Below, in pieces: positions 1-64,000 of a stretch of DNA of 64,000 bases (the stretch's first letter is position 1; each line of letters starts with the position of its first letter). The stretch is from the NCBI RefSeq assembly GCF_025643255.1, contig NZ_CP087112.1, positions 2,232,001-2,296,000 on the forward strand, in the 5' to 3' direction. This DNA comes from Halomonas sp. 7T. Its GTDB lineage: Bacteria; Pseudomonadota; Gammaproteobacteria; Pseudomonadales; Halomonadaceae. The position numbers and the translations under genes were made by a program. Below the pieces are notes generated by a model that was not told the origin of the DNA, made no database searches, and saw only the letters and a program-made list of their open reading frames with translations.

Positions 1-91
1 TACTCGTTTGGCGTTGACGTATGGTGGCTGCATAAGCAACGAGTGGAGGCTGTCACAACGACAAACCACCTTCACCAACGTGGCAAGCCCA
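1..91. other. left edge, no assignable gene
   Basis: No recognisable gene lies left of bluB. Plus-strand frame 1 stays open from the window edge to a TAA at 118-120, so the C-terminal end of a convergent gene overlapping the bluB stop is possible. The translation shows no family motif and frame 2 is also open, so this cannot be decided from the window. Confidence 0.3.
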
Positions 92-796
92 CTACTTCCG
101 ACCACGTAACGCCGCCTTAAGCGCTCCATTGTCTAGCGGCTGCCCCCAGGTATCGCTATGCACTAGCTCATTTAACGGCAGCCGGGAGCGCCAGCCGCTG
201 GCCTCCAGTTCCGGCTGATCTAAAAACTCACTCACATACCCCAGGCAAAGGTACGCTAAAGGATAAACATGTTCAGGCAGGCTCAACGCCACACTCAACT
301 GCTGCTGATCGAGAATACTCACCCAACCGACGCCAATGCCCTCTGCTCTTGCCGCCAGCCAGAGGTTTTGCACGGCTAAACACGTGCTGAAAAGATCAGT
401 ATCGACAATGCTATTACGCCCCAACACGTGAGGGCCACCTCGGCTTCGGTCGCAGGTAATGCAAAGGTTAAGCGGGCTTTCCAAAATACCTTGCAGCTTT
501 AGGCTACGGTAAAGCGCCTTGCGTTCGCCCTCATAATGCTCACTCGCCTTCTGGCTCTCCTGTTCAAACAGCGCTAAGACCAATGCTCTCACTTCAGGGC
601 TTTCGATAACAATAAAGTCCCAAGGCTGCATAAATCCAACTGAAGGAGCATGGTGGGCCGCCTGCAAAAGACGCGCCAGCACATCGCTAGGAATGGGGTC
701 AGGCAGGAACTGGGAACGTACGTCACGCCGCTCAAAAATCGCACGATAAAGACCATCGCGCTCAGCAGCGGAAAAAGAAGTATTAGAAGTAATCAT
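92..796 (-). CDS. bluB: 5,6-dimethylbenzimidazole synthase BluB (nitroreductase fold)
   Basis: BluB cannibalises reduced FMN with O2 to make 5,6-dimethylbenzimidazole, the lower ligand of vitamin B12; it is cytoplasmic. The 234-residue product has the BluB hallmarks: an N-terminal ERRDVRSQF segment, the HHAPSVGFMQPW stretch that binds flavin phosphate, RNSIVDTDLFSTCLAVQNLW in the middle, and GVGWVSI near the end. Length fits the family. The reading frame extends 23 codons upstream to 865, but that extension has no family similarity, so I take the ATG at 794-796 (MITSNTSF). It stands alone beside the ast operon; no cobalamin riboswitch is visible upstream. The precise substrate is inferred from family resemblance to BluB rather than generic nitroreductases. 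Confidence 0.85.
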   Translation of the reverse strand: MITSNTSFSAAERDGLYRAIFERRDVRSQFLPDPIPSDVLARLLQAAHHAPSVGFMQPWDFIVIESPEVRALVLALFEQESQKASEHYEGERKALYRSLKLQGILESPLNLCITCDRSRGGPHVLGRNSIVDTDLFSTCLAVQNLWLAARAEGIGVGWVSILDQQQLSVALSLPEHVYPLAYLCLGYVSEFLDQPELEASGWRSRLPLNELVHSDTWGQPLDNGALKAALRGRK

Positions 797-923
797 TCGT
801 TTAACAAGCCTTTGGCATCTCGATAAGCAAATGATACCGAACTCGCTAAGGGTGAAGGGCAACAATATCCTAACGTCACACGTGATTTTTATGCGCTAAC
901 CTTTAGCGCTATCTTTTCAATAC

Positions 924-958
924 AAAACGCCAAGGCTATTCAAATGCCTTGGCGTTTT
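924..958 (-). terminator. intrinsic terminator of the ast operon
   Basis: A perfect 13-bp stem (AAAACGCCAAGGC with its complement GCCTTGGCGTTTT) around a 9-base loop, ending in a T-run on both strands. It lies just after the astB stop, so it should end the minus-strand ast transcript before bluB. Confidence 0.85.
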
Positions 959-980
959 GATTTATTGCTTAGCTTAATTT

Positions 981-2339
981 TTACCCCAACTGGAATGGAT
1001 ACACCGAGCCAATTTGCAGTAGCTGCGTCAGCTCATCCAGCGCGGTGAGCACTTCCGTCGCAAGCTGTGGGTCGGCGAGATCTTCACTGGTAAGGCAGTC
1101 GCGGTAGTGGCGGCTCACCCAGGCGGTAAGATCATCATAGAGCGCGTCGTTGAGCAGTACGCGTCCGGTAAGTGCGTCGCGCTCCGCTTCCGACAGTACC
1201 ACTCGCAGGCGTAGGCAGGCGGGGCCGCCGCCGTTACGCATGCTCTGCTTCACATCTTTAACGATGACTTCACCGATGGGGTTATTGCCCGCCAGGATGA
1301 AGTTTTGAATCGTGTGCCACACGGCTTCGCGCTCTTGGCACTCGCTGGGCACCACCAGAGTCATGGTGCCATCTGGGTTGGAGAGCAGCTGAGAGTTGAA
1401 CAGATACGATGCCACGGCATCTTCCATGCTCACTGCTTCCACCGGCACCCGCACGGGAATCAGCGGCGTGCTCATTTTGGCGCGCAGTTCGTCCAGCGTG
1501 CGCTCTTCATCGAGAAACGCCATTTCGTGATAGAGCAGCACCGGGCCGTTGCCGACGGCAATTACATCGTTGTGGAACACCCCGGCATCGATGGCTTCCG
1601 GGTGCTGCTGGGCGAACACGGTTTGTGCCTCGCTCAGCCCGTGCTGGCGAGCCACCGCTTGGCTGGCTTCCAGGGTTTGGCGGGCGGGGTAGCGCTTGGG
1701 TTCGCGCTCGCCGCTCCGCCCATCACCAAACGCCTGGCGACCATACACAAACAAGTGAACGCCGGGCTCGCCATACTCGCCGCACAGGCGGGTGTGGTTA
1801 GCTGCCCCTTCATCAGAAAAGGCGGGCGTGGCAGGTAGCACCGGGTGATGGGCGAAGTGCTGCTCATCACGGAACATCGCCTGCAGCACGCGGCCGGTGG
1901 TTTTCGGCTCCAGGTATCGGTGGAAGCTGGATTGTAGATTGGCGGGGGTAAAGTGCACCCGGCCATCGGGCGCATCGACGCTAGGCGTAATGGTGCCTGC
2001 GTTAGCCGTCCACATACTGGAGGCCGAGCACACCGCCCGCAGCAGCTGCGGCGCTTGCTTCGCAGCTTGAGCGAGGATCTCGCTATTGCTGCCGCTAAAG
2101 CCTAAATCACGCAGCGCACCTAAGTCCGGGCGCTGCTGAGGAGGCAGCACGCCCTGGGTGTAACCTGCGTCCATCAGCGACTTCATTTTAGCCAGCCCCT
2201 GAAGCGCCCCCTCTTTGGGGTTAGAAACCAAACCGCCGTGGCTCATCGAGGCCACATTACCGTGGGCCAGCCCCGAGTAGTTATGGGTAAGCCCCACCAA
2301 GCCGTCGAAGTTAACTTCCCGGATGCTGTTCACGTTCAT
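981..2339 (-). CDS. astB: N-succinylarginine dihydrolase AstB
   Basis: AstB hydrolyses N2-succinylarginine to N2-succinylornithine, 2 NH3 and CO2, the second step of the arginine succinyltransferase pathway. The 452-residue length matches the family (about 445). It starts with the typical [21 protein letters not shown] segment split over residues 9-29 and ends with the [12 protein letters not shown] motif containing the catalytic cysteine; [10 protein letters not shown] in the middle carries the family histidine. The fold is the amidinotransferase-type pentein. The ATG overlaps the astD stop (ATGA), pointing to translational coupling. It is the last gene of the operon in this window; the next step enzymes AstC and AstD are upstream, while AstE is not encoded here. 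Confidence 0.96.
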
Positions 2340-3823
2340 AGGTTGACTCCCGGCGGCAGGGTTTCCGGCATTTCCAGACTTTCAGCCTCCATGGAGGCGA
2401 CCGGGTAAGCGCAGTAATCCGCCGCGTAGTAGGCGCTGGGGCGGTGGTTGCCGCTGTCGCCGACGCCGCCGAAGGGTGCGTCACCAGACGCGCCGGTAGT
2501 CTGGCGGTTCCAATTCACAATGCCTGCGCGAATGCGCAGCAGGAAGTCGTCCCAATCCGCCTGCTCACCACCAATCAACCCAGCGGAAAGGCCGTAACGG
2601 GTGTCGTTGGCAAGGACCAGCGCCTCATCCCAGTCCGCGTAGCGATGGATTTTCAGCAGCGGGCCGAAGTGCTCCTCATCGGGCACATCCAGGCCTGTCA
2701 CATCGATCAGCGCAGGGCTGAGTAGGCTGGTGTTCTCCTTGAGGCGCTGCATACGGTTGATCACGGTGCCGCCCATGGTTTCCAGTTCATCTTGGGCTTT
2801 GAGCAAGCCATCGGCGGCAGCAATGCTCACTAGGCCACCGTAAAACGGCGCGGGATCTACCTCAAACTGCCCTGCTACATGCAGCTTGCTAATCGCATCG
2901 GAAAGCGCGTCGATAAGACGGTCGCCCGCTTCGCCGTTAGGCACCATTAGACGACGAGCACAGGTACAGCGCTGGCCGCCAGAGAGAAACGCCGACTGCA
3001 GAATCGTTAGCACCGCTGCGCGCTCATCGTCCACATCCTTCACCACCAGCGGGTTATTGCCGCCTAATTCCAGTGCGAGGATTTTATCCAGCTGCCCGGC
3101 AAACTGCTGCTGTAACAGCCCGCCTACTTTAGCGCTGCCGGTAAACAGTAGACCATCGATACCGGGGTGGGCGGAGAGCGCCTGCCCGACGGCCACGCCG
3201 CCTTGCACTAAGTTGATCACCCCAGCAGGTAAGCCCGCCTCTACCCAGCACTGCAGCGTTAAATCGGCGGTAAGCGGCGTTTGGTCGCTGGGTTTGAACA
3301 CCACGGTGTTACCCGCCAGCAGCGCTGGCACCATATGACCGTTGGGCAGGTGGCCGGGGAAGTTGTAAGGGCCGAACACCGCCATCACGCCATGGGGACG
3401 GTGTCGCAGTACCGCTTTAGCGCTGCCGACCTCTTTTTCACGCTCCCCGGTGCGCTCGTGGTACGCCTTGATGGAGAGCGCCACCTTACCCACCATCGCG
3501 CCGGCTTCGGTGCGTGCTTCCCAGAGCGGCTTGCCGGTTTCCGAGGCAATGGCGATGGCTAAGTCGTCCTGACGCGCCTTGAGCACTTCCACAAAACGTT
3601 CTACCAGCGCTTGGCGCTCAGCAAAGGAGGTACGCGCCCAGCCAGGAAATGCCGTGCGCGCTGCGTCAACCGCCGCGCCTACTTGGTGGCTAGAGGCCGC
3701 TGCGCCTTGCCATAGCAGCGCACCCGCCACGGGATCGTGCTTGGTCAAGGCGTCGGCATCGCCGACTACCCAGGCACCGTTGATCAGTTGCTGCTGCTGG
3801 GCGTGCATGTTCTGGGTGTGCAT
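2336..3823 (-). CDS. astD: N-succinylglutamate 5-semialdehyde dehydrogenase AstD
   Basis: NAD+-dependent oxidation of succinylglutamate semialdehyde to succinylglutamate, step four of arginine succinyltransferase catabolism. The product is an aldehyde dehydrogenase of about 495 residues with the cofactor-binding [15 protein letters not shown] region, [11 protein letters not shown] (general-base Glu) and [10 protein letters not shown] carrying the nucleophilic cysteine. The frame is open to a GTG at 3838, but the ATG at 3821-3823 (MHTQNMHAQ) sits behind a clear AAGGAG, so I choose it. The stop overlaps astB by four bases; aruG ends 59 bases upstream. AstD-type rather than generic ALDH is supported by the operon context. 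Confidence 0.95.
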
Positions 3824-3882
3824 CGTGCTCTCCTTCACTGAGCCTGCGTGTCTGTCGAGTCATTTTGTGAGCGAGCCGGGCG

Positions 3883-4914
3883 TTAGGTTTCCAGCAGGCG
3901 AACGGTATCGCCACTGGATACCCCTAGCCGTTCAGCTTCTTCGGGGGTGAGCACTATCGTGCTGGCGTCTGCGGGCGCCCGGCCTATCCAGCTAGCGGTA
4001 AAGCTGAGCATCTGGGTAGATGCCGCCAGCCAGCGGCTAACGCTCTCTTGCGGCGCGTTGGGCGAGATTTCCACCTGATACAGCGCGGAGTTACGAATTC
4101 CCCGCACGTCATCGATATAGGCTTCCACAGTAGGACCACCATCGAAGATGTCGATGTATCCTTCCCAGCGTAGACCCTCTTTTTTGAGCATCTCCAACGC
4201 CGGGCGGGTGTGCCGGTGCACCTGGCCAATACACGCCCGCGCCTCTTCCGACATAAACGTGGTGTAGATGGGAAACTTAGGCATCAGCTCGCCGATAAAG
4301 CTTTTCTGGCCCAGCCCGGTTAAGCGGTCGGCTTCGTTGAAATCCATGGGGAAGAAGTGTTTCCCCAGGCTCTCCCAGAAGGGGCTGACGTTGTTTTCAT
4401 CGAACACGCCGCGCATCTCGGCCAGCACTTTCAGCGGAAAGCGGTCGCGGAACTGAGCAATAAACAGCCAGCGCGCCTTCGAGAGCAGCGCCCCGTTGCG
4501 CAGGTGTTTGTTGGCCTCGCCGCGATACTCCGGGCGTAGAAACAGCGAGCACACTTCGGCGTCGCCGGTATGGTCAGAGCTTAAAAACAACGTGTCGATA
4601 GTGCGATGCAGATCAAGCTGTACCGAGGAGTGCGCCAGCGTACCGAGCCGGTAGTTATAGAACGGCACTTCGCGCCCCACCTGGCCCTCAATGGCGCAGC
4701 AGCCCGCTAGTTCGCCGCTCTTTTCATCCTCTAGTACAAAGAAGTAAAGCCGGTCATCAACGGGCGTGCGCTCTTCAAAGGCGCGGGCGGCCGCCTCTAT
4801 TTTACCGGCCAGGAACTCACGGTTATCCGGCAGCGAGGTAAACCCCACACCTGCCTGCTGCGCAAGCGCCTGGAGCCCATCCAGATCATCACGGGCAATG
4901 GGTCGAATGCGCAT
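3883..4914 (-). CDS. aruG: arginine/ornithine succinyltransferase, beta-type subunit (AruG)
   Basis: Transfers succinyl from succinyl-CoA to the alpha-amino group of arginine (or ornithine), the entry step of the pathway. The 343-residue protein starts MRIRPIARDDLDGLQALAQQ and contains the AstA-family landmarks SLFLRPEYRGEANKHLRNG, FWESLGKHFFPMDF, SFIGELMPKFPIYTTF and DIFDGGPTVEA. Its ATG shares a base with the stop of the paralogous gene upstream (TAATG). Pseudomonas has two such subunits, AruF and AruG, whereas Enterobacteria have a single AstA; the paired arrangement here is of the Pseudomonas kind. Assignment of beta versus alpha follows gene order and is less certain than the family. Confidence 0.93.
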   Translation of the reverse strand: MRIRPIARDDLDGLQALAQQAGVGFTSLPDNREFLAGKIEAAARAFEERTPVDDRLYFFVLEDEKSGELAGCCAIEGQVGREVPFYNYRLGTLAHSSVQLDLHRTIDTLFLSSDHTGDAEVCSLFLRPEYRGEANKHLRNGALLSKARWLFIAQFRDRFPLKVLAEMRGVFDENNVSPFWESLGKHFFPMDFNEADRLTGLGQKSFIGELMPKFPIYTTFMSEEARACIGQVHRHTRPALEMLKKEGLRWEGYIDIFDGGPTVEAYIDDVRGIRNSALYQVEISPNAPQESVSRWLAASTQMLSFTASWIGRAPADASTIVLTPEEAERLGVSSGDTVRLLET

Positions 4915-5978
4915 TACATCTCTCCTTCATCGAGCGCATCGTCCGCGCTTGGCAGGGTTAACGGCGCGGCCAGCACTGCGCGGCCCTCTTCCACCCCCAA
5001 ACGCGCTGCATGCTGCGGAGTGAGCATTAGCTGCCCCGTGGGCGAGAGCGCATAGCGCGCCACAATACAGCGGAAATCGCCCAGCGTCTGATTGGCAATC
5101 ATCGCCGGCTCAGCATCTGGAAGCGCGTGCTCAGGGCGCACACGCACCGGGTGCCAAGCGGCATTACGAAACGTTTCCAGGCGCTCACGCTCGGCTTTGA
5201 CAATCGGACCTGCGTCAAAGATATCCACGTGCCGGGAGCGCACGAAACCTTCTGCCAGCATTTCAGCCAGCGCCTCTTCATGGGCCGGGTGTTCACGGCC
5301 AATGGCGGCGCGGGCCTGGGGTGTTAACAGCGGCAAGTAGAGCGGGAACTGGGGCATCACTTCGGCAATAAAGCTTTTTGAGCGCACCCCCGCAATGTGA
5401 TTCATCTCTTGGAAGTTGCGGGCAAAAAAGTGGCGCCCGACGCTTTCCCAAAAAGGGGATTCATTATGGCTATCTAAATAGCCGGGGAAGGCGACCGCCA
5501 AAATCCGCGAGAAGCGCTCCGGGTATTGGGCAATGAACATCAGCCGCGCCCGGCGCAGCAGGCTCTCCGCGCTGGTGCCTTTGTAGCGCGGGTTGAGCGA
5601 CAGCGCGCAGAGCAGCGTAGCATCCGACGCTTCGTGAGAGAGCGCCAGTGTTTGCACCTCACGGCGAACGTTGAGCTGCTGGGAGGCGTGGATTAGCGTC
5701 TCTTGACGATAGGTGTAGTAGGCTTCGGCAGCCCCCGCCTGGGCGCGAATCGTGGCCGTTCCCAGCACCTCGTTGCGGCTATCATCTGCCAGCACGAACA
5801 TATAGTGCTCGTTGCCAGGGAACTCGATATCGCTTGAGAACGCTTCCTGGGAGCGCACAATGCGCTCCTCAAGGCGGTCTCGGTTGGCGGGCAGGTTGGT
5901 AAGCCGTGGCACCGCATGCTCTGCCAGTTGCTCTAAGGCGGGAAGGTCAGCCAGCGTGACCGGACGGATTACCAACAT
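4914..5978 (-). CDS. aruF: arginine/ornithine succinyltransferase, alpha-type subunit (AruF)
   Basis: Paralogue of the following gene and presumed partner in a heteromeric arginine N-succinyltransferase. The same AstA-family blocks are present: ALSLNPRYKGTSAESLLRRA, FWESVGRHFFARNF, SFIAEVMPQFPLYLPLL and DIFDAGPIVKA. The frame opens with an ATG at 6017 that overlaps the astC stop (ATGA), but an ATG at 5976-5978 (MLVIRPVTLADL) follows a GAGGGGG and gives an N-terminus like that of the paralogue (MRIRP), so I prefer it; 6017 remains possible and would add 13 residues. The gene is embedded in the ast operon directly behind astC. Confidence 0.92.
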   Translation of the reverse strand: MLVIRPVTLADLPALEQLAEHAVPRLTNLPANRDRLEERIVRSQEAFSSDIEFPGNEHYMFVLADDSRNEVLGTATIRAQAGAAEAYYTYRQETLIHASQQLNVRREVQTLALSHEASDATLLCALSLNPRYKGTSAESLLRRARLMFIAQYPERFSRILAVAFPGYLDSHNESPFWESVGRHFFARNFQEMNHIAGVRSKSFIAEVMPQFPLYLPLLTPQARAAIGREHPAHEEALAEMLAEGFVRSRHVDIFDAGPIVKAERERLETFRNAAWHPVRVRPEHALPDAEPAMIANQTLGDFRCIVARYALSPTGQLMLTPQHAARLGVEEGRAVLAAPLTLPSADDALDEGEM

Positions 5979-6013
5979 GTTTAACGCCCCCTCTTTTTTA
6001 ACTTGCGGCTTGC

Positions 6014-7228
6014 TCATGCGCTAGCAACAAGTCGCTCGATGGCACGTTCAAGACGCGCCATGCCTTCGGCAATATCTTCCTCAGGAATCACCAGCGAGGG
6101 CGCCATACGAAGCACGTTAGGCCCTGCAATCAGCGCCATCACCCCCTCTTCAATGGCCAGCGGCAGAATATCTTTGGCGCGGCCTTCAAAGGCATCCGAC
6201 ATCTGCGCCCCCATCAGCATGCCCATGCCGCGAATCTCTTTAAACACGCCGTACTTGCGGTTGATAGTCTCTAGATGTTCGCGGAACAGGTCGTGGCGAT
6301 GTTTGACACCCTGCAGCACCTCGGGCGTATCAATAAACTCAACCGCTGCCAGCGCCACTGCAGACGCCAGCGCATTGCCGCCGTAGGTGGAGCCGTGGGT
6401 ACCAATCGCCAGCGATTTGGCGATGGCATCGGTGGTCAGCGTGGCGCCAATGGGGAAGCCACCGCCCAGCGATTTAGCGCTGGTAAGGATATCCGGCGTG
6501 ATGCCGAAGTTTTTATAGGCGTACAGCTCGCCGCTGCGGCCAACGCCGGTTTGCACTTCATCAAAAATCAGCAGCGCATTGTGCTCGTCACACAGATCGC
6601 GCAGGCCCTGCAAGAACTCCTGGGTGGCAGGCACGATACCGCCTTCACCCTGCATCGGCTCCACCATAATGGCGCAGGTATCGTCGCCTACAAGCTTACG
6701 CACGCTCTCCAGGTCGTTGAAGTTGGCATGCAGAATGCCGCCCGGCACCGGGCCAAAGCCTTGAGAGTACTTGGGCTGGCCACCCACGCTGACGGTGAAG
6801 AAGGTGCGGCCATGGAACGACTGGTAGAACGAGATGATTTTATCTTTATGCTCACCGTGGTGGTCTACCGCCCAACGACGGGCCAGCTTCAGTGCAGCTT
6901 CGTTGGCTTCGCCACCGGAGGAGCACAGGAACACTTTATCGGCGAACGTGCGCTCGGTGAGGGTTTTGGCCAGTTTTAGCGCTGGTTCGTTGGTAAACAC
7001 GTTGGAGAGATGCCAAAGCTTTTCGCCCTGCTCTTTTAACGCATTCACCAGCACCGGATGGCAGTGACCCAAGGAGTTCACCGCGATGCCACCGGCAAAG
7101 TCGATGTACTCACGGCCCTCTTGGTCCCACAAGCGGCTGCCTTCACCACGCACAGGAATAATCTGCTGCGGCGCGTAGTTAGGCGTCATGTAGTGGTCGA
7201 AATCTTGACGGCTCGGGGTGTGGCTCAT
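6014..7228 (-). CDS. astC: succinylornithine/acetylornithine transaminase AstC (AruC)
   Basis: PLP-dependent class III aminotransferase that converts N-succinylornithine plus 2-oxoglutarate to succinylglutamate semialdehyde and glutamate; family members also act on N-acetylornithine. The 404-residue protein has [48 protein letters not shown] and [14 protein letters not shown], whose lysine forms the Schiff base. It is the first gene of the ast unit; 100 bases separate it from the regulator gene upstream, so an operon promoter probably lies in 7229-7328. Because arginine biosynthesis uses the same chemistry, a dual ArgD role is possible, but the operon argues for catabolism. Confidence 0.95.
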
Positions 7229-7328
7229 GGGACAGTACCTCCAGTGGAGTAAGCGATAGAATCAGTATACGGGGGGCGATGGACGCCCTGCTTTCAGTAT
7301 TGGGACGGTAAATTATGAAAAGCTGCGC

Positions 7329-8303
7329 TTAACCCAGCCGCTCTTCTCGCGGCGTAATGCCAAAGTGGTTGCGGTAAGCGGTGGAAAAGTGCGCGCCAGA
7401 GGAGAACCCGGTCATCAGAGCAATATCCCCCACCGGACGATCGCTCTCTCTCAGCTGTTTACGGGCATCCTGCAGGCGTAAATCCAGGTAGTAGCGGCTG
7501 GGGACCGCCTGAAGGTATTTCTTGAACAAGCGCTCTAGCTGACGGCGGGAAATGCCTAGATGTTCGGCGAGTTCCAGCGTCGAGAGCGGTTCTTCGATAT
7601 TGCTTTCCATTAGCGTGACCGCATCCACCAAACTTTGGGGCGCGTGGCCCAGGCGGTTGCGCAGCGGGACGTGCTGACGCTCGTCGGCTAGGCGAATACG
7701 ATCGCAGACAAACTGCTCGGAGACCTGTTCGGCCAAGCGCGGGCCGTGATGTTTGCCAATCAGCGTGAGCATCATGTCCATCGCGGCGGTGCCGCCCGCA
7801 CAGGTTAAGCGGTCACGATCAATTTCGAACAGCTGCTGAGAAAGCGTGACTTGGGGGTAGGCTTGGACAAAGGCGTCAAAACGTTGCCAAGGCAAGGTGG
7901 CGCGGTAGCCTTCCAGTAAGCCACAGCGAGCGAGCACCTCGGTGCCCCCAGCCAAACCGCCAAACGCCACACCTCGCCCCTGATGGCTGCGCAGCCACTC
8001 ATTGAGCTTCGCGGGCAGTGCGTACGGCAGCGGCGTGGGCGCGCATACCAGCAGTAGATCCAGCGGGCCAAGAGGCGCTCCCAATGCGTGCTGCGCGATG
8101 AGTGAAAGCTGCGCACCGCTGCGCACCGGCTCGTCATCTAGGCTGAGAGTCACCGTTTGGTACAGCATTTGGCCACTAAGCTGGTTGGCCATTTGCAGCG
8201 GCTCCATGGCGCTAGCGTGCGCCAATAGCGAAAACCCTGGCAGCAGCACAAAGGCCACCCGCCTGCGGTGGCTTGGGGGTGGCGTTAACGTACTGGAATG
8301 CAT
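7329..8303 (-). CDS. GlxA/ArgR-type AraC-family transcriptional regulator
   Basis: Probable activator of the ast operon. Residues about 15-190 form a DJ-1/PfpI-like domain as in GlxA regulators (AFVLLPGFSLLAHASAMEPL at the start), and residues about 225-320 an AraC-type double helix-turn-helix with STLELAEHLGISRRQLERLF and VGDIALMTGFSSGAHFS, followed by YRNHFGITPREER. Pseudomonas aeruginosa uses an AraC-family regulator, also called ArgR, to induce aru genes with arginine; architecture and position suggest a functional equivalent here. That role is an inference. Transcribed in the same direction as astC and 100 bases upstream of it. Confidence 0.85.
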   Translation of the reverse strand: MHSSTLTPPPSHRRRVAFVLLPGFSLLAHASAMEPLQMANQLSGQMLYQTVTLSLDDEPVRSGAQLSLIAQHALGAPLGPLDLLLVCAPTPLPYALPAKLNEWLRSHQGRGVAFGGLAGGTEVLARCGLLEGYRATLPWQRFDAFVQAYPQVTLSQQLFEIDRDRLTCAGGTAAMDMMLTLIGKHHGPRLAEQVSEQFVCDRIRLADERQHVPLRNRLGHAPQSLVDAVTLMESNIEEPLSTLELAEHLGISRRQLERLFKKYLQAVPSRYYLDLRLQDARKQLRESDRPVGDIALMTGFSSGAHFSTAYRNHFGITPREERLG

Positions 8304-8447
8304 GTGAATTCGCTGTGCGGCCTATTGCGCTGCATGAAAACCGTCCGCTGGCTAACTGGGTCGACTGTAATGGTTACATCTTACCCAATTGTGCTCTTTA
8401 AGGCAGCGCTACGGTGTTTTAAACAAAAACAGAGCGCATAAATGCAA

Positions 8448-8472
8448 ATTGCCGGGCAAAAAGCCCGGCAAT
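8448..8472 (-). terminator. hairpin after the 71-residue membrane protein gene
   Basis: A perfect 10-bp inverted repeat (ATTGCCGGGC / GCCCGGCAAT) with a five-base loop, 31 bases beyond the stop of the minus-strand gene at 8504. The following T-run is weak, so termination is likely but not certain. Confidence 0.55.
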
Positions 8473-8503
8473 CGATTTCTTACAGGAAAAGAGAGACCGT
8501 TCG

Positions 8504-8719
8504 TTAGCCTCCTCCATTCCCTGCACCAAGAATGAGAAACCCAGCAACCACTACCCCAAGCACGATAATAATTAAGGGTAAGAGCTTATGAAGGCCTTTA
8601 GGCGGTTTTTTGGCCTCCGGCTGGCGCTGAGGTTCAGCACTCTCAAAATCCTCAGGTATACGCTGATTTATGACGTGCTCTTTCTCCTCTTCTTGAGTCT
8701 TGCTTTCCCTAGTATCCAT
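8504..8719 (-). CDS. small single-pass membrane protein, unknown function
   Basis: A 71-residue protein not recognised as a named family. The N-terminal half is highly charged (KTQEEEKEHV, QRQPEAKKPPKGLHK) and the C-terminal half is one hydrophobic helix, LLPLIIIVLGVVVAGFLILG, ending in GAGNGGG. It therefore looks like a tail-anchored or C-terminally anchored inner-membrane protein with a cytoplasmic head. The ATG is preceded by a good ribosome site (CAGGAGG). It is flanked by the AraC-type regulator and fabV, both on the same strand, with its own hairpin terminator. Presence of a proper ribosome site and charge pattern argue that it is real. Confidence 0.65.
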   Translation of the reverse strand: MDTRESKTQEEEKEHVINQRIPEDFESAEPQRQPEAKKPPKGLHKLLPLIIIVLGVVVAGFLILGAGNGGG

Positions 8720-8789
8720 AAACGCCTCCTGTTACTACGGCAGAAAAGATGAGTACGAGTTCTTGTTGCTAGCGCTACTGCCTCACCAC

Positions 8790-9995
8790 TTATAAGTTAA
8801 TGACATCGAACTCAACGTCTGGGTTCACATCCACATCATAGTCCACATCATTACGCTCAAAGCCAAATAGCTTTAAAAACTCATGCTTGTAACCAGCATA
8901 GTCGGTAATTTCGAATAGGTTCTCCGTTGTGACTGCTGGCCACAGATCTTGGCAAGCTTTTTGAACATCGTCACGCAGCTCCCAGTCGTCTAGGCGTAGG
9001 CGTCCTTGGTCGTCAGTCGCCATTTCGCCAGGCTGACCTGAATAAAGGCGCTCGCCGAACAGGCGGTTTAGCTGATCGATAGTGCCTTCATGCAGCCCCT
9101 GCTCCTTCATGATGCGGTAGACCATGGCGATGTAGAGCGGCATCACGGGGATCGCGGCGCTGGCCTGGGTTACCACGGATTTCAGCACCGCTACGTTGGC
9201 TCCCCCACCGCTCTCTTTCAGCTTGGCATCGATGGCCGACGCTGCGCGGTCCAAGTCCTCTTTGGCTTTACCCAGGGCACCGTGCCAGTAGATCGGCCAA
9301 GTGATTTCGGTGCCGATATAGCTAAACGCCACGCTGCGGGCGCCTTTAGCCAGCACGCCCGCGTCATCCAGCGCGCTCATCCACAGTTCCCAATCTTCGC
9401 CGCCCATTACGGTAATGGTGTCGTCGATCTCTTGCTGAGTGGCGGGTTCCACTTCGGCTTCGATGATGGCGTCTTTGTTGGTATCAATCGCCGTGGCGCG
9501 GTAGGTCTCACCGATTGGCTTTAGGCTGGAGCGTTTGACTTCGCCGGTATCCGGCAGCTTGCGCACGGGGGATGCCAGGGAGTATATGACCAGGTCAACT
9601 TCACCCATGTCCTGCTTAATCAGCTCGATGGCCTTTTCCCGCGCTTCATGAGAAAACGCATCGCCATTGATGGATTTACTGTACAAGCCTTCCTGTTTGG
9701 CGAATTTGTCGAAGGCAGCGCTGTTATACCAACCTGCCGTGCCGGTTTTTTTCTCACTGCTGGGCTTTTCAAAGAAGACACCCAAGGTGTCGGCACCGTA
9801 ACCAAAGGCGGCAGTGATACGAGCCGCTAAGCCGTAGCCGCTAGACGCACCAATCACTAAAACCTTTTTGGGGCCCTGACTTTTATCCAGCCCACGGGCA
9901 CGCGTTGCTTCGATCTGTTCTAGAACGTTCTTCTCGCAGCCTACAGGGTGGGTCGTGGTGCAAATAAAGCCGCGCACTTTGGGTTTAATAATCAC
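8790..9995 (-). CDS. fabV: NADH-dependent trans-2-enoyl-ACP/CoA reductase FabV
   Basis: Catalyses the last reduction of each fatty acid elongation cycle in the cytoplasm; FabV enzymes are naturally insensitive to triclosan. The 401-residue protein starts [20 protein letters not shown], has the dinucleotide-binding [17 protein letters not shown], and the FabV-specific catalytic pattern Tyr-X8-Lys in the segment [10 protein letters not shown]. The C-terminal [20 protein letters not shown] is also typical. It is larger than FabI (about 260 residues). Monocistronic: neighbours are a small membrane protein gene and a divergent hypothetical gene. No FabI is visible in the window, so FabV may be the main enoyl reductase. 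Confidence 0.96.
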
Positions 9996-10153
9996 GTTGA
10001 ACCTCTTTATCGATTTGATTTCATTATCAACATGGCAATGCCATCAGCTAATGAGGCTATTCTAGCCATCTACGGGCGCCCTGTCCGCACTTGAGCTTCG
10101 CTGTCGATCGCGGCAGGATAGCGGCCTATTCATCCATTGCCGACGAGTTATCC

Positions 10154-10540
10154 ATGAATGCACAGCAGCTAGTCGATGAGCGCGGCGACCTATGGCTGGC
10201 TCTTGCCCCGCTTTGGCTTGACCGCGAGCCCAGCGAGCGCGACTACGCCAAGATGATCGACGTGATTCAACAGCATGATATGACGCTGGAAGAGCTTGAG
10301 TGGATGTTCCGTTTGGAAATGGCGCCTGTCATGTCTCGGCATCAGCTGTCGGTTGCCAGCGAGTGGCGTCAGTTCGATGATTATAAACTGATGAAGCAGC
10401 TAGTGAGCCACAACCTGCGGCTAAAAGGTTGGCGGCGAAAGAGCTGGGCGCTGTTTTCCTCTTTAACGACGATGATGGTTCGCCATCGCTGGGAGGCATT
10501 GATGAGCCGTTTGATGGTCGCTCGCGGCGAACAGCACTAA
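10154..10540 (+). CDS. hypothetical protein, DUF7079-like
   Basis: A 128-residue soluble protein. The pattern LWLALAPLWLDREPSERDY, followed by MTLEELEWMFRLEMAPV and HQLSVASEWRQFDDYKL, resembles the small DUF7079 family, in which a short helical repeat is followed by a conserved VA-EW-F motif; this match is from memory and moderate. The C-terminal third is basic (LRLKGWRRKSWALF) and extends beyond the usual domain. I choose the ATG at 10154; the frame is open back to a TTG at 10091. Divergent from fabV and convergent with the glutathione peroxidase gene. No function can be assigned. Confidence 0.6.
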   Translation: MNAQQLVDERGDLWLALAPLWLDREPSERDYAKMIDVIQQHDMTLEELEWMFRLEMAPVMSRHQLSVASEWRQFDDYKLMKQLVSHNLRLKGWRRKSWALFSSLTTMMVRHRWEALMSRLMVARGEQH

Positions 10541-10559
10541 AGGCTGCGACGACGGGTAT

Positions 10560-11045
10560 TCACACTTTATCAAGCGCGGCTTCTAGTGCTAATCGTAGTG
10601 GCAAGCCATGGTCTTTAGGCCCAAAACGAGCGATCACTTGGCCATCTCGCCCTACTAAAAATTTTGTAAAGTTCCATTTGACGAGTTTAGTGCCCATCAC
10701 GCCTGGCGCCTGCTGCTTCAAAAGTACAAATAGCGGGTGAGCATCGCGGCCATTGACGTCCACTTTTTCCATTAATGGAAAACTCACGCCGTACTCTTGC
10801 TCGCCAAAGGCGCAAAATGCTTCCGCACTTTCGGGAGCCTGCCGGCCAAACTGGTTACAAGGAAACCCCAGCACTGTAAAGCCACGATCGCGATACCGGG
10901 TATAAAGCCCCTCCAACTCTTTTAACTGCGGCGTAAAGCCACATTTGCTAGCCACATTGACCACCAGCAATACTTGTCCACGCAGGGCGCGCAAATTGAA
11001 CGGCTCGCCTTGGTGGGTATAGCAATCTTGATCATAAATCGTCAT
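10560..11045 (-). CDS. glutathione peroxidase family protein (cysteine type)
   Basis: Thiol peroxidase that reduces hydrogen peroxide or organic hydroperoxides; bacterial members usually use thioredoxin or glutathione. The 161-residue protein has NVASKCGFTPQ with the peroxidatic cysteine in place of selenocysteine, GFPCNQFG with the catalytic glutamine, and VKWNFTKFLV with the catalytic tryptophan and asparagine. No signal peptide, so cytoplasmic. The ATG at 11043-11045 (MTIYDQDCY) follows an AGGGG and fits family length; the frame continues to 11075 without added similarity. Next to a LysE-type exporter gene on the same strand. Confidence 0.92.
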   Translation of the reverse strand: MTIYDQDCYTHQGEPFNLRALRGQVLLVVNVASKCGFTPQLKELEGLYTRYRDRGFTVLGFPCNQFGRQAPESAEAFCAFGEQEYGVSFPLMEKVDVNGRDAHPLFVLLKQQAPGVMGTKLVKWNFTKFLVGRDGQVIARFGPKDHGLPLRLALEAALDKV

Positions 11046-11117
11046 CGCAAGGCCCCTACTTGCCTTCGCTAGCATTGTGTCACCATGCCACGGTAGATGC
11101 GCTTACGCCAGCGCTGG

Positions 11118-11735
11118 TTAACTGATTGGCCCCACAACAACGCGAAGCGCCAGTGCGATCAACAGCACCCCTGTGGCTCGGTTAACCCAGTGCGCGTGAC
11201 GCTGCAGCCACGGCAATACGCTGGAATGGGAAAGACCCAGCGCCACCAGCACGTACCAACCACCATCAATGACCATAGCGGTAACCACAATAATCGCTTT
11301 GGCCAGGATGCTCATCTCGGGCGTCACGAATTGGCTCAACAGCGCGACAAAGAAAATAATCAGCTTAGGATTACCGAGTGCTACTAACACTGCCTCTTTG
11401 GCTGCCTGACGCGTCGTGGTTTTAACCGCGCTTGGTGATAACGCGCTGGCCCTGCCTGCTCTTAGTGCTTGCACCCCTAGCCAAGCCAAATACGCGGCGC
11501 CAAGCCATGTGACCACCTGGAATAGCTGGGGATGGCGCGCAATCAGCGCACCTAGCCCCCACACCGTAAGCAGCGCATAAAAACCGACCCCTAACGCGTG
11601 AAAGATACCCGCGGTCATCCCAGGCAAACGCCCGCCCCCTAGCGTGTGGCGCAATACCAGCGCCAGGCTCGGCCCCGGCGACATAGCCCCCATAGCGCAG
11701 ATCGCAGCCAGCGACAGCCAGAGTGACAGTGGCAT
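11118..11735 (-). CDS. LysE/RhtB-family amino acid exporter
   Basis: Inner-membrane exporter of about 205 residues with six hydrophobic segments. The N-terminal motif MGAMSPGPSLALVLRHTLGGGR is the LysE/RhtB signature (SPGP followed by a glycine-rich turn), and NPKLIIFFVALLSQF in the middle is the second conserved motif. Family members export amino acids such as homoserine, threonine or leucine, or small derivatives; the substrate here cannot be read from the sequence. A separate gene or the last of a small unit with the peroxidase gene 72 bases downstream. Confidence 0.88.
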   Translation of the reverse strand: MPLSLWLSLAAICAMGAMSPGPSLALVLRHTLGGGRLPGMTAGIFHALGVGFYALLTVWGLGALIARHPQLFQVVTWLGAAYLAWLGVQALRAGRASALSPSAVKTTTRQAAKEAVLVALGNPKLIIFFVALLSQFVTPEMSILAKAIIVVTAMVIDGGWYVLVALGLSHSSVLPWLQRHAHWVNRATGVLLIALALRVVVGPIS

Positions 11736-11923
11736 GTTCTCTCTCCGTACAATCAGTAGTTAAGAAGACGCTATTATACGCTAACTCGATCAACCGCTAG
11801 TGAATAAATGCAGACACTTAAATAACGCTGTTAGCATGGTACGCTGTTGGGTAAAATTTCTCCTTTTTTGAATCAAGGTGACGCCTGCACGCAGGCGATT
11901 CATGGCTAATAAAGGACTTCAAC

Positions 11924-12655
11924 ATGGGTAGGGCGTTTCAAAACCGTAAGGAATCCATGGCCAAAACGGCCGCTGCGAAAACCAAGGTTTACAGCAAGTA
12001 CGGACGCGAAATTTACGTTTGTGCCAAAGCGGGCGGTACCGACCCAAACGGCAACCTCGCACTACGCGGTTTGATGGAGCGCGCCAAGAAAGACCAAGTG
12101 CCGTCTCACGTGATTGATAAAGCCCTGGATAAAGCCAGCGGCGCAGGCGGCGAAGACTTCTCTCCGGCGCGTTATGAGGGGTTTGGCCCTGGCAACGCCA
12201 TGGTGATTGTTGACTGCTTAACCGACAACCCCAACCGCACCTTTGGCGATGTACGCGGCTGTTTTACCAAAACGAAAAGCAAGATTGGTACGCCGGGCAG
12301 CGTCAGCCACATGTTCGACCACTGCGCAATTTTCTCCTTTAACGGCAGCGATGAAGAAGCCGTATTGGAAGCGCTGATGGAAGCCGACGTGGATGTCACC
12401 GATATTGAGCAGGAAGAAGGCCGCATCACAGTGTTTGCGCCGCACACCGACTACGCCAAAGCGAAGCAGGCGCTGTTGGATGCCTTTGGTGAGATCGACT
12501 TTGAGGTCGACGAAATCCAGTTTCTGCCGCAAACCACCACGCCGATTGAAGGCGATGATGTGGCGATGTTTGAAAAATTTCTGGGCATGCTGGAAGAGCT
12601 CGACGACGTGCAGAACGTTTTCCATAGCGCGGAGCTGCCAGAAGAGAGCTCCTAA
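11924..12655 (+). CDS. YebC/PmpR (TACO1)-family protein
   Basis: A 243-residue YebC-family protein. Members were described as DNA-binding regulators and more recently as ribosome-associated factors that relieve stalling at proline stretches, so the exact role is open. The sequence shows [20 protein letters not shown] near the N-terminus, [10 protein letters not shown], the [23 protein letters not shown] core (split at residue 20) and [12 protein letters not shown]. The YGREI-CAKAGG form is that of the second YebC subfamily (YeeN-like) rather than YebC proper with its GHSKWANI start. ATG preceded by AAAGGA. Convergent with the DUF429 gene, only four bases apart. Confidence 0.9.
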
Positions 12656-12659
12656 ACGG

Positions 12660-13418
12660 CTAGTCGCTTAGCGCATCCTTTGGTACAAAGATCCACCCTT
12701 CCGCCGCTGGCATCTCTGCTGGCGGCCAAGCGATATGCTCAGGCGCATGCTCAAGGCTCCAGGCAAGCAGTGCACAAAAGCAAGCGTCCTGGCTATCCTG
12801 CTGTTTCGGCGTTGGCTGGTGCAGCATGGAGACGAACGCCTCAGGCAGGCGAATTTTCCCTTGCAGCGTAGCAAACGCCGCCGAGCGTTTGGCGGGCGAC
12901 GGGTAGCCCTCGACGGCTAACAGCTCACCCTGCTCACTCGCCCACTGGCCGCGGCGTACGCTATGGGGCGCAAAGCGCGCCAAAAGGTGCATGCCTTTAG
13001 TGGCTTGGCTGCCAATCATGTCTTTGATCGGAGAGAGAGGCGTCACGCCTCGGGCAAATAGCCAGCGCTCCGTTTGACGGTAGAGGTAAGGGTTCTCCTG
13101 TGAGCGGCCCAGGGCATCGACGGGCTCGCCACGAGCAAGCGCCAACAGCGCTTGCGGGAGCGCTAACGGCGTATCGATTGCCATCACTACCCGTTCGTGG
13201 CCGCTGGCCGTGTAGTGGCAAAGCGCCAGCAGGCGATTCAGCAGATCGCGGCTGGAGTTGGCCTCATTGAGCGTGGTGCGCAGGTTGCCGCGCCACGGCG
13301 TGCCCACCATGGTCAGCGACTCATCCAATACCACCAGCGCATCGCGGCTAGCGGGGTTGCTATCACAGTTCCAGCCACCTACATCCCAGCCGACATAAAG
13401 CGTTGGTCTTAACGTCAT
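12660..13418 (-). CDS. DUF429-like predicted RNase H-fold nuclease
   Basis: A 252-residue protein with the start YVGWDVGGWN and later VVMAIDTPLALPQALL, IGSQATKGMHLLARF and AVEGYPSPAKR. This spacing of an N-terminal G-x-D strand, a D-x-P motif and an E-x-Y/HP motif is what DUF429 proteins show; they are predicted to adopt an RNase H-like fold, but no activity is generally established. The start overlaps the stop of the upstream MscS gene by four bases (ATGA), and that gene follows the ATPase-like gene closely, so the three form one minus-strand operon. Confidence 0.7.
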   Translation of the reverse strand: MTLRPTLYVGWDVGGWNCDSNPASRDALVVLDESLTMVGTPWRGNLRTTLNEANSSRDLLNRLLALCHYTASGHERVVMAIDTPLALPQALLALARGEPVDALGRSQENPYLYRQTERWLFARGVTPLSPIKDMIGSQATKGMHLLARFAPHSVRRGQWASEQGELLAVEGYPSPAKRSAAFATLQGKIRLPEAFVSMLHQPTPKQQDSQDACFCALLAWSLEHAPEHIAWPPAEMPAAEGWIFVPKDALSD

Positions 13419-14245
13419 CGACTGGCTTCGCTCTGTGAATCCAATACCGCATCAGGTGGCAGTAGCGCTGGCTTAATGCCCATATCGCTCAGCACCTGCT
13501 TACCTCGCACGGTAAGGTCGGTAATGAATAAAAACTGTTGCCGTGGGTCAACTGGGTAGGCGCGGATGCGATAGTGAGTGCCCCACGGTTTCTCTTCTGC
13601 CACGACGATAATGGGCCTGTCAAACTTAAGGTAGGCGCTGGTAAGTGCCACATCTCGTAGGGTTTTGCGAACGCGTTCTGCCTCATGCTCTGGGTGTAAG
13701 TAAAAATGCGTAACGCACTGCAGGCTGGTGCCGCCGTTATTCGCATTATGAATCGCTGAGTCCCACAGCTTGAGATGGGGCACCGCGACCATATCATCAT
13801 CGGGCGTTTGGATATCCACGGTACGCATCCCAACGTGCTTTACCTCGCCGTATGTACCCTCGATACTCACCCAGTCCCCCGGACGATAGGGCAGTTCCAC
13901 TGCTGAGACCACCCCGGCTATCAGGCTACTCACATAATCTTTTAGGGCAAAGCCAATCGCTAAACCGATCGCCCCTAACAGCGTCACCATATTGCGCATG
14001 GAAGGTTCGATAACAATGGGCACCGCCACGACCAGGGCAGCAATTAAAATAAGCAGCCGTGTGAGCGGCACAAGCGCAAATACTCGGAACCGAAGCTGAC
14101 CATGTAGCCGATTAGCTAGCCAGTTCAAGCCATACTGGCTCGCAATAATCAACAGTACTGTACTAGCCAGCGTAACGCCGAGAATGATGAACGCTTGGCT
14201 ATCGATATCGTTAAATAGTCTGGCGTACTGCTCGTTATCGTCCAT
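13415..14245 (-). CDS. MscS-family mechanosensitive ion channel
   Basis: Inner-membrane channel of 276 residues. Three hydrophobic segments at about residues 18-38, 58-80 and 85-115 precede the beta domain. The pore-lining third helix region reads LLGAIGLAIGFALKDYVSSLIAGV, the classical Gly/Ala-rich MscS signature (given here over 24 positions, 90-113 approximately), followed by YRPGDWVSIEGTYGEVKHVG and VPHLKLWDSAIHN. It is a short MscS type without a large periplasmic domain. In a halophile such channels release solutes on hypo-osmotic shock. Coupled by overlap to the DUF429 gene and eight bases after the ATPase-like gene, suggesting those proteins modulate or accompany it. Confidence 0.92.
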   Translation of the reverse strand: MDDNEQYARLFNDIDSQAFIILGVTLASTVLLIIASQYGLNWLANRLHGQLRFRVFALVPLTRLLILIAALVVAVPIVIEPSMRNMVTLLGAIGLAIGFALKDYVSSLIAGVVSAVELPYRPGDWVSIEGTYGEVKHVGMRTVDIQTPDDDMVAVPHLKLWDSAIHNANNGGTSLQCVTHFYLHPEHEAERVRKTLRDVALTSAYLKFDRPIIVVAEEKPWGTHYRIRAYPVDPRQQFLFITDLTVRGKQVLSDMGIKPALLPPDAVLDSQSEASR

Positions 14246-14253
14246 TTGCCCTC

Positions 14254-15474
14254 CTAAAGCGCATCCACTAGGTAGTTGCGAGATTCCAACAACTGTCGCA
14301 CGCTGGCGTAGCTTAACGGCGACACTTGCCAGCGCCCTTGATGGAAAACGAGTAGCCCCTTGCGAGCCAGCGATAGCCGTGCAGTTAACACTTCATGATG
14401 GGAAAAAGGGAGTACATCCCCTAGTGCCTGATCCTCCAGCCCGCCATGAATCAAGAGCGCATGCAGTAACAGCGTCGCTAGATCTCCAGTCTCCGCTGGC
14501 AGCTCCGCTTCCGCCAAGGCGTCCAGCAGCCACAGCTCTTCAGACGGCGCAGCATTTTGAGACTGGTTTTGAGACTGGTTCTGAGACTGTGGTGAATCGC
14601 TGTTTTCAGCTGGCTCGCGCAGCTGCTCCCGCCAGTAGTGCCAAGCGATGCCTAAGTGACCACGGCAGTGGGCCGCTAAGCGCTGTAGTTCTTTATGCAC
14701 CGCTTTACGCCCATTTTCGGCGTTATCGTCACTATCGTCGTTTGCAAGAATAGGGTTACCGGTACGGGTGCTATACACCGTGGGGCAGCTACCGCCATCC
14801 GCCAAGTGCGCGAAGTAATAGGCAAGCTGTTGGCCCTCAACTGCCTGAAGCGTAAAAGCAGGCGCGCCATCGAGACCTATCGCCTGTTGCAAATAGGCGT
14901 ATGTCCAACTGTCACAGCCAATTACCCCACGTCCCATACGCCCGCTTAACGCACGCTCCAGTAGTGCACGCACCCCTTGCAAGCCTTGGGTATGGCGCAA
15001 AAAACAGCGCTCCAATGCTGGCAGCACCCAGCGGTGCTGGTTTTCACAACGCGCTAACCATTCAAGCGTGCCTTCTGAAAGCTCCTGGTAGGTAGGGGAC
15101 GCCAAGCAGTTAATACCCTGCTGCTGAGCCCAATGCTTAACAATGGCGCTATGCCCGCCATGCGGCGGGGTAATGAAAAACACCACCGGCTCTTCGTTAA
15201 GGCCCTGCTGGAGAAGCACCTGAGCCAGTGCCCTCGCCCCAGGCGACCAGTCTATGTCAGGTACCAAATGGGCTAGCCTTACTTCTGGCAGGGCGCGCAG
15301 TTCGCTCTCTTGTTTCGCTTTGTGCTCGGCGGCCTCTCGGCCCACTAGCCAACGGGTTGCCGCCAGCCAGCTACGCCGCCACTGGCTAGCCTGGGTACGC
15401 TCAGGGGTTGTAAAATCCGCTAGCGCAACCACGTCCCACAGTGGTGGGGCCTCTTTGCTTGAGCGCAGCACCAT
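14254..15474 (-). CDS. degenerate ATPase-like protein upstream of mscS
   Basis: Not a family I can name with certainty; 406 residues, soluble, no signal peptide. Around residues 97-110 VVFFITPPHGGHSAI looks like a strand and P-loop in which the Walker A lysine is replaced by histidine. RGVIGCDSW at 182-190 could be the Walker B strand, and LQRLAAHCRGHLGIAWHYW at about 263-281 resembles the sensor-2 helix region of AAA or STAND ATPases. A winged-helix-like end follows (about 330-395). Residues 297-307 are a (SQNQ) repeat encoded by a 12-base tandem repeat. Eight bases before mscS on the same strand, so likely a partner. The ATPase reading is an inference. Confidence 0.55.
   Translation of the reverse strand: MVLRSSKEAPPLWDVVALADFTTPERTQASQWRRSWLAATRWLVGREAAEHKAKQESELRALPEVRLAHLVPDIDWSPGARALAQVLLQQGLNEEPVVFFITPPHGGHSAIVKHWAQQQGINCLASPTYQELSEGTLEWLARCENQHRWVLPALERCFLRHTQGLQGVRALLERALSGRMGRGVIGCDSWTYAYLQQAIGLDGAPAFTLQAVEGQQLAYYFAHLADGGSCPTVYSTRTGNPILANDDSDDNAENGRKAVHKELQRLAAHCRGHLGIAWHYWREQLREPAENSDSPQSQNQSQNQSQNAAPSEELWLLDALAEAELPAETGDLATLLLHALLIHGGLEDQALGDVLPFSHHEVLTARLSLARKGLLVFHQGRWQVSPLSYASVRQLLESRNYLVDAL
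14555..14590 (-). repeat. 12-base in-frame tandem repeat, three copies
   Basis: Three copies of TTTTGAGACTGG (plus strand), the last with two changes, inside the ATPase-like gene. Twelve bases keep the frame, so copy number changes would only lengthen or shorten a Ser-Gln-Asn-Gln linker. Confidence 0.85.
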
Positions 15475-15626
15475 AAGGCTACCTTCGGCTAAATAAGAAA
15501 ATAAAGATTAGCACGCCAATCGGTTTATGGCCGCGCAATACGAACGTGGCGCCTAAAATGAAGGGGCTAGAAATATCTACTAAACTGGTGGCTACTTAAT
15601 GTGAATATGATGCGCAGGAGACATAG

Positions 15627-15899
15627 ATGAGCGTAGTAAACGTGACCACGGAAGAGTTACACGAGAAGCTTTCAAAGTGCATTGCTGGCGAGCGAGTGCT
15701 TATCGACCACGACGGTAACAGACTGAGCGCGCGCATCCAGCATGTTGGGTTCGCAGGCGTCAAAGTCATCCCTGAAACGGATATCAAAAATAGCACTCGC
15801 GAGCCTGGCGATGTCGAGGGCACCATGGTTCCTTACGAAGATATCTGGGAACTGGAGGTAAAAGGGGTGGTATACAGCCGGCTACATGAACAGGCCTAG
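15627..15899 (+). CDS. small hypothetical protein
   Basis: A 90-residue soluble, acidic protein that I do not recognise. It begins MSVVNVTTEELHEKL and contains IDHDGNRLSARIQHVGFAGVKV and VPYEDIWELEVKG (short alternating strands suggest a beta-barrel or SH3-like fold, which is only a guess). A ribosome site CAGGAG lies 7 bases before the ATG. It stands alone between divergent and convergent neighbours. Probably restricted to this lineage. Confidence 0.6.
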   Translation: MSVVNVTTEELHEKLSKCIAGERVLIDHDGNRLSARIQHVGFAGVKVIPETDIKNSTREPGDVEGTMVPYEDIWELEVKGVVYSRLHEQA

Positions 15900-15984
15900 T
15901 GGGCTTAAGCTCGTCTGAGTCTAATAAGTAGTAACTGCTAATAACCAAAGGGCAGAGAGCGTATAGGGCATAGAGGAAATCGGG

Positions 15985-16533
15985 CTAGCGGCTCTGCGCC
16001 ATCGCCACACGCTCAAGCACCAGAGTTTCGCGGTGAATGGAGAGGCCCATGGAGGATGGGCGACGTGCAATAACACTGCGATTGTGGCGTAGAGCCTCTT
16101 CAATAGGTACCCACTTCGCCGACATGCCGTTGGCCGTTTCGTAATCTTCCATTTTCGCTTCCCCCAACGCAGTGCCAATTTGGCAGGTAAACCAGTGGGA
16201 CGTTTGAAACATTACGTCCCACTGCTTTTTCCAGGTGGGTGTATATTCTGTTACGTAGCCAAAATGTGAGGTTACTTCGATATCCTTGGCACCCGTCTCT
16301 TCAGAGAGTTCACGATGAAGGCCCACTTCAGGGCTTTCGCCTGCGTCAATACCGCCGCCTGGAAAGCTAAAATCGTCGTAGCGTTCGGTATAAAGCAGCA
16401 AAATCTGGTCATCACGCATGACGATCGCACGGGAGGCTTCGCGCGTTAAGACGCGCATCTGCTCTAACACAAGCGGCGCGGACAGTGCCTCATGAACAAG
16501 ATGAGCAATATGCTGCATGAACTTTCCTGGCAA
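15985..16533 (-). CDS. Nudix hydrolase
   Basis: Hydrolase for nucleoside diphosphate-X compounds, cytoplasmic, 182 residues. The Nudix box (G-X5-E-X7-R-E-U-X-E-E-X-G-U) is complete: GGIDAGESPEVGLHREL continues into SEETGA at about residues 58-81. The strand before it reads RDDQILLLYTERYDDFSFPG. A helical N-terminal extension of about 35 residues precedes the domain. Substrate not predictable; the W-x-P-I-E-E pattern (KWVPIEEALRHN) near the C-terminus is common in ADP-ribose and NTP-type members. Single gene. Confidence 0.88.
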   Translation of the reverse strand: MPGKFMQHIAHLVHEALSAPLVLEQMRVLTREASRAIVMRDDQILLLYTERYDDFSFPGGGIDAGESPEVGLHRELSEETGAKDIEVTSHFGYVTEYTPTWKKQWDVMFQTSHWFTCQIGTALGEAKMEDYETANGMSAKWVPIEEALRHNRSVIARRPSSMGLSIHRETLVLERVAMAQSR

Positions 16534-16611
16534 ATAAAAGCGGCCATTCTACGCAAATGGCCGCGTTAGTTCACTCGCTCAATGGATCACCTCTGAGACG
16601 AAGGCGAACAC

Positions 16612-17619
16612 TTAGAAAGTGAGGCAGATTTTGCCAAAGTGCTTACCAGATTCCTGATGGCGGAAAGCGTCAGCAATGTCATGGAGCGCAAACTCGCGGT
16701 CAATAATCGGCCGCAGATTGGATGCTTCAATGGCGCGAATCATCTCGACTTGGTGACGGCGACTGCCCACGATTAACCCCTGTAGCTTGGCCTGTTTGGC
16801 CATGAGCTTGGCAGTAGGAATCTCGCCTTCACGACCGGTGAGCACGCCAATCAGTGAGATATGCCCACCAATTTTGACGGCATCAATGGACTGCGGCAGC
16901 GTGCCGGGGCCACCTACCTCAACCACATGATCCACGCCTTCACCGTTGGTAAGTGCTTTAACCGCCTTACCCCAGTCTGGCGTCTCTTTATAGTTGATCG
17001 TGTGCTCGGCACCCAGCTCACGCAGCCGCTCAAGCTTTTCATTAGACGAGGACGTTGCGATCACACGTGCCCCCATCATCTTGGCAAACTGCAGCGCAAA
17101 GATTGAGACGCCGCCGGTACCCAGCACCAGCACGGTATCACCTGCTTTCAGCCCGCCATCTACCACTAGGGCGCGCCAAGCGGTTAAACCTGCAGTAGTA
17201 AGCGTTGCAGACTCCGCATGACTATAGCCTTCAGGTTGATGGGTAAACGACGTCGCGGGAGCCACCACCTGTTCACGGGCGTAGCCATCAACGCCATCCC
17301 CTGGTGTGGTGGTGAAGTCACCAACTCGCGCGGGGCCTTCGAGCCAGTCGGGGAAGAAGGTAGACACCACCGTATCACCAACGGCAAACTCACTGACGCC
17401 CTCGCCAACGGCTTCGACCACCCCTGCTCCATCTGACATGGGTATACGGCCATCGTCGGTGGGTATCATGCCCGCGACCACTGCATAGTCATGGAAATTG
17501 AGCGAACTCGCATGCAGGCGTACTTTAATTTCGCCGGGGCCAGGGTCGCTGGGGGCGGCGAGATTTACCACGTTCAATTTCTCTAAACCGCCGGGGTGTT
17601 GAAGCTGAATGGCTTGCAT
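16612..17619 (-). CDS. medium-chain NAD(P)-dependent dehydrogenase/reductase
   Basis: A 335-residue MDR-superfamily enzyme. The GroES-like N-terminal part has LNFHDYAVVAGMIP and MSDGAGVVEAVGEGV, and the Rossmann domain VLGTGGVSIFALQFAKMMGARV. The GHE zinc motif of alcohol dehydrogenases is changed (SDGAG) and the structural zinc cysteines are absent, so it resembles the zinc-independent quinone oxidoreductase-like alcohol dehydrogenases. Likely NADPH-dependent reduction of quinones or alpha,beta-unsaturated carbonyls; substrate is unknown. Own transcription unit downstream of the ABC exporter gene. Confidence 0.85.
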   Translation of the reverse strand: MQAIQLQHPGGLEKLNVVNLAAPSDPGPGEIKVRLHASSLNFHDYAVVAGMIPTDDGRIPMSDGAGVVEAVGEGVSEFAVGDTVVSTFFPDWLEGPARVGDFTTTPGDGVDGYAREQVVAPATSFTHQPEGYSHAESATLTTAGLTAWRALVVDGGLKAGDTVLVLGTGGVSIFALQFAKMMGARVIATSSSNEKLERLRELGAEHTINYKETPDWGKAVKALTNGEGVDHVVEVGGPGTLPQSIDAVKIGGHISLIGVLTGREGEIPTAKLMAKQAKLQGLIVGSRRHQVEMIRAIEASNLRPIIDREFALHDIADAFRHQESGKHFGKICLTF

Positions 17620-17723
17620 TGCTCTACCTCCTTTAAAAACGCGCTCGGTTAAGTCGAGCTGTAAACGACCAGTCTACTATTAAGTGAGGGTAGTGCAATC
17701 ACGTTCAAGCCCCTTCAAACGGA

Positions 17724-19595
17724 CTAGTCTAGGTCGTGACCCAAAAAACCACCTGACTGTCGCTGCCACAGGCTGGCGTAAATGCCGTTTTGCGCCAGCA
17801 GCTCCTGGTGGGTGCCGCTCTCTACCATGCGCCCCTCATCCACCACAATCAGCCGGTCGAGCATGGCGATCGTGGAAAGCCGGTGGGCAATGGCAATCAC
17901 CGTTTTGCCCTCCATCAACGCATCCAGCTGTTCTTGAATCGCCGCTTCTACTTCAGAATCCAGCGCTGACGTGGCTTCATCCAGCACCAAAATGGGCGCG
18001 TTTTTAAGCAGCACGCGGGCAATCGCAATGCGCTGACGCTGACCACCGGAGAGTTTCACGCCGCGCTCACCCACGTGGGCATCCAAGCCCCGTCGGCCTT
18101 TGGGGTCGACTAAATCATTGATGAACGTATCCGCATGGGCACGGCGTACTGCCTGCCATACGTCATCATCGCTGGCATGGGGGCTACCGTAGCGGATGTT
18201 ATCGCGCAGCGAGCGGTGTAGCAGCGAGGTATCCTGGGTGACCATACCAATCTGATGGCGTAGCGAGGTTTGGGTGACGTCGGCAATATTCTGGCCGTCG
18301 ATCAGAATGCGCCCGCCCTGCAGGTCGTAAAAGCGCAGCAGCAGGTTGGCAAGGGTCGATTTACCCGCGCCTGAACGGCCAATCAGGCCAATTTTCTCAC
18401 CGGGTTTAATGGTCAAGCTCAGCCCATCAAAGACGTTTTTGCTCTCCCCCTTCGCCTGGGTGTAATGAAAACGCAGCGCATCAAACACAATCTCGCCGCT
18501 GGGCACGACAAGCGCTTTAGCACTGGGTGCGTCTTTGATGGTCGGCTCTTGGGCGATGGTGTTCATGCCATCCTGCACCGTGCCAATATTTTCAAACAGC
18601 CCAGCGACTTCCCATAAGATCCAATCGGACATAAAGCGGATACGCATCACCAGCGCAATGGCGATGGCCAGCACGCCTAGGGAAATAGCGTCCAGGTACC
18701 AAGCACTGATCGCCATGCCCGCCGTGCCCACGAGCAGCAGCGTGTTGAGCAGTGTTAAACAGACGCTCATCACCGTCACCAAGCGCATTTGACGGTGTAC
18801 GGTGACCATAAAGCCCTCCATGGCGTCTTTTGCATAGCGTTGTTCGCGCTCGGTATCGGCAAAGAGTTTGATGGTTTGGATATTGCTATAGCTGTCTACT
18901 ACGCGACCGGTCATCTGGGCACGGGCATCGGCTTGGGCCATGGAGACATCCCGCAGGCGCGGCACAAAAAAGCGCATGATGCCCAAATAGCCGATAAGCC
19001 AAAGGCCCAGGGGCAGCAGCAGCCACGGGTCGGCACGCCCTAACAAAATAGCCGCCCCGGTAAAGTAGACGATGGCGTAAACCATCAGGTCCATTACCTT
19101 GGTGACGGTTTCGCGGATGGCCAGCGCCGTCTGCATGACTTTTTGCGACACCCGCCCGGCAAACTCATCCTGATAAAACGCTAGGCTTTGGCTGAGCATA
19201 TGGCGGTGGGAAAGCCAGCGGCCAATCATGGGGTAGTTGCCAAAAATCGTCTGATGGGTGACCAGCGACTGCATTAACACCAGCAGCGGCAGGCCCACTA
19301 TCACCAATAAGCCGACTCCCGACAGCCAAAGGCCGTGGCTTTGCCAAAAGCTTTCCCGCTCGACATTGCCCAGCCAGTCGACCAGCTCGCCCATGTAGCT
19401 GAAGAACACGACTTCTGCAGCAGAAACCAACGCCGTCAACAACGATACCGCTAGTAGCCAAGGCCAAACCGGGCGCGAAAAGTGCCATATAAACGGCAAT
19501 AAACCTTTCGGCGGCGTGGTGACCTCATCTTCCGGATAGGGGTTTACGCGCCCCTCAAAGTAACGGAATAGCGGCGTAAGAATACGAGACAGCAT
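17724..19595 (-). CDS. ABC exporter, fused permease and ATPase
   Basis: Half-transporter of about 623 residues that would work as a homodimer in the inner membrane. Residues about 50-345 form a six-helix ABC type-1 transmembrane domain. The ATPase follows with Walker A IGRSGAGKSTLANLL, signature LSGGQRQRIAIARVLLKN and Walker B ILVLDEATSALDSE, then AHRLST with the switch histidine. It resembles the multidrug/lipid exporter group related to MsbA and MdlB; substrate is unknown. The ATG at 19593-19595 (MLSRIL) has an AAGGA ahead and is preferred over the one five codons upstream. Confidence 0.92.
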   Translation of the reverse strand: MLSRILTPLFRYFEGRVNPYPEDEVTTPPKGLLPFIWHFSRPVWPWLLAVSLLTALVSAAEVVFFSYMGELVDWLGNVERESFWQSHGLWLSGVGLLVIVGLPLLVLMQSLVTHQTIFGNYPMIGRWLSHRHMLSQSLAFYQDEFAGRVSQKVMQTALAIRETVTKVMDLMVYAIVYFTGAAILLGRADPWLLLPLGLWLIGYLGIMRFFVPRLRDVSMAQADARAQMTGRVVDSYSNIQTIKLFADTEREQRYAKDAMEGFMVTVHRQMRLVTVMSVCLTLLNTLLLVGTAGMAISAWYLDAISLGVLAIAIALVMRIRFMSDWILWEVAGLFENIGTVQDGMNTIAQEPTIKDAPSAKALVVPSGEIVFDALRFHYTQAKGESKNVFDGLSLTIKPGEKIGLIGRSGAGKSTLANLLLRFYDLQGGRILIDGQNIADVTQTSLRHQIGMVTQDTSLLHRSLRDNIRYGSPHASDDDVWQAVRRAHADTFINDLVDPKGRRGLDAHVGERGVKLSGGQRQRIAIARVLLKNAPILVLDEATSALDSEVEAAIQEQLDALMEGKTVIAIAHRLSTIAMLDRLIVVDEGRMVESGTHQELLAQNGIYASLWQRQSGGFLGHDLD

Positions 19596-19624
19596 GGAAC
19601 ATCCTTGCATGAGGAGCTGTTACA

Positions 19625-19652
19625 CGCGTGCTACCACAAGTGGCACCACGCG
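19625..19652. other. stem-loop between kinase and ABC transporter genes
   Basis: Inverted repeat CGCGTG / CACGCG with an inner CCAC / GTGG pair around a two-base turn. It lies between the end of the RIO-like kinase gene and the ABC transporter start. There is no T-run, so a role in termination or mRNA stability is uncertain. Confidence 0.4.
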
Positions 19653-19688
19653 GGATTCGCCTAAGCACGGCATTGGTGGGGAGACTAG

Positions 19689-20564
19689 TTAATAAGGCTG
19701 CGGGGGCTCGTCATCATCGTCGTCGTCACGCATGCGCGCCTGGCGTTCGGCCTCTTCCTCTTTAGCATCGTCGATAACCTCCATCAGCTCGTCGACGTTG
19801 GCAATGTGCGTATCGGCATCGAAGTGGCCGGTGAGCTTGCTATCCGGGTGCAGCTCCCCGGTTTCATACAGTGCCCACATCTCTCGGCCATATTCAGTCG
19901 TCAGCAGCGCCGGCGCGTACTGGCCGAAATAGTTACGCATGTTATCGACATCGCGATACAGCATGGCAGCCGCGCTGTTATTGCCTGCGGCATCAACCGC
20001 CTGGGGCAGATCGATAATCACCGGGCCGGAGGCATCGACCAGCACGTTAAACTCTGACAAGTCGCCGTGGATCAAGCCCGCGCACAGCATGCGCACCACA
20101 TCTTGAATCACTTTGGCGTAGTAAGTTTCGGCCTGCTCGGGCGTAAGCGTCACTTCATCTAAGCGCGGCGCGACGTTACCTTCGGCGTCGCTGATCATCT
20201 CCATCAGCAGTACGCCGTCCACGAAACCGTGGGGCTCAGGAACGCGGACACCCGCTGATGCAAGGCGATAGAGCGCGTCCACTTCGGCATTTAGCCACGC
20301 CTGCTCCTGCTCTTTTTGGCCATAGCGGGTTTTTTTAGCCATGGCCCGGGCACGGCGGCTGTTACGCTCTTTACGTCCCTCTTGATACTGCACCGCTTGT
20401 TTAAAGCTGCGCTGTTTGGCCTCTTTGAACACTTTGGCACAGCGGATATCCTCGCCACAGCGCACCACGTAAACCTGCGCTTCTTTACCACTCATTAACT
20501 GAACCAACACCTCATCGATCATGCCATCATCGACCAAGGGTTGTAATCGCTTAGGGATTTTCAT
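19689..20564 (-). CDS. RIO1-like serine protein kinase/ATPase
   Basis: A 291-residue bacterial RIO-type kinase like the PA4780 family. Near the N-terminus LMSGKEAQVYVVRCGEDI is a glycine-poor nucleotide loop followed by the lysine strand CAKVFKEA; the catalytic loop is LIHGDLSEFNVLVD with the aspartate and asparagine, and the metal motif is VIIDLPQAVD. A basic, helical insertion at about 55-85 and an acidic tail (DDDDDDEPPQPY) flank the domain. Archaeal and eukaryal RIO proteins act in ribosome maturation; the bacterial role is not established. The neighbour dbpA, 33 bases upstream on the same strand, also acts on ribosomes, so shared involvement in ribosome assembly is plausible but inferred. 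Confidence 0.88.
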   Translation of the reverse strand: MKIPKRLQPLVDDGMIDEVLVQLMSGKEAQVYVVRCGEDIRCAKVFKEAKQRSFKQAVQYQEGRKERNSRRARAMAKKTRYGQKEQEQAWLNAEVDALYRLASAGVRVPEPHGFVDGVLLMEMISDAEGNVAPRLDEVTLTPEQAETYYAKVIQDVVRMLCAGLIHGDLSEFNVLVDASGPVIIDLPQAVDAAGNNSAAAMLYRDVDNMRNYFGQYAPALLTTEYGREMWALYETGELHPDSKLTGHFDADTHIANVDELMEVIDDAKEEEAERQARMRDDDDDDEPPQPY

Positions 20565-20597
20565 GGTTAGCTGCGTCGGCTCCTCTTTGGTACGCGT

Positions 20598-21995
20598 TCA
20601 ATAACGGATACGGCGAACACGGAAAGCACGCCCTTTTAATTTGTCACGTTCAAGCTTCGCTTGGGCTTTTTGAACAACGCTATGCTCTACCGCGACATAG
20701 GCGCTGCGCGCCAGCACTTTAATTTTACCGACCTGATCACCCCGCAGCCCGCCTTCACTGGTCAGCGCTCCCAGAATATCCCCCGGGCGCAGCTTGTCTT
20801 TTTTACCGCCTGCGAGTTGTAGCGTGGCCATAGGCGGCTCAAAAGGCACTGAGTGCTGGGGCTTTGGCAGTGGCTCTGTGGTAATCGGCTGCTCTAATAA
20901 TCCTTCCAGCCGCTCTAACCGGTAATGCTCTTTAGGGGTTACCAGGGTGCAAGCAACACCACTGGCACCCGCGCGACCGGTGCGCCCTACCCGGTGCACG
21001 TGAACATCAAGCTCTCGAGCGATTTGGTAGTTGAACACCGCATCTAGCTGGGCAATATCTAACCCGCGCGCCGCCACATCGGTGGCCACCAAGATAGACG
21101 CACTTTGGTTAGCAAACAGGATCAATCGACGATCACGATCTTTTTGCTCTAGATCGCCGTTCAGCGCCACGGCACTAAACCCCGCGTCGGTCAGCTGCTC
21201 TGCCACCGCCTGGGTTTCGCGCTTGGTATTGCAAAACACCACGCTGGTTGCCGGCCGATAGACCAGCAGCAGCTGTTGAAGGGCGGCAAAGCGTGCCTCT
21301 TCATTGGCAACTTCATAAAAGTGCTGGTCAATGGTGGTGGCATCGTGAAGCTCGGCCACTTTGACGGTGACCGGGTCATGCATCACGCCACGGGTCATGG
21401 TGGCAAGGCCGCCCGATGACTCTTCATCTGGGAAGGTCGCGCTGAACAGCAGCGTTTGGCGGTCTGCGGGCGTGTCGGAAATGATATCGTCGATAGTCGC
21501 CTGGAAGCCCATATCCAGCATACGGTCGGCTTCATCCAACACTAGTGTGGTAAGCGACCCAAGCGTTAGCGAACCTTTACGCAGGTGCTCGTCAATGCGC
21601 CCAGGGGTGCCCACCACGATATGCGCGCCATGCTCAAGCGAGGCCAGCTGCGGCCCAAAAGGGGCGCCGCCGCATAGCGTCAGCACCTTAACGTTAGGCA
21701 ACCCCCGCGCCAAACGGCGCAGCTCATCAGCCACTTGGTCGGCCAATTCCCGGGTGGGGCACAGCACTAAGCCCTGGACCGCAAACGCTTCTAGACGAAG
21801 CTCGGCCAACAGCGCTAGGCCAAACGCGGCGGTTTTCCCAGAGCCCGTCTTAGCTTGGGCTAGCACGTCGCGCCCAGCCAACATTGGCGGCAGGCTTTGG
21901 GCCTGAACCGGCGTCATTTCATGGTAGCCAAGGGAGTCTAGATTCGATAAAAGCGCAGATGAGAGCGCTAGCGATGCAAAAGAGGTGTCGGACAC
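20598..21995 (-). CDS. dbpA: ATP-dependent RNA helicase DbpA
   Basis: DEAD-box helicase acting in 50S ribosomal subunit assembly, stimulated by 23S rRNA hairpin 92 through its C-terminal domain. The 465-residue protein shows the Q motif (GYHEMTPVQAQSLPP), motif I AQAKTGSGKTAAFG, DEAD at VLDEADRMLDMGF, SAT, VATDVAARGLDI and HRVGRTGRAG. The last 75 residues (KDKLRPGDILGALTSEGGLR) are the DbpA RNA-binding domain. One unusual detail: the insertion DEESSGGLATMTRGVMHDP after the SAT motif is slightly longer than usual. Transcribed toward the RIO-like kinase gene. Confidence 0.94.
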   Translation of the reverse strand: MSDTSFASLALSSALLSNLDSLGYHEMTPVQAQSLPPMLAGRDVLAQAKTGSGKTAAFGLALLAELRLEAFAVQGLVLCPTRELADQVADELRRLARGLPNVKVLTLCGGAPFGPQLASLEHGAHIVVGTPGRIDEHLRKGSLTLGSLTTLVLDEADRMLDMGFQATIDDIISDTPADRQTLLFSATFPDEESSGGLATMTRGVMHDPVTVKVAELHDATTIDQHFYEVANEEARFAALQQLLLVYRPATSVVFCNTKRETQAVAEQLTDAGFSAVALNGDLEQKDRDRRLILFANQSASILVATDVAARGLDIAQLDAVFNYQIARELDVHVHRVGRTGRAGASGVACTLVTPKEHYRLERLEGLLEQPITTEPLPKPQHSVPFEPPMATLQLAGGKKDKLRPGDILGALTSEGGLRGDQVGKIKVLARSAYVAVEHSVVQKAQAKLERDKLKGRAFRVRRIRY

Positions 21996-22118
21996 AAAAA
22001 ATTCCTGAAGGGGCCATTCAGCCCAGCAAACCGATAATGTAAAGCACCATACCAGAAAGCGCTTTCCACTGCCTTGCTGTATGGGTCAAGGGTGGGCGTA
22101 ACAGATCCTGTTAAACGC

Positions 22119-22586
22119 TCACGTTGCCAGCACCGCAAAGCGCCCATGGCTCAGTGATGCCAAGTCGCTGGGGGAAAGCTCAATCTCCAGCCCCCGCCGC
22201 CCAGCGCTAACGTAGAGTGTGGAAAATCTTTGCGCTGAGGCGTCAATAAAGGTCGGCAGGCGCTTTTTCTGCCCCAGCGGGCTTACACCGCCCAGTACAT
22301 AGCCAGTGGTGCGTTCAACCTCTGCGGGGTCAGCCATGGCGGCTTTTTTCGCCCCAGCGGCTTTCGCGATCTGCTTAAGCCCTAGCTGACAACTCACCGG
22401 CACAATGCCTACCGCCAGCTGTTTGCCATCCAACTTTACCACCAGCGTTTTAAAGACCTGTTCAACCGCGATAGCCAGTTTTTCAGCCGCTTCCAGTCCA
22501 TACGACGCGGCAGCGGCATCGTGGTGATACTCATGGATTTGAAACGCAATACCTGCGTGCTTTGCGCTATTAATCGCCGGGGTCAT
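22119..22586 (-). CDS. ybaK: Cys-tRNA(Pro)/Cys-tRNA(Cys) deacylase YbaK
   Basis: Trans-acting editing factor that hydrolyses Cys-tRNA(Pro) mischarged by prolyl-tRNA synthetase. The 155-residue product matches the family length and carries the VFKTLVVKLDGK strand with the catalytic lysine, KAAMADPAEVERTTGYVLGG with the conserved GYVxGGxSP loop, and SPLGQKKRLPTFID. It is a single-domain YbaK protein, not part of ProRS. Single gene between dbpA and the divergent DUF3008 gene. Confidence 0.94.
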   Translation of the reverse strand: MTPAINSAKHAGIAFQIHEYHHDAAAASYGLEAAEKLAIAVEQVFKTLVVKLDGKQLAVGIVPVSCQLGLKQIAKAAGAKKAAMADPAEVERTTGYVLGGVSPLGQKKRLPTFIDASAQRFSTLYVSAGRRGLEIELSPSDLASLSHGRFAVLAT

Positions 22587-22693
22587 GAAATTCTCGTCAG
22601 TTAACGTTATTCGCTATGCTGGAAAGGCTACCGCCCACTGCTAGGTTTAATAACGTGACCGCTTAATGGAAGTCAACTGACAGGAGTCTAGCC

Positions 22694-22879
22694 ATGAAAG
22701 CAACCTCTAAAGCCCAGCAAAAAGCCGCAGGGGCAGCCCTTTCCGCTAAGCGCGGCGAGACCCGGCCAAGCGAGCTGGTTGGCGCTGCCAAGGAGATGTA
22801 TGACGCAATGAATGAAGCGGCACTTGAGGAGATGGCAGCCACCCAACGTAAAGGCAAGCCTGCGAAAAAAGAGGAATAA
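22694..22879 (+). CDS. DUF3008 family small basic protein
   Basis: A 61-residue protein, MKATSKAQQKAAGAALSAKR at the start, then SELVGAAKEMYDAMNEAALEE and a lysine-rich tail. This alternation of SKAQQ-AAG-AL-AKRGE and a helical second half is the DUF3008 pattern. The function is unknown; the lysine- and alanine-rich composition suggests nucleic acid association, which is only a guess. A strong ribosome site (CAGGAG) lies 7 bases ahead of the ATG and a strong bidirectional terminator follows. Confidence 0.8.
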   Translation: MKATSKAQQKAAGAALSAKRGETRPSELVGAAKEMYDAMNEAALEEMAATQRKGKPAKKEE

Positions 22880-22892
22880 CAAAATAGAAACG

Positions 22893-22921
22893 TCCGCGCC
22901 CGCATTTTATGCGGGCGCGGA
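22893..22921. terminator. bidirectional hairpin terminator
   Basis: A perfect 12-bp GC-rich stem (TCCGCGCCCGCA / TGCGGGCGCGGA) with a TTTTA loop between the convergent DUF3008 and lipoprotein genes. It can serve both strands although neither side has a long T-run. Confidence 0.7.
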
Positions 22922-22946
22922 TATAGTGCACATAGCGACTAGCTCA

Positions 22947-23216
22947 TTACGGGCAAGGCACCACACGGCGCAGGGTGTCTTTCGCCCACAAGGTTTGGCC
23001 ATCTGGCGTGCGACCATGCTCGTTCCAGCGCTCGGTGGTTTCGAGACAGAAAGAGCCAGCATCGTCGGTACGCGGGTTAGCGCTAATCGGACGCTCCCCA
23101 CCAATACGCATCACATCTGGGTTATCCGTCGTGTAGCGCGGGGCAACAGTAGAACTTGCGCAGCCAGCAACCAAAGCGGTTACCAGCAGCACGGGCAAAC
23201 AGCGGCGCAGTGGCAT
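22947..23216 (-). CDS. small lipoprotein, unknown function
   Basis: An 89-residue precursor with a clear lipoprotein signal peptide: basic start MPLRRC, hydrophobic VLLVTALVAGC and lipobox LVAGC, giving a mature protein of about 70 residues beginning CASSTVAPRY. The residue after the cysteine is Ala, so outer-membrane sorting is expected by the usual rules. Two further cysteines (FCLETTERWNEHG, VVPCP) could form a disulfide. The W-N-x-H-G-x-T-P-D-G-Q-x-L-W-x-K-D-T stretch suggests a small conserved domain I cannot name. Single gene. Confidence 0.7.
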   Translation of the reverse strand: MPLRRCLPVLLVTALVAGCASSTVAPRYTTDNPDVMRIGGERPISANPRTDDAGSFCLETTERWNEHGRTPDGQTLWAKDTLRRVVPCP

Positions 23217-23320
23217 GTTTTAAAACCCTCAAAATAGCGATAGTAGGCCGACACCATTTGTCGGTAGCGCTAAATATCACTGCCACTAAGCCTACGTCAA
23301 CACTTATTCAAACAAGCACA

Positions 23321-24184
23321 TTATGTCACCAGCGTAATACTGGTGACTGGGCGTAAATTGCGCAACCGACAGTGCTGTTCAACGCTTTCAACAATCTCTT
23401 CGGCATCGCCGATTTGCTGCTTATCCAACTGAATATCGACCATTAAAAAGCTGCCCACCTGCGCTAGGCGCACATCGTCATCGGCGATATCAAAGTCCGC
23501 TACTTGTTGCACCATCTCTTGGCGCACGCTGCCCACGGGCTCTCCAAACATTAGCTCCCGCAGCGCGCCGCGCACCATACGGATGGGCATCGGCAAAAAA
23601 TAGCCCGCAATAATCAGCACCATCACAGGGTCGGCAAAGCGCGCATAGCCTGCCCACGGGGTTAATGTCAGCCCCCAGGTAAGCGCAAACCCAAGCATCA
23701 CCGCAGCGCTTAGCCAAGTGTCCATCTGCCACTGGCGCAGCTCAGCGGCTAATAGCGACGAGCGGGCAATTCGCGCGTAGCGATTTAGCCACCACCAGGT
23801 AAGCAAGCAGCCGGTCACGTTCACTATTCCAAACATCAGCGCCAAATCCAGGGTAACCAATCGCCCACCCTGGGCCAAGCTCCATAGGGCAGACACCAGC
23901 GAAAATAGACACACCAGCGCAATCACCACGCCTTTGAGCAGCACGGCTAATGGCTCTACCGTTAGCCGCCCAAAGGGGTAGTGATCATCGGCAGGCTTAC
24001 GCGCCTGCTGTAGCGCAAACAGCGAAAGCGATGCCAGCACTAAACTTAATAGCGAATAGCCGCTATCAAATAATATAGTGATTGAGCCGCTAGCAAGTCC
24101 GAGTGCAAGGCCGGTAAAAGCAAATAAGCTGGCAGAAATAGCGGAAAATCTTAGCGCACGGCGCTCGGCGACAAAGGGGGTCAC
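23321..24184 (-). CDS. cation diffusion facilitator family transporter
   Basis: Inner-membrane metal (Zn, Fe, Mn, Co or similar) efflux transporter of about 287 residues. Five to six transmembrane segments are visible; the metal-site signatures are LFDSGYSLLSLVLASL in helix 2 and the following HYPFGRLTVEPLAVLLKG, with a cytoplasmic C-terminal domain from about residue 205. The usual HxxxD of helix 5 reads less clearly (FADPVMVLIIAGYFL), so the metal cannot be predicted. I choose the GTG at 24182-24184, which has GGAG seven bases upstream; the frame extends to another GTG at 24220. Confidence 0.85.
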   Translation of the reverse strand: MTPFVAERRALRFSAISASLFAFTGLALGLASGSITILFDSGYSLLSLVLASLSLFALQQARKPADDHYPFGRLTVEPLAVLLKGVVIALVCLFSLVSALWSLAQGGRLVTLDLALMFGIVNVTGCLLTWWWLNRYARIARSSLLAAELRQWQMDTWLSAAVMLGFALTWGLTLTPWAGYARFADPVMVLIIAGYFLPMPIRMVRGALRELMFGEPVGSVRQEMVQQVADFDIADDDVRLAQVGSFLMVDIQLDKQQIGDAEEIVESVEQHCRLRNLRPVTSITLVT

Positions 24185-24291
24185 ACGAAATACTCCAGTA
24201 AAGTGTGTTAAACGCAGCACATCATAGTGAGTACACTAACGTTTAACCAATCGCTCAGCGCCAACTTTTTTGGCTCTCCACGGAGTAACTC

Positions 24292-25161
24292 ATGCGTTCA
24301 GAACAAGTGCAGGCATTCATCGATGTAACTGAACATGGCTCCTTTGCCGCCGCCGCGCGACATACAGGGATAAAACGCAGCACCTTGAGTGCTACTGTCA
24401 ATGCTCTGGAAGATAACCTAGGGGTCGTGCTATTCGAACGTTCAGGCAATAGTCTCCAGTTAACGGCGGTAGGTGAGAGTGTGCTACCCGACTGTTACCG
24501 GCTACTGACCAGCGCCAGCCGAATTAAAAAACATTGCCAACAGCATTTACAGGGCGTAGAGAGCCAGCTGTGCATTGCGAGAGATGATGCGTTACCCGAA
24601 GCGTTTTGGCGGCAAGTTATGCACGACTTAAAACAACGCTATCCGCTTACAGCCATCTCAGTTTATTTATTGCCGCCCCAAGAGCACCCACAGTTTGTGC
24701 TTCGCCAAACCGTCGATATTGCCTTTGGGCTGTATACCGCTGAGGGCGCCGATATTAATGCCAGTAACCTTGCACCGGTTAGCATGTGTTTGGTAGCCGC
24801 AACATCTCACCCGCTAAGCCGTCTACCCAGCGTTACCCGCGATGATCTCGCCCAATATACTCAAGTGTGTCTAACCTATGAACAGGGCGACAAACTAGTC
24901 AGCGATGCACTTTTTTCGACCAATTACCTGGGCCTCACCATGTTTGAGGTCATCCGCGATGCCGCGATCAACGGCACCGGCTGGGCATTGCTACCCTACC
25001 CGTTGGTAAAAGAAGCCATAGAAAACCACCAGCTTTGCGCTCTAAACCATGACCTTGCGCTGGACAGCCATTACTACCGCTACGTGGAAGGTGAAAGTTT
25101 AGGGGTGGTCGCAACCGCGCTACTGACGAAGGTGTCACGCTTTTTAGGAACTACCCGTTGA
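24292..25161 (+). CDS. LysR-family transcriptional regulator
   Basis: A 289-residue LysR-type regulator. The winged helix-turn-helix occupies about residues 1-60: MRSEQVQAFIDVTEHGSFAA, then RHTGIKRSTLSATVNALEDNL and VVLFERSGNSLQLT. The rest is the periplasmic-binding-like effector domain, AT-rich in base composition compared with neighbours. The ATG follows GGAG. It is divergent from the cation efflux gene with a 107-base gap and precedes phoH, either of which could be its target; the effector is unknown. Confidence 0.88.
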   Translation: MRSEQVQAFIDVTEHGSFAAAARHTGIKRSTLSATVNALEDNLGVVLFERSGNSLQLTAVGESVLPDCYRLLTSASRIKKHCQQHLQGVESQLCIARDDALPEAFWRQVMHDLKQRYPLTAISVYLLPPQEHPQFVLRQTVDIAFGLYTAEGADINASNLAPVSMCLVAATSHPLSRLPSVTRDDLAQYTQVCLTYEQGDKLVSDALFSTNYLGLTMFEVIRDAAINGTGWALLPYPLVKEAIENHQLCALNHDLALDSHYYRYVEGESLGVVATALLTKVSRFLGTTR

Positions 25162-25388
25162 TTTTTTGTCGTAACGTTGAAATAAAACAGTGGAAAAAAT
25201 TGCTTACGCCTTCCACTCTCCCAATAGCACCTTGTTAAATAGAAACTTGTTAAAAGCACACTGTTAAAAATGCTACGAAAGGAGGCTAAAAGGACACGCT
25301 AGAGAAGCGACACAGGGGCAGTGTCATCTACGCGTAAAGTACCTCTGCCAGTGTCGATGTTGCCGTCAACTAAGGAGTAGTTTCCACG
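25162..25388. other. leader region of the PhoH gene
   Basis: A 227-base non-coding stretch. It contains three spaced TTGTTAAA-like words near 25232-25270, a possible tiny frame ATG to TAG at about 25270-25302 with no sign of selection, and a good ribosome site (AAGGAG) for the gene downstream. No firm promoter can be called. Confidence 0.35.
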
Positions 25389-26798
25389 ATGGTAAGACTC
25401 GATAAAAAAGCCACTAGGCTCTATGTCCTAGATACTAATGTTCTTATCCATGACCCCGCAGCGCTCTACCATTTTGATGAGCACGACGTGGTTATCCCCA
25501 TGACGGTGCTGGAAGAACTGGACAAGCACAAAAACGGCGTTCGTGAAATCGCACGCACAGCGCGTCAAATCAGCCGTACCCTCTCCGACCTAACCAGCCA
25601 AGTCACCTTTGATGAGATACAAAAAGGCATTCCCATTCCCCGCATCAGTGGTGAATCCGGTCGCCTACACTTTTTGTGCTATAACGATCTCAAGCCCTTC
25701 GACTCCCTTGACGACAGCCCAGATAACCGAATCCTGGCCGAAACCTGCCGGCTACGGGATGAACGCCCCGATGCCTCCGTCATTCTGATCACCAAAGATA
25801 TCAACCTTCGCGTTAAAGCCGCCGCATTGAAAGTGCCGGTGGAAGACTATTTGAACGACCGCGCCTACTCTGACAGCGATGCCATGATTGAAGGCGCACA
25901 GGTTTATGCGTCGGCAGGCCAGGATGGCGCATCGCTGTGGGAAGCGCTGAACGTGGATGTCACCGTCGAGCGGGTCGACCACCATACTTTCTACTTGCTA
26001 AGCGGCAATATGCCCCGCCACTGGCACGTGGGTATGCTGGTATCGGATAGTGAGAATGGTGCTGAGTTTGAGGCTATTGTGCGCGAACTCTCCCCCGCAA
26101 CAGCACGCTTACAGCTGCTGACTAACTACCGCCACCATGCCGGGGTTTGGGGCGTTCACGCCCATGATAGCCGCCAAAACTTCACACTTAACTTATTGAT
26201 GGACCCAGACATCGACCTAGTCACCATTGCAGGCAATGCAGGTACCGGCAAAACGTTTATGACACTGGCCGCAGCGTTTCAGCAAACCCTAGACGCCAAG
26301 AACTTTGAACGCATTGTGTTTACCCGTGCACCCATTCCTATGGGTGAAGACATTGGCTTTTTGCCAGGCACTGAAGAGGAGAAAATGTCGCCGTGGATGG
26401 GTGCCTTCCACGACAATATGGATAACCTACTGCGCAATGAAGAGGGCGAGTCTAGTTGGGATAACGGCGCCACGCGGCAGCTGATCGGCTCACGGGTGCA
26501 AATCCGCTCGCCCAGCTTTATGCGTGGGCGCACCCTCAACGACACCTTTTTGATCATCGATGAGGCACAGAACTTCACCCCGAAACAGCTGAAATCGCTG
26601 GTCACACGGGCGGGCCGCAATACGAAAATTGTTTGCCTGGGTAACGTTGGCCAAATCGACACCCCTTACCTTACTGCCAATACCTGCGGCATGGCCGCCG
26701 TGGTCGAGCGTTTTAGGGATTGGCCCCATGCGGGGCATATTACGTTGAAGAGCGTCGAACGCTCGCGGCTGGCGCTGGCGGCGGAAGAGCTGTTATAG
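25389..26798 (+). CDS. PIN-PhoH protein (PhoH2-type ATPase/RNase)
   Basis: A 469-residue fusion of an N-terminal PIN ribonuclease domain and a C-terminal PhoH ATPase. The PIN domain shows its acidic residues in LYVLDTNVLIHDP, MTVLEELDKHKNG, DDSPDNRILAE and ILITKDINLRVKA. The PhoH part has Walker A AGNAGTGKTFMTLAAA, TRAPIPMGEDIGFLPG, and Walker B FLIIDEAQNFTPKQ. PhoH2 proteins unwind and cleave RNA; the cellular substrate is unknown. Monocistronic with a strong terminator 57 bases after the stop. Confidence 0.93.
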   Translation: MVRLDKKATRLYVLDTNVLIHDPAALYHFDEHDVVIPMTVLEELDKHKNGVREIARTARQISRTLSDLTSQVTFDEIQKGIPIPRISGESGRLHFLCYNDLKPFDSLDDSPDNRILAETCRLRDERPDASVILITKDINLRVKAAALKVPVEDYLNDRAYSDSDAMIEGAQVYASAGQDGASLWEALNVDVTVERVDHHTFYLLSGNMPRHWHVGMLVSDSENGAEFEAIVRELSPATARLQLLTNYRHHAGVWGVHAHDSRQNFTLNLLMDPDIDLVTIAGNAGTGKTFMTLAAAFQQTLDAKNFERIVFTRAPIPMGEDIGFLPGTEEEKMSPWMGAFHDNMDNLLRNEEGESSWDNGATRQLIGSRVQIRSPSFMRGRTLNDTFLIIDEAQNFTPKQLKSLVTRAGRNTKIVCLGNVGQIDTPYLTANTCGMAAVVERFRDWPHAGHITLKSVERSRLALAAEELL

Positions 26799-26854
26799 CG
26801 CCAACGTTCCATAGGAGTTTTTCTAAACTACGTGGCTAACTAACCGTTTCAACC

Positions 26855-26886
26855 CAGCCCGCTGCGCAACTCAGCGCAGCGGGCTG
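26855..26886 (+). terminator. intrinsic terminator between phoH2 and the brkB gene
   Basis: A perfect 13-bp stem (CAGCCCGCTGCGC and its complement) with a six-base loop, followed by a short T/C-rich stretch. It lies between the two convergent genes and may serve both. Confidence 0.75.
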
Positions 26887-26901
26887 CTTCTTAGCTACGG
26901 G

Positions 26902-27906
26902 TTAGCGGTCAACGGTATCGGAAGAATCGCCATTCCAAGGGTTCTCAACCCCAACGGTGTCAGCAGCGAAAGCCTTGCGTTCACCCAGCGGCCTAGGCGC
27001 TCCTACCGTGGTGTCGTTGTAGGTTTGGCGCTCCATCTCGCAATTAATCTCTGCACCAAATAGCACTATAAATGCGGAAAGCCAGAACCATAGCATTAAC
27101 GCCACAACGGCCCCGATAGAGCCGTACAACTCGCTAAAGGTAGAAAAGTAACGCACGTAAAGAGATAAACCACCGGAGCCTAATAACCACATGACAGTGG
27201 CAAACAGCGTACCGTAGCTTAACCAACGCCATTGGGCAGAGCGCCGGTAAGGCGCGTAACGATAAAGTAAGGCAATAAGTACGCTCATCAGCAACAATAA
27301 CGCCGGCCAACGCAACCACTTCAAAACAGTGTCTACCGGTGGCTCAATCATTAGCGTATCAACAACGATGGGCACAATAGCGATAAAGCCCAATGACACT
27401 AGCGTCATGGTGATCAAACCCAACGTCAGTGACAGTAGTACCAAACCACGTAACAGCAGTGGACGCTTTTCATTTTCCCCATACACGACGTTTAAGCCAA
27501 CCACCAGTACGGCAACACTTTTGGAAGCAACAAACAGCGCAATTAAGAGCACGGCTAGCGCTGTCATCATATTGCCAGCTTCCGTGCTTTCCACGACGTC
27601 TTGAGCCTGCTGATCAATCAAGTTCGCCGCATCCGGTGGCATAAAGCGGCTAATTTCGTACAACTGGCGACCCGCTTCCACAGGGTCAAACAGCAGCCCC
27701 CATAAAGCAATAACCGCTGCAATGGTGGGAAACAGCGCCAACAAGGCATAAAAAGCAACCCCTGCCGCGTACATGGTAATACGATCGCGCCGCGCTGCAC
27801 GTAAAACCCGCCACGCTATATCGTACCAACCCATACGCGGGATATCGTCAGGCACTGTCGCTTTTCGGCCACGCCAGTGAGTGTTCACTCTCTCTTGATC
27901 GCTCAT
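26902..27906 (-). CDS. YihY/BrkB-family inner-membrane protein
   Basis: A membrane protein of about 334 residues with six hydrophobic segments. It has the family landmarks ITMYAAGVAFYALLALFPTIA near the start, FDPVEAGRQL, and LYGSIGAVVALMLWFWLSAFIVLFGAEIN near the end (given in part), the latter holding the conserved GAExN. BrkB was once called ribonuclease BN, wrongly; family function is unsettled, though some members are discussed as transporters. The ATG at 27904-27906 overlaps the stop of the proton-translocating subunit upstream (ATGA), so it is the fifth cistron of that operon; the frame also extends to 27987 inside that gene, but without a ribosome site. The linkage to an Mrp-like operon is the interesting feature. 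Confidence 0.9.
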   Translation of the reverse strand: MSDQERVNTHWRGRKATVPDDIPRMGWYDIAWRVLRAARRDRITMYAAGVAFYALLALFPTIAAVIALWGLLFDPVEAGRQLYEISRFMPPDAANLIDQQAQDVVESTEAGNMMTALAVLLIALFVASKSVAVLVVGLNVVYGENEKRPLLLRGLVLLSLTLGLITMTLVSLGFIAIVPIVVDTLMIEPPVDTVLKWLRWPALLLLMSVLIALLYRYAPYRRSAQWRWLSYGTLFATVMWLLGSGGLSLYVRYFSTFSELYGSIGAVVALMLWFWLSAFIVLFGAEINCEMERQTYNDTTVGAPRPLGERKAFAADTVGVENPWNGDSSDTVDR

Positions 27907-29675
27907 CGCAGCCCCTCCCACAGTAGCAAAAGCGCCAGCACCACAGCGAACGCCATCATCAAACCGCTGCCATGGTGCCGCATCCACGCCTCGCTAGATA
28001 AAAGCCGCGTTAACCGCCCCATGGCGTATCGCTCAAAGACCAACGCCGCATTCACGCTTGCTCCTTTTACCTTTTGGCATTTGTACGCCATGGCGCTGGC
28101 CACCTCAACAGCGTTTATTGCCACGACGCTATAAAGCCACCATAAATCACCCGCAGGCGGCCTTTTAATGCGCACGTGTCGCAACCCGTAGAAGCCCCCC
28201 ACCACCAGCATTACGCCTGCGGGAAATGGCCATACGACGCCCCACCACTCACCTATCGGCGGCGGCACAACGCTCCCCTCAGGCAGCGGAAGCCAGAGCG
28301 GAGTAATTAGCGCCGCCAGGATTGCAGTAAGCCAGGCACCTGACTGAAAATTATCACTGCCCCCGGAGTGGCGCTGCTGCCACTGGCGCCACACACATAC
28401 ACTCACCAGTGCCGCTGTGCCAATAGCCGCCCACGTGAGCAACATGATTAAGGAGGTATGCTCCATCTTATAAAGCGCATCCTTTACCCCCCACTTGCTC
28501 ACCATGCCTGCGGCTAGCGCCCCGGTTAGCGACACCCCTGGCAAGGCAATCAACGCAAACAGCAGTGGCTTTGGCAAACGGGGCATGTGCTCGCTTATGC
28601 TGGTACCCATAAATAACGCGCCTTTCGCTAACGCATGGTGTGCCGCAAACAGCACCAAGCCAGGTAGCAGCAGCGGCCACACGCCGGGGGCGGTCAGCCC
28701 CATCGCAACCATCGCCGTTAACATGCCCATCTGGCTAATACTGGAGTAGGCTAATACAGCCTTGGGTTGACGCTGCCAGATCCCATAAAGCGCTGCACCA
28801 AACGCCGCCGCCAAGCCTGCGACCAACATCCCATTACCTAACTGCGTTAACGCTGGCGAGAGTCCTTCTAAACCTAGTGGCAATACGTTAAGCCAGCCTA
28901 AGAGGCCCGCTTTTATCATCGCCCCACTCAACACCGCGCTAGCGGGGGCGGGCGCCACTGGGTGAGCCAGCGGCAGCCAAACGTGGAGGCCCATTATCCC
29001 TGCTTTTACGCCGAACCCAAGCCACAGCAACAGCGCCATGAGGGCCCCTTGTTCGGCACTGGCGATCCCTTCACGTACGCCTTCAAGCGTCACCGTCTCA
29101 GCAGTGCCTGCCGCCCAGAGCAAACCGCCAAGGATTAGCCCTTCGCCAATGACGGCTAAGATTAAATACGCTTTTGCGCCTAACCGCGCTTCCGGGCTAC
29201 CGCTGTGCACCACCAGGGCGTAGGCGGCAAACGTCATTAACGCGAAGCCTAGGTAGAAGCTAGCAATATCCTGGGCGACAATCAGCAGCACGTTGCCCAG
29301 CAATGTCAGCGGCCAAAACAGGGCTAGGCGCAGCAAACGGCGCTCAGCGGCTTGGTCTCCCGCCTGGGCCTTTGCCTGCTCGGCTGAGAAATACCCCCGC
29401 CCATGCACGGCGGCCAAGCTCCATAGCAGGATAGTGAACGCAAGCCACGGTCGGCTGAGAGCGTTCAACTCCCAGTAACCGCCCAGCATCCAGGCCTCAA
29501 CCATCCATTGCGCCTCACCCGCGTAGGCCAGCAGCAACGCAGGCCAAGAAGCTGATAACCATATCAGTGAAAAGTAACGTCGCGTTGCCACCGGCGTGCG
29601 GTAGGCCTGCCACACCACGTTACCCGCAACACAAAGAGGCCACAGCAAGGCAGCCAGTAAAAGCAGCGTCATCAT
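27903..29675 (-). CDS. MrpA/NuoL/HyfB-like proton-translocating subunit (third of three)
   Basis: A 590-residue polytopic membrane protein of the proton-conducting transporter superfamily (NuoL/M/N, MrpA/D, HyfB). The discontinuous-helix lysine is in GFGVKAGIMGLHVWLPLAHP (about K224) and the central lysine in GAMIKAGLLGW (K255). The segment normally carrying the transmembrane-helix-5 glutamate reads YLGFALMTFAAYALVVH, with Ala145 where the paralogues have Glu. After the 14-helix core it has a C-terminal extension of about 90 residues ending in a hydrophobic helix. Overlaps both neighbours by four bases. Likely part of a cation/proton antiporter-like complex; exact ion unknown. Confidence 0.88.
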   Translation of the reverse strand: MMTLLLLAALLWPLCVAGNVVWQAYRTPVATRRYFSLIWLSASWPALLLAYAGEAQWMVEAWMLGGYWELNALSRPWLAFTILLWSLAAVHGRGYFSAEQAKAQAGDQAAERRLLRLALFWPLTLLGNVLLIVAQDIASFYLGFALMTFAAYALVVHSGSPEARLGAKAYLILAVIGEGLILGGLLWAAGTAETVTLEGVREGIASAEQGALMALLLWLGFGVKAGIMGLHVWLPLAHPVAPAPASAVLSGAMIKAGLLGWLNVLPLGLEGLSPALTQLGNGMLVAGLAAAFGAALYGIWQRQPKAVLAYSSISQMGMLTAMVAMGLTAPGVWPLLLPGLVLFAAHHALAKGALFMGTSISEHMPRLPKPLLFALIALPGVSLTGALAAGMVSKWGVKDALYKMEHTSLIMLLTWAAIGTAALVSVCVWRQWQQRHSGGSDNFQSGAWLTAILAALITPLWLPLPEGSVVPPPIGEWWGVVWPFPAGVMLVVGGFYGLRHVRIKRPPAGDLWWLYSVVAINAVEVASAMAYKCQKVKGASVNAALVFERYAMGRLTRLLSSEAWMRHHGSGLMMAFAVVLALLLLWEGLR

Positions 29676-31177
29676 GGCAGGTACTCCCCGACCGCAACAC
29701 GGGTCGCCCAGTCCAGCGGGCTAAACGGCAGCCCTGCCAATAACCCTGCCCCAATACTGACTATCGCAGTAAATACCGCGGGCCATAACAGCCAACCGTG
29801 GGTTTCCAAACGCCCCAGGCGCTGCTCCTTGGGCCACTCCCCGTCACCATGGGCCGGCCCCTCGCGGAACCACAAGCGGTGCAAAATCGGCAGGAAATAC
29901 ATCGCATTCAAGGTACTGCTCACTACTAGCACTGCCACCACCCAGTTCATCTGTGCTTGTATCGCGCCTACTCCCAGATACCACTTGGTGATAAATCCTG
30001 CCACCGGGGGCAGCCCAATCATCCCCAATGCTCCCACCGTAAACGCGATACTGGTGAGCGGCATACGCTTGCCAGCGCCGTCCATTTCATCTATCCGGTG
30101 TATCCCCAACTCTTCAGCATAATTACCCGCGCAGAAGAACAGCGTAACTTTCATCAGCCCTTGATGAAGGAGGTGGGCAAGCGCACCAATGGTGCCAAAC
30201 GGGCCGAACAGGCTGACCCCCAACACCACGTAGGAGACTTGGCTAATGGTTGAAAACGCCAAACGGGGCTTAAGCTCATGCTGCGCAATCGCCAGTAGCG
30301 AGCCATAAATAATGGTGATCGACGCGGCTACTGCCAACACCGTGGTCACGCCTAGTTCGACACTCAGCTCGATCCCGTAAAGGTCATAGATAATCCGCAT
30401 GATGCCAAATGCACCGGCCTTAACGACCGCCACCGCATGCAACAGCGCGCTCACCGGCGCAGGCGCTACCATTGCCCTGGGCAGCCAGCCATGAAGGGGC
30501 ACCATCGCCGCCTTTACGGCTAGCCCACCCACCAGCAGCGCAAATATCAGCGTTAGCTGCCCACGGTGGTCGTTAAGATAGGGTGTGAGGCCGCGCTCTG
30601 AGGCAAACGAATGGTCGCCTGTTAAGCTGTAAAGCATTACGACACCCAACAGCAGCACTACCCCACCGGTCAGCGTATAGCGCAAATAAACCCGCCCCGC
30701 CGCTAACGCTTTAGCGGTACCCGCATGTACCACCAACGGGTACGTCGAAAGCGTCAGCATTTCGTAGAAAATCAAAAAGGTAAACAGGTTGCCAGCCAGC
30801 GCGATGCCCAAAGTACTGGCTACACACAGGCTGAAGAAACCAAAAAAACGCTTGAGATTCGCCCCACTTTCTAAGTAACCAATGGCGTAAATGGTGGTAC
30901 ATAACCACAAAAGCGACGACAGGCCAGCAAACATAACGCCCAAGGCATCGGCGCGCAGCACAAAATCAATACCGCCGACAATCTGAAAACTAAAGGTGTC
31001 CTGGTAGCCCTGGGAAACGCGTCCAACCATTAACGCCACGAGAGCAAGTTTACTAACGGCAGCCACTAGATTGACGCTGATGCGCAGCCGCCGCGCCTCC
31101 TCGGGCAAAAGAAAGATCACCACCGCTGCAATAATTGAGGTCGCCAACGTTGTCAGGGGAAGCCACGCCGCATTCAT
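29672..31177 (-). CDS. MrpD/NuoN-like proton-translocating subunit (second of three)
   Basis: A 501-residue polytopic protein with the best-conserved antiporter core of the operon: TFLIFYEMLTLSTYPLVVHA with the helix-5 glutamate (E139), LAVKAAMVPLHGWLPRAM with K222, AVAVVKAGAFGIMRI with K253, and LLHQGLMKVTLFFCAGN later. This pattern is that of MrpD/MnhD. It is joined by ATGA overlaps to the 496- and 590-residue paralogues. Predicted to be an inner-membrane subunit moving protons in exchange for a cation, or driven by one; which ion is not readable from the sequence. Confidence 0.9.
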   Translation of the reverse strand: MNAAWLPLTTLATSIIAAVVIFLLPEEARRLRISVNLVAAVSKLALVALMVGRVSQGYQDTFSFQIVGGIDFVLRADALGVMFAGLSSLLWLCTTIYAIGYLESGANLKRFFGFFSLCVASTLGIALAGNLFTFLIFYEMLTLSTYPLVVHAGTAKALAAGRVYLRYTLTGGVVLLLGVVMLYSLTGDHSFASERGLTPYLNDHRGQLTLIFALLVGGLAVKAAMVPLHGWLPRAMVAPAPVSALLHAVAVVKAGAFGIMRIIYDLYGIELSVELGVTTVLAVAASITIIYGSLLAIAQHELKPRLAFSTISQVSYVVLGVSLFGPFGTIGALAHLLHQGLMKVTLFFCAGNYAEELGIHRIDEMDGAGKRMPLTSIAFTVGALGMIGLPPVAGFITKWYLGVGAIQAQMNWVVAVLVVSSTLNAMYFLPILHRLWFREGPAHGDGEWPKEQRLGRLETHGWLLWPAVFTAIVSIGAGLLAGLPFSPLDWATRVAVGEYLP

Positions 31178-32664
31178 AGGCCACCTCCTTGTAACAGCGA
31201 TAGCGGTAGATGGGCCAGCAAGCCCAACGCAAAGGCTGCCAACGCCAGCGCTAGCGCGACGATCTCCATACTTGGCGCCAGCGGCTGGTAGCGGTGCCTT
31301 GGCGCGGTTTCATCAAAAGAGTAGCGGAAAACACGAAATATGTAGGCCGCAGATAACAGGGTACCCACCAAGAGTGCGGCAACAGCAACCCAATGCTGAG
31401 TCATTATCATCGCCTGTAGCAGCAGCCATTTAGCTGTGAAACCAGCACTGGGCGGCAAACCCATCAGCGTCACTGATGCAATGCCGAATACCAATAACGA
31501 CAGCGGCAAACGACGGCTAGTACCCGCCAGCCCCTTCAGCGAGCTTTCGCCCGTGGCGAGAACCAAATTACCTGCCGCCATAAACATCGCGGCTTTTGCC
31601 AGCGCGTGGCCCATCAGATGTAACCAAAACCCATCCCACGCCAACGACCTGGGCAGCGGTGAAATGTCCGGCCCTATCAGTAAAGGGAACGCCACCATTA
31701 GATAACCCAACTGCGCCACCGTTGAAGAGGCGACCAGGGTTTTAAGCGAGTCCGCCCGCCATGCCACAATGCCTCCCCACACAATGGCCAGCATGCCTAA
31801 CCAAGCGATAAAGCGCGGGGCAAATACAGAATCGGGAAGCAGAATGCTCCACAGCATCACCAACATGAATAGCGAGGCTTTCACCACCAATGCCGCATGC
31901 ACTGCGCTGACAGGCGTCCACGCGTTTTCATGCACCGGCGTTAGCCAACCATGCAAGGGAAACAGCGCTGCCTTTAGCGCAAGGCCCGCGCCGATTAGCG
32001 CAGCGGCTATCCAAGCAACCGGGCCTGGCTCTACCACTTCCGCCAGTACCCGTAGATCAAGCTCTCCCCAATAACCCAGTATTAGGGCAACTCCCAGCAG
32101 ATACGCCAATGAGCCAACCAGTGCCAGCAACAGATAGCGCATGCCCGCCAGTAGCGCTGCCGGTTTACCCGATAAAAGCAGCATGCCCACCGCAGCTAGC
32201 CCCAAGAGCTCTAGAGCGGCGTAAAGCGTTAACAGATCCGCCGCCAACCATATGAGTGAAAGCGCACTGATTAACACGCCCATCAATGGCCACAGCCAGC
32301 GCGCCCGCGGGCCGGGGTTAGTTAAACGCAAGTGGCCCGGGGTATATAGCGCCGCCGCCGCCCCCACCCACTGGGTCACCAGCAGCATTAAAACGCTAAC
32401 ACCGCCCAGCCGGAGAGACAGCGTGACGCCCGCTACCTGCCACTGCCAACGCAACAGCCCTGCCTGCTGGTAATCCATCGTTAACAGAGCACCCGCCAAT
32501 AGTACCGGCACGCAGGCAAGCCCAATAGGTAACGCGCGACGGGGGGAAACTAGTGCGCCCAGCAGGCCAAAAAGAATGGGCAATACCAGCGCGGCGGCTA
32601 GCGCCCAGTGCGTTAGAAGAAGAGGCTCGAATGTCGCTTCTGTCAGGCCAAATCGCCATGTCAT
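31174..32664 (-). CDS. MrpD/NuoM-like proton-translocating subunit (first of three)
   Basis: A 496-residue membrane protein with the superfamily residues in place: LLTLYAALELLGLAAVGML with Glu152, LALKAALFPLHGWLTPVHE with Lys231, and AALVVKASLFMLVML with Lys262, then SSTVAQLGYLMVAFPLL and HLMGHALAKAAMFMAAGN. It differs clearly from the 501-residue paralogue, so it is not a recent duplicate. The ATG overlaps the stop of the DUF4040/MnhC-like gene; its stop overlaps the next start. Part of the same predicted membrane complex. Confidence 0.9.
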   Translation of the reverse strand: MTWRFGLTEATFEPLLLTHWALAAALVLPILFGLLGALVSPRRALPIGLACVPVLLAGALLTMDYQQAGLLRWQWQVAGVTLSLRLGGVSVLMLLVTQWVGAAAALYTPGHLRLTNPGPRARWLWPLMGVLISALSLIWLAADLLTLYAALELLGLAAVGMLLLSGKPAALLAGMRYLLLALVGSLAYLLGVALILGYWGELDLRVLAEVVEPGPVAWIAAALIGAGLALKAALFPLHGWLTPVHENAWTPVSAVHAALVVKASLFMLVMLWSILLPDSVFAPRFIAWLGMLAIVWGGIVAWRADSLKTLVASSTVAQLGYLMVAFPLLIGPDISPLPRSLAWDGFWLHLMGHALAKAAMFMAAGNLVLATGESSLKGLAGTSRRLPLSLLVFGIASVTLMGLPPSAGFTAKWLLLQAMIMTQHWVAVAALLVGTLLSAAYIFRVFRYSFDETAPRHRYQPLAPSMEIVALALALAAFALGLLAHLPLSLLQGGGL

Positions 32665-33359
32665 TGGGCTTTCTCCTTGGCGCTACCGTCGTGACCCAAA
32701 GCACTCTCGCCTCCAAGCAGAAGAAGATGGCGAATCAACAGCGCACCTAGCAATGAGCCTAGCCAGGCAATCAACAAGCCAACGCTCACTAATGCCTGTG
32801 CACCATCCACGGTACCGGCCATACCGGCGAGCAGCAGAAACACCCCGGAGCCAAGAATATTAAAGGCGAGCAGGCGGCGCAGCAGATGGCGATGCAGGGC
32901 AAACGCACCCATCGCCGTTGCCGCGATAAATATCGCGGCTAGCACAAGGGGATGCTCGGTTGGGGAGTAGGCCATTACCGGCATTACATAGCGGATTGCG
33001 CCGCCCATCATTAAGCACCATGCCAGCGCTAACAGCGCCCGCGCTACGCCATGATGCCAAATGCCCTGTAAATTGTCGTAATAGGAGACACGCCTACCGT
33101 AGCCGGAAGAGTCAACGTCAGAAGGAAATACCCTTAACGCATAAAAAAAGCTGGCGCCTGTTAACACCGCCCCCAATAGCAGCTCGGCTAACGCCAACCA
33201 AGGCGCACCCAACCACCACCATGCCAGGGTCATGAGCAGCGCAAAGAGGATAAACAGGCTGCTAGCCCGTAACAGATGGCGATCAAACAGGCAGGCCAGC
33301 GCAACTACACATAAGCAGAGCGCCAACCCTCCTTCTAATAACGTAGAGGAAGCTATCAT
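32661..33359 (-). CDS. DUF4040 (MbhD)-MnhC/NuoK-like fusion protein
   Basis: A 232-residue membrane protein that seems to join two small Mrp/Mbh subunits. Residues about 10-75 match DUF4040/MbhD, the C-terminal piece of MrpA: LACLFDRHLLRASSLFILFA then LGAPWLALAELLLGAVLTGA with Glu59. A middle hydrophobic segment at 105-128 could correspond to MbhE. Residues about 135-212 look like MnhC/NuoK: LHRHLLRRLLAFNILGSGVF and DGAQALVSVGLLIAWLGSLL. The NuoK-type helix glutamate position is Asn167 here. First cistron of the five-gene operon. Two-domain reading is by eye; separate families could not be checked. Confidence 0.75.
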   Translation of the reverse strand: MIASSTLLEGGLALCLCVVALACLFDRHLLRASSLFILFALLMTLAWWWLGAPWLALAELLLGAVLTGASFFYALRVFPSDVDSSGYGRRVSYYDNLQGIWHHGVARALLALAWCLMMGGAIRYVMPVMAYSPTEHPLVLAAIFIAATAMGAFALHRHLLRRLLAFNILGSGVFLLLAGMAGTVDGAQALVSVGLLIAWLGSLLGALLIRHLLLLGGESALGHDGSAKEKAQ

Positions 33360-33435
33360 GCGCCTTCGCTAATCCCTTGCTTCGGCTTTGGAGATAATTA
33401 CTTTGCCTGCCTTTTAGGCACTTGTCGACGCAGCC

Positions 33436-34101
33436 CTAGGCTAAGCGCTCACTCAGCCAACGGCCAATATCCCCTACCTGCTGGGGGCAAAGCGCATGCG
33501 CCATTGGATACTGACGATAATTAACTGCGTAACCCAGGGTCTTTAAACGCTCGACACCGCTGCGGCCCAAGGTTTCAGGCACGATGGGGTCGAAGTTGCC
33601 GTGATGTACCTCAATCGGCACCTGACGGTTCGCATCGGAAGGCTCGATGCTATCGGCGGTGGCAAAGTAGGTCGACATCGCTAGCAAGCCGCCTAATGGC
33701 TGCGGGAAAGAGAGCGCGGCCTGGTAGGCAACGGCCCCACCCTGAGAGAACCCCGCCACAACAATGCGCCGGCTATCAATACCTTGGTCGAGCTGCTCTT
33801 GAATCAGCGCCTGAATTCGCTCAGCGGATTTCATCAGCTGAACTTCATCAACACGACGTCCTAAATCCATGGCAAGAATGTCATACCAAGCAGGCATCAC
33901 CATACCGCCGTTAATGGTTACCGGTAGGCGCGGCGCATGCGGCATGATAAAGCGCACATGAGCGCTTTCCGGTAGCGCCAAGGCAGGCACCAGCGGCTCA
34001 AAATCATGCCCATCGGCACCTAAGCCATGAATGATAAACACACACGCATCGGCGGGTTGACCATTTTTCGGTTCAATAATCAGTTCGCCTGGGGCTGTCA
34101 T
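33436..34101 (-). CDS. carboxylesterase/phospholipase of the alpha/beta hydrolase fold
   Basis: A 221-residue cytoplasmic serine esterase like Pseudomonas EstB/CarEST and eukaryotic acyl-protein thioesterase. The oxyanion region CVFIIHGLGADGHDFEPLVP, the nucleophile elbow VVAGFSQGGAVAYQAAL, EVHHGNFDPIVPETLG with the catalytic aspartate and YPMAHALCPQQ with the catalytic histidine are all present. It probably hydrolyses short-chain acyl esters or lysophospholipids. Single gene between the Mrp-like operon promoter and the SLC13 permease gene. Confidence 0.92.
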   Translation of the reverse strand: MTAPGELIIEPKNGQPADACVFIIHGLGADGHDFEPLVPALALPESAHVRFIMPHAPRLPVTINGGMVMPAWYDILAMDLGRRVDEVQLMKSAERIQALIQEQLDQGIDSRRIVVAGFSQGGAVAYQAALSFPQPLGGLLAMSTYFATADSIEPSDANRQVPIEVHHGNFDPIVPETLGRSGVERLKTLGYAVNYRQYPMAHALCPQQVGDIGRWLSERLA

Positions 34102-34174
34102 GGGGCTAATTCCTTGCTGAATTTAAAAGCGCCACCCTAGCGCAAAGTAGCGTTAACAGCGAGTTATTGTCCGC

Positions 34175-35944
34175 TTAAAACGGCCACACCAACGGAATAA
34201 GCGTCAACGCAATGGCGCCCGTCAGCACGTTTAAACCACCACCTACACGCAAAAAGTCACTAATACGGTACCCCCCGGGGCCGTGCACCATTAGGTTCGT
34301 TTGATAACCAATCGGGGTGAGAAAGCTTGCCGAGGCAGCAAACATGACCGCAATCACGTAGGGCATCGGATTAACGCCTAGGCTCTCTGCCGCCGCCATC
34401 ACTACCGGAAAAATAATCACTGCGGCGGCATTGTTGGTGACTAACTCGGTGAGTAGCGCCACGACAACGTAAGTACCAATAAGCAGTAGCATTGGGTTAC
34501 CGACCACCAATGAAAGCACGCTGCCCGCAATTTCATCGGCGGCACCTGAGCTTTGAAGCGCTGCCCCAACACCAAATGATGCAGCGATGGTCAGCAGCAC
34601 CTGAGTATCTAATCCACGCTTGGCGGCTCCCACAGTGCAACAGCCGGTAAGAAGTGCTAGCGCAGCTCCAAGCATCGCGGCATTGAGCATACTAAGCACA
34701 CCCAAGGCCGCTAACAGCACCGCTCCCAGCAAAATGGCCCAGGCCAGCGGCGCTTTTTCATGCACCGGGCGCGCTGCGCCGTTCAGCTCGCTGATGAGCA
34801 GAAAGTCTTTTGATTGGCGGTGACGTTCAATAAACGGTGGGCGCGCTTCCAACAGCAGTACATCCGCAGGCTGCAAACGCACTTGTCCCAGGTTACCTGT
34901 CACCCGTTCACCGCTGCGACAAACGGCCAGCACAGCAGCGCCGTAGAGCGTTCTAAAACGTCCATCGCGGATACGCTGGCCGATAAATTGGCATTGATTG
35001 GAGACTACCGCCTCTACCAGTCGGCGCTCCTTAAACTCTTTCTCTAAGCTGGAAGCGCCATCGTGAGAAGGAATTAAGCCGCGTATCTGCTGTAGCTCAA
35101 CGGCGGCATCCGAGGTGCCCACAAACACTAATCGATCCCCCGCTTTTAGCTGCTCCCCAGGCCCCACAACGCTCACGACGTTACCGGCGCGCTCTATCTC
35201 CACCAAAAACAGCTCCTGCAAATGACGCAGCCCCGCCTCTTCCACAGTGCGATCAACCAGTACACCAGCAGGATCAACTTCCATTTCAATAGTGAACTCA
35301 CGCGGGTTCGCAAACGCTTTAGCCACACCCTCTCGGGAAGGCAGCAGACGCGGGCCCAGTAGAATCAGGTAAGTAAGCCCTACCACTGCTACCGGAATAC
35401 CCACCCACGCCAAATCAAACAGCCCCATAGCAAGATGAGGGTAACGCTCGACCAATAACCCATGCACCACCAGGTTCGTACTGGTGCCAAACAGGGTGAT
35501 GGTGCCGCCCAGAATAGACGCAAAGCTCAGCGGCATTAACAGCCGCTGGGGGGAAAGCCTCAAACGTCGACTCCAGCTCATTACGGCGGGGATATACGTA
35601 GCGACAACGGGGGTGTTATTAAGAAAACCGCTCAGCGATGCCACCGGCAGCAGCAGCCTTACCAGCGCACCCCGCTCGCCTTTAGGGCGGCCCAGCACAT
35701 AGCGGATAATCAGATCAATGCCACCGGTTTCACGAATGCTAGCGACCAGTACATACATAAACGCGACGGTAAACAGGCCGCTGTTTGAAAAACCGCCCAG
35801 TGCCTGTTGCGGGTCAATCACCCCCAGTGTCATTAACACCACCACCGCCCCCATTAAAATAATATCGGGGCCAAGACGTGTTAGCGCCATCAAGGGGAAG
35901 ATAGTCAGCACCACCCCAACAGCAATCCAAGCATCCAGCGACAT
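34175..35944 (-). CDS. SLC13/DASS-family permease with TrkA-C domains
   Basis: A 589-residue inner-membrane transporter with two blocks of hydrophobic helices (about 1-190 and 395-589) separated by a soluble region at 205-380 holding two RCK-C/TrkA-C-like modules (AGDRLVFVGTSDAAVELQQI; QPADVLLLEARP). The transport motifs FGTSTNLVVHGLL and YQTNLMVHGPGGYR have the SNT-like asparagines of sodium-dependent SLC13 carriers. Relatives transport sulfate, citrate or dicarboxylates. The ATG follows AAGGACG. About 110 bases upstream lies a 7-base tandem repeat array that may affect expression. Confidence 0.9.
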   Translation of the reverse strand: MSLDAWIAVGVVLTIFPLMALTRLGPDIILMGAVVVLMTLGVIDPQQALGGFSNSGLFTVAFMYVLVASIRETGGIDLIIRYVLGRPKGERGALVRLLLPVASLSGFLNNTPVVATYIPAVMSWSRRLRLSPQRLLMPLSFASILGGTITLFGTSTNLVVHGLLVERYPHLAMGLFDLAWVGIPVAVVGLTYLILLGPRLLPSREGVAKAFANPREFTIEMEVDPAGVLVDRTVEEAGLRHLQELFLVEIERAGNVVSVVGPGEQLKAGDRLVFVGTSDAAVELQQIRGLIPSHDGASSLEKEFKERRLVEAVVSNQCQFIGQRIRDGRFRTLYGAAVLAVCRSGERVTGNLGQVRLQPADVLLLEARPPFIERHRQSKDFLLISELNGAARPVHEKAPLAWAILLGAVLLAALGVLSMLNAAMLGAALALLTGCCTVGAAKRGLDTQVLLTIAASFGVGAALQSSGAADEIAGSVLSLVVGNPMLLLIGTYVVVALLTELVTNNAAAVIIFPVVMAAAESLGVNPMPYVIAVMFAASASFLTPIGYQTNLMVHGPGGYRISDFLRVGGGLNVLTGAIALTLIPLVWPF

Positions 35945-36053
35945 AACACCGCGTCCTTAACAAAAAGAGCCTGCCGGTATTGTGACGCCTAACATATATT
36001 CTAAAAAGTTATTTTTAGAAACAGATCAAGATCAAAAAAGAATATATGAATAT

Positions 36054-36137
36054 GAGGTGTGAGGTGTGAGGTGTGAGGTGTGAGGTGTGAGGTGTGAGGT
36101 GTGAGGTGTGAGGTGTGAGGTGTGAGGTGTGAGGTGT
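36054..36137. repeat. heptanucleotide tandem array, 12 perfect GAGGTGT copies
   Basis: Twelve identical, uninterrupted copies of GAGGTGT fill exactly 84 bases between the cold-shock gene terminator and the start of the SLC13 permease gene (110 bases before its ATG). Perfect copies of a 7-base unit are prone to slipped-strand changes, and 7 is not a multiple of 3. The array is intergenic, so copy number would alter spacing or a transcript leader rather than a reading frame. Confidence 0.97.
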
Positions 36138-36163
36138 GAAACAGAATAAACGACATAGAAACA

Positions 36164-36191
36164 AAAAACCCCGCACAAAGGCGGGGTTTTT
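36164..36191 (-). terminator. intrinsic terminator of the cold-shock gene
   Basis: CCCCGC / GCGGGG stem, extended by five A-T pairs, with a six-base loop. It lies about 45 bases past the stop of the minus-strand csp gene and has a T-run on both strands. Confidence 0.85.
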
Positions 36192-36236
36192 CAGCAAGCT
36201 AGCCTTAGCGGCTAGTTGCGAACATCATAAATTCTA

Positions 36237-36440
36237 TTATAGAACTTTGATGTTAGAAGCCTGAAGGCCTTTTTTACCCTGGGTGACGTCGAAGGAAACC
36301 TTCTGGCCGTCTTGCAGAGTTTTGAAGCCGTCAGCTTGAATTTCGGAGAAGTGTGCGAACAGGTCATCGCCATTGTCATCCGGAGAAATGAAGCCGAAGC
36401 CTTTAGTGTCGTTAAACCACTTAACGGTACCAGTTGCCAT
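36237..36440 (-). CDS. cold-shock domain protein (CspA family)
   Basis: A 67-residue single-stranded nucleic-acid binding protein: the OB-fold carries RNP1 KGFGFISP and RNP2 DLFAHFSEI, starting [18 protein letters not shown] and ending LQASNIKVL. Such proteins act as RNA chaperones, constitutive or cold-induced. The ATG is preceded by AGGA. The 198 bases upstream (36441-36638) hold no other gene, room for the long leader often found in this family, so post-transcriptional control is plausible but not shown. Confidence 0.95.
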
Positions 36441-36638
36441 GATCGAAATCCTCGATAAAGCGAATTATAAAGCCGGGGTAATACCCGAGTTGCAGTGGGT
36501 AGAACAAGAAACTTTCACCAGACTCACGCTTGGGCGTTCGATACTGCTGACAACGTTCGACTTGCTAACCAACTGCATTCAGCATGCGCTTAACTTAGCC
36601 GCACGTCAACACTATGATGGAAAAAAATGACATTGCAA

Positions 36639-38294
36639 TTACTTTTCTTGCAAAATCCAATCAGCCGCCTTTTCTGCAATCATTAATGTCGGTGAATTGG
36701 TATTTCCACTGGTGATCGTTGGCATAATACTGGCATCTACCACGCGTAATCTGTTGACCCCTCTAACCCGCAGTTTTGAGTCCACCACTGCCATCGGATC
36801 ATCATCGCGGCCCATCTTTGCGGTGCCGACCGGGTGGAAAATCGTTGTGCCGATATCGCCCGCCAACTTCGCCAACGCTTCGTCGCTCTGATACTCAAGC
36901 CCTGGCTTAAACTCTTCTGGCTGATACTTGGCAAATGCCTGCTGTTCAGCAATGCGCCGTGTGACTCGCAGTGAATCTGCCGCTACCTTACGATCCTCTT
37001 GCGTGCTCAGGTAGTTAGGCTCAATGGCCGGTGCCGTTTGAGGGTCACGGTTTTTAATCTTTACCGAGCCACGGCTGGTGGGATTCAGATTGCAGACACT
37101 GGCGGTAATCGCAGGAAACCCATGCAACGGCTGGCCAAACGCATCCAGGCTCAATGGCTGAACATGATATTCAATATTCGCGTGCTGATACTCGTCAGAA
37201 CTACGCGTAAAAATACATAGCTGTGACGGCGCCATGCTCATCGGGCCCGTACGCTTAAACACGTACTCAATACCAATTTTAGCTTTACCCAACAGCGTGC
37301 TGGCCATGGTATTGAGCGTTTTTGCCCCTTTCACTTTATATACGGAGCGAATCTGCAGATGATCCTGCAGGTTCTCACCTACGCCGGGCAGCGCTTCTAC
37401 TACCTCTATTCCATGGCGTTGCAACAACTCTGGCGCGCCAATCCCGGAAAGCTGCAGAATCTGCGGCGAGCCGATGGCCCCCGCACTCAGCACCACCTCT
37501 TTATTGATCGACACCTTGAGCGTTTTTCCCTCGCGTAGAAGCTCCGCACCCGCGCAGCGCGACGTACCCTCTTGCTGCTCAAATAGCAGGCGATTGACGT
37601 GGGTAGAGTGCCAAACCGTTAAGTTAGAGCGCCCTTTGATAGGTCGTAAAAACGCTTTAGAGGTATTCCAGCGCCAGCCACCACGCTGATTAACCTCGAA
37701 GTAGTTTACGCCTTCGTTGTCACCGCGATTGAAGTCATCAGTGCGTGGAATACCGGCTTGAACCGCCGCTTCAGCGAAGTCGTCCAACACTTCCCAGCTT
37801 AAGCGCTGTTTCTCAATCCGCCACTCGCCGCCATGACCATGATACTGGCGATGCTCTTCGTCACCGTCGCCGCCCTCATCCAGCCGGTGGTGGTCTTCAT
37901 GCTTCATGAAATCGGGCAGGCAGTTATCCCACCGCCAGGCGTCATCACCGGTCAGCTCCGCCCAGTGGTCGTAATCCCGCGCTTGGCCACGCAGATAAAG
38001 CATTCCATTGATACTTGAACAGCCCCCTAGGGTTTTCCCACGGGGGTAAATCAGAGAGCGGCCGTTAAGTCCTTTATCAGGCTCGGTACGAAACAGCCAG
38101 TCAGTCCGCGGGTTGTTGATGCAGTAGAGATACCCCACAGGGATATGAATCCAGTGGTAGTTATCTGGCCCACCCGCTTCAACCAGCAGCACCTTGTTAT
38201 TCGGATTGGCGCTAAGTCGATTAGCTAACAGGCACCCTGCGGTGCCTGCGCCAATCACGATATAATCAAAATTGTTATTAGCAGCATCTGACAT
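36639..38294 (-). CDS. GMC-family FAD dehydrogenase, probable 3-hydroxypropionate dehydrogenase (DddA/HpdH-like)
   Basis: A 551-residue flavoprotein of the glucose-methanol-choline family: FAD site YIVIGAGTAGCLLANRL, then YPRGKTLGGCSSINGMLYLRG, VVLSAGAIGSPQILQLSGIG, and the C-terminal HPVGTAKMG and NTNSPTLMIAEKAADWIL with the active-site His and Asn. Generic annotation would be choline dehydrogenase, but it sits 26 bases after an mmsA gene and behind a divergent LysR gene. That arrangement matches the 3-hydroxypropionate catabolic genes known in Pseudomonas denitrificans (hpdH-mmsA) and dddA-dddC of Halomonas DMSP catabolism. The substrate assignment rests on this context. Confidence 0.85.
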   Translation of the reverse strand: MSDAANNNFDYIVIGAGTAGCLLANRLSANPNNKVLLVEAGGPDNYHWIHIPVGYLYCINNPRTDWLFRTEPDKGLNGRSLIYPRGKTLGGCSSINGMLYLRGQARDYDHWAELTGDDAWRWDNCLPDFMKHEDHHRLDEGGDGDEEHRQYHGHGGEWRIEKQRLSWEVLDDFAEAAVQAGIPRTDDFNRGDNEGVNYFEVNQRGGWRWNTSKAFLRPIKGRSNLTVWHSTHVNRLLFEQQEGTSRCAGAELLREGKTLKVSINKEVVLSAGAIGSPQILQLSGIGAPELLQRHGIEVVEALPGVGENLQDHLQIRSVYKVKGAKTLNTMASTLLGKAKIGIEYVFKRTGPMSMAPSQLCIFTRSSDEYQHANIEYHVQPLSLDAFGQPLHGFPAITASVCNLNPTSRGSVKIKNRDPQTAPAIEPNYLSTQEDRKVAADSLRVTRRIAEQQAFAKYQPEEFKPGLEYQSDEALAKLAGDIGTTIFHPVGTAKMGRDDDPMAVVDSKLRVRGVNRLRVVDASIMPTITSGNTNSPTLMIAEKAADWILQEK

Positions 38295-38320
38295 GAACTG
38301 GCTCCCGTAACGTGGTGGCG

Positions 38321-39832
38321 TTACTTCGCCGTAGGCATCACGAATTCAGCGCCCGCGTCGATAGAGTCGGACCAGCGCTGCATAATAGATTTCTGCTTGG
38401 TGTAGAAGCGCACGCCCTCTTCTCCGTAGGCGTGGGTGTCACCGAACAGTGAACGCTTCCAGCCGCCAAAGCCGTGCCACGCCATGGGCACTGGAATGGG
38501 CACATTAATACCTACCATGCCGACCTGAATGCGGCGACCAAACTCACGCGCCACGCTACCGCTTTCGGTAAAGCAGCTAACGCCGTTGCCGAATTCGTGA
38601 TCGTTAATCAACTGGATCGCGGTCGCGATATCCGGCACTCGTACACAGACCAGCACCGGGCCAAAAATCTCTTCTTTGTAGATCGTCATTTCAGGTGTGA
38701 CATTGTCAAACAGCGTTCCCCCCATCCAGAAACCTTCACCGCAGCCTTCGCCGGTTTGGCCGGTATCAAATTCACGACCATCGACCACTAGCTCAGCGCC
38801 TTCAGCCACACCTTTTTCGATGTAGCCGGTAATCCGCTGGTGCGCCTGCTGGGTCACAATGGGCCCCATTTCGGCATCCAGCTGCATGCCATCTTTCACC
38901 TTCAGGGCTTTCGCCCGCTCGGTGAGCATAGGCACGACCTTATCGGCCGCATCGCCTACCAGCACGGCCACACTAATCGCCATGCAGCGCTCACCGGCAG
39001 AGCCATAGGCCGCCCCAATCAGCGCATCAACGGCCTTATCAATGTTCGCATCGGGCATTACCACCATATGGTTTTTAGCCCCACCCAGCGCTTGTACGCG
39101 CTTGCCATGCTTAGCCCCGCGCTCATAAATCAGGTTAGCAATCGGCGTTGAGCCCACAAACGAGAGCGCTTTAACGTCAGGGTGATCGATCAGCGCTTCA
39201 ACACTCTCCTTATCGCCCTGCACTACGTTAAATACGCCATCCGGCAGGCCCGCCTGCTTGAGCAGGTCAGCAATCATTAGTGATGCGCTGGGGTCCAAGG
39301 GACTGGGCTTGAGAATGAACGTATTACCCGCTGCAATGGCGATGGGGAACATCCACATTGGCACCATCACGGGGAAGTTAAACGGCGTGATACCCGCTAC
39401 CACACCTAACGGCTGACGCAGGGTCCAGTTATCAATACCGGTGCTGACCTGCTCGGTGTAGTCACCTTTCAGCAGCTGAGGAATGCCACAGGCGAACTCC
39501 ACAATATCGATGCCCCTGGCGACTTCGCCCTGGGCATCGGTGAAGACCTTACCGTGCTCTTTGGTAATCGCTTCTGCCAACGCATCTTTATGGGCATTTA
39601 AAAGCTCTAAAAACTTGAACAGCACCCGGGCGCGGCGAATGGGCGGGGTATCTGCCCAGGCAGGAAAGGCCGCCTGGGCAGATTGCACCGCCGTATCCAC
39701 ATCCGCCTGGGAGGCCAGTGTTACGCGTCCCGTCGCCTTGCCTGTGGCAGGGTTAAAAACGTCTTGGGTATTCGTCGAGCTGCCAGCGCTTACTTGACCA
39801 TTGATGAAATGCTGAATCGCTGTTGTTGTCAT
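38321..39832 (-). CDS. mmsA: CoA-acylating methylmalonate/malonate semialdehyde dehydrogenase
   Basis: A 503-residue aldehyde dehydrogenase that converts methylmalonate or malonate semialdehyde to propionyl-CoA or acetyl-CoA with CO2 release. Distinctive MmsA features are [40 protein letters not shown], and [14 protein letters not shown] with the nucleophilic cysteine, plus [21 protein letters not shown] (given in part) in place of the usual C-terminal ALDH motif. It heads the unit followed by the GMC dehydrogenase; the divergent LysR gene likely regulates both. Equivalent to DddC in the 3-hydroxypropionate branch if the context reading is right. Confidence 0.95.
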
Positions 39833-39971
39833 GGGGCTACCTTTATAACGAGAGCTTAAGTGATTAGTAATAGCCCAACAGCCTACCCCGCTTTACAACG
39901 CGATCAATTGAGTAATTTTAAACCCAGATATAAGCTTTACTGATAACACACCGCTATTTAGGAGCCGTCCC

Positions 39972-40874
39972 ATGCAGGAGTACGCAGCGCTACGCGCCTT
40001 TGTTGCTGTCGCCCGCACCGGCAGCGTGTCACGGGCGGCCGAGCAGCTACACCTAACCCAGCCCGCTGTTAGCCTAAAATTGAAGCAGCTGCAGCAGCAC
40101 CTGGGCCTGACGCTGTTTACCCGCCGTCCCCAAGGGCTAACCCTCACCGCCGATGGTTATGCGCTGCTACCGGCCGCTGAAAATGCCCTGGCCAGTGCCC
40201 TTGCCTTTGAACAAAGCGCCAGCGCGTTGCACAGCACACTGCGAGGCAAACTAAAAATTGGCACTATTGTCGACCCGGAATTTATTCGTTTAGGCGACTT
40301 TCTTAGCCGCTTGATGGCCCGCGCGCCGCAGCTGGAAACCGAGCTACACCACGGTATGAGTGGTAGCGTATTGGGCAACGTAGAGCAGGGCGAACTGGAT
40401 GTGGGCTTTTTTCTCGCCCCGCCTGGGGAGGGCACTGGCAACAGCGCACTGGCGTGGCGAGAACTGACCCACTTTCACTACCACGTAGTGGCCCCACCAG
40501 GCTGGGAAGCTAAGCTAGCAGACACGCGCTGGGAAAGCTTAGCGCGGCTCCCTTGGATTGTGACGCCGCCCGTGTCAGCCCACTATCGGCTACTAAATCG
40601 CGCATTAGCCGAAAGCGGCGCTACGCCCAACCGCGTCGCTCAGGTAGACCAAGAAGCCTGCATGCTGGATTTAGTGCGTGCAGGCGTGGGGCTTAGCTTA
40701 GCCAGGGATGCCTTAGCCATGGCTGAGCGACAGGAGAGTGGTTTAGCTGTCGCCGATAATGTCCGCCTGCCCTGTGCGCTGAGTTTGATATGGCGTAATG
40801 ACCGCGCGACAGAAGCCACTATTAAAGCAGCGCTAGATACGCTGGATACCGTGTGGCCCCACCGGCCAGGTTAG
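39972..40874 (+). CDS. LysR-family regulator, probable 3-hydroxypropionate sensor
   Basis: A 300-residue LysR protein. The DNA-binding part is EYAALRAFVAVARTGSVSRAA, EQLHLTQPAVSLKLKQLQQHL and LFTRRPQGLTLTADGY (all within residues 2-65), the remainder the effector domain. It is divergent from mmsA with a 139-base intergenic region where a shared operator would lie, the usual LysR arrangement. In Pseudomonas denitrificans a similarly placed LysR protein activates hpdH-mmsA in the presence of 3-hydroxypropionate; transferring that role here is an inference. ATG behind TAGGAG. Confidence 0.88.
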   Translation: MQEYAALRAFVAVARTGSVSRAAEQLHLTQPAVSLKLKQLQQHLGLTLFTRRPQGLTLTADGYALLPAAENALASALAFEQSASALHSTLRGKLKIGTIVDPEFIRLGDFLSRLMARAPQLETELHHGMSGSVLGNVEQGELDVGFFLAPPGEGTGNSALAWRELTHFHYHVVAPPGWEAKLADTRWESLARLPWIVTPPVSAHYRLLNRALAESGATPNRVAQVDQEACMLDLVRAGVGLSLARDALAMAERQESGLAVADNVRLPCALSLIWRNDRATEATIKAALDTLDTVWPHRPG

Positions 40875-40981
40875 ACATTTAATGTACAAAGCCACTGCTT
40901 TATGTATAAGTTATTGGAACCTAGCGTCGCTCACCGACTCCTACTCAGCGATGACTCATTACGTATACAGGAGCGTTTTCC

Positions 40982-41611
40982 ATGTCTCGTTTTGCCCACC
41001 TTCGCCCCTTGGCGCTTTGCGCACTGGCAGCCGCCAGCGTTACCAGCGCCTCGCTCTACGCCCAGGACCAACCCAATGCAACGGTGACGTTTGCGGGCGG
41101 CTGTTTTTGGTGCATGGAACCGCCCTACGATAAACAGCCGGGCGTCAGCGCCACTATTTCAGGTTATATGGGGGGCGAGCTTGAAAACCCTACTTACGAA
41201 CAGGTTTCTCGCGGTGGTACCGGCCATATAGAGGTCGTACAAATCGAATATGACGACAGCCAGATTAGCTACGAACAGCTTCTGGAGGTTTTCTGGCGCA
41301 ATATAGACCCCTTCGCCGTCAATCGTCAGTTTTGCGATGTCGGTGACCATTATCGCTCGGCTATTTTCTACAGTGACGATGAACAGCGGCAATTAGCGGA
41401 AGCCTCAAAAGCCGAGATGGAAGCCAGGTTTGATCAAGAGATCACGACCGATATCTTGCCCGCCAGCGAGTTTTGGGAAGCAGAGGAGTATCACCAGAAT
41501 TACTATGAAAAAAATCCACTTCGCTACCGTTTCTATCGCTTGAGCTGTGGCCGTGATGATCGCCTCGAAGAAGTGTGGGGCGCAGAGGCCGGCGGCCCAA
41601 CCTTCGAGTAA
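40982..41611 (+). CDS. msrA: exported peptide methionine (S)-sulfoxide reductase MsrA
   Basis: Reduces methionine-S-sulfoxide in proteins. The N-terminus is a signal peptide (basic MSRFAHLRP, hydrophobic LALCALAAASVTSASLY, likely cleavage after YA before QDQ), so the mature enzyme should be periplasmic. The catalytic motif is FAGGCFWCMEPPYD, followed by SGYMGGELENPTYEQVSRGG and GHIEVVQIEYD. A cysteine in RLSCGRDDR near the C-terminus could be the resolving one. Most gammaproteobacterial MsrA enzymes are cytosolic, so the signal peptide is notable. ATG after ACAGGAG; terminator 20 bases after the stop. Confidence 0.94.
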   Translation: MSRFAHLRPLALCALAAASVTSASLYAQDQPNATVTFAGGCFWCMEPPYDKQPGVSATISGYMGGELENPTYEQVSRGGTGHIEVVQIEYDDSQISYEQLLEVFWRNIDPFAVNRQFCDVGDHYRSAIFYSDDEQRQLAEASKAEMEARFDQEITTDILPASEFWEAEEYHQNYYEKNPLRYRFYRLSCGRDDRLEEVWGAEAGGPTFE

Positions 41612-41631
41612 TCCGCACCCCACACCCTAAT

Positions 41632-41663
41632 CGCCAAGGTGTTAACACGCCTTGGCGTTTTTT
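41632..41663 (+). terminator. intrinsic terminator of msrA
   Basis: CGCCAAGG / CCTTGGCG stem with a ten-base loop and six following Ts. The stem sequence is nearly the same as in the ast operon terminator at 924-958. Confidence 0.9.
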
Positions 41664-41813
41664 GGAACGATTTCCAATGCGGCTTGCCCCATCGTTAGCT
41701 TTATTGAATGGATAACCCTTGTTTGGGCAAAACGCCATTTTTCTACTAAGGTTAAAAGCCAGTAAAAATAGACCAGTCGACTAAAGAGCTGTTCTATCTC
41801 ACTAATTGAACGC

Positions 41814-41843
41814 CCCGTTGATCTAAAGCCCGTTGATCTAAAG
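41814..41843. repeat. 15-bp perfect tandem duplication before a ribosome site
   Basis: CCCGTTGATCTAAAG occurs twice in direct succession. The second copy ends two bases before the TAGGAG ribosome site of the following dehydrogenase gene, so the duplication has lengthened its untranslated leader or its promoter-to-start distance. Confidence 0.95.
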
Positions 41844-41855
41844 ATAGGAGATCTT

Positions 41856-43238
41856 ATGAGCAACACCATTACGACCGTGAACCCGACCACCGGCGAAACG
41901 CTTGAAACCTATGCGCTGATGGATGAGAGCAAGGCCAAGCAGGTAGTCGAGGCCAGTCATGCGGCGTTTCTTGATTGGCGGCTCAAGCCGCTGGAGCAGC
42001 GCGCGAAGGTAGTCAAAGCCATTGGCGAAGCGATGCACGCCCACAAAGAAGACCTTGCCAACCTGATGGTCAAAGAGATGGGTAAGCTGCCATCGCAGGC
42101 GCGCCAGGAGGTGGATCTCTGCGTCGGTATTTGTAACTACACCGCCGAACACGGCCCTACCAAGCTGGCCGATGAAGAGCGTAAACCCGGCAATGGCGAG
42201 CGTGGCATTGTCACCTATTCCCCGATGGGCGTGATTTACGGTATTCAGCCGTGGAATTTCCCCGCGTATCAAGTCGTCCGCTACTCCATCGCCAATATCA
42301 TGGCGGGCAACAGCGTGCTGCTCAAACACGCTGAAAACGTGACGGGTAGCGGCCTGCTGCTGGAAAAAATCTATCGCGAAGCGGGCTTACCGGAAAACGT
42401 CTTCCGTACGCTGGTAATTTCTCACGACGTCTCCGACACCGTGATTGCTCATAAAGCCGTGCGTGGCGTGACCTTGACCGGCAGCGACGGCGCTGGCCGC
42501 AAGGTGGCCGCAAAAGCTGCCGAGCACCTGAAAAAAACGGTACTGGAGCTGGGTTCCAACGATGCCTACTTAGTGCTGGACGATGCCGACTTGGACGTCG
42601 CGGTCGACACCTGCGTGATGGGCCGTGTGTATAACGGTGGCCAAACCTGCGTGGCGGCAAAACGTTTTGTGGTCACCGAGAAAAACTACGAAGCGTTCAA
42701 AGAGCGCTACGTGGCACGTATGAAAGATCTAAAAGCGGGCGACCCGACCAAAGAGGATAGCGACCTAGGCCCCATGGCCCGCGTTGACCTTCGCGACGGC
42801 CTTCACGAGCAGGTGGAAGAGAGCGTGCGCAAAGGCGCGAAAATCCTCTGCGGCGGTGAAAAACCCGAGGGTAAAGGTGCATTCTATCCGGTCACCGTGC
42901 TGGACAATGTCACCCCCGGCCAGCCCGCCTACGATGACGAGCTGTTTGGCCCGGTGGCTGCGTTGATTCGTGCCAAAGATGACGAAGATGCCATGCGCAT
43001 TGCCAACGACAGTCGCTACGGCTTAGGCGGCGGCATCATCTCCAAAGACGTGAAGCGCGCCACCGAACTTGCCAGCCAGTATTTCGATACCGGCATGGTC
43101 TTTATTAACGGCTTTGGCGTGGCAACCCCTGAAATGCCCTTTGGCGGCGTGAAAGACTCGGGCTACGGCCGTGAGCACGGCGGCTTTGGTATGCATGAGT
43201 TCGTCAACGCTAAATCGGTGATTGTGGTGCAAAGCTAA
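41856..43238 (+). CDS. NAD(P)+-dependent succinate-semialdehyde dehydrogenase (Sad/YneI type)
   Basis: A 460-residue aldehyde dehydrogenase, short like Escherichia coli Sad (YneI). It has [40 protein letters not shown] with the general-base Glu, [13 protein letters not shown] with the nucleophilic Cys, and [17 protein letters not shown] at the C-terminus. The absence of a motif beyond residue 460 and the GSNDAYLV variant place it with the Sad group. It would oxidise succinate semialdehyde (GABA or putrescine breakdown) to succinate. Single gene with a terminator after it. Confidence 0.9.
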
Positions 43239-43270
43239 CATCGCCAAGCCCATCGGCTCACGATGGGCTA

Positions 43271-43323
43271 ACCCATAAAAACGCCGCAGTGTCGTTTTCA
43301 CGACCTGCGGCGTTTTTATGGGT
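43271..43323. terminator. strong bidirectional terminator
   Basis: A perfect 19-bp stem beginning ACCCATAAAAACGCCGCAG and ending with its complement, with a small GTCG/CGAC inner hairpin in the loop. It separates the convergent dehydrogenase and pgpA genes and has a T5 run on both strands. A second short hairpin (CCCATCG / CGATGGG) lies just before it. Confidence 0.92.
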
Positions 43324-43343
43324 AGCATATTTTAAAAGCAGCG

Positions 43344-43820
43344 TTAGGCGATTTGCCGCCGGCGCTGCCATAGTGTCACCATTAGCGCGACCACCAGCCA
43401 GCTTACTAGCGCGGCAATCACGTCATCCAGCACAATACCCAGCCCACCAGTCACATATTCCGCCAAATGAATAGGCGGCGGTTTTAAAGCGTCAAAAAAG
43501 CGGTAGACGCCAAACGCCAACGCCAGTACCAGCGGGTGGCGGGCGGCTTTTAGCCCCAGTACCACCAGCGGGAAAGCGACGTACTCGTCGGCGACAATGC
43601 TACCGTGATCCAAACCATCGTAGTGCCATGCCGCTACATGACAGACCGGCACGGCGGCCATCACCATAAGCGTAATGATGGCAGCCTGCTGTCCCACCGG
43701 ACGACCAAGAAGCCACCACGCCAGCGGCAGGCCAATCAGTGAACCAAAGGTGCCGGGCGCAACAGGCGCAAGGCCCAGCCCAAAGCCGGTGGCGAGCCAA
43801 AAATTAAGCGTATCGAGCAT
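43344..43820 (-). CDS. pgpA: phosphatidylglycerophosphatase A
   Basis: Inner-membrane phosphatase that dephosphorylates phosphatidylglycerophosphate to phosphatidylglycerol. The 158-residue protein has the PgpA landmarks GFGLGLAPVAPGTFGSLIGLP, HYDGLDHGSIVADEYVAFPLV and GVYRFFDALKPPPI, then GGLGIVLDDVIAALVSW. In the family DExxG usually reads ...DEVVG; here DEYVAF keeps the acidic pair. Start and upstream stop overlap in a TAATG, coupling it to the DUF533 gene. Confidence 0.92.
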   Translation of the reverse strand: MLDTLNFWLATGFGLGLAPVAPGTFGSLIGLPLAWWLLGRPVGQQAAIITLMVMAAVPVCHVAAWHYDGLDHGSIVADEYVAFPLVVLGLKAARHPLVLALAFGVYRFFDALKPPPIHLAEYVTGGLGIVLDDVIAALVSWLVVALMVTLWQRRRQIA

Positions 43821-44557
43821 TAGCCAGCCTGCTGCGCCTGACGCTCAAGCTCCGCCGCCATTTCTGGTGTTAGGTTCAGCGCGCTGGCCAGCTGATCTAA
43901 CCATGCCCGCTCCATGGGGTTTTGGTCATCAATCACCGCCACGCTGATCAGGTACATCTCGCGAGCTGCCTGGGGGGAATCCGCTTCACGCGCCAGAGCT
44001 TGGGCGTCCAGCGGTGCTTTTAACTGCTGCTCTACCCAGCGGTGCATCTCTTGGTCAGCGCCGAGGGCATCAATCTGATCGGTGATCAGCGCCTGCTCCT
44101 GTTCATCGATATGACCATCGGCCCGAGCCGCCATAATCATGGCCTGTAGCAGCTCCAGGCTGCGCCGCTCTTGATACTCACCGCTCAGCACTTCGACGCG
44201 CTCGCCTTCAGCAGACGAAATATCCGACCCTTTCTTTTCCTGAGCGCTTTGCCACGCTTTCCAGGCCAACGCGCCCACTCCCGCAATCGCGCCATACTTT
44301 AGTGCTTTACCACCCATGCTACGGCCACGTTTAGAGCCAACCAGCAGCCCCATGGCGCCGCCGCCCAGCAGGCTCTTCATATCAAAACCGCTAGAGCTGG
44401 AACCACCGCCTTGACGCGAATTCTGCCCGCTATTGTTTCCGCCACCTAACTGGCGCGATAGGCCATCAATCACGCCTTTAACATCCATGCCGCCGCTGCT
44501 GCCTTTGCTACCACTGGCTTGACTCATCAGCTGTTGTAAAATCTTGCTTGCGTTCAT
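43820..44557 (-). CDS. DUF533/YebE-family protein with TerB-like domain
   Basis: A 245-residue protein. The first 75 residues are glycine- and serine-rich and low-complexity (GGGNNSGQNSRQGGGSSSSGF); a glycine-rich hydrophobic segment (GALAWKAWQ region, about 80-105) may associate with the membrane; the C-terminal 110 residues form a TerB-like helical domain: AMIMAARADGHIDEQEQALI with its acidic metal-binding pattern. This is DUF533, as in E. coli YebE. Function is unknown, sometimes linked to envelope stress. Overlaps pgpA at TAATG. Confidence 0.9.
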   Translation of the reverse strand: MNASKILQQLMSQASGSKGSSGGMDVKGVIDGLSRQLGGGNNSGQNSRQGGGSSSSGFDMKSLLGGGAMGLLVGSKRGRSMGGKALKYGAIAGVGALAWKAWQSAQEKKGSDISSAEGERVEVLSGEYQERRSLELLQAMIMAARADGHIDEQEQALITDQIDALGADQEMHRWVEQQLKAPLDAQALAREADSPQAAREMYLISVAVIDDQNPMERAWLDQLASALNLTPEMAAELERQAQQAG

Positions 44558-44672
44558 CCTTGTACTCCTAAGAAGATATTATATCGAGCGCGCACTTAGC
44601 GATTAACTCACGTTATAGACCATGCTGTATGAACGCAGCATGAATTAAACGCTACCCAAGCATTAACAAGCA

Positions 44673-47600
44673 TTAAAGAAGTGCGCCTTTCACTTCCACC
44701 GAGCTGCCGTGCCGGCTGGCACGTACGTCTATACGGACTGGCATTTGCTCTTTGAGTTCGCTGACATGGGAGATGATGCCGATCATACGCCCCCCCATTT
44801 GTAGCTCACTGAGCATGGCAATCGCTTGGTCTAATGCATCCTGATCAAGGCTGCCGAAGCCTTCATCTATAAACAGCGTATCCAACTGGATACCACCCGC
44901 GTAAGCCTGCACCACGTCGGAAAGGCCTAGTGCCAGCGCCAAGGCCGCCATAAACGACTCGCCGCCGGAAAGCGTCGCTACCGAGCGGCTCTTGCCGGTG
45001 TAGGTATCCGCCACGTCCAGCTCCAATCCCGAAGCTTTATTGCCTTTGGACGGGTCTTCGCGGCGCACCAATTGGTAGCGCCCGCGGCTCATACGTATCA
45101 GCCGCTCAGACGCCTGAATCAACACATCATCCAGCAGCACGCCTAGCACAAACCGCTGCAAGCTGATGCGGTTGCCGGTTCGCCCGTTAGCCACCTCACT
45201 GAGCGTTCCCCACACCCGGTATTGGGCTTCAAGCTCCGCTTGGGCCGCGTGGGCCGCGGTCAGTTTTTGGCGAATCCCTTGCAGGGTGTTTAGCCGCCCA
45301 TCCAACGCCCGCCACGCCTCAAGCTGGCTATCCTCTTCCGTCTGGGCGGCATCGGTGAGCGTGGTGAGTGCGGCGAGATCAGGCGGCGTTTTTTCCGCAA
45401 GCTGAGTACGGTAACTCTGTAACGCGCCTTCAAGCTCGGCTAAGCGGCGTTGATACGCCTCGACCTGCTGAGCAACGTCATGCCGCTGGACGTCATTAAG
45501 CTGCGCCGCTTGAAAGGCTGCTTCATCGTCAAAGGGGCTTTGCTGTAGCGCGGTTTGCCAATCCATTTGAGCCTGCTCAAGCGCGTGCAAATCGCGCTCT
45601 ACGCGCTGCTCCGCCGCACGCAGTTGCTCTTCTGCCCGCGTCTGTTGGGTTTGGCTCGCCGAGAGTGCCTGCTGTGCATCCTCCCATGCTTTCTCAAACT
45701 CAGCCATCTGACTTTCAAGCTTGGTGAGCGTTTGGCTCATTACCTCGGGGTGACGCGCCTCTTCTGGCAACGCCTGGCTCAGCTGGTCACGCTGACTCTC
45801 TAGGCGCAGCGCTTCCTCTTTGGCCTTTTCAACCTCCGGCCGCTGGACTTTGAGCTGTTTGTCCAGCGTACCCCAGTCACGGCGTAGCGCGTCACGGGCA
45901 CTGTTTTGCTGGTTAATCTCAGGCGCTACGCAGTTACGCCGCTGCACTTGCCGATGCGCGCTCTCGCAGGCGTTTTGCAGTTCGCTTAGCGGTTGGGTGG
46001 CCCATTCGCCTAGCTGTTGAATAAGACGCTGCGCCTGCTCAGCGTTGTAGCTAATCTGTTGTGCTAACTGTTGTTCCTGACGCTCGGCGGTTTGTAATGC
46101 GTGGCGCGCCTGCTCCTGGGTTGAGCGGGCGGCTTCCACCTGCGCTTGGCTGACAATGTCCGCCTCATTGGTTTCAGGCGCCGGGTGTTCAAGGCTGCCG
46201 CAGACCGGGCAAGGTGCATTTTCCTCTAATGTCAGCGCTAACAGCGCGGCCTGCCCCCGGTGCCAGCGCACCTCTTGCTCTGTTGCATGCCGCTTAGCCC
46301 GCTCTGCCTCAGTTCCACAATGGCTCAGTATCTCGATTGCCCGCTGCCGCTGGGTATCTAGTTCACGCCGGTGCTGGTTGAAGCTATCCAGCTCTTGGCG
46401 CTGAGTTAGCAGGCTTTGAAAACGGCTTAACTCTGACGGGGCGCTCGCTAACTGCTGAAATTCGGCGTGTAACTGCTCAAGCTTAACGCCAATGGCCTCG
46501 CCTTGTTGGCGAATGCTCTCTAGCTGTACCTCATCGCGCTGCAGTGCGCTATCTGCGCGCTGCCAAGCGGCCTGCGCTGTTTGGCAGCGCGCTTCAAGTT
46601 CGCTTAACTGATGACTTTTTTGGATAAACTCGCCCAACTGGCGATGGCGCTCGCGTAGTGCGGGTAGCGCTGTTTGGCGCTGACGCACTTCTTCAAATAC
46701 ATGCTGGGCCTGTTCAGCGCTTGCACGTTGGGCCGTTAGCGTGGCATCTGCCTGCCGCTGCTCGGCGCGGGCAGCAGCCAGTAACTGTTGCGCTTGGGCT
46801 AATGCATTACTGTAAGGGCGTAGTGCTTGGGCGTGTTCACTTTGGGCCAATTGTTCCTGAAGCGTGGCTATCTGCGCCTGCTGCTCAAGGTGGCGTGCTT
46901 TGTCAGCGGCCAGTGCATCCCGCGCCTCAAATTGGCGCTGCAGCGCGTGGCCCTCGTCACGCTGTTTTTCAGCACTGCGACGCTGCCGCTGGGCGGCGTC
47001 AAAACGCTCGCGTGCCTGCCCGACTTGAGGTGTTAGCGCCGCTACTTCTTGCGCTAATGACGCTTCACTTTCCAGTTCGCCGCCGGCCAAAATGCCACTA
47101 ATATGCTGACGATGATCATTCACCGCCCGCTCAATTTGATTCGCCTGGGTGCGCAGGCGCTCTTCAATGCGCTGAAAAATCTGGGTTTGAAACAGCTGGG
47201 AAAAGATTTTTTCGCGGTCCTTCGACTCTGCTAACAGTAGCTCACGAAACTTCCCTTGGGGCAGCACCATCACTTGGCGAAACTGATTAGCATCCAGGCC
47301 GATTAAAGCGTGCAGCTGGCTGTTGGCATCGGTGACCTTACGCGCCACCAAACACTCCTCTAGTTCGCCTTCAGGGGTCAGCCGCCACAGCTGGGCTTCA
47401 GCACTTTGCATGGTCGTGCCTTCGCCACTGGCTTTGGGGCGCTCCTGTTGGGGCACACGGCGCACTCGGTATGACCCATCGCGCAGTCGAAAATCCAAGC
47501 TGACCTCCGTCAACAACGTATCAGCAGCTTGGTCACAGCGCATTTGGCCGGCATCTCGGTCATTGCCGGTGGTTTGGCCGTAAAGTGCAAAGCAGATGGC

Positions 47601-47738
47601 ATCGAGTATCGAGCTTTTACCGGCACCCGTAGGGCCGTTAATCAGAAACAGCGGGCTTTTCCCCAGCGCCGTGAAATCAATCGTTTCACTCCCTGCAAAA
47701 GGGCCAAACGCCTGCATGGTGAGCGTTAACGGCGTCAT
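44673..47738 (-). CDS. sbcC: exonuclease subunit SbcC
   Basis: Large Rad50-like ATPase of the SbcCD nuclease, which cleaves DNA hairpins and protein-blocked ends. The 1021-residue protein starts with the FGPFAGSETIDF fold and Walker A NGPTGAGKSSILDAICFALYG, then two long Gln/Glu/Arg-rich coiled-coil arms joined by a zinc hook at CPVCGS (about residue 500), and ends with the signature TLSGGESFMAALALALG and Walker B LDTLFIDEGFGSLD. Complete. The ATG overlaps the sbcD stop. Length is close to E. coli SbcC (1048). Confidence 0.96.
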   Translation of the reverse strand: MTPLTLTMQAFGPFAGSETIDFTALGKSPLFLINGPTGAGKSSILDAICFALYGQTTGNDRDAGQMRCDQAADTLLTEVSLDFRLRDGSYRVRRVPQQERPKASGEGTTMQSAEAQLWRLTPEGELEECLVARKVTDANSQLHALIGLDANQFRQVMVLPQGKFRELLLAESKDREKIFSQLFQTQIFQRIEERLRTQANQIERAVNDHRQHISGILAGGELESEASLAQEVAALTPQVGQARERFDAAQRQRRSAEKQRDEGHALQRQFEARDALAADKARHLEQQAQIATLQEQLAQSEHAQALRPYSNALAQAQQLLAAARAEQRQADATLTAQRASAEQAQHVFEEVRQRQTALPALRERHRQLGEFIQKSHQLSELEARCQTAQAAWQRADSALQRDEVQLESIRQQGEAIGVKLEQLHAEFQQLASAPSELSRFQSLLTQRQELDSFNQHRRELDTQRQRAIEILSHCGTEAERAKRHATEQEVRWHRGQAALLALTLEENAPCPVCGSLEHPAPETNEADIVSQAQVEAARSTQEQARHALQTAERQEQQLAQQISYNAEQAQRLIQQLGEWATQPLSELQNACESAHRQVQRRNCVAPEINQQNSARDALRRDWGTLDKQLKVQRPEVEKAKEEALRLESQRDQLSQALPEEARHPEVMSQTLTKLESQMAEFEKAWEDAQQALSASQTQQTRAEEQLRAAEQRVERDLHALEQAQMDWQTALQQSPFDDEAAFQAAQLNDVQRHDVAQQVEAYQRRLAELEGALQSYRTQLAEKTPPDLAALTTLTDAAQTEEDSQLEAWRALDGRLNTLQGIRQKLTAAHAAQAELEAQYRVWGTLSEVANGRTGNRISLQRFVLGVLLDDVLIQASERLIRMSRGRYQLVRREDPSKGNKASGLELDVADTYTGKSRSVATLSGGESFMAALALALGLSDVVQAYAGGIQLDTLFIDEGFGSLDQDALDQAIAMLSELQMGGRMIGIISHVSELKEQMPVRIDVRASRHGSSVEVKGALL

Positions 47739-48883
47739 GACGGGTTCTCCTGCTCGCGGCTCAGGCTGGTGATGAGTTCACGCATGGCACTGGCCTGCTC
47801 ATCACTCATGGCGTCTCCGCTGGTTTGGGTAAAGAAATCGCTAAACATATCCAGCGCGCTAAACTGCAGCCGCTCACGGTCTAGCTGCTGGCGTCCTCGC
47901 GCCTCTAACATGCCAGGCTTTTCTAAATGCAGCACGTTGGGGTAGACATCGCGCAGCTTGCCCATGGGATCAAGAATTGTATGGCGGTCGGTCAGCCGCA
48001 CCAATATATAATCATCGGCTTGGGCATCAGTGCTGCCTTGCGCTAATAGCTCAGCCAGCTCACCTTCCAGCACGCGGACTTCCCGGCGCGGTGTCAGCGG
48101 GCGGTGCTCAATCTGGCTAACGCCGTTTGAGTCAATATCCACCAGCGTGACGCCTTTACGCTGGTTAGCCTCAGAGAAGCTGTATTTAAGCAGCGAACCG
48201 CTGTAGCGAATATGCTCGCCGCCGCGATACTGCGGCCCATGAAGGTGGCCAAGCGCCACGTAGTCAAACGACTGCATCGGCTCCCAGGCAACACTTTCCG
48301 CACCCCCTAAGGTGAGCGGGCGTTCGGAATCGCTGGCACTGCCGCCATCCACAAAGCAGTGGCTCATCAGTACGGTTGGGCGGCCTGCGTGACGCTTTGC
48401 CTCAATACGCTCTACCAAGTAGCGGTGAGCGCTATCAAAGTCGCGCACGTCTGCGCCAAACTCACTGCGCACAAACTCTGGGTCGGCGTAGGGGATGCCG
48501 AAAATATCTACCGTGTCGTCGTTAATCGACAGCGTGACTGGGTGGTCGCAGGCAGATAGATCAGACAAGATATGCAGCCCGGCTTGGCGCAGGTGGCGCG
48601 CTCCAAAACCCAGCCGCTCAGCGCCGTCGTGGTTGCCGGAAATCATAATCACTGGCAAACCGCGCTTTTCACACAGTTCGCCCAGCACATCATCCAGTAG
48701 TGTGACAGCGGCGGCTGGAGGTACCGAGCGGTCGTAGATATCGCCGGCAATTAGCACGGCGTCCACCGCGTCGCGGTCGATAATGTCCAGTAACTGGTTC
48801 AGCACATGGCGCTGGTCTTCCAGCAGTGAGAGATTGTGAAACAGCCGCCCTAGGTGCCAATCGGCGGTATGGAGTAGTCGCAT
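47735..48883 (-). CDS. sbcD: exonuclease subunit SbcD
   Basis: Mre11-like manganese-dependent nuclease subunit. The phosphoesterase motifs are LLHTADWHLGR at the start, IAGDIYDRSVPP, ISGNHDGAERLGF, and MSHCFVDGG plus ALGHLHGPQY. About 382 residues from the ATG at 48881-48883, which gives the standard N-terminus MRLLHTADW; the frame runs on to 48931 with no added similarity. Overlaps sbcC by four bases, so the two subunits are co-translated. Complete gene. Confidence 0.95.
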   Translation of the reverse strand: MRLLHTADWHLGRLFHNLSLLEDQRHVLNQLLDIIDRDAVDAVLIAGDIYDRSVPPAAAVTLLDDVLGELCEKRGLPVIMISGNHDGAERLGFGARHLRQAGLHILSDLSACDHPVTLSINDDTVDIFGIPYADPEFVRSEFGADVRDFDSAHRYLVERIEAKRHAGRPTVLMSHCFVDGGSASDSERPLTLGGAESVAWEPMQSFDYVALGHLHGPQYRGGEHIRYSGSLLKYSFSEANQRKGVTLVDIDSNGVSQIEHRPLTPRREVRVLEGELAELLAQGSTDAQADDYILVRLTDRHTILDPMGKLRDVYPNVLHLEKPGMLEARGRQQLDRERLQFSALDMFSDFFTQTSGDAMSDEQASAMRELITSLSREQENPS

Positions 48884-48949
48884 GGCAGGCTCAAGATGCA
48901 AAAGATGCTTCATCATAACAATGCCGCCCACCCCCTACCCAACAAAAAC

Positions 48950-48968
48950 CCCGCACGTTGGCGGGGTA
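48950..48968 (-). terminator. terminator of the DASS symporter gene
   Basis: CCCCGC / GCGGGG stem with a six-base loop about 25 bases after the minus-strand stop of the symporter gene, followed on that strand by five Ts. Confidence 0.8.
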
Positions 48969-48991
48969 ATCGCTACATCTTATAAGAGTCG

Positions 48992-50650
48992 TTAGTTTCG
49001 GAAGGCATCTGGATAGGTGGTGAGGTCGATTCCCCACAACAGGGGTAACAAGAAGTACACCGACGCGACAATCAGCAGTAGCGCAAAAATATTCAGCCAG
49101 AACCCATTGCGCACCATTTCGATAATTTTGATCTTACCGGTGGCAAAAATAATCGCGTTGGGGGGCGTGCCCACCGGCAGCATAAAGGCGCAGTTAGCCG
49201 CCATGGCCGCCGGTACCATCAGCACAAAAGGATGGATATCTAGCGCCAGCGCTAGTGACGCAAGTACCGGAAGGATCATGGTGGCCGTGGCGGTGTTAGA
49301 AGTAATTTCGGTTAAGAACAGCACCATTCCGGCGGCTAGCAAAATCACCAGCAAGAAATTCACGCCTTCCAGCACGCTCATCTGACCGCCGATCCAAGCC
49401 GCTAAGCCAGAGGAGCCAAAACCAGCCGCAATCGCTAAACCACCGCCAAACAGTAGCAAGATGCCCCACGGCACGTCTTTTGCCACATCCCACCCCAGCA
49501 AGCAGCCACCTTTATTAGGCGAGGGGATTAAAAACAGCAGAATCGCGGCAAAAATAGCGATCATAGTGTCGTTAATACCGGGAATCGCGAGTATCTGCCC
49601 CTGCCACAAGAACGAGCGGGTAATCCAGAAAAACGCTGCAAACAGGAAAACCCCCAATACCGCTTTCTCTTCAAACGTAATGCTACCCAGCGCTTCCTTT
49701 TCTTTAGCAATGAGCGCTCTGCCCCCTGGCAGCTTGGTGAACTTAATCGGGTAAATAAAGCGCGTCAGCATCACCCAGCCGATAAAGAGCAGCACTACCA
49801 CAACCGGGAACGCAAACATCATCCAGCTTGCAAAGGTGATCTCAACACCAAACAGCTCATTCACAATGGCTGCCAGGATGATATTGGGCGGCGTACCAAT
49901 CAGGGTGCCCAAACCACCGATAGTGCCGCCGTAGCCGACGCCAAAAATCAGCGCTTTACTGAATTTATCGATGTCTTCGCTGTGGTCTTCGCCGCTTTTA
50001 TTCAGTTCCTGGGTGACTTGATACACAATCGCGGTGCCAATAGGCAGCATCATCATGACCGACGCCGTGTTGGAGACCCACATCGATAGAAAGCCGGTAG
50101 CCGCCATAAAGCCGAACACAATGCTGTTAATGCTGGTGCCCAATACGGCAATAATATTCAGTGCGATGCGCTTATGCAGATCCCACTTTTCCATGGCCAG
50201 CGCAATCATAAAACCGCCCAGGAAAAGGAAAATAATTGGATTACCATAAGCCGCCGTGACAGCACTGCTCTCCAGCGCCCCCGTCATCGGCAATAACACA
50301 ATGGGCAGTAGCGACGTCACCGGAATAGGGATCGCTTCGGTAATCCACCAAACGGCGACCCACAGCGTGGTGGCAAGCACCATACGACCTTCAAAACTGA
50401 GGTCTGCCGGGTGGAAAAACAGCACGACAAAGGCAAACAGCATCGGCCCTAACAGCAAACCCACTTTTTGAGCGGCGTTATAGGCGGGTGGGCGTGGTGG
50501 CTTGTCGCCACTGCTCTGCCGTTTGTCTGAAGAACCTGGAGAGGAGCTACCTGTGCCCGTGGTTGGCAACGCGCACATCAGGAGGTTTTTGACTTGGTCA
50601 TGGGAGTGCCAAAGCGACTCCCAGAGTGTCATCGTGGCAGTTCTGCGCAT
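48992..50650 (-). CDS. DASS-family sodium:dicarboxylate/tricarboxylate symporter
   Basis: A membrane transporter of about 550 residues of the SLC13 family. The core shows the family signatures ILPVLASLALALDIHPFVLM, FGVGYGGTIGGLGTLIGTPPN and FMLPVGTPPNAIIFATGKI, and NTASVMMMLPIGTAI with the substrate/sodium SNT loops. An N-terminal extension of about 60 residues is serine-, glycine- and lysine-rich and not membrane-embedded. Likely substrates are succinate, malate, fumarate or citrate. The start is uncertain: ATG at 50648-50650 or at 50630-50632 are both without clear ribosome sites. Divergent from the CDP-alcohol gene. Confidence 0.9.
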   Translation of the reverse strand: MRRTATMTLWESLWHSHDQVKNLLMCALPTTGTGSSSPGSSDKRQSSGDKPPRPPAYNAAQKVGLLLGPMLFAFVVLFFHPADLSFEGRMVLATTLWVAVWWITEAIPIPVTSLLPIVLLPMTGALESSAVTAAYGNPIIFLFLGGFMIALAMEKWDLHKRIALNIIAVLGTSINSIVFGFMAATGFLSMWVSNTASVMMMLPIGTAIVYQVTQELNKSGEDHSEDIDKFSKALIFGVGYGGTIGGLGTLIGTPPNIILAAIVNELFGVEITFASWMMFAFPVVVVLLFIGWVMLTRFIYPIKFTKLPGGRALIAKEKEALGSITFEEKAVLGVFLFAAFFWITRSFLWQGQILAIPGINDTMIAIFAAILLFLIPSPNKGGCLLGWDVAKDVPWGILLLFGGGLAIAAGFGSSGLAAWIGGQMSVLEGVNFLLVILLAAGMVLFLTEITSNTATATMILPVLASLALALDIHPFVLMVPAAMAANCAFMLPVGTPPNAIIFATGKIKIIEMVRNGFWLNIFALLLIVASVYFLLPLLWGIDLTTYPDAFRN

Positions 50651-50903
50651 TTTCAAAGTACCGCTTGCAGTCAGGTGATCGAAAGGGCGCTTCGCTTAGC
50701 AAACCCTTATGGCGTATTCAAACCAGCCTAGCTGGCTTTTGGGTGCCCTTTATTCACTCAAGCCACGCATTAGTCCAGTTAATTAGCGGCAATTACAACC
50801 AAAGTCTAACTACTTTAGTTGTATTCGCTAGTGCACTGTCCCCTTGCATGACATGGCAAGCTGATCACGGTAGGTTGGGGCCATTTTCCAAGGAGATACT
50901 CAC

Positions 50904-51542
50904 GTGCTCGACCGCTTTACTATGCCGTTAACCCACCGACCGCTTGCCCGCCTCGCTCGGCATCTCCATAACTGGAAGGTCTCCCCTGACCAAGTCACGT
51001 TAGCCGCTTTTTTGGTGGGGATGAGCGCGCTCCCGCTGCTCGCTTTTGAATATTACGCTTTTGCACTTATAGCGATTTTACTCAACCGCCTGGGCGATGG
51101 GCTGGATGGCGCCCTTGCCCGATTGAGCGGGCAACAAAGTGATGCCGGTGGATTTATCGATATTGGGTTAGATTTTGTCTTTTATGCAGCGGTCGTGCTG
51201 GGGTTCGCGCTAGCCAACCCTGCGCAAAATGCGCTAGCCGCAGCAGTGCTACTGTTCGCTTTTATTGGCACAGGCACCTCCTTTTTAGCCTTTGCCATTG
51301 CGGCGAAAGCACGCAACGTCGAACGGCCAAACTTTCCACAAAAGGCGTTTTACTATTTAGAGGGATTAACCGAAGGCACAGAAACCGTTATCGCGTTAGT
51401 GCTCTTCTGTTTATTTCCTGAGGATTTTCCATGGCTAGCGGGGGTATTTTCCGCCGCGTGTATGATAACGACGGCCACACGGCTATGGGGAGGTTACTGG
51501 ACGCTGCGCGCTCACCCACGCAGTGAAAACATACGCCGCTAA
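50904..51542 (+). CDS. CDP-alcohol phosphatidyltransferase family protein
   Basis: Inner-membrane enzyme of 212 residues with five or six transmembrane helices. The catalytic motif D-x2-D-G-x2-A-R-x8-G-x3-D-x3-D is complete in GDGLDGALARLSGQQSDAGG followed by FIDIGLD. It transfers the phosphatidyl group from CDP-diacylglycerol to an unknown alcohol. The gene starts with GTG, with AAGGAG nine bases upstream. Relatives include PgsA and PssA, but the sequence is distinct, and the alcohol cannot be stated. Confidence 0.9.
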   Translation: MLDRFTMPLTHRPLARLARHLHNWKVSPDQVTLAAFLVGMSALPLLAFEYYAFALIAILLNRLGDGLDGALARLSGQQSDAGGFIDIGLDFVFYAAVVLGFALANPAQNALAAAVLLFAFIGTGTSFLAFAIAAKARNVERPNFPQKAFYYLEGLTEGTETVIALVLFCLFPEDFPWLAGVFSAACMITTATRLWGGYWTLRAHPRSENIRR

Positions 51543-51549
51543 CGCTTAG

Positions 51550-51585
51550 ACGCAACGGCTTGCCGTTAGGCGTAACGAGATTTTT
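51550..51585 (+). terminator. probable terminator of the CDP-alcohol transferase gene
   Basis: ACGC-AACGGC / GCCGTT-GCGT stem interrupted by two unpaired bases, then five Ts after a short gap. Lies just downstream of the stop. Confidence 0.5.
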
Positions 51586-51732
51586 GTATGTATAACTTTT
51601 TGTAGCTTTTTTGTATTGGTGATTGATTCTGACTAACTCGCGTATTAGCCTCGATTAGGTGGAAAGGCGCAAAAACGCGTCCAACCATCATCTAAGCGAC
51701 TGTAACCATTAGCATTCACAAGGAAAAGTGGC

Positions 51733-52062
51733 ATGCCATCTATTGATTTAAAAGATATTTCTCAACAAGGCCTGCAACTGGCTATTCAAGAAATCAGGGA
51801 AGAAATGTTTGATACCCCTGCCTGCGATCACACCATTGCCAAACTGCTTAGCCACTGTGGCCAGTTTGAAGCCGCTGAACGACACATCGATGAAATGCTG
51901 CTGAAATGGGGTGCATCCCCTGAAGTGGTTCGCCTTACCGAGCAGGCTTATATCACCATGATGACGTGCCGCGCCAATACTACCGATGAATCAGCCTCCG
52001 CGACTGTGGCAAGTCATCCCTCCCATTCCAATGCCGGCTCTCAACTCTCTGCTATTGCCTAA
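51733..52062 (+). CDS. hypothetical protein, lineage-restricted
   Basis: A 109-residue soluble protein I do not recognise. The N-terminal 80 residues look alpha-helical, with a TPR-like rhythm (AIQEIREEMFDTPACDHTIA, then KLLSHCGQFEAAERHIDEML); the last 25 are Ser/Ala-rich and disordered. Good ribosome site (AAGGAAA) before the ATG. Its long 190-base upstream region begins with the terminator at 51550. No neighbour gives a clue to its role. Confidence 0.55.
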   Translation: MPSIDLKDISQQGLQLAIQEIREEMFDTPACDHTIAKLLSHCGQFEAAERHIDEMLLKWGASPEVVRLTEQAYITMMTCRANTTDESASATVASHPSHSNAGSQLSAIA

Positions 52063-52120
52063 CGACATTGCACCCTTAGACATTTCACCTTTAACCGTTA
52101 ATAGCAGCGTGAAGTGAACA

Positions 52121-52182
52121 AAACGGCTTGCCCCACATAAAACATCATCAGCGGGGTCGCTGTTCGCGGTGGCAAGCCGTTT
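52121..52182. terminator. convergent-gene hairpin
   Basis: AAACGGCTTGCC pairs with GGCAAGCCGTTT over a 38-base interior that has its own CCCC...GGGG pairing. It lies between two convergent genes (stops at 52062 and 52190) and may terminate both. Confidence 0.6.
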
Positions 52183-52189
52183 GGAGTGT

Positions 52190-52519
52190 CTAGTCTAGGT
52201 CGTCAAGCGTTACCACCACGTCTTGAGTTGAGACGTCAACCTTCCAAAAAGTGTAGCTGTCGCTGTCTTCATCGACGACACGAATATCGAAGATAGGGCT
52301 GTTATAGCCCGTAATCGTCACCCGCTGTGTTTCACCATCCACTAGAACGTCATTGCCGAGCACATCCTCTTCCCAACTTTGCGAATCTGCCGGACTTACG
52401 TACATGTAGTACAGGGTATACCCCGTGCGGTTAGTGACATCTACGTAGTAGTCGGCCGCCATAACCAGCGACGAACTACACAGCATCAGCAGTGCAGCTA
52501 ATAACACTTTAATGCGCAT
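52190..52519 (-). CDS. small secreted protein, unknown function
   Basis: A 109-residue precursor. Starting at the ATG at 52517-52519 it has a typical signal peptide (MRIKVLLAALLMLCSSSLVM, cleavage after MA before ADYY). The mature 85 residues are rich in Asp, Tyr, Val and Thr: YYVDVTNRTGYTLYYMYVSP, WEEDVLGNDVLVDGE and TFWKVDVSTQDVVVTLDDLD. This all-beta-looking, acidic composition resembles small secreted beta-sandwich proteins often described as 'argininosuccinate-like' or of unknown family; I assign none. The frame runs on 34 codons upstream without a signal. Acidic surface is normal for a halophile exoprotein. Confidence 0.65.
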   Translation of the reverse strand: MRIKVLLAALLMLCSSSLVMAADYYVDVTNRTGYTLYYMYVSPADSQSWEEDVLGNDVLVDGETQRVTITGYNSPIFDIRVVDEDSDSYTFWKVDVSTQDVVVTLDDLD

Positions 52520-52752
52520 TGATACATTCCTTATTCTTTTTCTTCTTTGAGAGAAGCCATTGATGACATGAGATGTGCCGCTAAGCGTGAAACTTAGCGA
52601 CTGACGCAGTATATCGCCCACTGCTCATTTAAGTGAGCACCTTCACAGAGTTTTTAGCACGCCTCCCCGCGCTCTACTCGCAACTGGTAGAATATTGCCC
52701 CTTTCAGGCATGCCCACGCACCGTTTCCCTTCTACTACCTGAGAGCCGCGCA

Positions 52753-53976
52753 ATGATCGCCACCTTCAACACCGTGTTTCAGCCACTCTTTCGGCTGGGA
52801 CTTATCCCGCAGATTTTAATTGGTATTGTTGCCGGGGTTTGCATCGCCCTTTTCGCACCCGATATGGCAGGCAATGTGGCGCTGCTTGGCCAGCTATTTA
52901 TTGCCGCGCTGCAAGCGGTTGCCCCCATTTTAGTGTTTGTACTGGTTGCCGCGGCCATCGCTGCGCACAAGAAGGGTCAACCCACGCATATCCGTCCCGT
53001 GCTGCTGCTCTACGTTGCCGGTACATTAATCGCTGCGCTGATTGCAGTAGGCGCCAGTTTCCTGTTCCCCACCGAGCTTTCGTTAAATGCGGGGCAAATT
53101 GACGGCAACCCACCTGGGGATATTTTTAGCGTTCTAAGAGACCTGTTATTAAACGCGGTGGCTAACCCGGTAAGTGCGCTAATGGAAGCCAACTTTATCG
53201 CTATTCTGGCATGGGCCATTGGCCTTGGTTTAACGCTGCGCCAAGCCAGCGATACCACCCGCCAAGCGTTAAGCGATTTATCCACGGCCGTCACCCGCAT
53301 CGTCACCCTGGTGATTCGGTTAGCCCCCATTGGCATCTTTGGCTTAGTCGCGGGAACCTTGGCAGAATCAGGAGTCGCTGCACTGCTGAACTACGCTCAG
53401 CTGTTGGGTGTCATTGTGGGCTGTATGCTCTTTGTTGCGCTGGTGAGCAATCCGCTGCTCGTTTACTTCACTACCCGTCAGAACCCTTACCCGCTGGTGT
53501 TCACCTGCCTGCGCGGCAGTGCTATTACCGCCTTTTTCACCCGCAGCTCAGCGGCGAATATCCCTGTTAATTTAGAGCTTTGCCGCCATCTAAAGCTGGA
53601 CGCCGACACCTACGCTATTTCCATTCCGCTGGGCGCCACCGTCAATATGTGCGGTGCCGCCATCACCATAACGGTGATTACCTTGGCGACTGCCCATACG
53701 CTAGGCATTAGCGTCGACTTCCCCACCGCCCTGCTGCTTTGCGTGGTATCGGCACTGGCCGCCTGCGGGGTTTCAGGCGTCGCCGGTGGTTCGTTGATGC
53801 TCATCCCCATGGCCGCTAACCTATTTGGTATTCCCACAGAAGTTGCCATGCAGGCGGTGGCGATTGGCTTTGTGATTAGCGTGGTCCAGGACGCAACCGA
53901 AACCGCGCTTAACTCCTCAACGGATGTGCTGTTCACGGCGGCGGCCTGCCAGGCAAACGAGGCGACGCGCACTTAA
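52753..53976 (+). CDS. sstT: sodium:serine/threonine symporter SstT
   Basis: Dicarboxylate/amino acid:cation symporter of the inner membrane that imports serine and threonine with Na+. 407 residues from the ATG at 52753 ([13 protein letters not shown]), matching family length; a GTG start at 52633 would add 40 unrelated residues. Landmarks: [39 protein letters not shown] with the SstT-type serine-rich loop, [19 protein letters not shown] and [20 protein letters not shown]. The SRSSAANIP and [10 protein letters not shown] motifs distinguish it from glutamate carriers. Confidence 0.95.
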
Positions 53977-53986
53977 CCTGTTCAGC

Positions 53987-54018
53987 GGGGGAGCCGCTGC
54001 GTGATGTAGCGCTCCCCC
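53987..54018. other. hairpin between sstT and the MFS gene
   Basis: Eight-base stem GGGGGAGC / GCTCCCCC with a 16-base loop in the convergent intergenic gap. No T-run follows on either strand, so its role as terminator is uncertain. Confidence 0.4.
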
Positions 54019-54044
54019 ACTTCAGCATTACCTCGTTGCTGGCA

Positions 54045-55349
54045 TTAACCCTTTGCTGGCTTAAAAAGCCCCACCAGCCGCTGGCGTTCCTCCTCTTCAT
54101 AAAAGCTTGGGTCGTCAAATAGATCACGCTGCGTATCATCAAAGATCATTTCCAGTGCCTCTGCACTACTTTGTACCATTGGCTCAAAGTGGGCGGTATG
54201 CGTCACCAGGGCCGACACATGGCGGCGACGGTAAAGCGCGTAAATACCCAGCAAGGTAAACACGCTGGCGATATAAAGGGGTAAGCCGTGACTTCCTACA
54301 ACCGTCATCAGCGCCCCCGCTGCAATAGGTGCCACGGCACAGCCCGCGCCGTGCATCACCAGCATATCCGCCGAGCCGGAGACAATTTCATCCGGATGCA
54401 GCTGGTCAATCAGCTGGGCGACCGCCAGCGGGTAGAGCGAAAATGCCAAACCACCCCAGATAAAATAGAGCACCAGCAGTGCTTCCTGGCTAGGTGCAAA
54501 CGGCATGCCCGCGGCGATTAGCGCCGCAAGCAATACCACCCAGGTCATGACTCTGGGGCGGTCATGGGTATCTGAAAAACGCCCGATGGGGATCTGCAGC
54601 AGAGCACCCCCGATAATCGCCACGCTCATAACCAGCCCCACGCCGCCAATATCAAACCCAAGCTGTGTGGCGTACACCGGCGTCATCGACCAAAACGCCC
54701 CCATGGCTAATCCCGATAAGGCGGCAGAGGCCACCGCCAGCGGCGCAAAGCCTAGTAGCGCCCGCAGGCTGCTTTTGGGCCGCTCGGGAAGTTTAGGCTG
54801 AACCCGGCGGGTCATGGTGATGGGTAACAGCGCCCAGCTAATTAAAATGGCGATCACCACAAACAGCAGAAACCCCTGTGGCGACGCAAGCCGCAGCAGT
54901 TGCTGTGCCGTAGCGAGCGCCCCTAGGTTAACCACCATATACACCGCGAAAATACGCCCCCGCTCGTGGCTAGCGGCTTGGCTATTCAGCCAGCTCTCAA
55001 TCACGGTAATCAAGGTGATAAACGAAAGTCCGTAAACCACCCGCAAAGGCAGCCACACCCACGGGTTGATAAACACAAGGTGCAGCAGTGCCACCGATGC
55101 GCAAATAGAGGCGCAGAACCCAAAAGTGCGAATGTGCCCCATCCGCCGAATTAAGCGCCCGCTTACCCAGGTGCCACAAATGAAGCCGACAAAGTAGCCG
55201 GACATAATCATCCCCAGCACCGCGCTGGAAAAGCCCTCCCCTGTACCACGCAGTGTTAGCAGGGTATTCAGCAGGCCATTACCCAGCAGCAACAGCGCCA
55301 CGCTCCATAAAATCGATTTAACCGGTTTAAGCATTGCCAACGAACGCAT
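54045..55349 (-). CDS. MFS transporter, YcaD-like
   Basis: A 12-helix major facilitator of about 434 residues. The MFS motif between helices 2 and 3 appears as GTWVSGRLIRRMGHIRTFGF, and the region VYGLSFITLITVIESWLNSQ and later GRFSDTHDRPRVM are also typical of the YcaD/Fosmidomycin-resistance-like subgroup. Substrate unknown. The C-terminal 60 residues are hydrophilic. I choose the ATG at 55347-55349 (MRSLAMLKPV), which has GGAAG ahead; the frame extends to 55367. Divergent from the XRE regulator gene, with an operator-like palindrome between them. Confidence 0.88.
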   Translation of the reverse strand: MRSLAMLKPVKSILWSVALLLLGNGLLNTLLTLRGTGEGFSSAVLGMIMSGYFVGFICGTWVSGRLIRRMGHIRTFGFCASICASVALLHLVFINPWVWLPLRVVYGLSFITLITVIESWLNSQAASHERGRIFAVYMVVNLGALATAQQLLRLASPQGFLLFVVIAILISWALLPITMTRRVQPKLPERPKSSLRALLGFAPLAVASAALSGLAMGAFWSMTPVYATQLGFDIGGVGLVMSVAIIGGALLQIPIGRFSDTHDRPRVMTWVVLLAALIAAGMPFAPSQEALLVLYFIWGGLAFSLYPLAVAQLIDQLHPDEIVSGSADMLVMHGAGCAVAPIAAGALMTVVGSHGLPLYIASVFTLLGIYALYRRRHVSALVTHTAHFEPMVQSSAEALEMIFDDTQRDLFDDPSFYEEEERQRLVGLFKPAKG

Positions 55350-55435
55350 TGCGCTTCCCCATCGCAAACACCTAGAGAGGAAGATGCATAAAGGGTGCCA
55401 GCCAGCGGCGCCAAAACAATCGTTGACAGGCTAAC

Positions 55436-55467
55436 GTTCCTTATATAGAACGTTCTATAAAAGGAAC
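55436..55467. promoter_or_regulatory. 32-bp palindrome, probable operator for the XRE-cupin regulator
   Basis: The left half is GTTCCTTA plus TATAGAAC and the right half is GTTCTATA plus AAAGGAAC; all positions are complementary except one A-A pair, which occurs symmetrically at 55443 and 55460. It ends 14 bases before the ATG of the XRE gene and overlaps the region from which the divergent MFS gene is also transcribed. A symmetric site this long beside a regulator gene is a likely autoregulatory operator; binding is an inference. Confidence 0.75.
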
Positions 55468-55481
55468 AACGAGATAATAAA

Positions 55482-56012
55482 ATGGATGAACACTCACTAA
55501 GTACCCTAGGCCAGCACTTACAGTCACTCCGCCAAGCGCAAGGCTGGTCGCTCTCTTACCTGGCTAACGCAGCAGGAATCGCCAAGTCCAATTTAAGCCG
55601 CCTGGAACAAGGTAATGGCAACCCCACGCTGGACACCCTTTGGCGGCTAGCCGTACAGCTCAATGTACCGTTTGGCACGCTGGTGGCGCCTATCACGATG
55701 CCCCTTGGGGAAGATGGCGTTCAGGTTCAACTGATTGACCAGGGCAAAGATTCACCCCAAGTGGACGCCTACTGGATGCGCTGCGCGCCCCATACCTTGC
55801 GCCATGCGGAAGCCCACACGCCAGGCACCCAGGAAACCTTAACGCTGATTAGCGGCTGGTTAGAAGCCGGCCCGGAAGGGGCTGCCACGGCACTCGCCCC
55901 CGGTGAAAGCGTGACCTTTCCTGCCGATAAGCCCCACCTTTACCGCACCCATGACAGCGAGGCCACTATGCTACTCACCGTGACCTACGGCACACAGAGG
56001 AAAATGCCATGA
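55482..56012 (+). CDS. XRE-cupin transcriptional regulator
   Basis: A 176-residue regulator. Residues about 8-65 are a lambda-repressor-like helix-turn-helix: LRQAQGWSLSYLANAAGIAK and SNLSRLEQGNGNPTLDTLWR. The C-terminal half is a cupin barrel (about 105-170) with the HAEAHTPGTQETLTLISGWL and FPADKPHLYR pattern of small-molecule-binding cupins. This architecture usually controls adjacent amino acid or polyamine transport genes. Its stop overlaps the azlC start by four bases, so it is the first gene of the unit, and it likely represses via the palindrome upstream. Confidence 0.9.
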   Translation: MDEHSLSTLGQHLQSLRQAQGWSLSYLANAAGIAKSNLSRLEQGNGNPTLDTLWRLAVQLNVPFGTLVAPITMPLGEDGVQVQLIDQGKDSPQVDAYWMRCAPHTLRHAEAHTPGTQETLTLISGWLEAGPEGAATALAPGESVTFPADKPHLYRTHDSEATMLLTVTYGTQRKMP

Positions 56013-56731
56013 GCGAGCTTGTTAGCCACTCTCCTGGGCGAAGCACCCTGCAAGGCGTGCGGGACGCCATTCCGCTGCTGGGCGGCTATATTCCGGTGGC
56101 GCTGTCGTTTGGTTTAGTCGCTAGCCAAGCGGGATTTAGCACGCTAGAGGCCGCCGCGATCTCGCTGCTGATCTACGCCGGTGCTTCGCAGTTTCTGTTT
56201 GTCGGCATGATCGCCACCGGCGCGCCGCTGTGGCTAGTGGTGGCCTTAACCCTGCTGATCAACGTGCGTCACGTGGTGTATGGCCCTAACCTTGCCCACC
56301 TGCTGCCGCGCAGCCGCCACTGGCCCTGGTTAATGCACGGCCTGACTGACCAAGTATTTGCGCTCGCGCTCACCCGGCTTCCCCAACTGCCCGAAGCCAA
56401 GCGCTTCTGCTGGTTTGTAGGGGCATCGCTTTTTGTCTGGGCGGCATGGGTAGTGTTTACGATGGTAGGCGCCACCGCCGGTGAAGCGTTTACCGCCCGC
56501 TGGCCGCTGCTAGGTGAGATTATGCCCTTCGCCCTGCCTGCGCTGTTTCTCACCATGGTAGCCCCGCGATTTACCGATAAACGCTGGGCTGCCGCCATGG
56601 GCATCACCATTGCCGCCGCGCTTGGCTTAACCTTAGTGGGCGGCAGCAACGTGGCCATTCCGTTAGGCGCCGCCTGCGGCGCGCTGTGCTTTTACACCGT
56701 GAAGTTTCAAAAAGGGAGGCACCCACAATGA
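56009..56731 (+). CDS. azlC: AzlC-family branched-chain amino acid exporter subunit
   Basis: Large subunit (240 residues, seven or eight transmembrane helices) of the AzlCD exporter. The family regions AIPLLGGYIPVALSFGLVAS, YAGASQFLFVGMIATGAPLW, LLINVRHVVYGPNLAHLLP and HGLTDQVFALALTR are present. Substrates of relatives include azaleucine, valine and other branched-chain or toxic amino acids; the substrate here is not determined. ATGA overlaps on both sides (with the XRE gene and azlD) make a three-gene operon. Confidence 0.93.
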   Translation: MSELVSHSPGRSTLQGVRDAIPLLGGYIPVALSFGLVASQAGFSTLEAAAISLLIYAGASQFLFVGMIATGAPLWLVVALTLLINVRHVVYGPNLAHLLPRSRHWPWLMHGLTDQVFALALTRLPQLPEAKRFCWFVGASLFVWAAWVVFTMVGATAGEAFTARWPLLGEIMPFALPALFLTMVAPRFTDKRWAAAMGITIAAALGLTLVGGSNVAIPLGAACGALCFYTVKFQKGRHPQ

Positions 56732-57060
56732 GTACCGGACTCTGGCTCGCCGTACTGATATGCGCCTTCGGCACGCTGCTGATGCGCGTCGTGCCGTTCT
56801 TATGGATGCAGCGCCGCTTGGGCAGCGATACAGATATGAGCGCCATGCCCCAATGGCTGGGCATTCTTGGCCCGCTGATGATTGCTGCGGTGCTGGGCGT
56901 TTCCATTGTACCGGTCAACCCCAGCGCCATTTCATGGTTCGCTACCGTTATCGGGCTGAGCGCCACCTTACTCACATGGTGGCGGCTACGCTCGCTAGGC
57001 TGGCCGGTAGCCGCTGGGGTAGCGGTGTTTGGGATAGTGGAGATCGCCTTTGCTCTATAA
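56728..57060 (+). CDS. azlD: AzlD-family small exporter subunit
   Basis: The small partner of AzlC: 110 residues, four hydrophobic helices, opening MSTGLWLAVLICAFGTLLMR with LMRVVPFLWMQRR and ILGPLMIAAVLGVSIVP. The ATG at 56728 overlaps the azlC stop (ATGA), so this is the real start, not the ATG at 56686 inside azlC; GGAGGC lies just ahead. It ends nine bases before the convergent serine hydrolase stop. Confidence 0.92.
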   Translation: MSTGLWLAVLICAFGTLLMRVVPFLWMQRRLGSDTDMSAMPQWLGILGPLMIAAVLGVSIVPVNPSAISWFATVIGLSATLLTWWRLRSLGWPVAAGVAVFGIVEIAFAL

Positions 57061-57069
57061 ACCAGCCCG

Positions 57070-58401
57070 TTAAAGCGTCGCTGTGCGCTCCATCAAATAC
57101 TCCGCCACCGCCTGATACGCTGGTAGCGAGGTCGGGTCGTTAGCGGCATTGCCCGCCACCGGGTGCGAGGCAAAGCGCACAATCACCATCTCGGCGGTGG
57201 GGTCGATATAAATGGTTTGCCCATGCACCCCACGCGCCGCGAATGCGCCATGTTCGTTATGCAGCGACCACCACATACCGCGATAGCTACCGCCGGGTAA
57301 ATAGCGGTAGCCAGCCTGTGCAAATGCCTGCCTATCGCCGCCTTGGCGAATGCGTTCTACCACTGCCGCTGGAAATAGCCGCTCGCCGTTTATCTCGCCT
57401 TCGTTTAACACTAGCTGGCCGACTCTAGCCAAATCACGCAGGCCCGCGCTAAGCCCGCCGCCTGCAAACGGCGTGCCGATAGAATCGACCGTATAGTAGC
57501 CATCCTGCTCCGCGCCTATTTGCTGCCAAATGCGCGACGACAACAGCGATGCCACTGACTCGCCGGTCGTGCGTGCGATTACCCACCCCAGCGCATCGGT
57601 GTTGATGGTTTTATAGCCAAACGCCTGCCCGTGCTCGCCTTCCGGCTGCACGGTAGCGAGATACTCATAGTAGGTACGCGGCCCGGTGTAATCCTCTGGC
57701 TTAGGCAGCGGGCTTGCCGCAGCGTTATACGCCCAGATTTCTGCGTTGGGGTCGCTGTACTCTTCACTAAACGCAAGCCCGGTGGTCATTTCCAAAAGCT
57801 GCTGTACCGTGGCATTGCCAAAGGCGCTCTCCCCTAGCTCGGGTATGATCTCCCCCACCAGCGCCTGCTCATCCAGCACGCCCTCCGCCACCAGAATTTC
57901 ACCCAGCAGGCCGGTCATGGATTTGGTCACCGACATGGCGCCGTGCTGACCCGCCTCATCCAGGCAGCCGGAGTAAGTTTCATACACCACCTGCCCCTGG
58001 TGCAAAATCAGCGCGCCATCGGTGTAGTTTTCGTTCAGCGCAGCCTGCCAGGTCATTGGCTCGCTACCATCAATCGGTGTGAACGTCACATCGTTAATCC
58101 CATCGTCCAACGCGTAGTTAAACGGCACCGGCGCGCCTAACCCACGGCTGACCTGCTTGGTAGGCAACAGCTCGCGAAAGTGGCACACCGTCCAGCGCAT
58201 TTTGGGAAAGCTGAAATAGTTGGCATCCGGCTGGCCGATGATGCGCTCTGGCGGTGGTGGAAAGCCCTGCATCCAACCCAGTTGCCTAGGGTCAGAGTCT
58301 TCGGCACTTAGCACCTCCGCCTGCGCACCCTGGGCAAGCACGGCGGACACGCACAGCACAGCGGGCAGCACCGAGCGGATAGCAAAACAATACCTTGGCA
58401 T
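57070..58401 (-). CDS. exported serine hydrolase of the class C beta-lactamase/DD-peptidase fold
   Basis: A 443-residue precursor with a signal peptide (FAIRSVLPAVLCVSAVLAQG, cleavage near AQA-EV), thus periplasmic. The active-site serine motif SxxK reads MSVTKSMTGLLGEILVAEG at about residue 155, and YNAAAS and a later HGQTIYIDP could be the second and third motifs. Family members are esterases, amidases or D-amino peptidases, and a true beta-lactamase is unlikely from the motif spacing. Substrate is unknown. Adjacent to a class A beta-lactamase, 74 bases apart on the same strand. Confidence 0.85.
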   Translation of the reverse strand: MPRYCFAIRSVLPAVLCVSAVLAQGAQAEVLSAEDSDPRQLGWMQGFPPPPERIIGQPDANYFSFPKMRWTVCHFRELLPTKQVSRGLGAPVPFNYALDDGINDVTFTPIDGSEPMTWQAALNENYTDGALILHQGQVVYETYSGCLDEAGQHGAMSVTKSMTGLLGEILVAEGVLDEQALVGEIIPELGESAFGNATVQQLLEMTTGLAFSEEYSDPNAEIWAYNAAASPLPKPEDYTGPRTYYEYLATVQPEGEHGQAFGYKTINTDALGWVIARTTGESVASLLSSRIWQQIGAEQDGYYTVDSIGTPFAGGGLSAGLRDLARVGQLVLNEGEINGERLFPAAVVERIRQGGDRQAFAQAGYRYLPGGSYRGMWWSLHNEHGAFAARGVHGQTIYIDPTAEMVIVRFASHPVAGNAANDPTSLPAYQAVAEYLMERTATL

Positions 58402-58475
58402 AATTCACTCCTTGATCAGCCGCCCGGTACAGCACCGAACAAGCATGCTCCTCAGTATAGCGAGAACCACTGCGC

Positions 58476-59357
58476 TTATTGCTGGCCTTGTAGGGTTTGT
58501 TGAATCACTTCCCCTAGAGACGCAATCGCTGCATTACGCGCTTCAAACGACGCCTCGGTTTCGGTGATATAAAACACTACCACCGTGGGTGCTTGCTCCG
58601 GCGGCCAAATAATCGCGGTAATTGAGCGTGAGCCATAACCACCCGCGCCGGTTCTGTCCGCAATTTCCCAGTCCGGCATAGCGGCGCGAAACAGGCCATC
58701 GGCCACGGCGTTGCCCTTCATCCATGTTTCAAGCTGCTGCCGAGCCTCTGGCGTTAGCACATTACCCAACACCAGCTTTTCTAACGTGGCCAACATGGCG
58801 TTGGGCGTGGTGGTGTCGCGCTGATCTCCCGGCGTGGCTTCATTTAGCTCAGTCTCAAAGCGATCTAGGCGAGTGGTGCGGTCATCTATGCGACGCGCAA
58901 ACGCGGTAACCGCTTCCGGCCCGCCCAGCGCTTGCAGCACTAGGTTAGCGGCGGTGTTATCGCTGGTGGTCATGGTAGCGTCACATAGCTCAAACAGCGT
59001 CAGAGGCTGATGGCCCGCGTACTGCTCGGTCACCGGCGAGTAAGTCACTAGCTCCGACGCTTCAAAACTAACCTCGGTGTCCAGCGCTAGCTGCCCTTCA
59101 TCCACCTGCGCCAGCAGTGCGCCACAGGCCAAGGTCTTAAACGTGCTGGACATGGCAAAGCGCTCATCCGCATTCACTTCCCAGCGCTGGCCCGTGGCTA
59201 AATTATGGGCGGCAAAGCCAATACGCGCTTCTAAGGTTTGTTCGATGCGCTCAAGCTCGGCGGTAATGCGATCTTGCTGTGCCATCACAGACGCTGATAC
59301 CAACAGCAGGCACACTGAAAGAGCCGCCTGCAGCCAGCGTGGTTGGGGGAGAGTCAT
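58476..59357 (-). CDS. class A beta-lactamase, RTG (CARB-like) type
   Basis: A 293-residue periplasmic serine beta-lactamase with a signal peptide (LQAALSVCLLLVSASVMA). All class A motifs are seen: S71-T-F-K74 for the catalytic serine, SDN at 132-134, and E168-T-E-L-N on the omega loop; the third motif is R235-T-G instead of the common KTG, as in CARB/PSE-type enzymes. Cysteine 78 and 125 could form the disulfide known from TEM. Likely hydrolyses penicillins; spectrum is not predictable. Whether it is expressed is unknown, no ampR-like gene is adjacent. It lies next to a broken OsmC remnant, so the locus has been rearranged. Confidence 0.92.
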   Translation of the reverse strand: MTLPQPRWLQAALSVCLLLVSASVMAQQDRITAELERIEQTLEARIGFAAHNLATGQRWEVNADERFAMSSTFKTLACGALLAQVDEGQLALDTEVSFEASELVTYSPVTEQYAGHQPLTLFELCDATMTTSDNTAANLVLQALGGPEAVTAFARRIDDRTTRLDRFETELNEATPGDQRDTTTPNAMLATLEKLVLGNVLTPEARQQLETWMKGNAVADGLFRAAMPDWEIADRTGAGGYGSRSITAIIWPPEQAPTVVVFYITETEASFEARNAAIASLGEVIQQTLQGQQ

Positions 59358-59401
59358 TGTGTTTATTCCTAAGCAGTGAGTGAAACAATTACGCTGAGTT
59401 T

Positions 59402-59506
59402 AGCAGGCACGCGAACGCCTCCATCAAATGCCTACTCGTGCCCACGGCTGTAGCGTTGATCGACAAAGGCCTCATCGGCCCGAATGGAAGCGGTGTATTC
59501 GGCCAT
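59402..59506 (-). pseudogene. OsmC-family protein N-terminal remnant
   Basis: From the ATG at 59504-59506 the minus strand encodes MAEYTASIRADEAFVDQRYS then RGHE and an amber stop at 59432-59434; beyond it the frame continues AFDGGVRVPA. The order MxEYxAxIR, AF-D-RYSRGHxW, FDGGVxVPAS is the start of OsmC-family peroxide reductases (a Trp codon normally stands where TAG is now). Similarity then ends, 45 bases before the beta-lactamase start. So only about 35 codons of a roughly 150-codon gene survive. The match is from memory of the family and should be checked by search. Confidence 0.6.
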
Positions 59507-59568
59507 TTGGGTTCCTCTGGTTAAATAGCTAGGTAGAGTAACGTCGATGCGTAAGCGCAGAACCCAGC

Positions 59569-60090
59569 TTAAATGTAAGGCTCGTTGATACTTGCGGCAC
59601 GATCTTTCGCTAGCTCAATGACGGCATGCCCCAGCTGCACCAGCGTGCCAAAATTAGGCTTGGTTTCAGGTTTTAATGAACGGTAAGCGCTGGTGCGACT
59701 TTTGATACCTGCTTTCGCGATCACTTGGCTATGACCAAATTGTTCCACATAAGAGCGAATAGCGGCTTGCAAAATATCAGGGCGACCCTCTTTCATTGAC
59801 TCCCAAGAAGCCTGCTTAATCACGGCTTCCATTTCTTGAACGTTAAAAAAAACGTCTACGGGCTTTTGCTCACCTTTGGTAATGGCACGCAGTGTTGCCG
59901 CAGAAAGCTCATTGCCGCTCCAATTGAGGGAGCCTTCCGGCGTTAAGGAAAAGCGCTTGAAGTCTTTGACCTCAGAAAAGGGAGGCTTATTGAAGTAAGC
60001 TGCCAAATCAGCGCGGCCCTGATAACCATCGCTGAACGTTAGCGCCAGGGCATGACCTGAAATGACATCAACATCCACGATTTTTAGCAT
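59569..60090 (-). CDS. DUF2442 protein with C-terminal helix-turn-helix-like domain
   Basis: A 173-residue protein. Residues 1-80 match DUF2442: MLKIVDVDVISGHALALTFS, then DLAAYFNKPPFSEVKDFKRF and EGSLNWSGNELSAATLR. The second half contains AIRSYVEQFGHSQVIAKAGI and SRTSAYRSLKPETKPNFGTL, which looks like the helix-turn-helix of HigA/addiction-module antidote proteins (a pattern S-x-x-Y-R-x-L). It overlaps its partner DUF4160 gene by seven bases. DUF4160-DUF2442 pairs are found beside toxin-antitoxin genes; the C-terminal domain suggests an antitoxin-like regulator. Function is unproven. Confidence 0.7.
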   Translation of the reverse strand: MLKIVDVDVISGHALALTFSDGYQGRADLAAYFNKPPFSEVKDFKRFSLTPEGSLNWSGNELSAATLRAITKGEQKPVDVFFNVQEMEAVIKQASWESMKEGRPDILQAAIRSYVEQFGHSQVIAKAGIKSRTSAYRSLKPETKPNFGTLVQLGHAVIELAKDRAASINEPYI

Positions 60091-60353
60091 ACGTCACCTA
60101 GCTTACCTGGGTTTTCGCCATTCACTGCTTTGTGCCACATCACCATCAACTGTTCACGGTGCTCGAAAATATGGCTCTCCGCTCTCTTACGCTGCTTGTT
60201 AGGCAGATAGCCCTCTAGACATTCTCCCGTTTCAATCGCAATGATTAGCTCGTAGCTACCATACTTCACATGAAGGTGGGGTAGCTTATGTTGCTTGTTA
60301 TCAAAAAAATACAAGCAAAAAGAAAGGCCTAGCAACGCATCAATTTCCGGCAT
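60084..60353 (-). CDS. DUF4160 protein, partner of the DUF2442 gene
   Basis: An 89-residue protein: FCLYFFDNKQHKLPHLHVKY then ELIIAIETGECLEGYLPNKQ. The H-x-P-H-H/L-H-x-Y box and the following D/E-rich strand define DUF4160. Short proteins of this family are commonly encoded with DUF2442 and have been proposed as toxin-like, without firm proof. Starts the pair; the ATG is preceded by weak signals. The region upstream (60354-60519) divergently precedes the aldo/keto reductase gene. Confidence 0.7.
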   Translation of the reverse strand: MPEIDALLGLSFCLYFFDNKQHKLPHLHVKYGSYELIIAIETGECLEGYLPNKQRKRAESHIFEHREQLMVMWHKAVNGENPGKLGDVC

Positions 60354-60519
60354 GGTATCTCTAACGCCTGTTACTTCAATAGACTATAGCAACGTATCCT
60401 TGAAGAGACAAAATAGAAAATTTTCGAGACACGGATCGTCTACGATGGAAGCATGAACGGCGATTGCACTAGGCAGTCAGAACCTCATCACAGTAGGAAA
60501 TACAACAGGAGCGCAAGAC

Positions 60520-61341
60520 ATGCAGACGGTTAAGCTAGGCGGAGAAAGCGTACCCCGTATCGGCCAGGGCACCTGGCATATGGGCGAGGATGCGGGGCAG
60601 CGCCAAGCGGAGGTTAGAGCGCTGCGTGCAGGCCTAGACCTGGGCATGACGCTGATTGATACCGCCGAGATGTATGCCGAAGGCGGTGCTGAAGAGGTGG
60701 TTGGCCAAGCGATTAGCGGGCGGCGCGATGAGGTGTATCTGGTCAGCAAGGTTTACCCGCACAACGCCAGCACTAAGGGTGTTCAAGCGGCCTGCGAGCG
60801 CAGCCTGCGCCGATTGGGCACCGAGACGATTGATTTCTACCTGCTGCACTGGCGCGGCCAGTACCCGCTGAGCGAAACCGTGGAAGCGTTTGAGCGGCTG
60901 CGCGAGCAGGGCAAGATTCTGCGCTGGGGCGTGTCGAATTTTGACGTTGACGACTTAACCGAGTTGGACGCGCCCGCCTGCGCCACCAACCAAGTGCTCT
61001 ACAACCCCGCAGCACGCGGCATTGAGTACGACCTACTGCCCTGGCAGGCACAGCACAACATGCCACTGATGGCCTACTGCCCAATCGGGCAAGGAGGCGC
61101 GCTGCTGCATAACGCCACCCTGCAACGCATCGCCGACAAACACAGCGCCACCCCCGCGCAAGTCGCGCTTGCCTGGGCACTGCGCCACCCTCGGGTGATC
61201 GCTATTCCTAAAGCCGTGAATCTGGATCACCTCAAACAGAACGCCGCTGCAGATAGCGTCAAACTCGATGAAGAGGATTTGGCACAGATCGACGCCGACT
61301 ACGCGCCGCCAACACGTAAGCAGGGCTTAATGATGGTGTGA
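60520..61341 (+). CDS. aldo/keto reductase
   Basis: A 273-residue NADPH-dependent (beta/alpha)8 reductase. The tetrad is complete: Asp in TLIDTAEMYAEG, Tyr in the same motif, Lys in YLVSKVYPHNAS and His in FYLLHWRGQYPLSE. ASAVNLDHLKQNAAADSVKL-like NADPH-binding residues appear near the end (IPKAVNLDHLKQNA). Of the DkgA/AKR type, so it may reduce methylglyoxal, 2,5-diketogluconate or other carbonyls. ATG preceded by CAGGAG. First of the plus-strand pair leading into yefM; a 37-base gap. Confidence 0.93.
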   Translation: MQTVKLGGESVPRIGQGTWHMGEDAGQRQAEVRALRAGLDLGMTLIDTAEMYAEGGAEEVVGQAISGRRDEVYLVSKVYPHNASTKGVQAACERSLRRLGTETIDFYLLHWRGQYPLSETVEAFERLREQGKILRWGVSNFDVDDLTELDAPACATNQVLYNPAARGIEYDLLPWQAQHNMPLMAYCPIGQGGALLHNATLQRIADKHSATPAQVALAWALRHPRVIAIPKAVNLDHLKQNAAADSVKLDEEDLAQIDADYAPPTRKQGLMMV

Positions 61342-61378
61342 GTAAGTGCTCATCAACGGCCCGTTCAGGAGTACCCTT

Positions 61379-61630
61379 ATGGATGCCATCAGCTACACCG
61401 CCGCTAGAACCCATCTAGCAAAAATCATGGAGCAGGTCTGTGAAGACCACTCCCCTGTGGTCATTACCCGCAATAAGGCGCAATCCGTGGTCATGATCTC
61501 TCTGGAAGACTATGAGGCGCTGCAAGAGACCGCCTATCTCCTGCGCGCGCCGAAGAACGCCCGCCGTATGCTTGAATCCGTTGTCGAGCTGGAACAGGGC
61601 GGTGGTCGAGAGAAGCCACGTCTTGAGTGA
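61379..61630 (+). CDS. yefM: YefM antitoxin (Phd/YefM family)
   Basis: The 83-residue product is a complete type II antitoxin: MDAISYTAARTHLAKIMEQV, then ITRNKAQSVVMISLEDYEAL and a C-terminal EDYE region that would bind YoeB, ending in the disordered tail. Dimers of such proteins repress their own promoter. The ATG at 61379-61381 gives the normal N-terminus; 61346 is an upstream alternative. Its GTG-overlapping partner yoeB is broken, so this is an orphaned antitoxin. Confidence 0.92.
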   Translation: MDAISYTAARTHLAKIMEQVCEDHSPVVITRNKAQSVVMISLEDYEALQETAYLLRAPKNARRMLESVVELEQGGGREKPRLE

Positions 61631-61879
61631 AGTTCATACTCTCTGCAAACGCCGGTGTAGACTATCTGCAGGAGCAAACAACCAACAAAAACTCTTTACC
61701 GAATCAACAAGCTAATCAAAGCAACCAAGCGAGAGCCATTTGAAGGAGTCGGCAAGCCAGAGCCCCTTAAACATAACCTCGCGGGTTACTGGTCTCGGCG
61801 AATCAAAGAAGAACACCGCATCGTTTACAAGGTCACGGATGACGCTTTGCTTATTGCCCAGCTTCGGTATCACTACTGA
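61627..61879 (+). pseudogene. yoeB: yoeB toxin, frameshifted
   Basis: A GTG at 61627 overlaps the yefM stop, as in intact yefM-yoeB pairs. The first 20 codons resemble YoeB (VKFILSANAGVDYL) but with glycine in the usual tryptophan position and the two residues after DYL (Tyr-Trp) missing. At the A5 run 61687-61691 the frame shifts by one base; the matching frame then reads KTLYRINKLIKATKREPFEG, VGKPEPLKHNLAGYWSRR and HRIVYKV to RYHY and TGA at 61877-61879, with the catalytic Glu, Arg and His in place. In the original frame translation ends at 61743. No functional toxin is expected. Confidence 0.88.
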
Positions 61880-61898
61880 TTTAACGCCTTTGTTCAGC

Positions 61899-61929
61899 GG
61901 TGCCCTTGTAGCGCAGCAAAAAGGGCACC
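61899..61929. other. stem-loop after the yoeB remnant
   Basis: A nine-base perfect stem GGTGCCCTT / AAGGGCACC with a 13-base loop, between the yoeB remnant and the minus-strand hypothetical gene. No clear T-run follows. Confidence 0.4.
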
Positions 61930-61979
61930 CGGTGGAAGACCGCCAGGCCCAGAATGCACTACAACAATTTGTTAAGTTT

Positions 61980-62489
61980 TTATGGCTGCGTCACGTTGGG
62001 CGAGAAATACTTTGTCATTGGCAATCTTGCCCAATCATACTGGTGCTCAATATAACCAATGCCGAAAAGCGTAAAGACCAATAGAGCCGATGCCAGGATT
62101 CTAAAAAAGAACAACCGGAATTTGCTTGCCCAATCGTGTTTGGCCTCCAGCTTTAACTCTTTTTCTTTCAGTGCCACTTTACGCGACTCTTCGGAGTTAA
62201 GGTCTTCGAAAGTTCTGTAAAAGCGAAGAAACTTTACCAGGGAATCTTCAAGCTCGTCTTTCAGCGCTATAAACTCTTCTGGCTCCGAGGTATCGAGAGT
62301 CTTTTCCTTGAGCTCTTCCAGGGCGGCAAAATCTAATTGTTCTAATTTTTTTTCAAAATCCTCCCGTACTTCCGCTCTGCTTCGATTGTCAGGGACATGT
62401 ATAGGGGGCGGTTCATAGTTCGGCGTGCCCAGCCCAGAGAAGCCTTGTAAGGTTTGCATCATAGTTGAAGGATCAAATTGTCCAGACAA
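61980..62489 (-). CDS. hypothetical membrane-anchored protein
   Basis: A 169-residue protein I do not recognise. Residues 1-50 are proline- and acidic-rich; 45-110 are likely a coiled coil (EKKLEQLDFAALEELKEKTL, then LKDELEDSLVKFLRFYRTFE and lysine/glutamate-rich KEKELKLEAKHDWASKF); one transmembrane helix follows (FRILASALLVFTLFGIGYIE) near residue 140. The coiled coil therefore sits in the cytoplasm. Its codon use is AT-richer than flanking genes, consistent with acquisition. Single gene in the accessory stretch. Confidence 0.55.
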   Translation of the reverse strand: MSGQFDPSTMMQTLQGFSGLGTPNYEPPPIHVPDNRSRAEVREDFEKKLEQLDFAALEELKEKTLDTSEPEEFIALKDELEDSLVKFLRFYRTFEDLNSEESRKVALKEKELKLEAKHDWASKFRLFFFRILASALLVFTLFGIGYIEHQYDWARLPMTKYFSPNVTQP

Positions 62490-62730
62490 GCCAAGAACCT
62501 CTTTTTATTGCATAACAGTGTTTTACACACCCCGCTACAACCCCCAATAAAAGCGACAACACATTCATTGGGGTTTTGCATCCACTAATTTGACTCTACC
62601 CATCAGCCCCCTTGATAGCAAAGCCAATTTTGGCCGCTTAACCAAAAGTCGCAGCTTAGCCGATTGACCATTTCCAATCATGCCCCCTTGCATCTCCCCC
62701 ACCCGCAGCCTAGACTCCGCTAACTAACTG
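62490..62730. other. intergenic stretch before the thiamine leader
   Basis: No gene is visible. It is AT-richer than its surroundings and carries a CCCCAAT / ATTGGGG hairpin (62542-62573) followed by TTTTG, possibly a terminator. The thiamine operon promoter must lie in the right half but no convincing -35/-10 pair could be chosen. Confidence 0.35.
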
Positions 62731-62873
62731 CTTGACGGGGTGCCGGTGATATCCGGCTGAGATGGCGCAGGGCGTATCTGCTTGATACTGCCATAGCGCT
62801 GGTCCCGCTGAACCTGATCCGGCTAATGCGCTGCTCCTATGATGAGCGCGCGGGTACCGGCGTAGGGATCAAG
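62731..62873 (+). promoter_or_regulatory. TPP (THI-box) riboswitch with extended P5 loop
   Basis: All thi-box elements are present in order: closing stem CTTGA (62731-62735) with TCAAG (62869-62873), GGGGTGC at 62737, a GCCGG/CCGGC P3 helix, the invariant CTGAGA at 62757-62762, a variable insertion, then ACCTGATCCGG at 62812 and CCGGCGTAGGGA ending at 62868. The loop closed by the CCGG/CCGG P5 helix is about 34 bases with its own GCGC-GCTC/GAGC-GCGC hairpin instead of the usual six-base TAAT-type loop. It lies upstream of tenA-thiC and should shut them off when thiamine pyrophosphate is high. Confidence 0.93.
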
Positions 62874-62968
62874 CGATGGCCTTGGCTAGCTGTCACGATT
62901 GCACGCCACCTTCCACGCCATCTCCTCGATCTCCGCCCGCCCTCCGGATCACCACTACCGGAGGCATC

Positions 62969-63637
62969 ATGGGCTACCGCTTTACTGATTTAACCACCGC
63001 TTGCCAGGAAGACTGGCGCGCCTATATTGAGCACGATTTTGTGCGCCAACTGGGTAACGCCACGCTGCCTGAGGCGTCGTTTCGCCACTACCTGAAGCAG
63101 GATTACCTGTTCTTGATTCACTTCGCCCGCGCCTATGCATTGGCCGCCTACAAAAGCCCCACACTGGCGGATTTGCGCCAAGCCCATGAAGGTTTAAAAG
63201 CCATTGTGGACGTGGAGCTGGGCCTGCACGTGGGCTTTTGCCAGGAATGGGGCATTAGTGAAGAAGAGCTTGCCGAACTCCCCGAAGCCCGCGCAACGCT
63301 GGCCTACACCCGCTATGTGCTGGATACCGGCAACCGGGGCGACCTGCTCGATTTACACGTAGCGCTGGCCCCCTGCCTCGTCGGCTACGGTGAAATCGCC
63401 AATTGGCTGAACGCTCAGCCTTCCACCCTGCGCGGCGCGCAAAACCCTTATGACGCCTGGATTGCCATGTACGAAGGCGAAGAGTTTCAGGCCGCCATGC
63501 AGGCAGAGCTTGAATGGCTCAACGCCCGCCTTTCTGACGTCACCCCCACCCGTTTTCGTGAGCTTGCCAAGATTTTCCGCGATGCCACGCGCCTGGAAAT
63601 CGACTTCTGGCAGATGGGCCTGGAACTTAGCGAATAA
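62969..63637 (+). CDS. tenA: TenA, aminopyrimidine aminohydrolase (thiaminase II)
   Basis: Salvages the HMP moiety of degraded thiamine by hydrolysing formylaminopyrimidine or aminopyrimidine; also splits thiamine. All-helical, 222 residues from the ATG at 62969 ([16 protein letters not shown]), which has GGAG eight bases ahead; a longer frame to 62876 runs through the riboswitch and is not real. Family sites: [20 protein letters not shown], the Cys/Tyr/Glu region [19 protein letters not shown], and [18 protein letters not shown]. Riboswitch 95 bases upstream; thiC 59 bases downstream in the same direction. Confidence 0.93.
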
Positions 63638-63651
63638 GCCCCACACGCATC

Positions 63652-63678
63652 ACCCAAAAACACCAAAAACACCAAAAA
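63652..63678. repeat. short A-rich repeat before thiC
   Basis: Two exact copies of CACCAAAAA with a preceding near copy, upstream of AAGGA and the thiC ATG. It leaves an unstructured A-rich leader before the ribosome site. Confidence 0.6.
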
Positions 63679-63696
63679 CAAAGGAATACCACCGAA

Positions 63697-64000
63697 ATGA
63701 CTAAGACCGTTAAGAGTAAAACCAGCCACTTTTTAGCCGAAACCGCCCAGGTAGATGCCGCAGCCATTCAGCCGCTGCCCGCCTCGCGCAAGGTGTACGT
63801 AGAAGGCTCGCGGCCGGATATTCGCGTGCCGTTTCGGGAAATCACCCTGTCGCCTACCAAAACCAGCAGCATTGATGAACAGAACCCGCCGCTGCTGGTG
63901 TACGACACCTCCGGCCCTTACACCGACCCAGACGCCCGCATTGATTTGCGCAAGGGCCTGCCAGAACTGCGCCGCACTTGGATTGAGGAGCGCAACGACA
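63697..64000 (+). CDS. thiC: phosphomethylpyrimidine synthase ThiC, 5' part
   Basis: N-terminal 101 codons of ThiC, the radical-SAM enzyme converting aminoimidazole ribotide to HMP phosphate; the gene is cut by the window edge. The visible part is [20 protein letters not shown] then FREITLSP and [20 protein letters not shown], all typical of the ThiC N-terminal domain, which is followed in the full protein by the barrel and the C-terminal CxxCxxxxC motif not seen here. AAGGA precedes the ATG. Regulated by the TPP riboswitch through the tenA transcript. Confidence 0.93.

Follow-up and report, generated by a model that had tools for sequence, protein, structure and literature searches.

It is debated how the coupling of antiporter-like subunits to Na+, redox chemistry and one another works. 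The locus studied here poses this question within one short gene run. The window (the whole stretch of DNA analyzed, 64,000 nucleotides from Halomonas sp. 7T) carries an Mrp relative of a salt-loving host that has three proton-channel-like subunits and is without the presumed Na+ carriers, a natural test of this pump family. Is the cluster a primitive minimal system or the remainder of a larger one, and what might it conduct?

Gene order and descent of the cluster

All four junctions of the run (G1/D1, D1/D2, D2/D3 and D3/BrkB; Table 1) are 4-bp ATGA overlaps, and both the ORF coordinates and the junctions agree with the sequence-only reading, which had described five minus-strand genes linked in this way. 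Proton_antipo_M (PF00361) matches D1 (3.7e-45), D2 (6.5e-61) and D3 (3.3e-26), bearing out the three different antiporter-fold subunits of that reading. The first gene, which it had called DUF4040-MnhC/NuoK-like, contains an MbhD match (PF13244, 5e-10), and its MnhC/NuoK half is recognized through relatives, a weak profile match and structure. The last protein matches BrkB (PF03631, 1.1e-58); its mechanically called ORF extends back to a GTG at 27987 (361 aa). Flanking genes, assigned by Pfam between 24.3 and 38.3 kb, encode a LysR regulator, PhoH, a carboxylesterase, a CitT-like transporter and a GMC oxidoreductase. The D1-D2 and D2-D3 ATGA overlaps are each retained in 45 of the 46 BrkB-bearing loci and, among full and other loci, in 54/63 and 57/63, respectively (a few loci in these counts share one genome), which exceeds chance expectation.

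Table 1 Genes of the cluster, with positions in the window
Gene	Position	Strand	Product
G1	32661..33359	minus	232 aa, MbhD + MnhC/NuoK-like fusion
D1	31174..32664	minus	496 aa, antiporter-like subunit
D2	29672..31177	minus	501 aa, antiporter-like subunit
D3	27903..29675	minus	590 aa, NuoL/MrpA-like subunit
BrkB	26902..27906	minus	334 aa starting at the ATG of the ATGA overlap, BrkB/YihY family membrane protein

Relatives of the cluster were compared using the best 80 of 89, found with search patterns built from the window's protein and thus biased to near kin. A full parent operon of nine genes, MnhE-F-G-MbhD-MnhB-MnhC-D1-D2-D3, of the kind termed Group 3 Mrp, occurs in 24 of these 80 loci (nine of the 80 are cut upstream by contig ends; among the 24, D3 is missing in L083 at a contig end and reaches only 19 bits in L069) and in 22 of the 24 loci retrieved from the order's other families. 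Fused G1 is present in 45 of the 80, none with MrpE/F/G nearby. Some G loci repeat loci of the best-80 set (L128/L050, L139/L038, L149/L048, L186/L079). The reduced forms make up one clade nested among full forms (14 rows versus 26, support 100), and a second tree places 27 reduced rows in one clade (FastTree 1.0); deeper nodes adjoining the reduced clade have weak support (0.475). The clade includes L051, which is cut by a contig end, with its small subunits outside coverage.

The reduction consists of the loss of E, F, G and B and the fusion of MbhD to MnhC. Profiles for MnhE/F/G/B find no match within the 64-kb window, and MnhB has none in the reduced loci listed (ORFs of at least 60 aa). 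A minimal form is found in seven fetched genomes (genera g3, g7, g13 and g22; L177, from the same genome as L132, and L183, at a contig end, are left out of this count), in which G1 is absent, D1-D2-D3 are left and approximately 80 N-terminal residues of D1 are also missing. Group 3 Mrp is defined by the lack of an mrpA gene and the presence of one or more mrpD-like genes (PMC8415708). The cluster fits this definition, with D1, D2 and D3 separate and no MrpA-type N+C fusion, and it has features of Mrp (CPA3), namely MrpA/MrpD-type antiporter-like subunits and a fused MrpC-like + MrpA-C/MbhD protein, as well as common descent with full E-F-G clusters, among which the reduced clade is nested. 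Because MrpE-G sit in the same operon in relatives, the cluster is, by gene order and phylogeny, a derived reduction of a Group 3-type Mrp and not a primitive minimal system. Thus, of the minimal Mrp/Mbh-like complex proposed by the sequence-only reading, the reduced composition, the three diverged cores and the lack of E/F/G at the locus hold, but the smallness arose by loss; one of the findings that the reading itself said would speak against it, MrpE-G genes adjoining the cluster in relatives, is largely borne out.

D3 of either the full or the reduced type is encoded in 120 of 275 family genomes, and its neighborhoods were studied in 31 of these 120. A zinc-ribbon search gave no match in L127, L124 and L174. 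Our literature search recognized no description of the reduced form, and excerpts of the Halomonas elongata literature name Mrp1 and Mrp2 with no mention of this cluster there.

The fused small subunit and the three cores

G1 is composed of an MbhD part (NuoJ-like, 3 TM), one additional TM and an MnhC/NuoK-like part (3 TM), and its AF2 model predicts helices at residues 2-25, 29-49, 53-74, 101-125, 137-155, 159-181 and 185-216. Its profile matches are 6u8y_D and 6cfw_D, with a weak one to 6cfw_G (MbhG, E 0.076). The NuoK/MnhC-like half of the window copy has no Pfam match at E 0.001, and G1 proteins of relatives carry PF00420 beside PF13244. The C half is assigned as MrpC-like from the weak sequence match and the structure; the structure comparison (VIA) is supportive only, as helical proteins without relationship score Z values similar to those of relatives. 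Residues E59 (MBH E69) and N167 (MBH N34) are invariant in 27/27 G1 proteins; where MBH has the cation residues D37 and H41, G1 has G and F. MnhC from full relatives has the same D37/H41 change, which is therefore no marker of reduction. G1 is the fastest-evolving protein of the cluster and is absent in some genera.

D1 groups with MrpD in the tree and retains the TM5 Glu and the lysines of TM7, TM8 and TM12. D2 is the most conserved of the four, with all key residues retained; it scores 462 bits against NCBIfam PRK07234, under the cut-off of 718. D3 has the NuoL/MrpA-type fold with C-terminal helices by structure comparison, with a predicted long C-terminal helix (512-567) followed by a final helix (569-589). 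The top solved match by sequence is 6cfw_H for D1, D2 and D3 alike. Across relatives (excluding L085, L086, own-genome loci and ORFs <440 aa), the TM7 Lys is found in 75/75 D1, 77/77 D2 and 74/74 D3 proteins, the TM8 Lys in 72/75, 77/77 and 74/74, and the TM12 Lys in 75/75, 77/77 and 73/74, the remaining D3 having a gap. The TM5 Glu is present in 75/75 D1 and 77/77 D2 proteins and in 0/74 D3 proteins. D3 is NuoL-like and naturally lacks the TM5 ion-pair glutamate, an alteration that has otherwise been approached through engineering. For D1-D3, six Vreelandella-type pairs, several of them saturated, give dN/dS ratios of 0.027-0.157 and six other pairs give 0.085-0.555, below 1 in every pair computed.

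BrkB in the gene run

BrkB had been read as an accessory or gating component, and a five-subunit complex of this kind would be consistent with its ATGA overlap with D3, kept by 14 of the 46 BrkB-bearing loci including the window, with its position adjoining D3 in 40 of the best 80 of 89 relatives, and with a second association, a same-strand BrkB gene (broad profile and Pfam) close to three full clusters of genus g43 (L150, L152 and L153). However, the overlap is not kept in 32/46 loci, compared with 45/46 loci that keep the D1-D2 and the D2-D3 overlaps, and the window genome encodes two further BrkB paralogues elsewhere. By the broad profile, BrkB is near none of the 24 full loci of the best-80 set, 3 of the 28 full G loci (3/52 full loci combined), none of the seven minimal genomes and none of the 17 other reduced loci (in one of which, L036, the sequence stops 0.8 kb past D2). 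The proteins from g43 resemble the window's BrkB only distantly (26-30 bits) and lie at three different positions, 38 bp downstream, 84 bp upstream and 4.2 kb upstream of the full cluster. A gating or accessory role in a five-subunit complex is accordingly improbable in our view, and BrkB as a core subunit is not favored, given the sparse linkage, the overlap in 14/46 and the two paralogues. Judged by its distribution among the compared sequences, BrkB is a loosely linked, later addition of one genus and probably not a core subunit, and its expected conservation with the cluster mostly fails to appear. The eight BrkB-bearing rows without L079 (L079/L186 represent genus g1, which has no BrkB) join at a node with support of 0.242, and genus g1 may either have lost BrkB or have diverged earlier. 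Literature on BrkB/YihY together with an antiporter yielded nothing relevant.

Proposed proton conduction, alternatives and known systems

Starting from the observed anatomy, ancestry, residue pattern and conservation, we infer for proton conduction, its direction, the partner and the physiology of the cluster the following model. G1-D1-D2-D3, a reduced descendant of a nine-subunit Group 3-type Mrp that is still under selection, would most probably conduct protons via three modules. The lost E, F, G and B would correspond to the Na+ entry/translocation module of one structural model, and the retained membrane arm resembles the J-K-N-M-L part of complex I, in which the three antiporter-like modules would conduct protons and D3 would clamp the far end with its lateral helix. 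Isolated antiporter modules conduct H+, and a Glu-to-Gln change increases conduction (PMC11496545); in DabB2, Ile takes the place of the TM5 Glu (PMC13144422). D3, which also lacks this ion-pair glutamate, would rest open (proton-conducting), as proposed for DabB2. Because unrestricted H+ conduction would be damaging, a gate or partner, still hypothetical, would be required. Import of H+ might be coupled to a cation at a site remaining in G1, or a partner might provide the coupling, with the arm acting alone or docked to a canonical Mrp; in an alkaline, salty environment, this import might serve to regulate the cytoplasmic pH. BrkB would have joined the gene run later. The Na+ path has been placed through MrpE/F/G (PMC7419157), three putative pathways, one direct from the cytoplasm, have been described (PMC9568556), and MbhABC deletion lowered Na+-dependent activity, with about 60% left (PMC8415708). 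The Na+ route in Mrp is thus under dispute, and cation coupling might survive without E/F/G.

Two alternatives concern cation coupling and partners. The arm might dock on a canonical Mrp encoded elsewhere, enlarging it and raising the H+ transported per Na+. In two Alcanivorax loci, a gap of 39-42 bp separates a complete Mrp operon from downstream MbhD, MnhC, D1, D2 and D3 genes; two complete, divergent Mrp operons are encoded elsewhere in the window genome, and MnhE occurs in 274/275 family genomes. The best tree separates the Alcanivorax form from the reduced clade, and a single origin of both is not rejected by the AU test (p 0.357). Near-universal MnhE makes its co-occurrence with D3 (120/275) uninformative, however, the reduced cluster does not lie beside Mrp genes in the fetched Halomonadaceae loci, and the docking interface is hypothetical, so that we regard docking as unlikely. 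Alternatively, D1-D3 alone might form a self-sufficient antiporter that moves Na+ or K+ against H+. They retain the core lysines, G1 keeps its invariant E59 and N167, and in Ito et al. 2017 Nt-Nha antiports by itself and a Methanosarcina Mrp is active with MrpA only; yet all subunits are generally required (PMC5703873 for these points), E/F/G and B are absent, and seven genomes are without even G1, making this reading doubtful.

The J-K-N-M-L-like composition would also suit the membrane arm of a redox complex with a peripheral arm encoded elsewhere. Against this, Complex1_49kDa (PF00346) and NADHdh/NuoH (PF00146) have no match in the 99.99% complete genome, and all eight PF00361 matches belong to the two Mrp operons, to this cluster or to a DabB-type gene that neighbors DabA. 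No hydrogenase large subunit was found among the neighbors tested by Pfam, PF00346 being unmatched genome-wide. The earlier statement that E/F/G and a peripheral arm are missing is upheld by the window profiles and by the lack of a 49-kDa subunit or NuoH in the genome; complex I or another redox partner is not favored, and a redox arm is extremely improbable. A decaying remnant without function might be suspected from D3 genes split or interrupted in L029, L035, G022, G111, G202, G236 and G266 and from evolution faster than that of the neighboring PhoH, which has a lower dN/dS than the cluster in most pairs. Most of the matches listed are without an internal stop, however, and the dN/dS values below 1, the near-invariant core residues and the conserved overlaps render decay very unlikely.

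We advance only tentatively a bolder reading, in which Halomonadaceae have a natural deletion series of the complex I superfamily, running from the nine-subunit Mrp to a J-K-N-M-L-like arm that lacks both the Na+ module and the engine and on to three bare cores, and in which the reduced forms are a dedicated, gated proton-conducting arm, free or docked on a canonical Mrp, with D3 as a constitutively open NuoL. A naturally selected complex that does without E, F, G and B (and, in certain genera, without the J/K-like linker) points to the dispensable parts, and the cluster offers a small system for testing H+ conduction, cation dependence and inter-subunit coupling of D1, D2 and D3.

Among known systems, Group 3 Mrp (Microbacterium sp. 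TS-1 mrpFGBCDDAE; Pyrococcus furiosus stand-alone mrpEFGBB'CD) also has no canonical mrpA and at least one mrpD-like gene, and it shares its small-subunit families with the full relatives; the cluster differs in lacking E, F, G and B, in its MbhD-MnhC fusion and in its three cores, compared with one D in P. furiosus. In Ca. Nitrospira alkalitolerans, two additional NuoM/NuoL-like genes lie downstream of Group 3 Mrp genes, and the cluster has, according to the authors, all of mrpA-G, unreduced (PMC7784846); judged by description only, it is perhaps the full form already in print. The Mrp module of MBH shares MbhD and, weakly, MbhG homology in G1, whereas the cluster has no MbhA/B/C/F homologue, no hydrogenase arm seen, and three cores to one in MBH. 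The membrane arm of complex I (NuoJ-K-N-M-L) has the same subunit types, D3 being NuoL-like including the C-terminal helices, but the cluster genome has neither NuoH nor a 49-kDa subunit and D3 is without the TM5 Glu.

The presence of Thermomicrobiaceae relatives among the best 80 of 89 had suggested the Ca2+/H+ Mrp of Thermomicrobium roseum (PMC5703873), like the cluster a multi-subunit Mrp. This type was rejected: the plasmid cluster, taken as trd_A0369-0375 (range from PMC2615216; the old tags are absent from the record and the assignment is presumed), is a canonical A-G operon, and the plasmid record searched has only two PF00361 matches. In DAB2 (DabB2-DabA2), DabB2, a proposed open proton conduit, is like D3 a NuoL-like protein without the TM5 glutamate; the cluster differs in having three modules and no adjacent DabA, its neighbors belonging to other Pfam families. 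A DabA of its own is encoded elsewhere in the window genome, adjoining a DabB-type gene.

Gene run and genomic setting

The sequence-only reading described a minus-strand run of five genes joined by four ATGA overlaps, and the ORF coordinates and Pfam matches bear this out. In the window, an ATGA is common to each neighbouring gene pair, from G1 (232 aa) through the antiporter-like subunits D1, D2 and D3 (496, 501 and 590 aa) to the terminal BrkB gene. By Pfam, carboxylesterase and CitT-like transporter genes lie upstream of the cluster on the same strand, and a PhoH gene lies downstream on the opposite strand. We interpret G1 as MbhD fused to MnhC. The profile of its family hits the MbhD-type chains 6u8y_D (E 9.8e-5) and 6cfw_D (E 2e-4), with a weak match to 6cfw_G (E 0.076). 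PF13244 and PF00420 occur together in some relatives, and the AF2 model of G1 (mean pLDDT 80.9) shows seven long helices grouped 3+1+3.

Coordinates of the five-gene run and of BrkB-family genes near full clusters of genus g43 (window positions unless a locus is named)
Feature	Location	Strand	Position	Pfam match
G1	33359-32661	minus		MbhD
D1	32664-31174	minus		Proton_antipo_M
D2	31177-29672	minus		Proton_antipo_M
D3	29675-27903	minus		Proton_antipo_M
BrkB	27906-26902	minus		BrkB
BrkB-family gene	L153:15443-16354	cluster's strand	38 bp downstream of full cluster	BrkB
BrkB-family gene	L152:9033-10025	cluster's strand	84 bp upstream of full cluster	BrkB
BrkB-family gene	L150:13361-14218	cluster's strand	4.2 kb upstream of full cluster	BrkB

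The genome holding the window (3.63 Mb, 99.99% complete) contains eight PF00361 matches, three in the cluster, four in Mrp operons and one beside a DabA gene. Two complete, divergent canonical Mrp operons lie at L089:1646-13799 (the same as G000:C1:632645-644798), and a DabB-type gene (602 aa) adjoins the DabA gene (797 aa; PF10070, 5.5e-212) at L090:4685-8835. Since this 99.99% complete genome has both Mrp operons elsewhere and no match to Complex1_49kDa or NADHdh (NuoH family), the cluster is an extra system, neither a canonical Mrp nor part of complex I.

Against six Vreelandella-type loci, with several synonymous distances saturated, dN/dS where computable is 0.038-0.111 for D1, 0.027-0.049 for D2, 0.060-0.157 for D3 and 0.117-0.142 for G1. 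For D1-D3, six genome pairs drawn from the other reduced and minimal forms (fused G1-D1-D2-D3, and D1-D2-D3 without G1, respectively) give 0.085-0.555, a weaker constraint yet still below 1. A few D3 copies are broken by a split or an in-frame stop (L029, L035; G022, G111, G202, G236, G266), and the system may thus be undergoing decay in certain species.

Relatives, loss and fusion

Scanning a species-genome collection with D2 returned 89 relatives, of which the best 80 loci were kept and sorted by profiles built in this analysis; they range over Halomonadaceae, Alcanivorax, Desulfobacterota, Planctomycetes, Bdellovibrionales, Thermomicrobiaceae and Actinobacteria. Among these best 80 of 89, fused G1-D1-D2-D3-BrkB occurs in 40, the fused run without BrkB in five (one ending at a contig end), a full cluster with E, F, G and C in 24, and a cluster directly behind a canonical Mrp operon in two; nine are cut upstream. 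Pfam assignments on one full cluster (MNHE, MrpF, MnhG, MbhD, MbhE+MnhB, Oxidored_q2) agree with the small-subunit names. At E <= 1e-45, 31 of 390 genomes of the order have D3 relatives, and 24 of these 31 belong to families other than that of the window. Each of those 24 neighbourhoods was fetched: all nine gene families (E, F, G, MbhD, MnhB, MnhC, D1, D2, D3) stand in 22, the others being one of Alcanivorax type and one cut by a contig end. In the full clusters of these relatives, the E, F and G genes missing from the window's cluster stand in the same operon. Within the window's family, D3 relatives, whether full or reduced in type, occur in 120 of 275 genomes.

In a tree built on joined D1-D2-D3, the reduced clusters form one clade (27 rows, FastTree support 1.0; 14 rows versus 26, IQ-TREE support 100) nested among full clusters. 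The direction of change is therefore loss of E, F, G and B, with MbhD becoming fused to MnhC. The neighbour of this clade is the full clusters of a Marinospirillum-type genus, a weak sister relation (0.475), and at its base stand two Desulfobacterales MAGs, perhaps through transfer or mis-binning; one has a fused G1, and the other is truncated where its contig stops.

No G1 is seen in seven genomes from four other Halomonadaceae genera (g3, g7, g13, g22), and their D1 (410-419 aa) lacks some 80 N-terminal residues. Of 11 fetched cluster loci of genus g8, 9 contain a small zinc-ribbon gene, just 5' of G1 in the two with coordinates checked; six of the seven minimal genomes also have it, abutting D1 in the three examined in detail; carboxylesterase, CitT and PhoH genes flank reduced and minimal loci alike. 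The zinc-ribbon gene and these common flanking genes thus identify the minimal form as the same locus after deletion. The ORF preceding G1 or abutting D1 is 70-110 aa long (L122, L125, L126, L132, L133).

Distribution of BrkB

Among the fetched family loci with a reduced cluster, BrkB follows D3 in genus g1 only. The 4-bp BrkB-D3 overlap persists in 14 of 46 loci, whereas the D1-D2 and D2-D3 overlaps are each present in 45 of 46. A broad BrkB profile found no BrkB gene in the 24 full species-genome-collection loci, the seven minimal genomes or 17 other reduced loci. With the same profile, BrkB genes were found near 3 of 28 full loci from the family and order genomes, all in g43 and on the cluster's strand (Pfam BrkB at 1.9e-35, 7e-35 and 4e-35). 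BrkB genes, as distant family members in different positions, have thus been placed beside such clusters at least two times. Its patchy spread, its poorly kept overlap and its repeated, differing placement argue against BrkB as a fixed core subunit, though it may have an accessory role.

Mechanism, naming and other architectures

Na+ entry in Mrp is proposed to run via MrpE/G and MrpF, meeting the MrpA-C glutamate and MrpC (PMC7419157), and other routes are also argued (PMC9568556). Removing MbhABC, the E/F/G homologues, lowered Na+-dependent activity, with the ~60% left attributed to other complexes, and hydrogenase activity was retained (PMC8415708). Isolated antiporter modules conduct protons, and do so faster once the ion-pair glutamate is replaced (PMC11496545); DabB2 has isoleucine at this position, taken to favour the open state (PMC13144422). 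The reduced complex has the composition described here, has lost E, F, G and B, and displays a residue pattern in which D3 is without the TM5 ion-pair glutamate. It would represent an arm that conducts H+ but has no Na+ entry module, in which D3 may be biased open and gated by neighbouring subunits or a partner. Of the four cation-coordinating residues proposed for MBH, G1 keeps two, the E69 and N34 equivalents. Forms with G1 could therefore retain a degree of cation coupling; in minimal forms, coupling through this site is hardly to be expected.

Group 3 Mrp is defined by no mrpA and one or more mrpD (PMC8415708; PMC5703873), a definition that the full cluster fits, and extra NuoM/NuoL-like genes beside a Group 3 Mrp are reported for Ca. 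Nitrospira alkalitolerans (PMC7784846). No description of the reduced and minimal forms was found in the literature searched. Because the reduced cluster lacks the E/F/G and B that mark an Mrp, "Mrp antiporter" without qualification is not apt for it, although it may work like part of one.

Several related architectures were also observed. In two actinobacterial MAG clusters (L085:7470-14641, L086:7401-14576), E, F, G, MbhD, MnhB and MnhC precede four antiporter-like genes, one D1-like, two D2-like and one D3-like (885-898 aa). A second operon type in some Halomonadaceae (L135:4443-9690, L136, L137) runs E-F-G-MbhD/MnhB-MnhC and then encodes one 942-975 aa protein resembling a D1-D3 fusion, its C half without the TM5 glutamate in both copies tested. 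D2 and D3 are fused (~1,070-1,110 aa) in several genera (L130, L131, L160, L165, L185), and Alcanivorax limicola has a 12-gene run of a complete Mrp operon plus MbhD-MnhC-D1-D2-D3 (L047:1047-12281). MnhE lies downstream of D3, not first, in Thermomicrobiaceae-type and Bdellovibrionales relatives (L073, L077, L078, L084, L067, L070).
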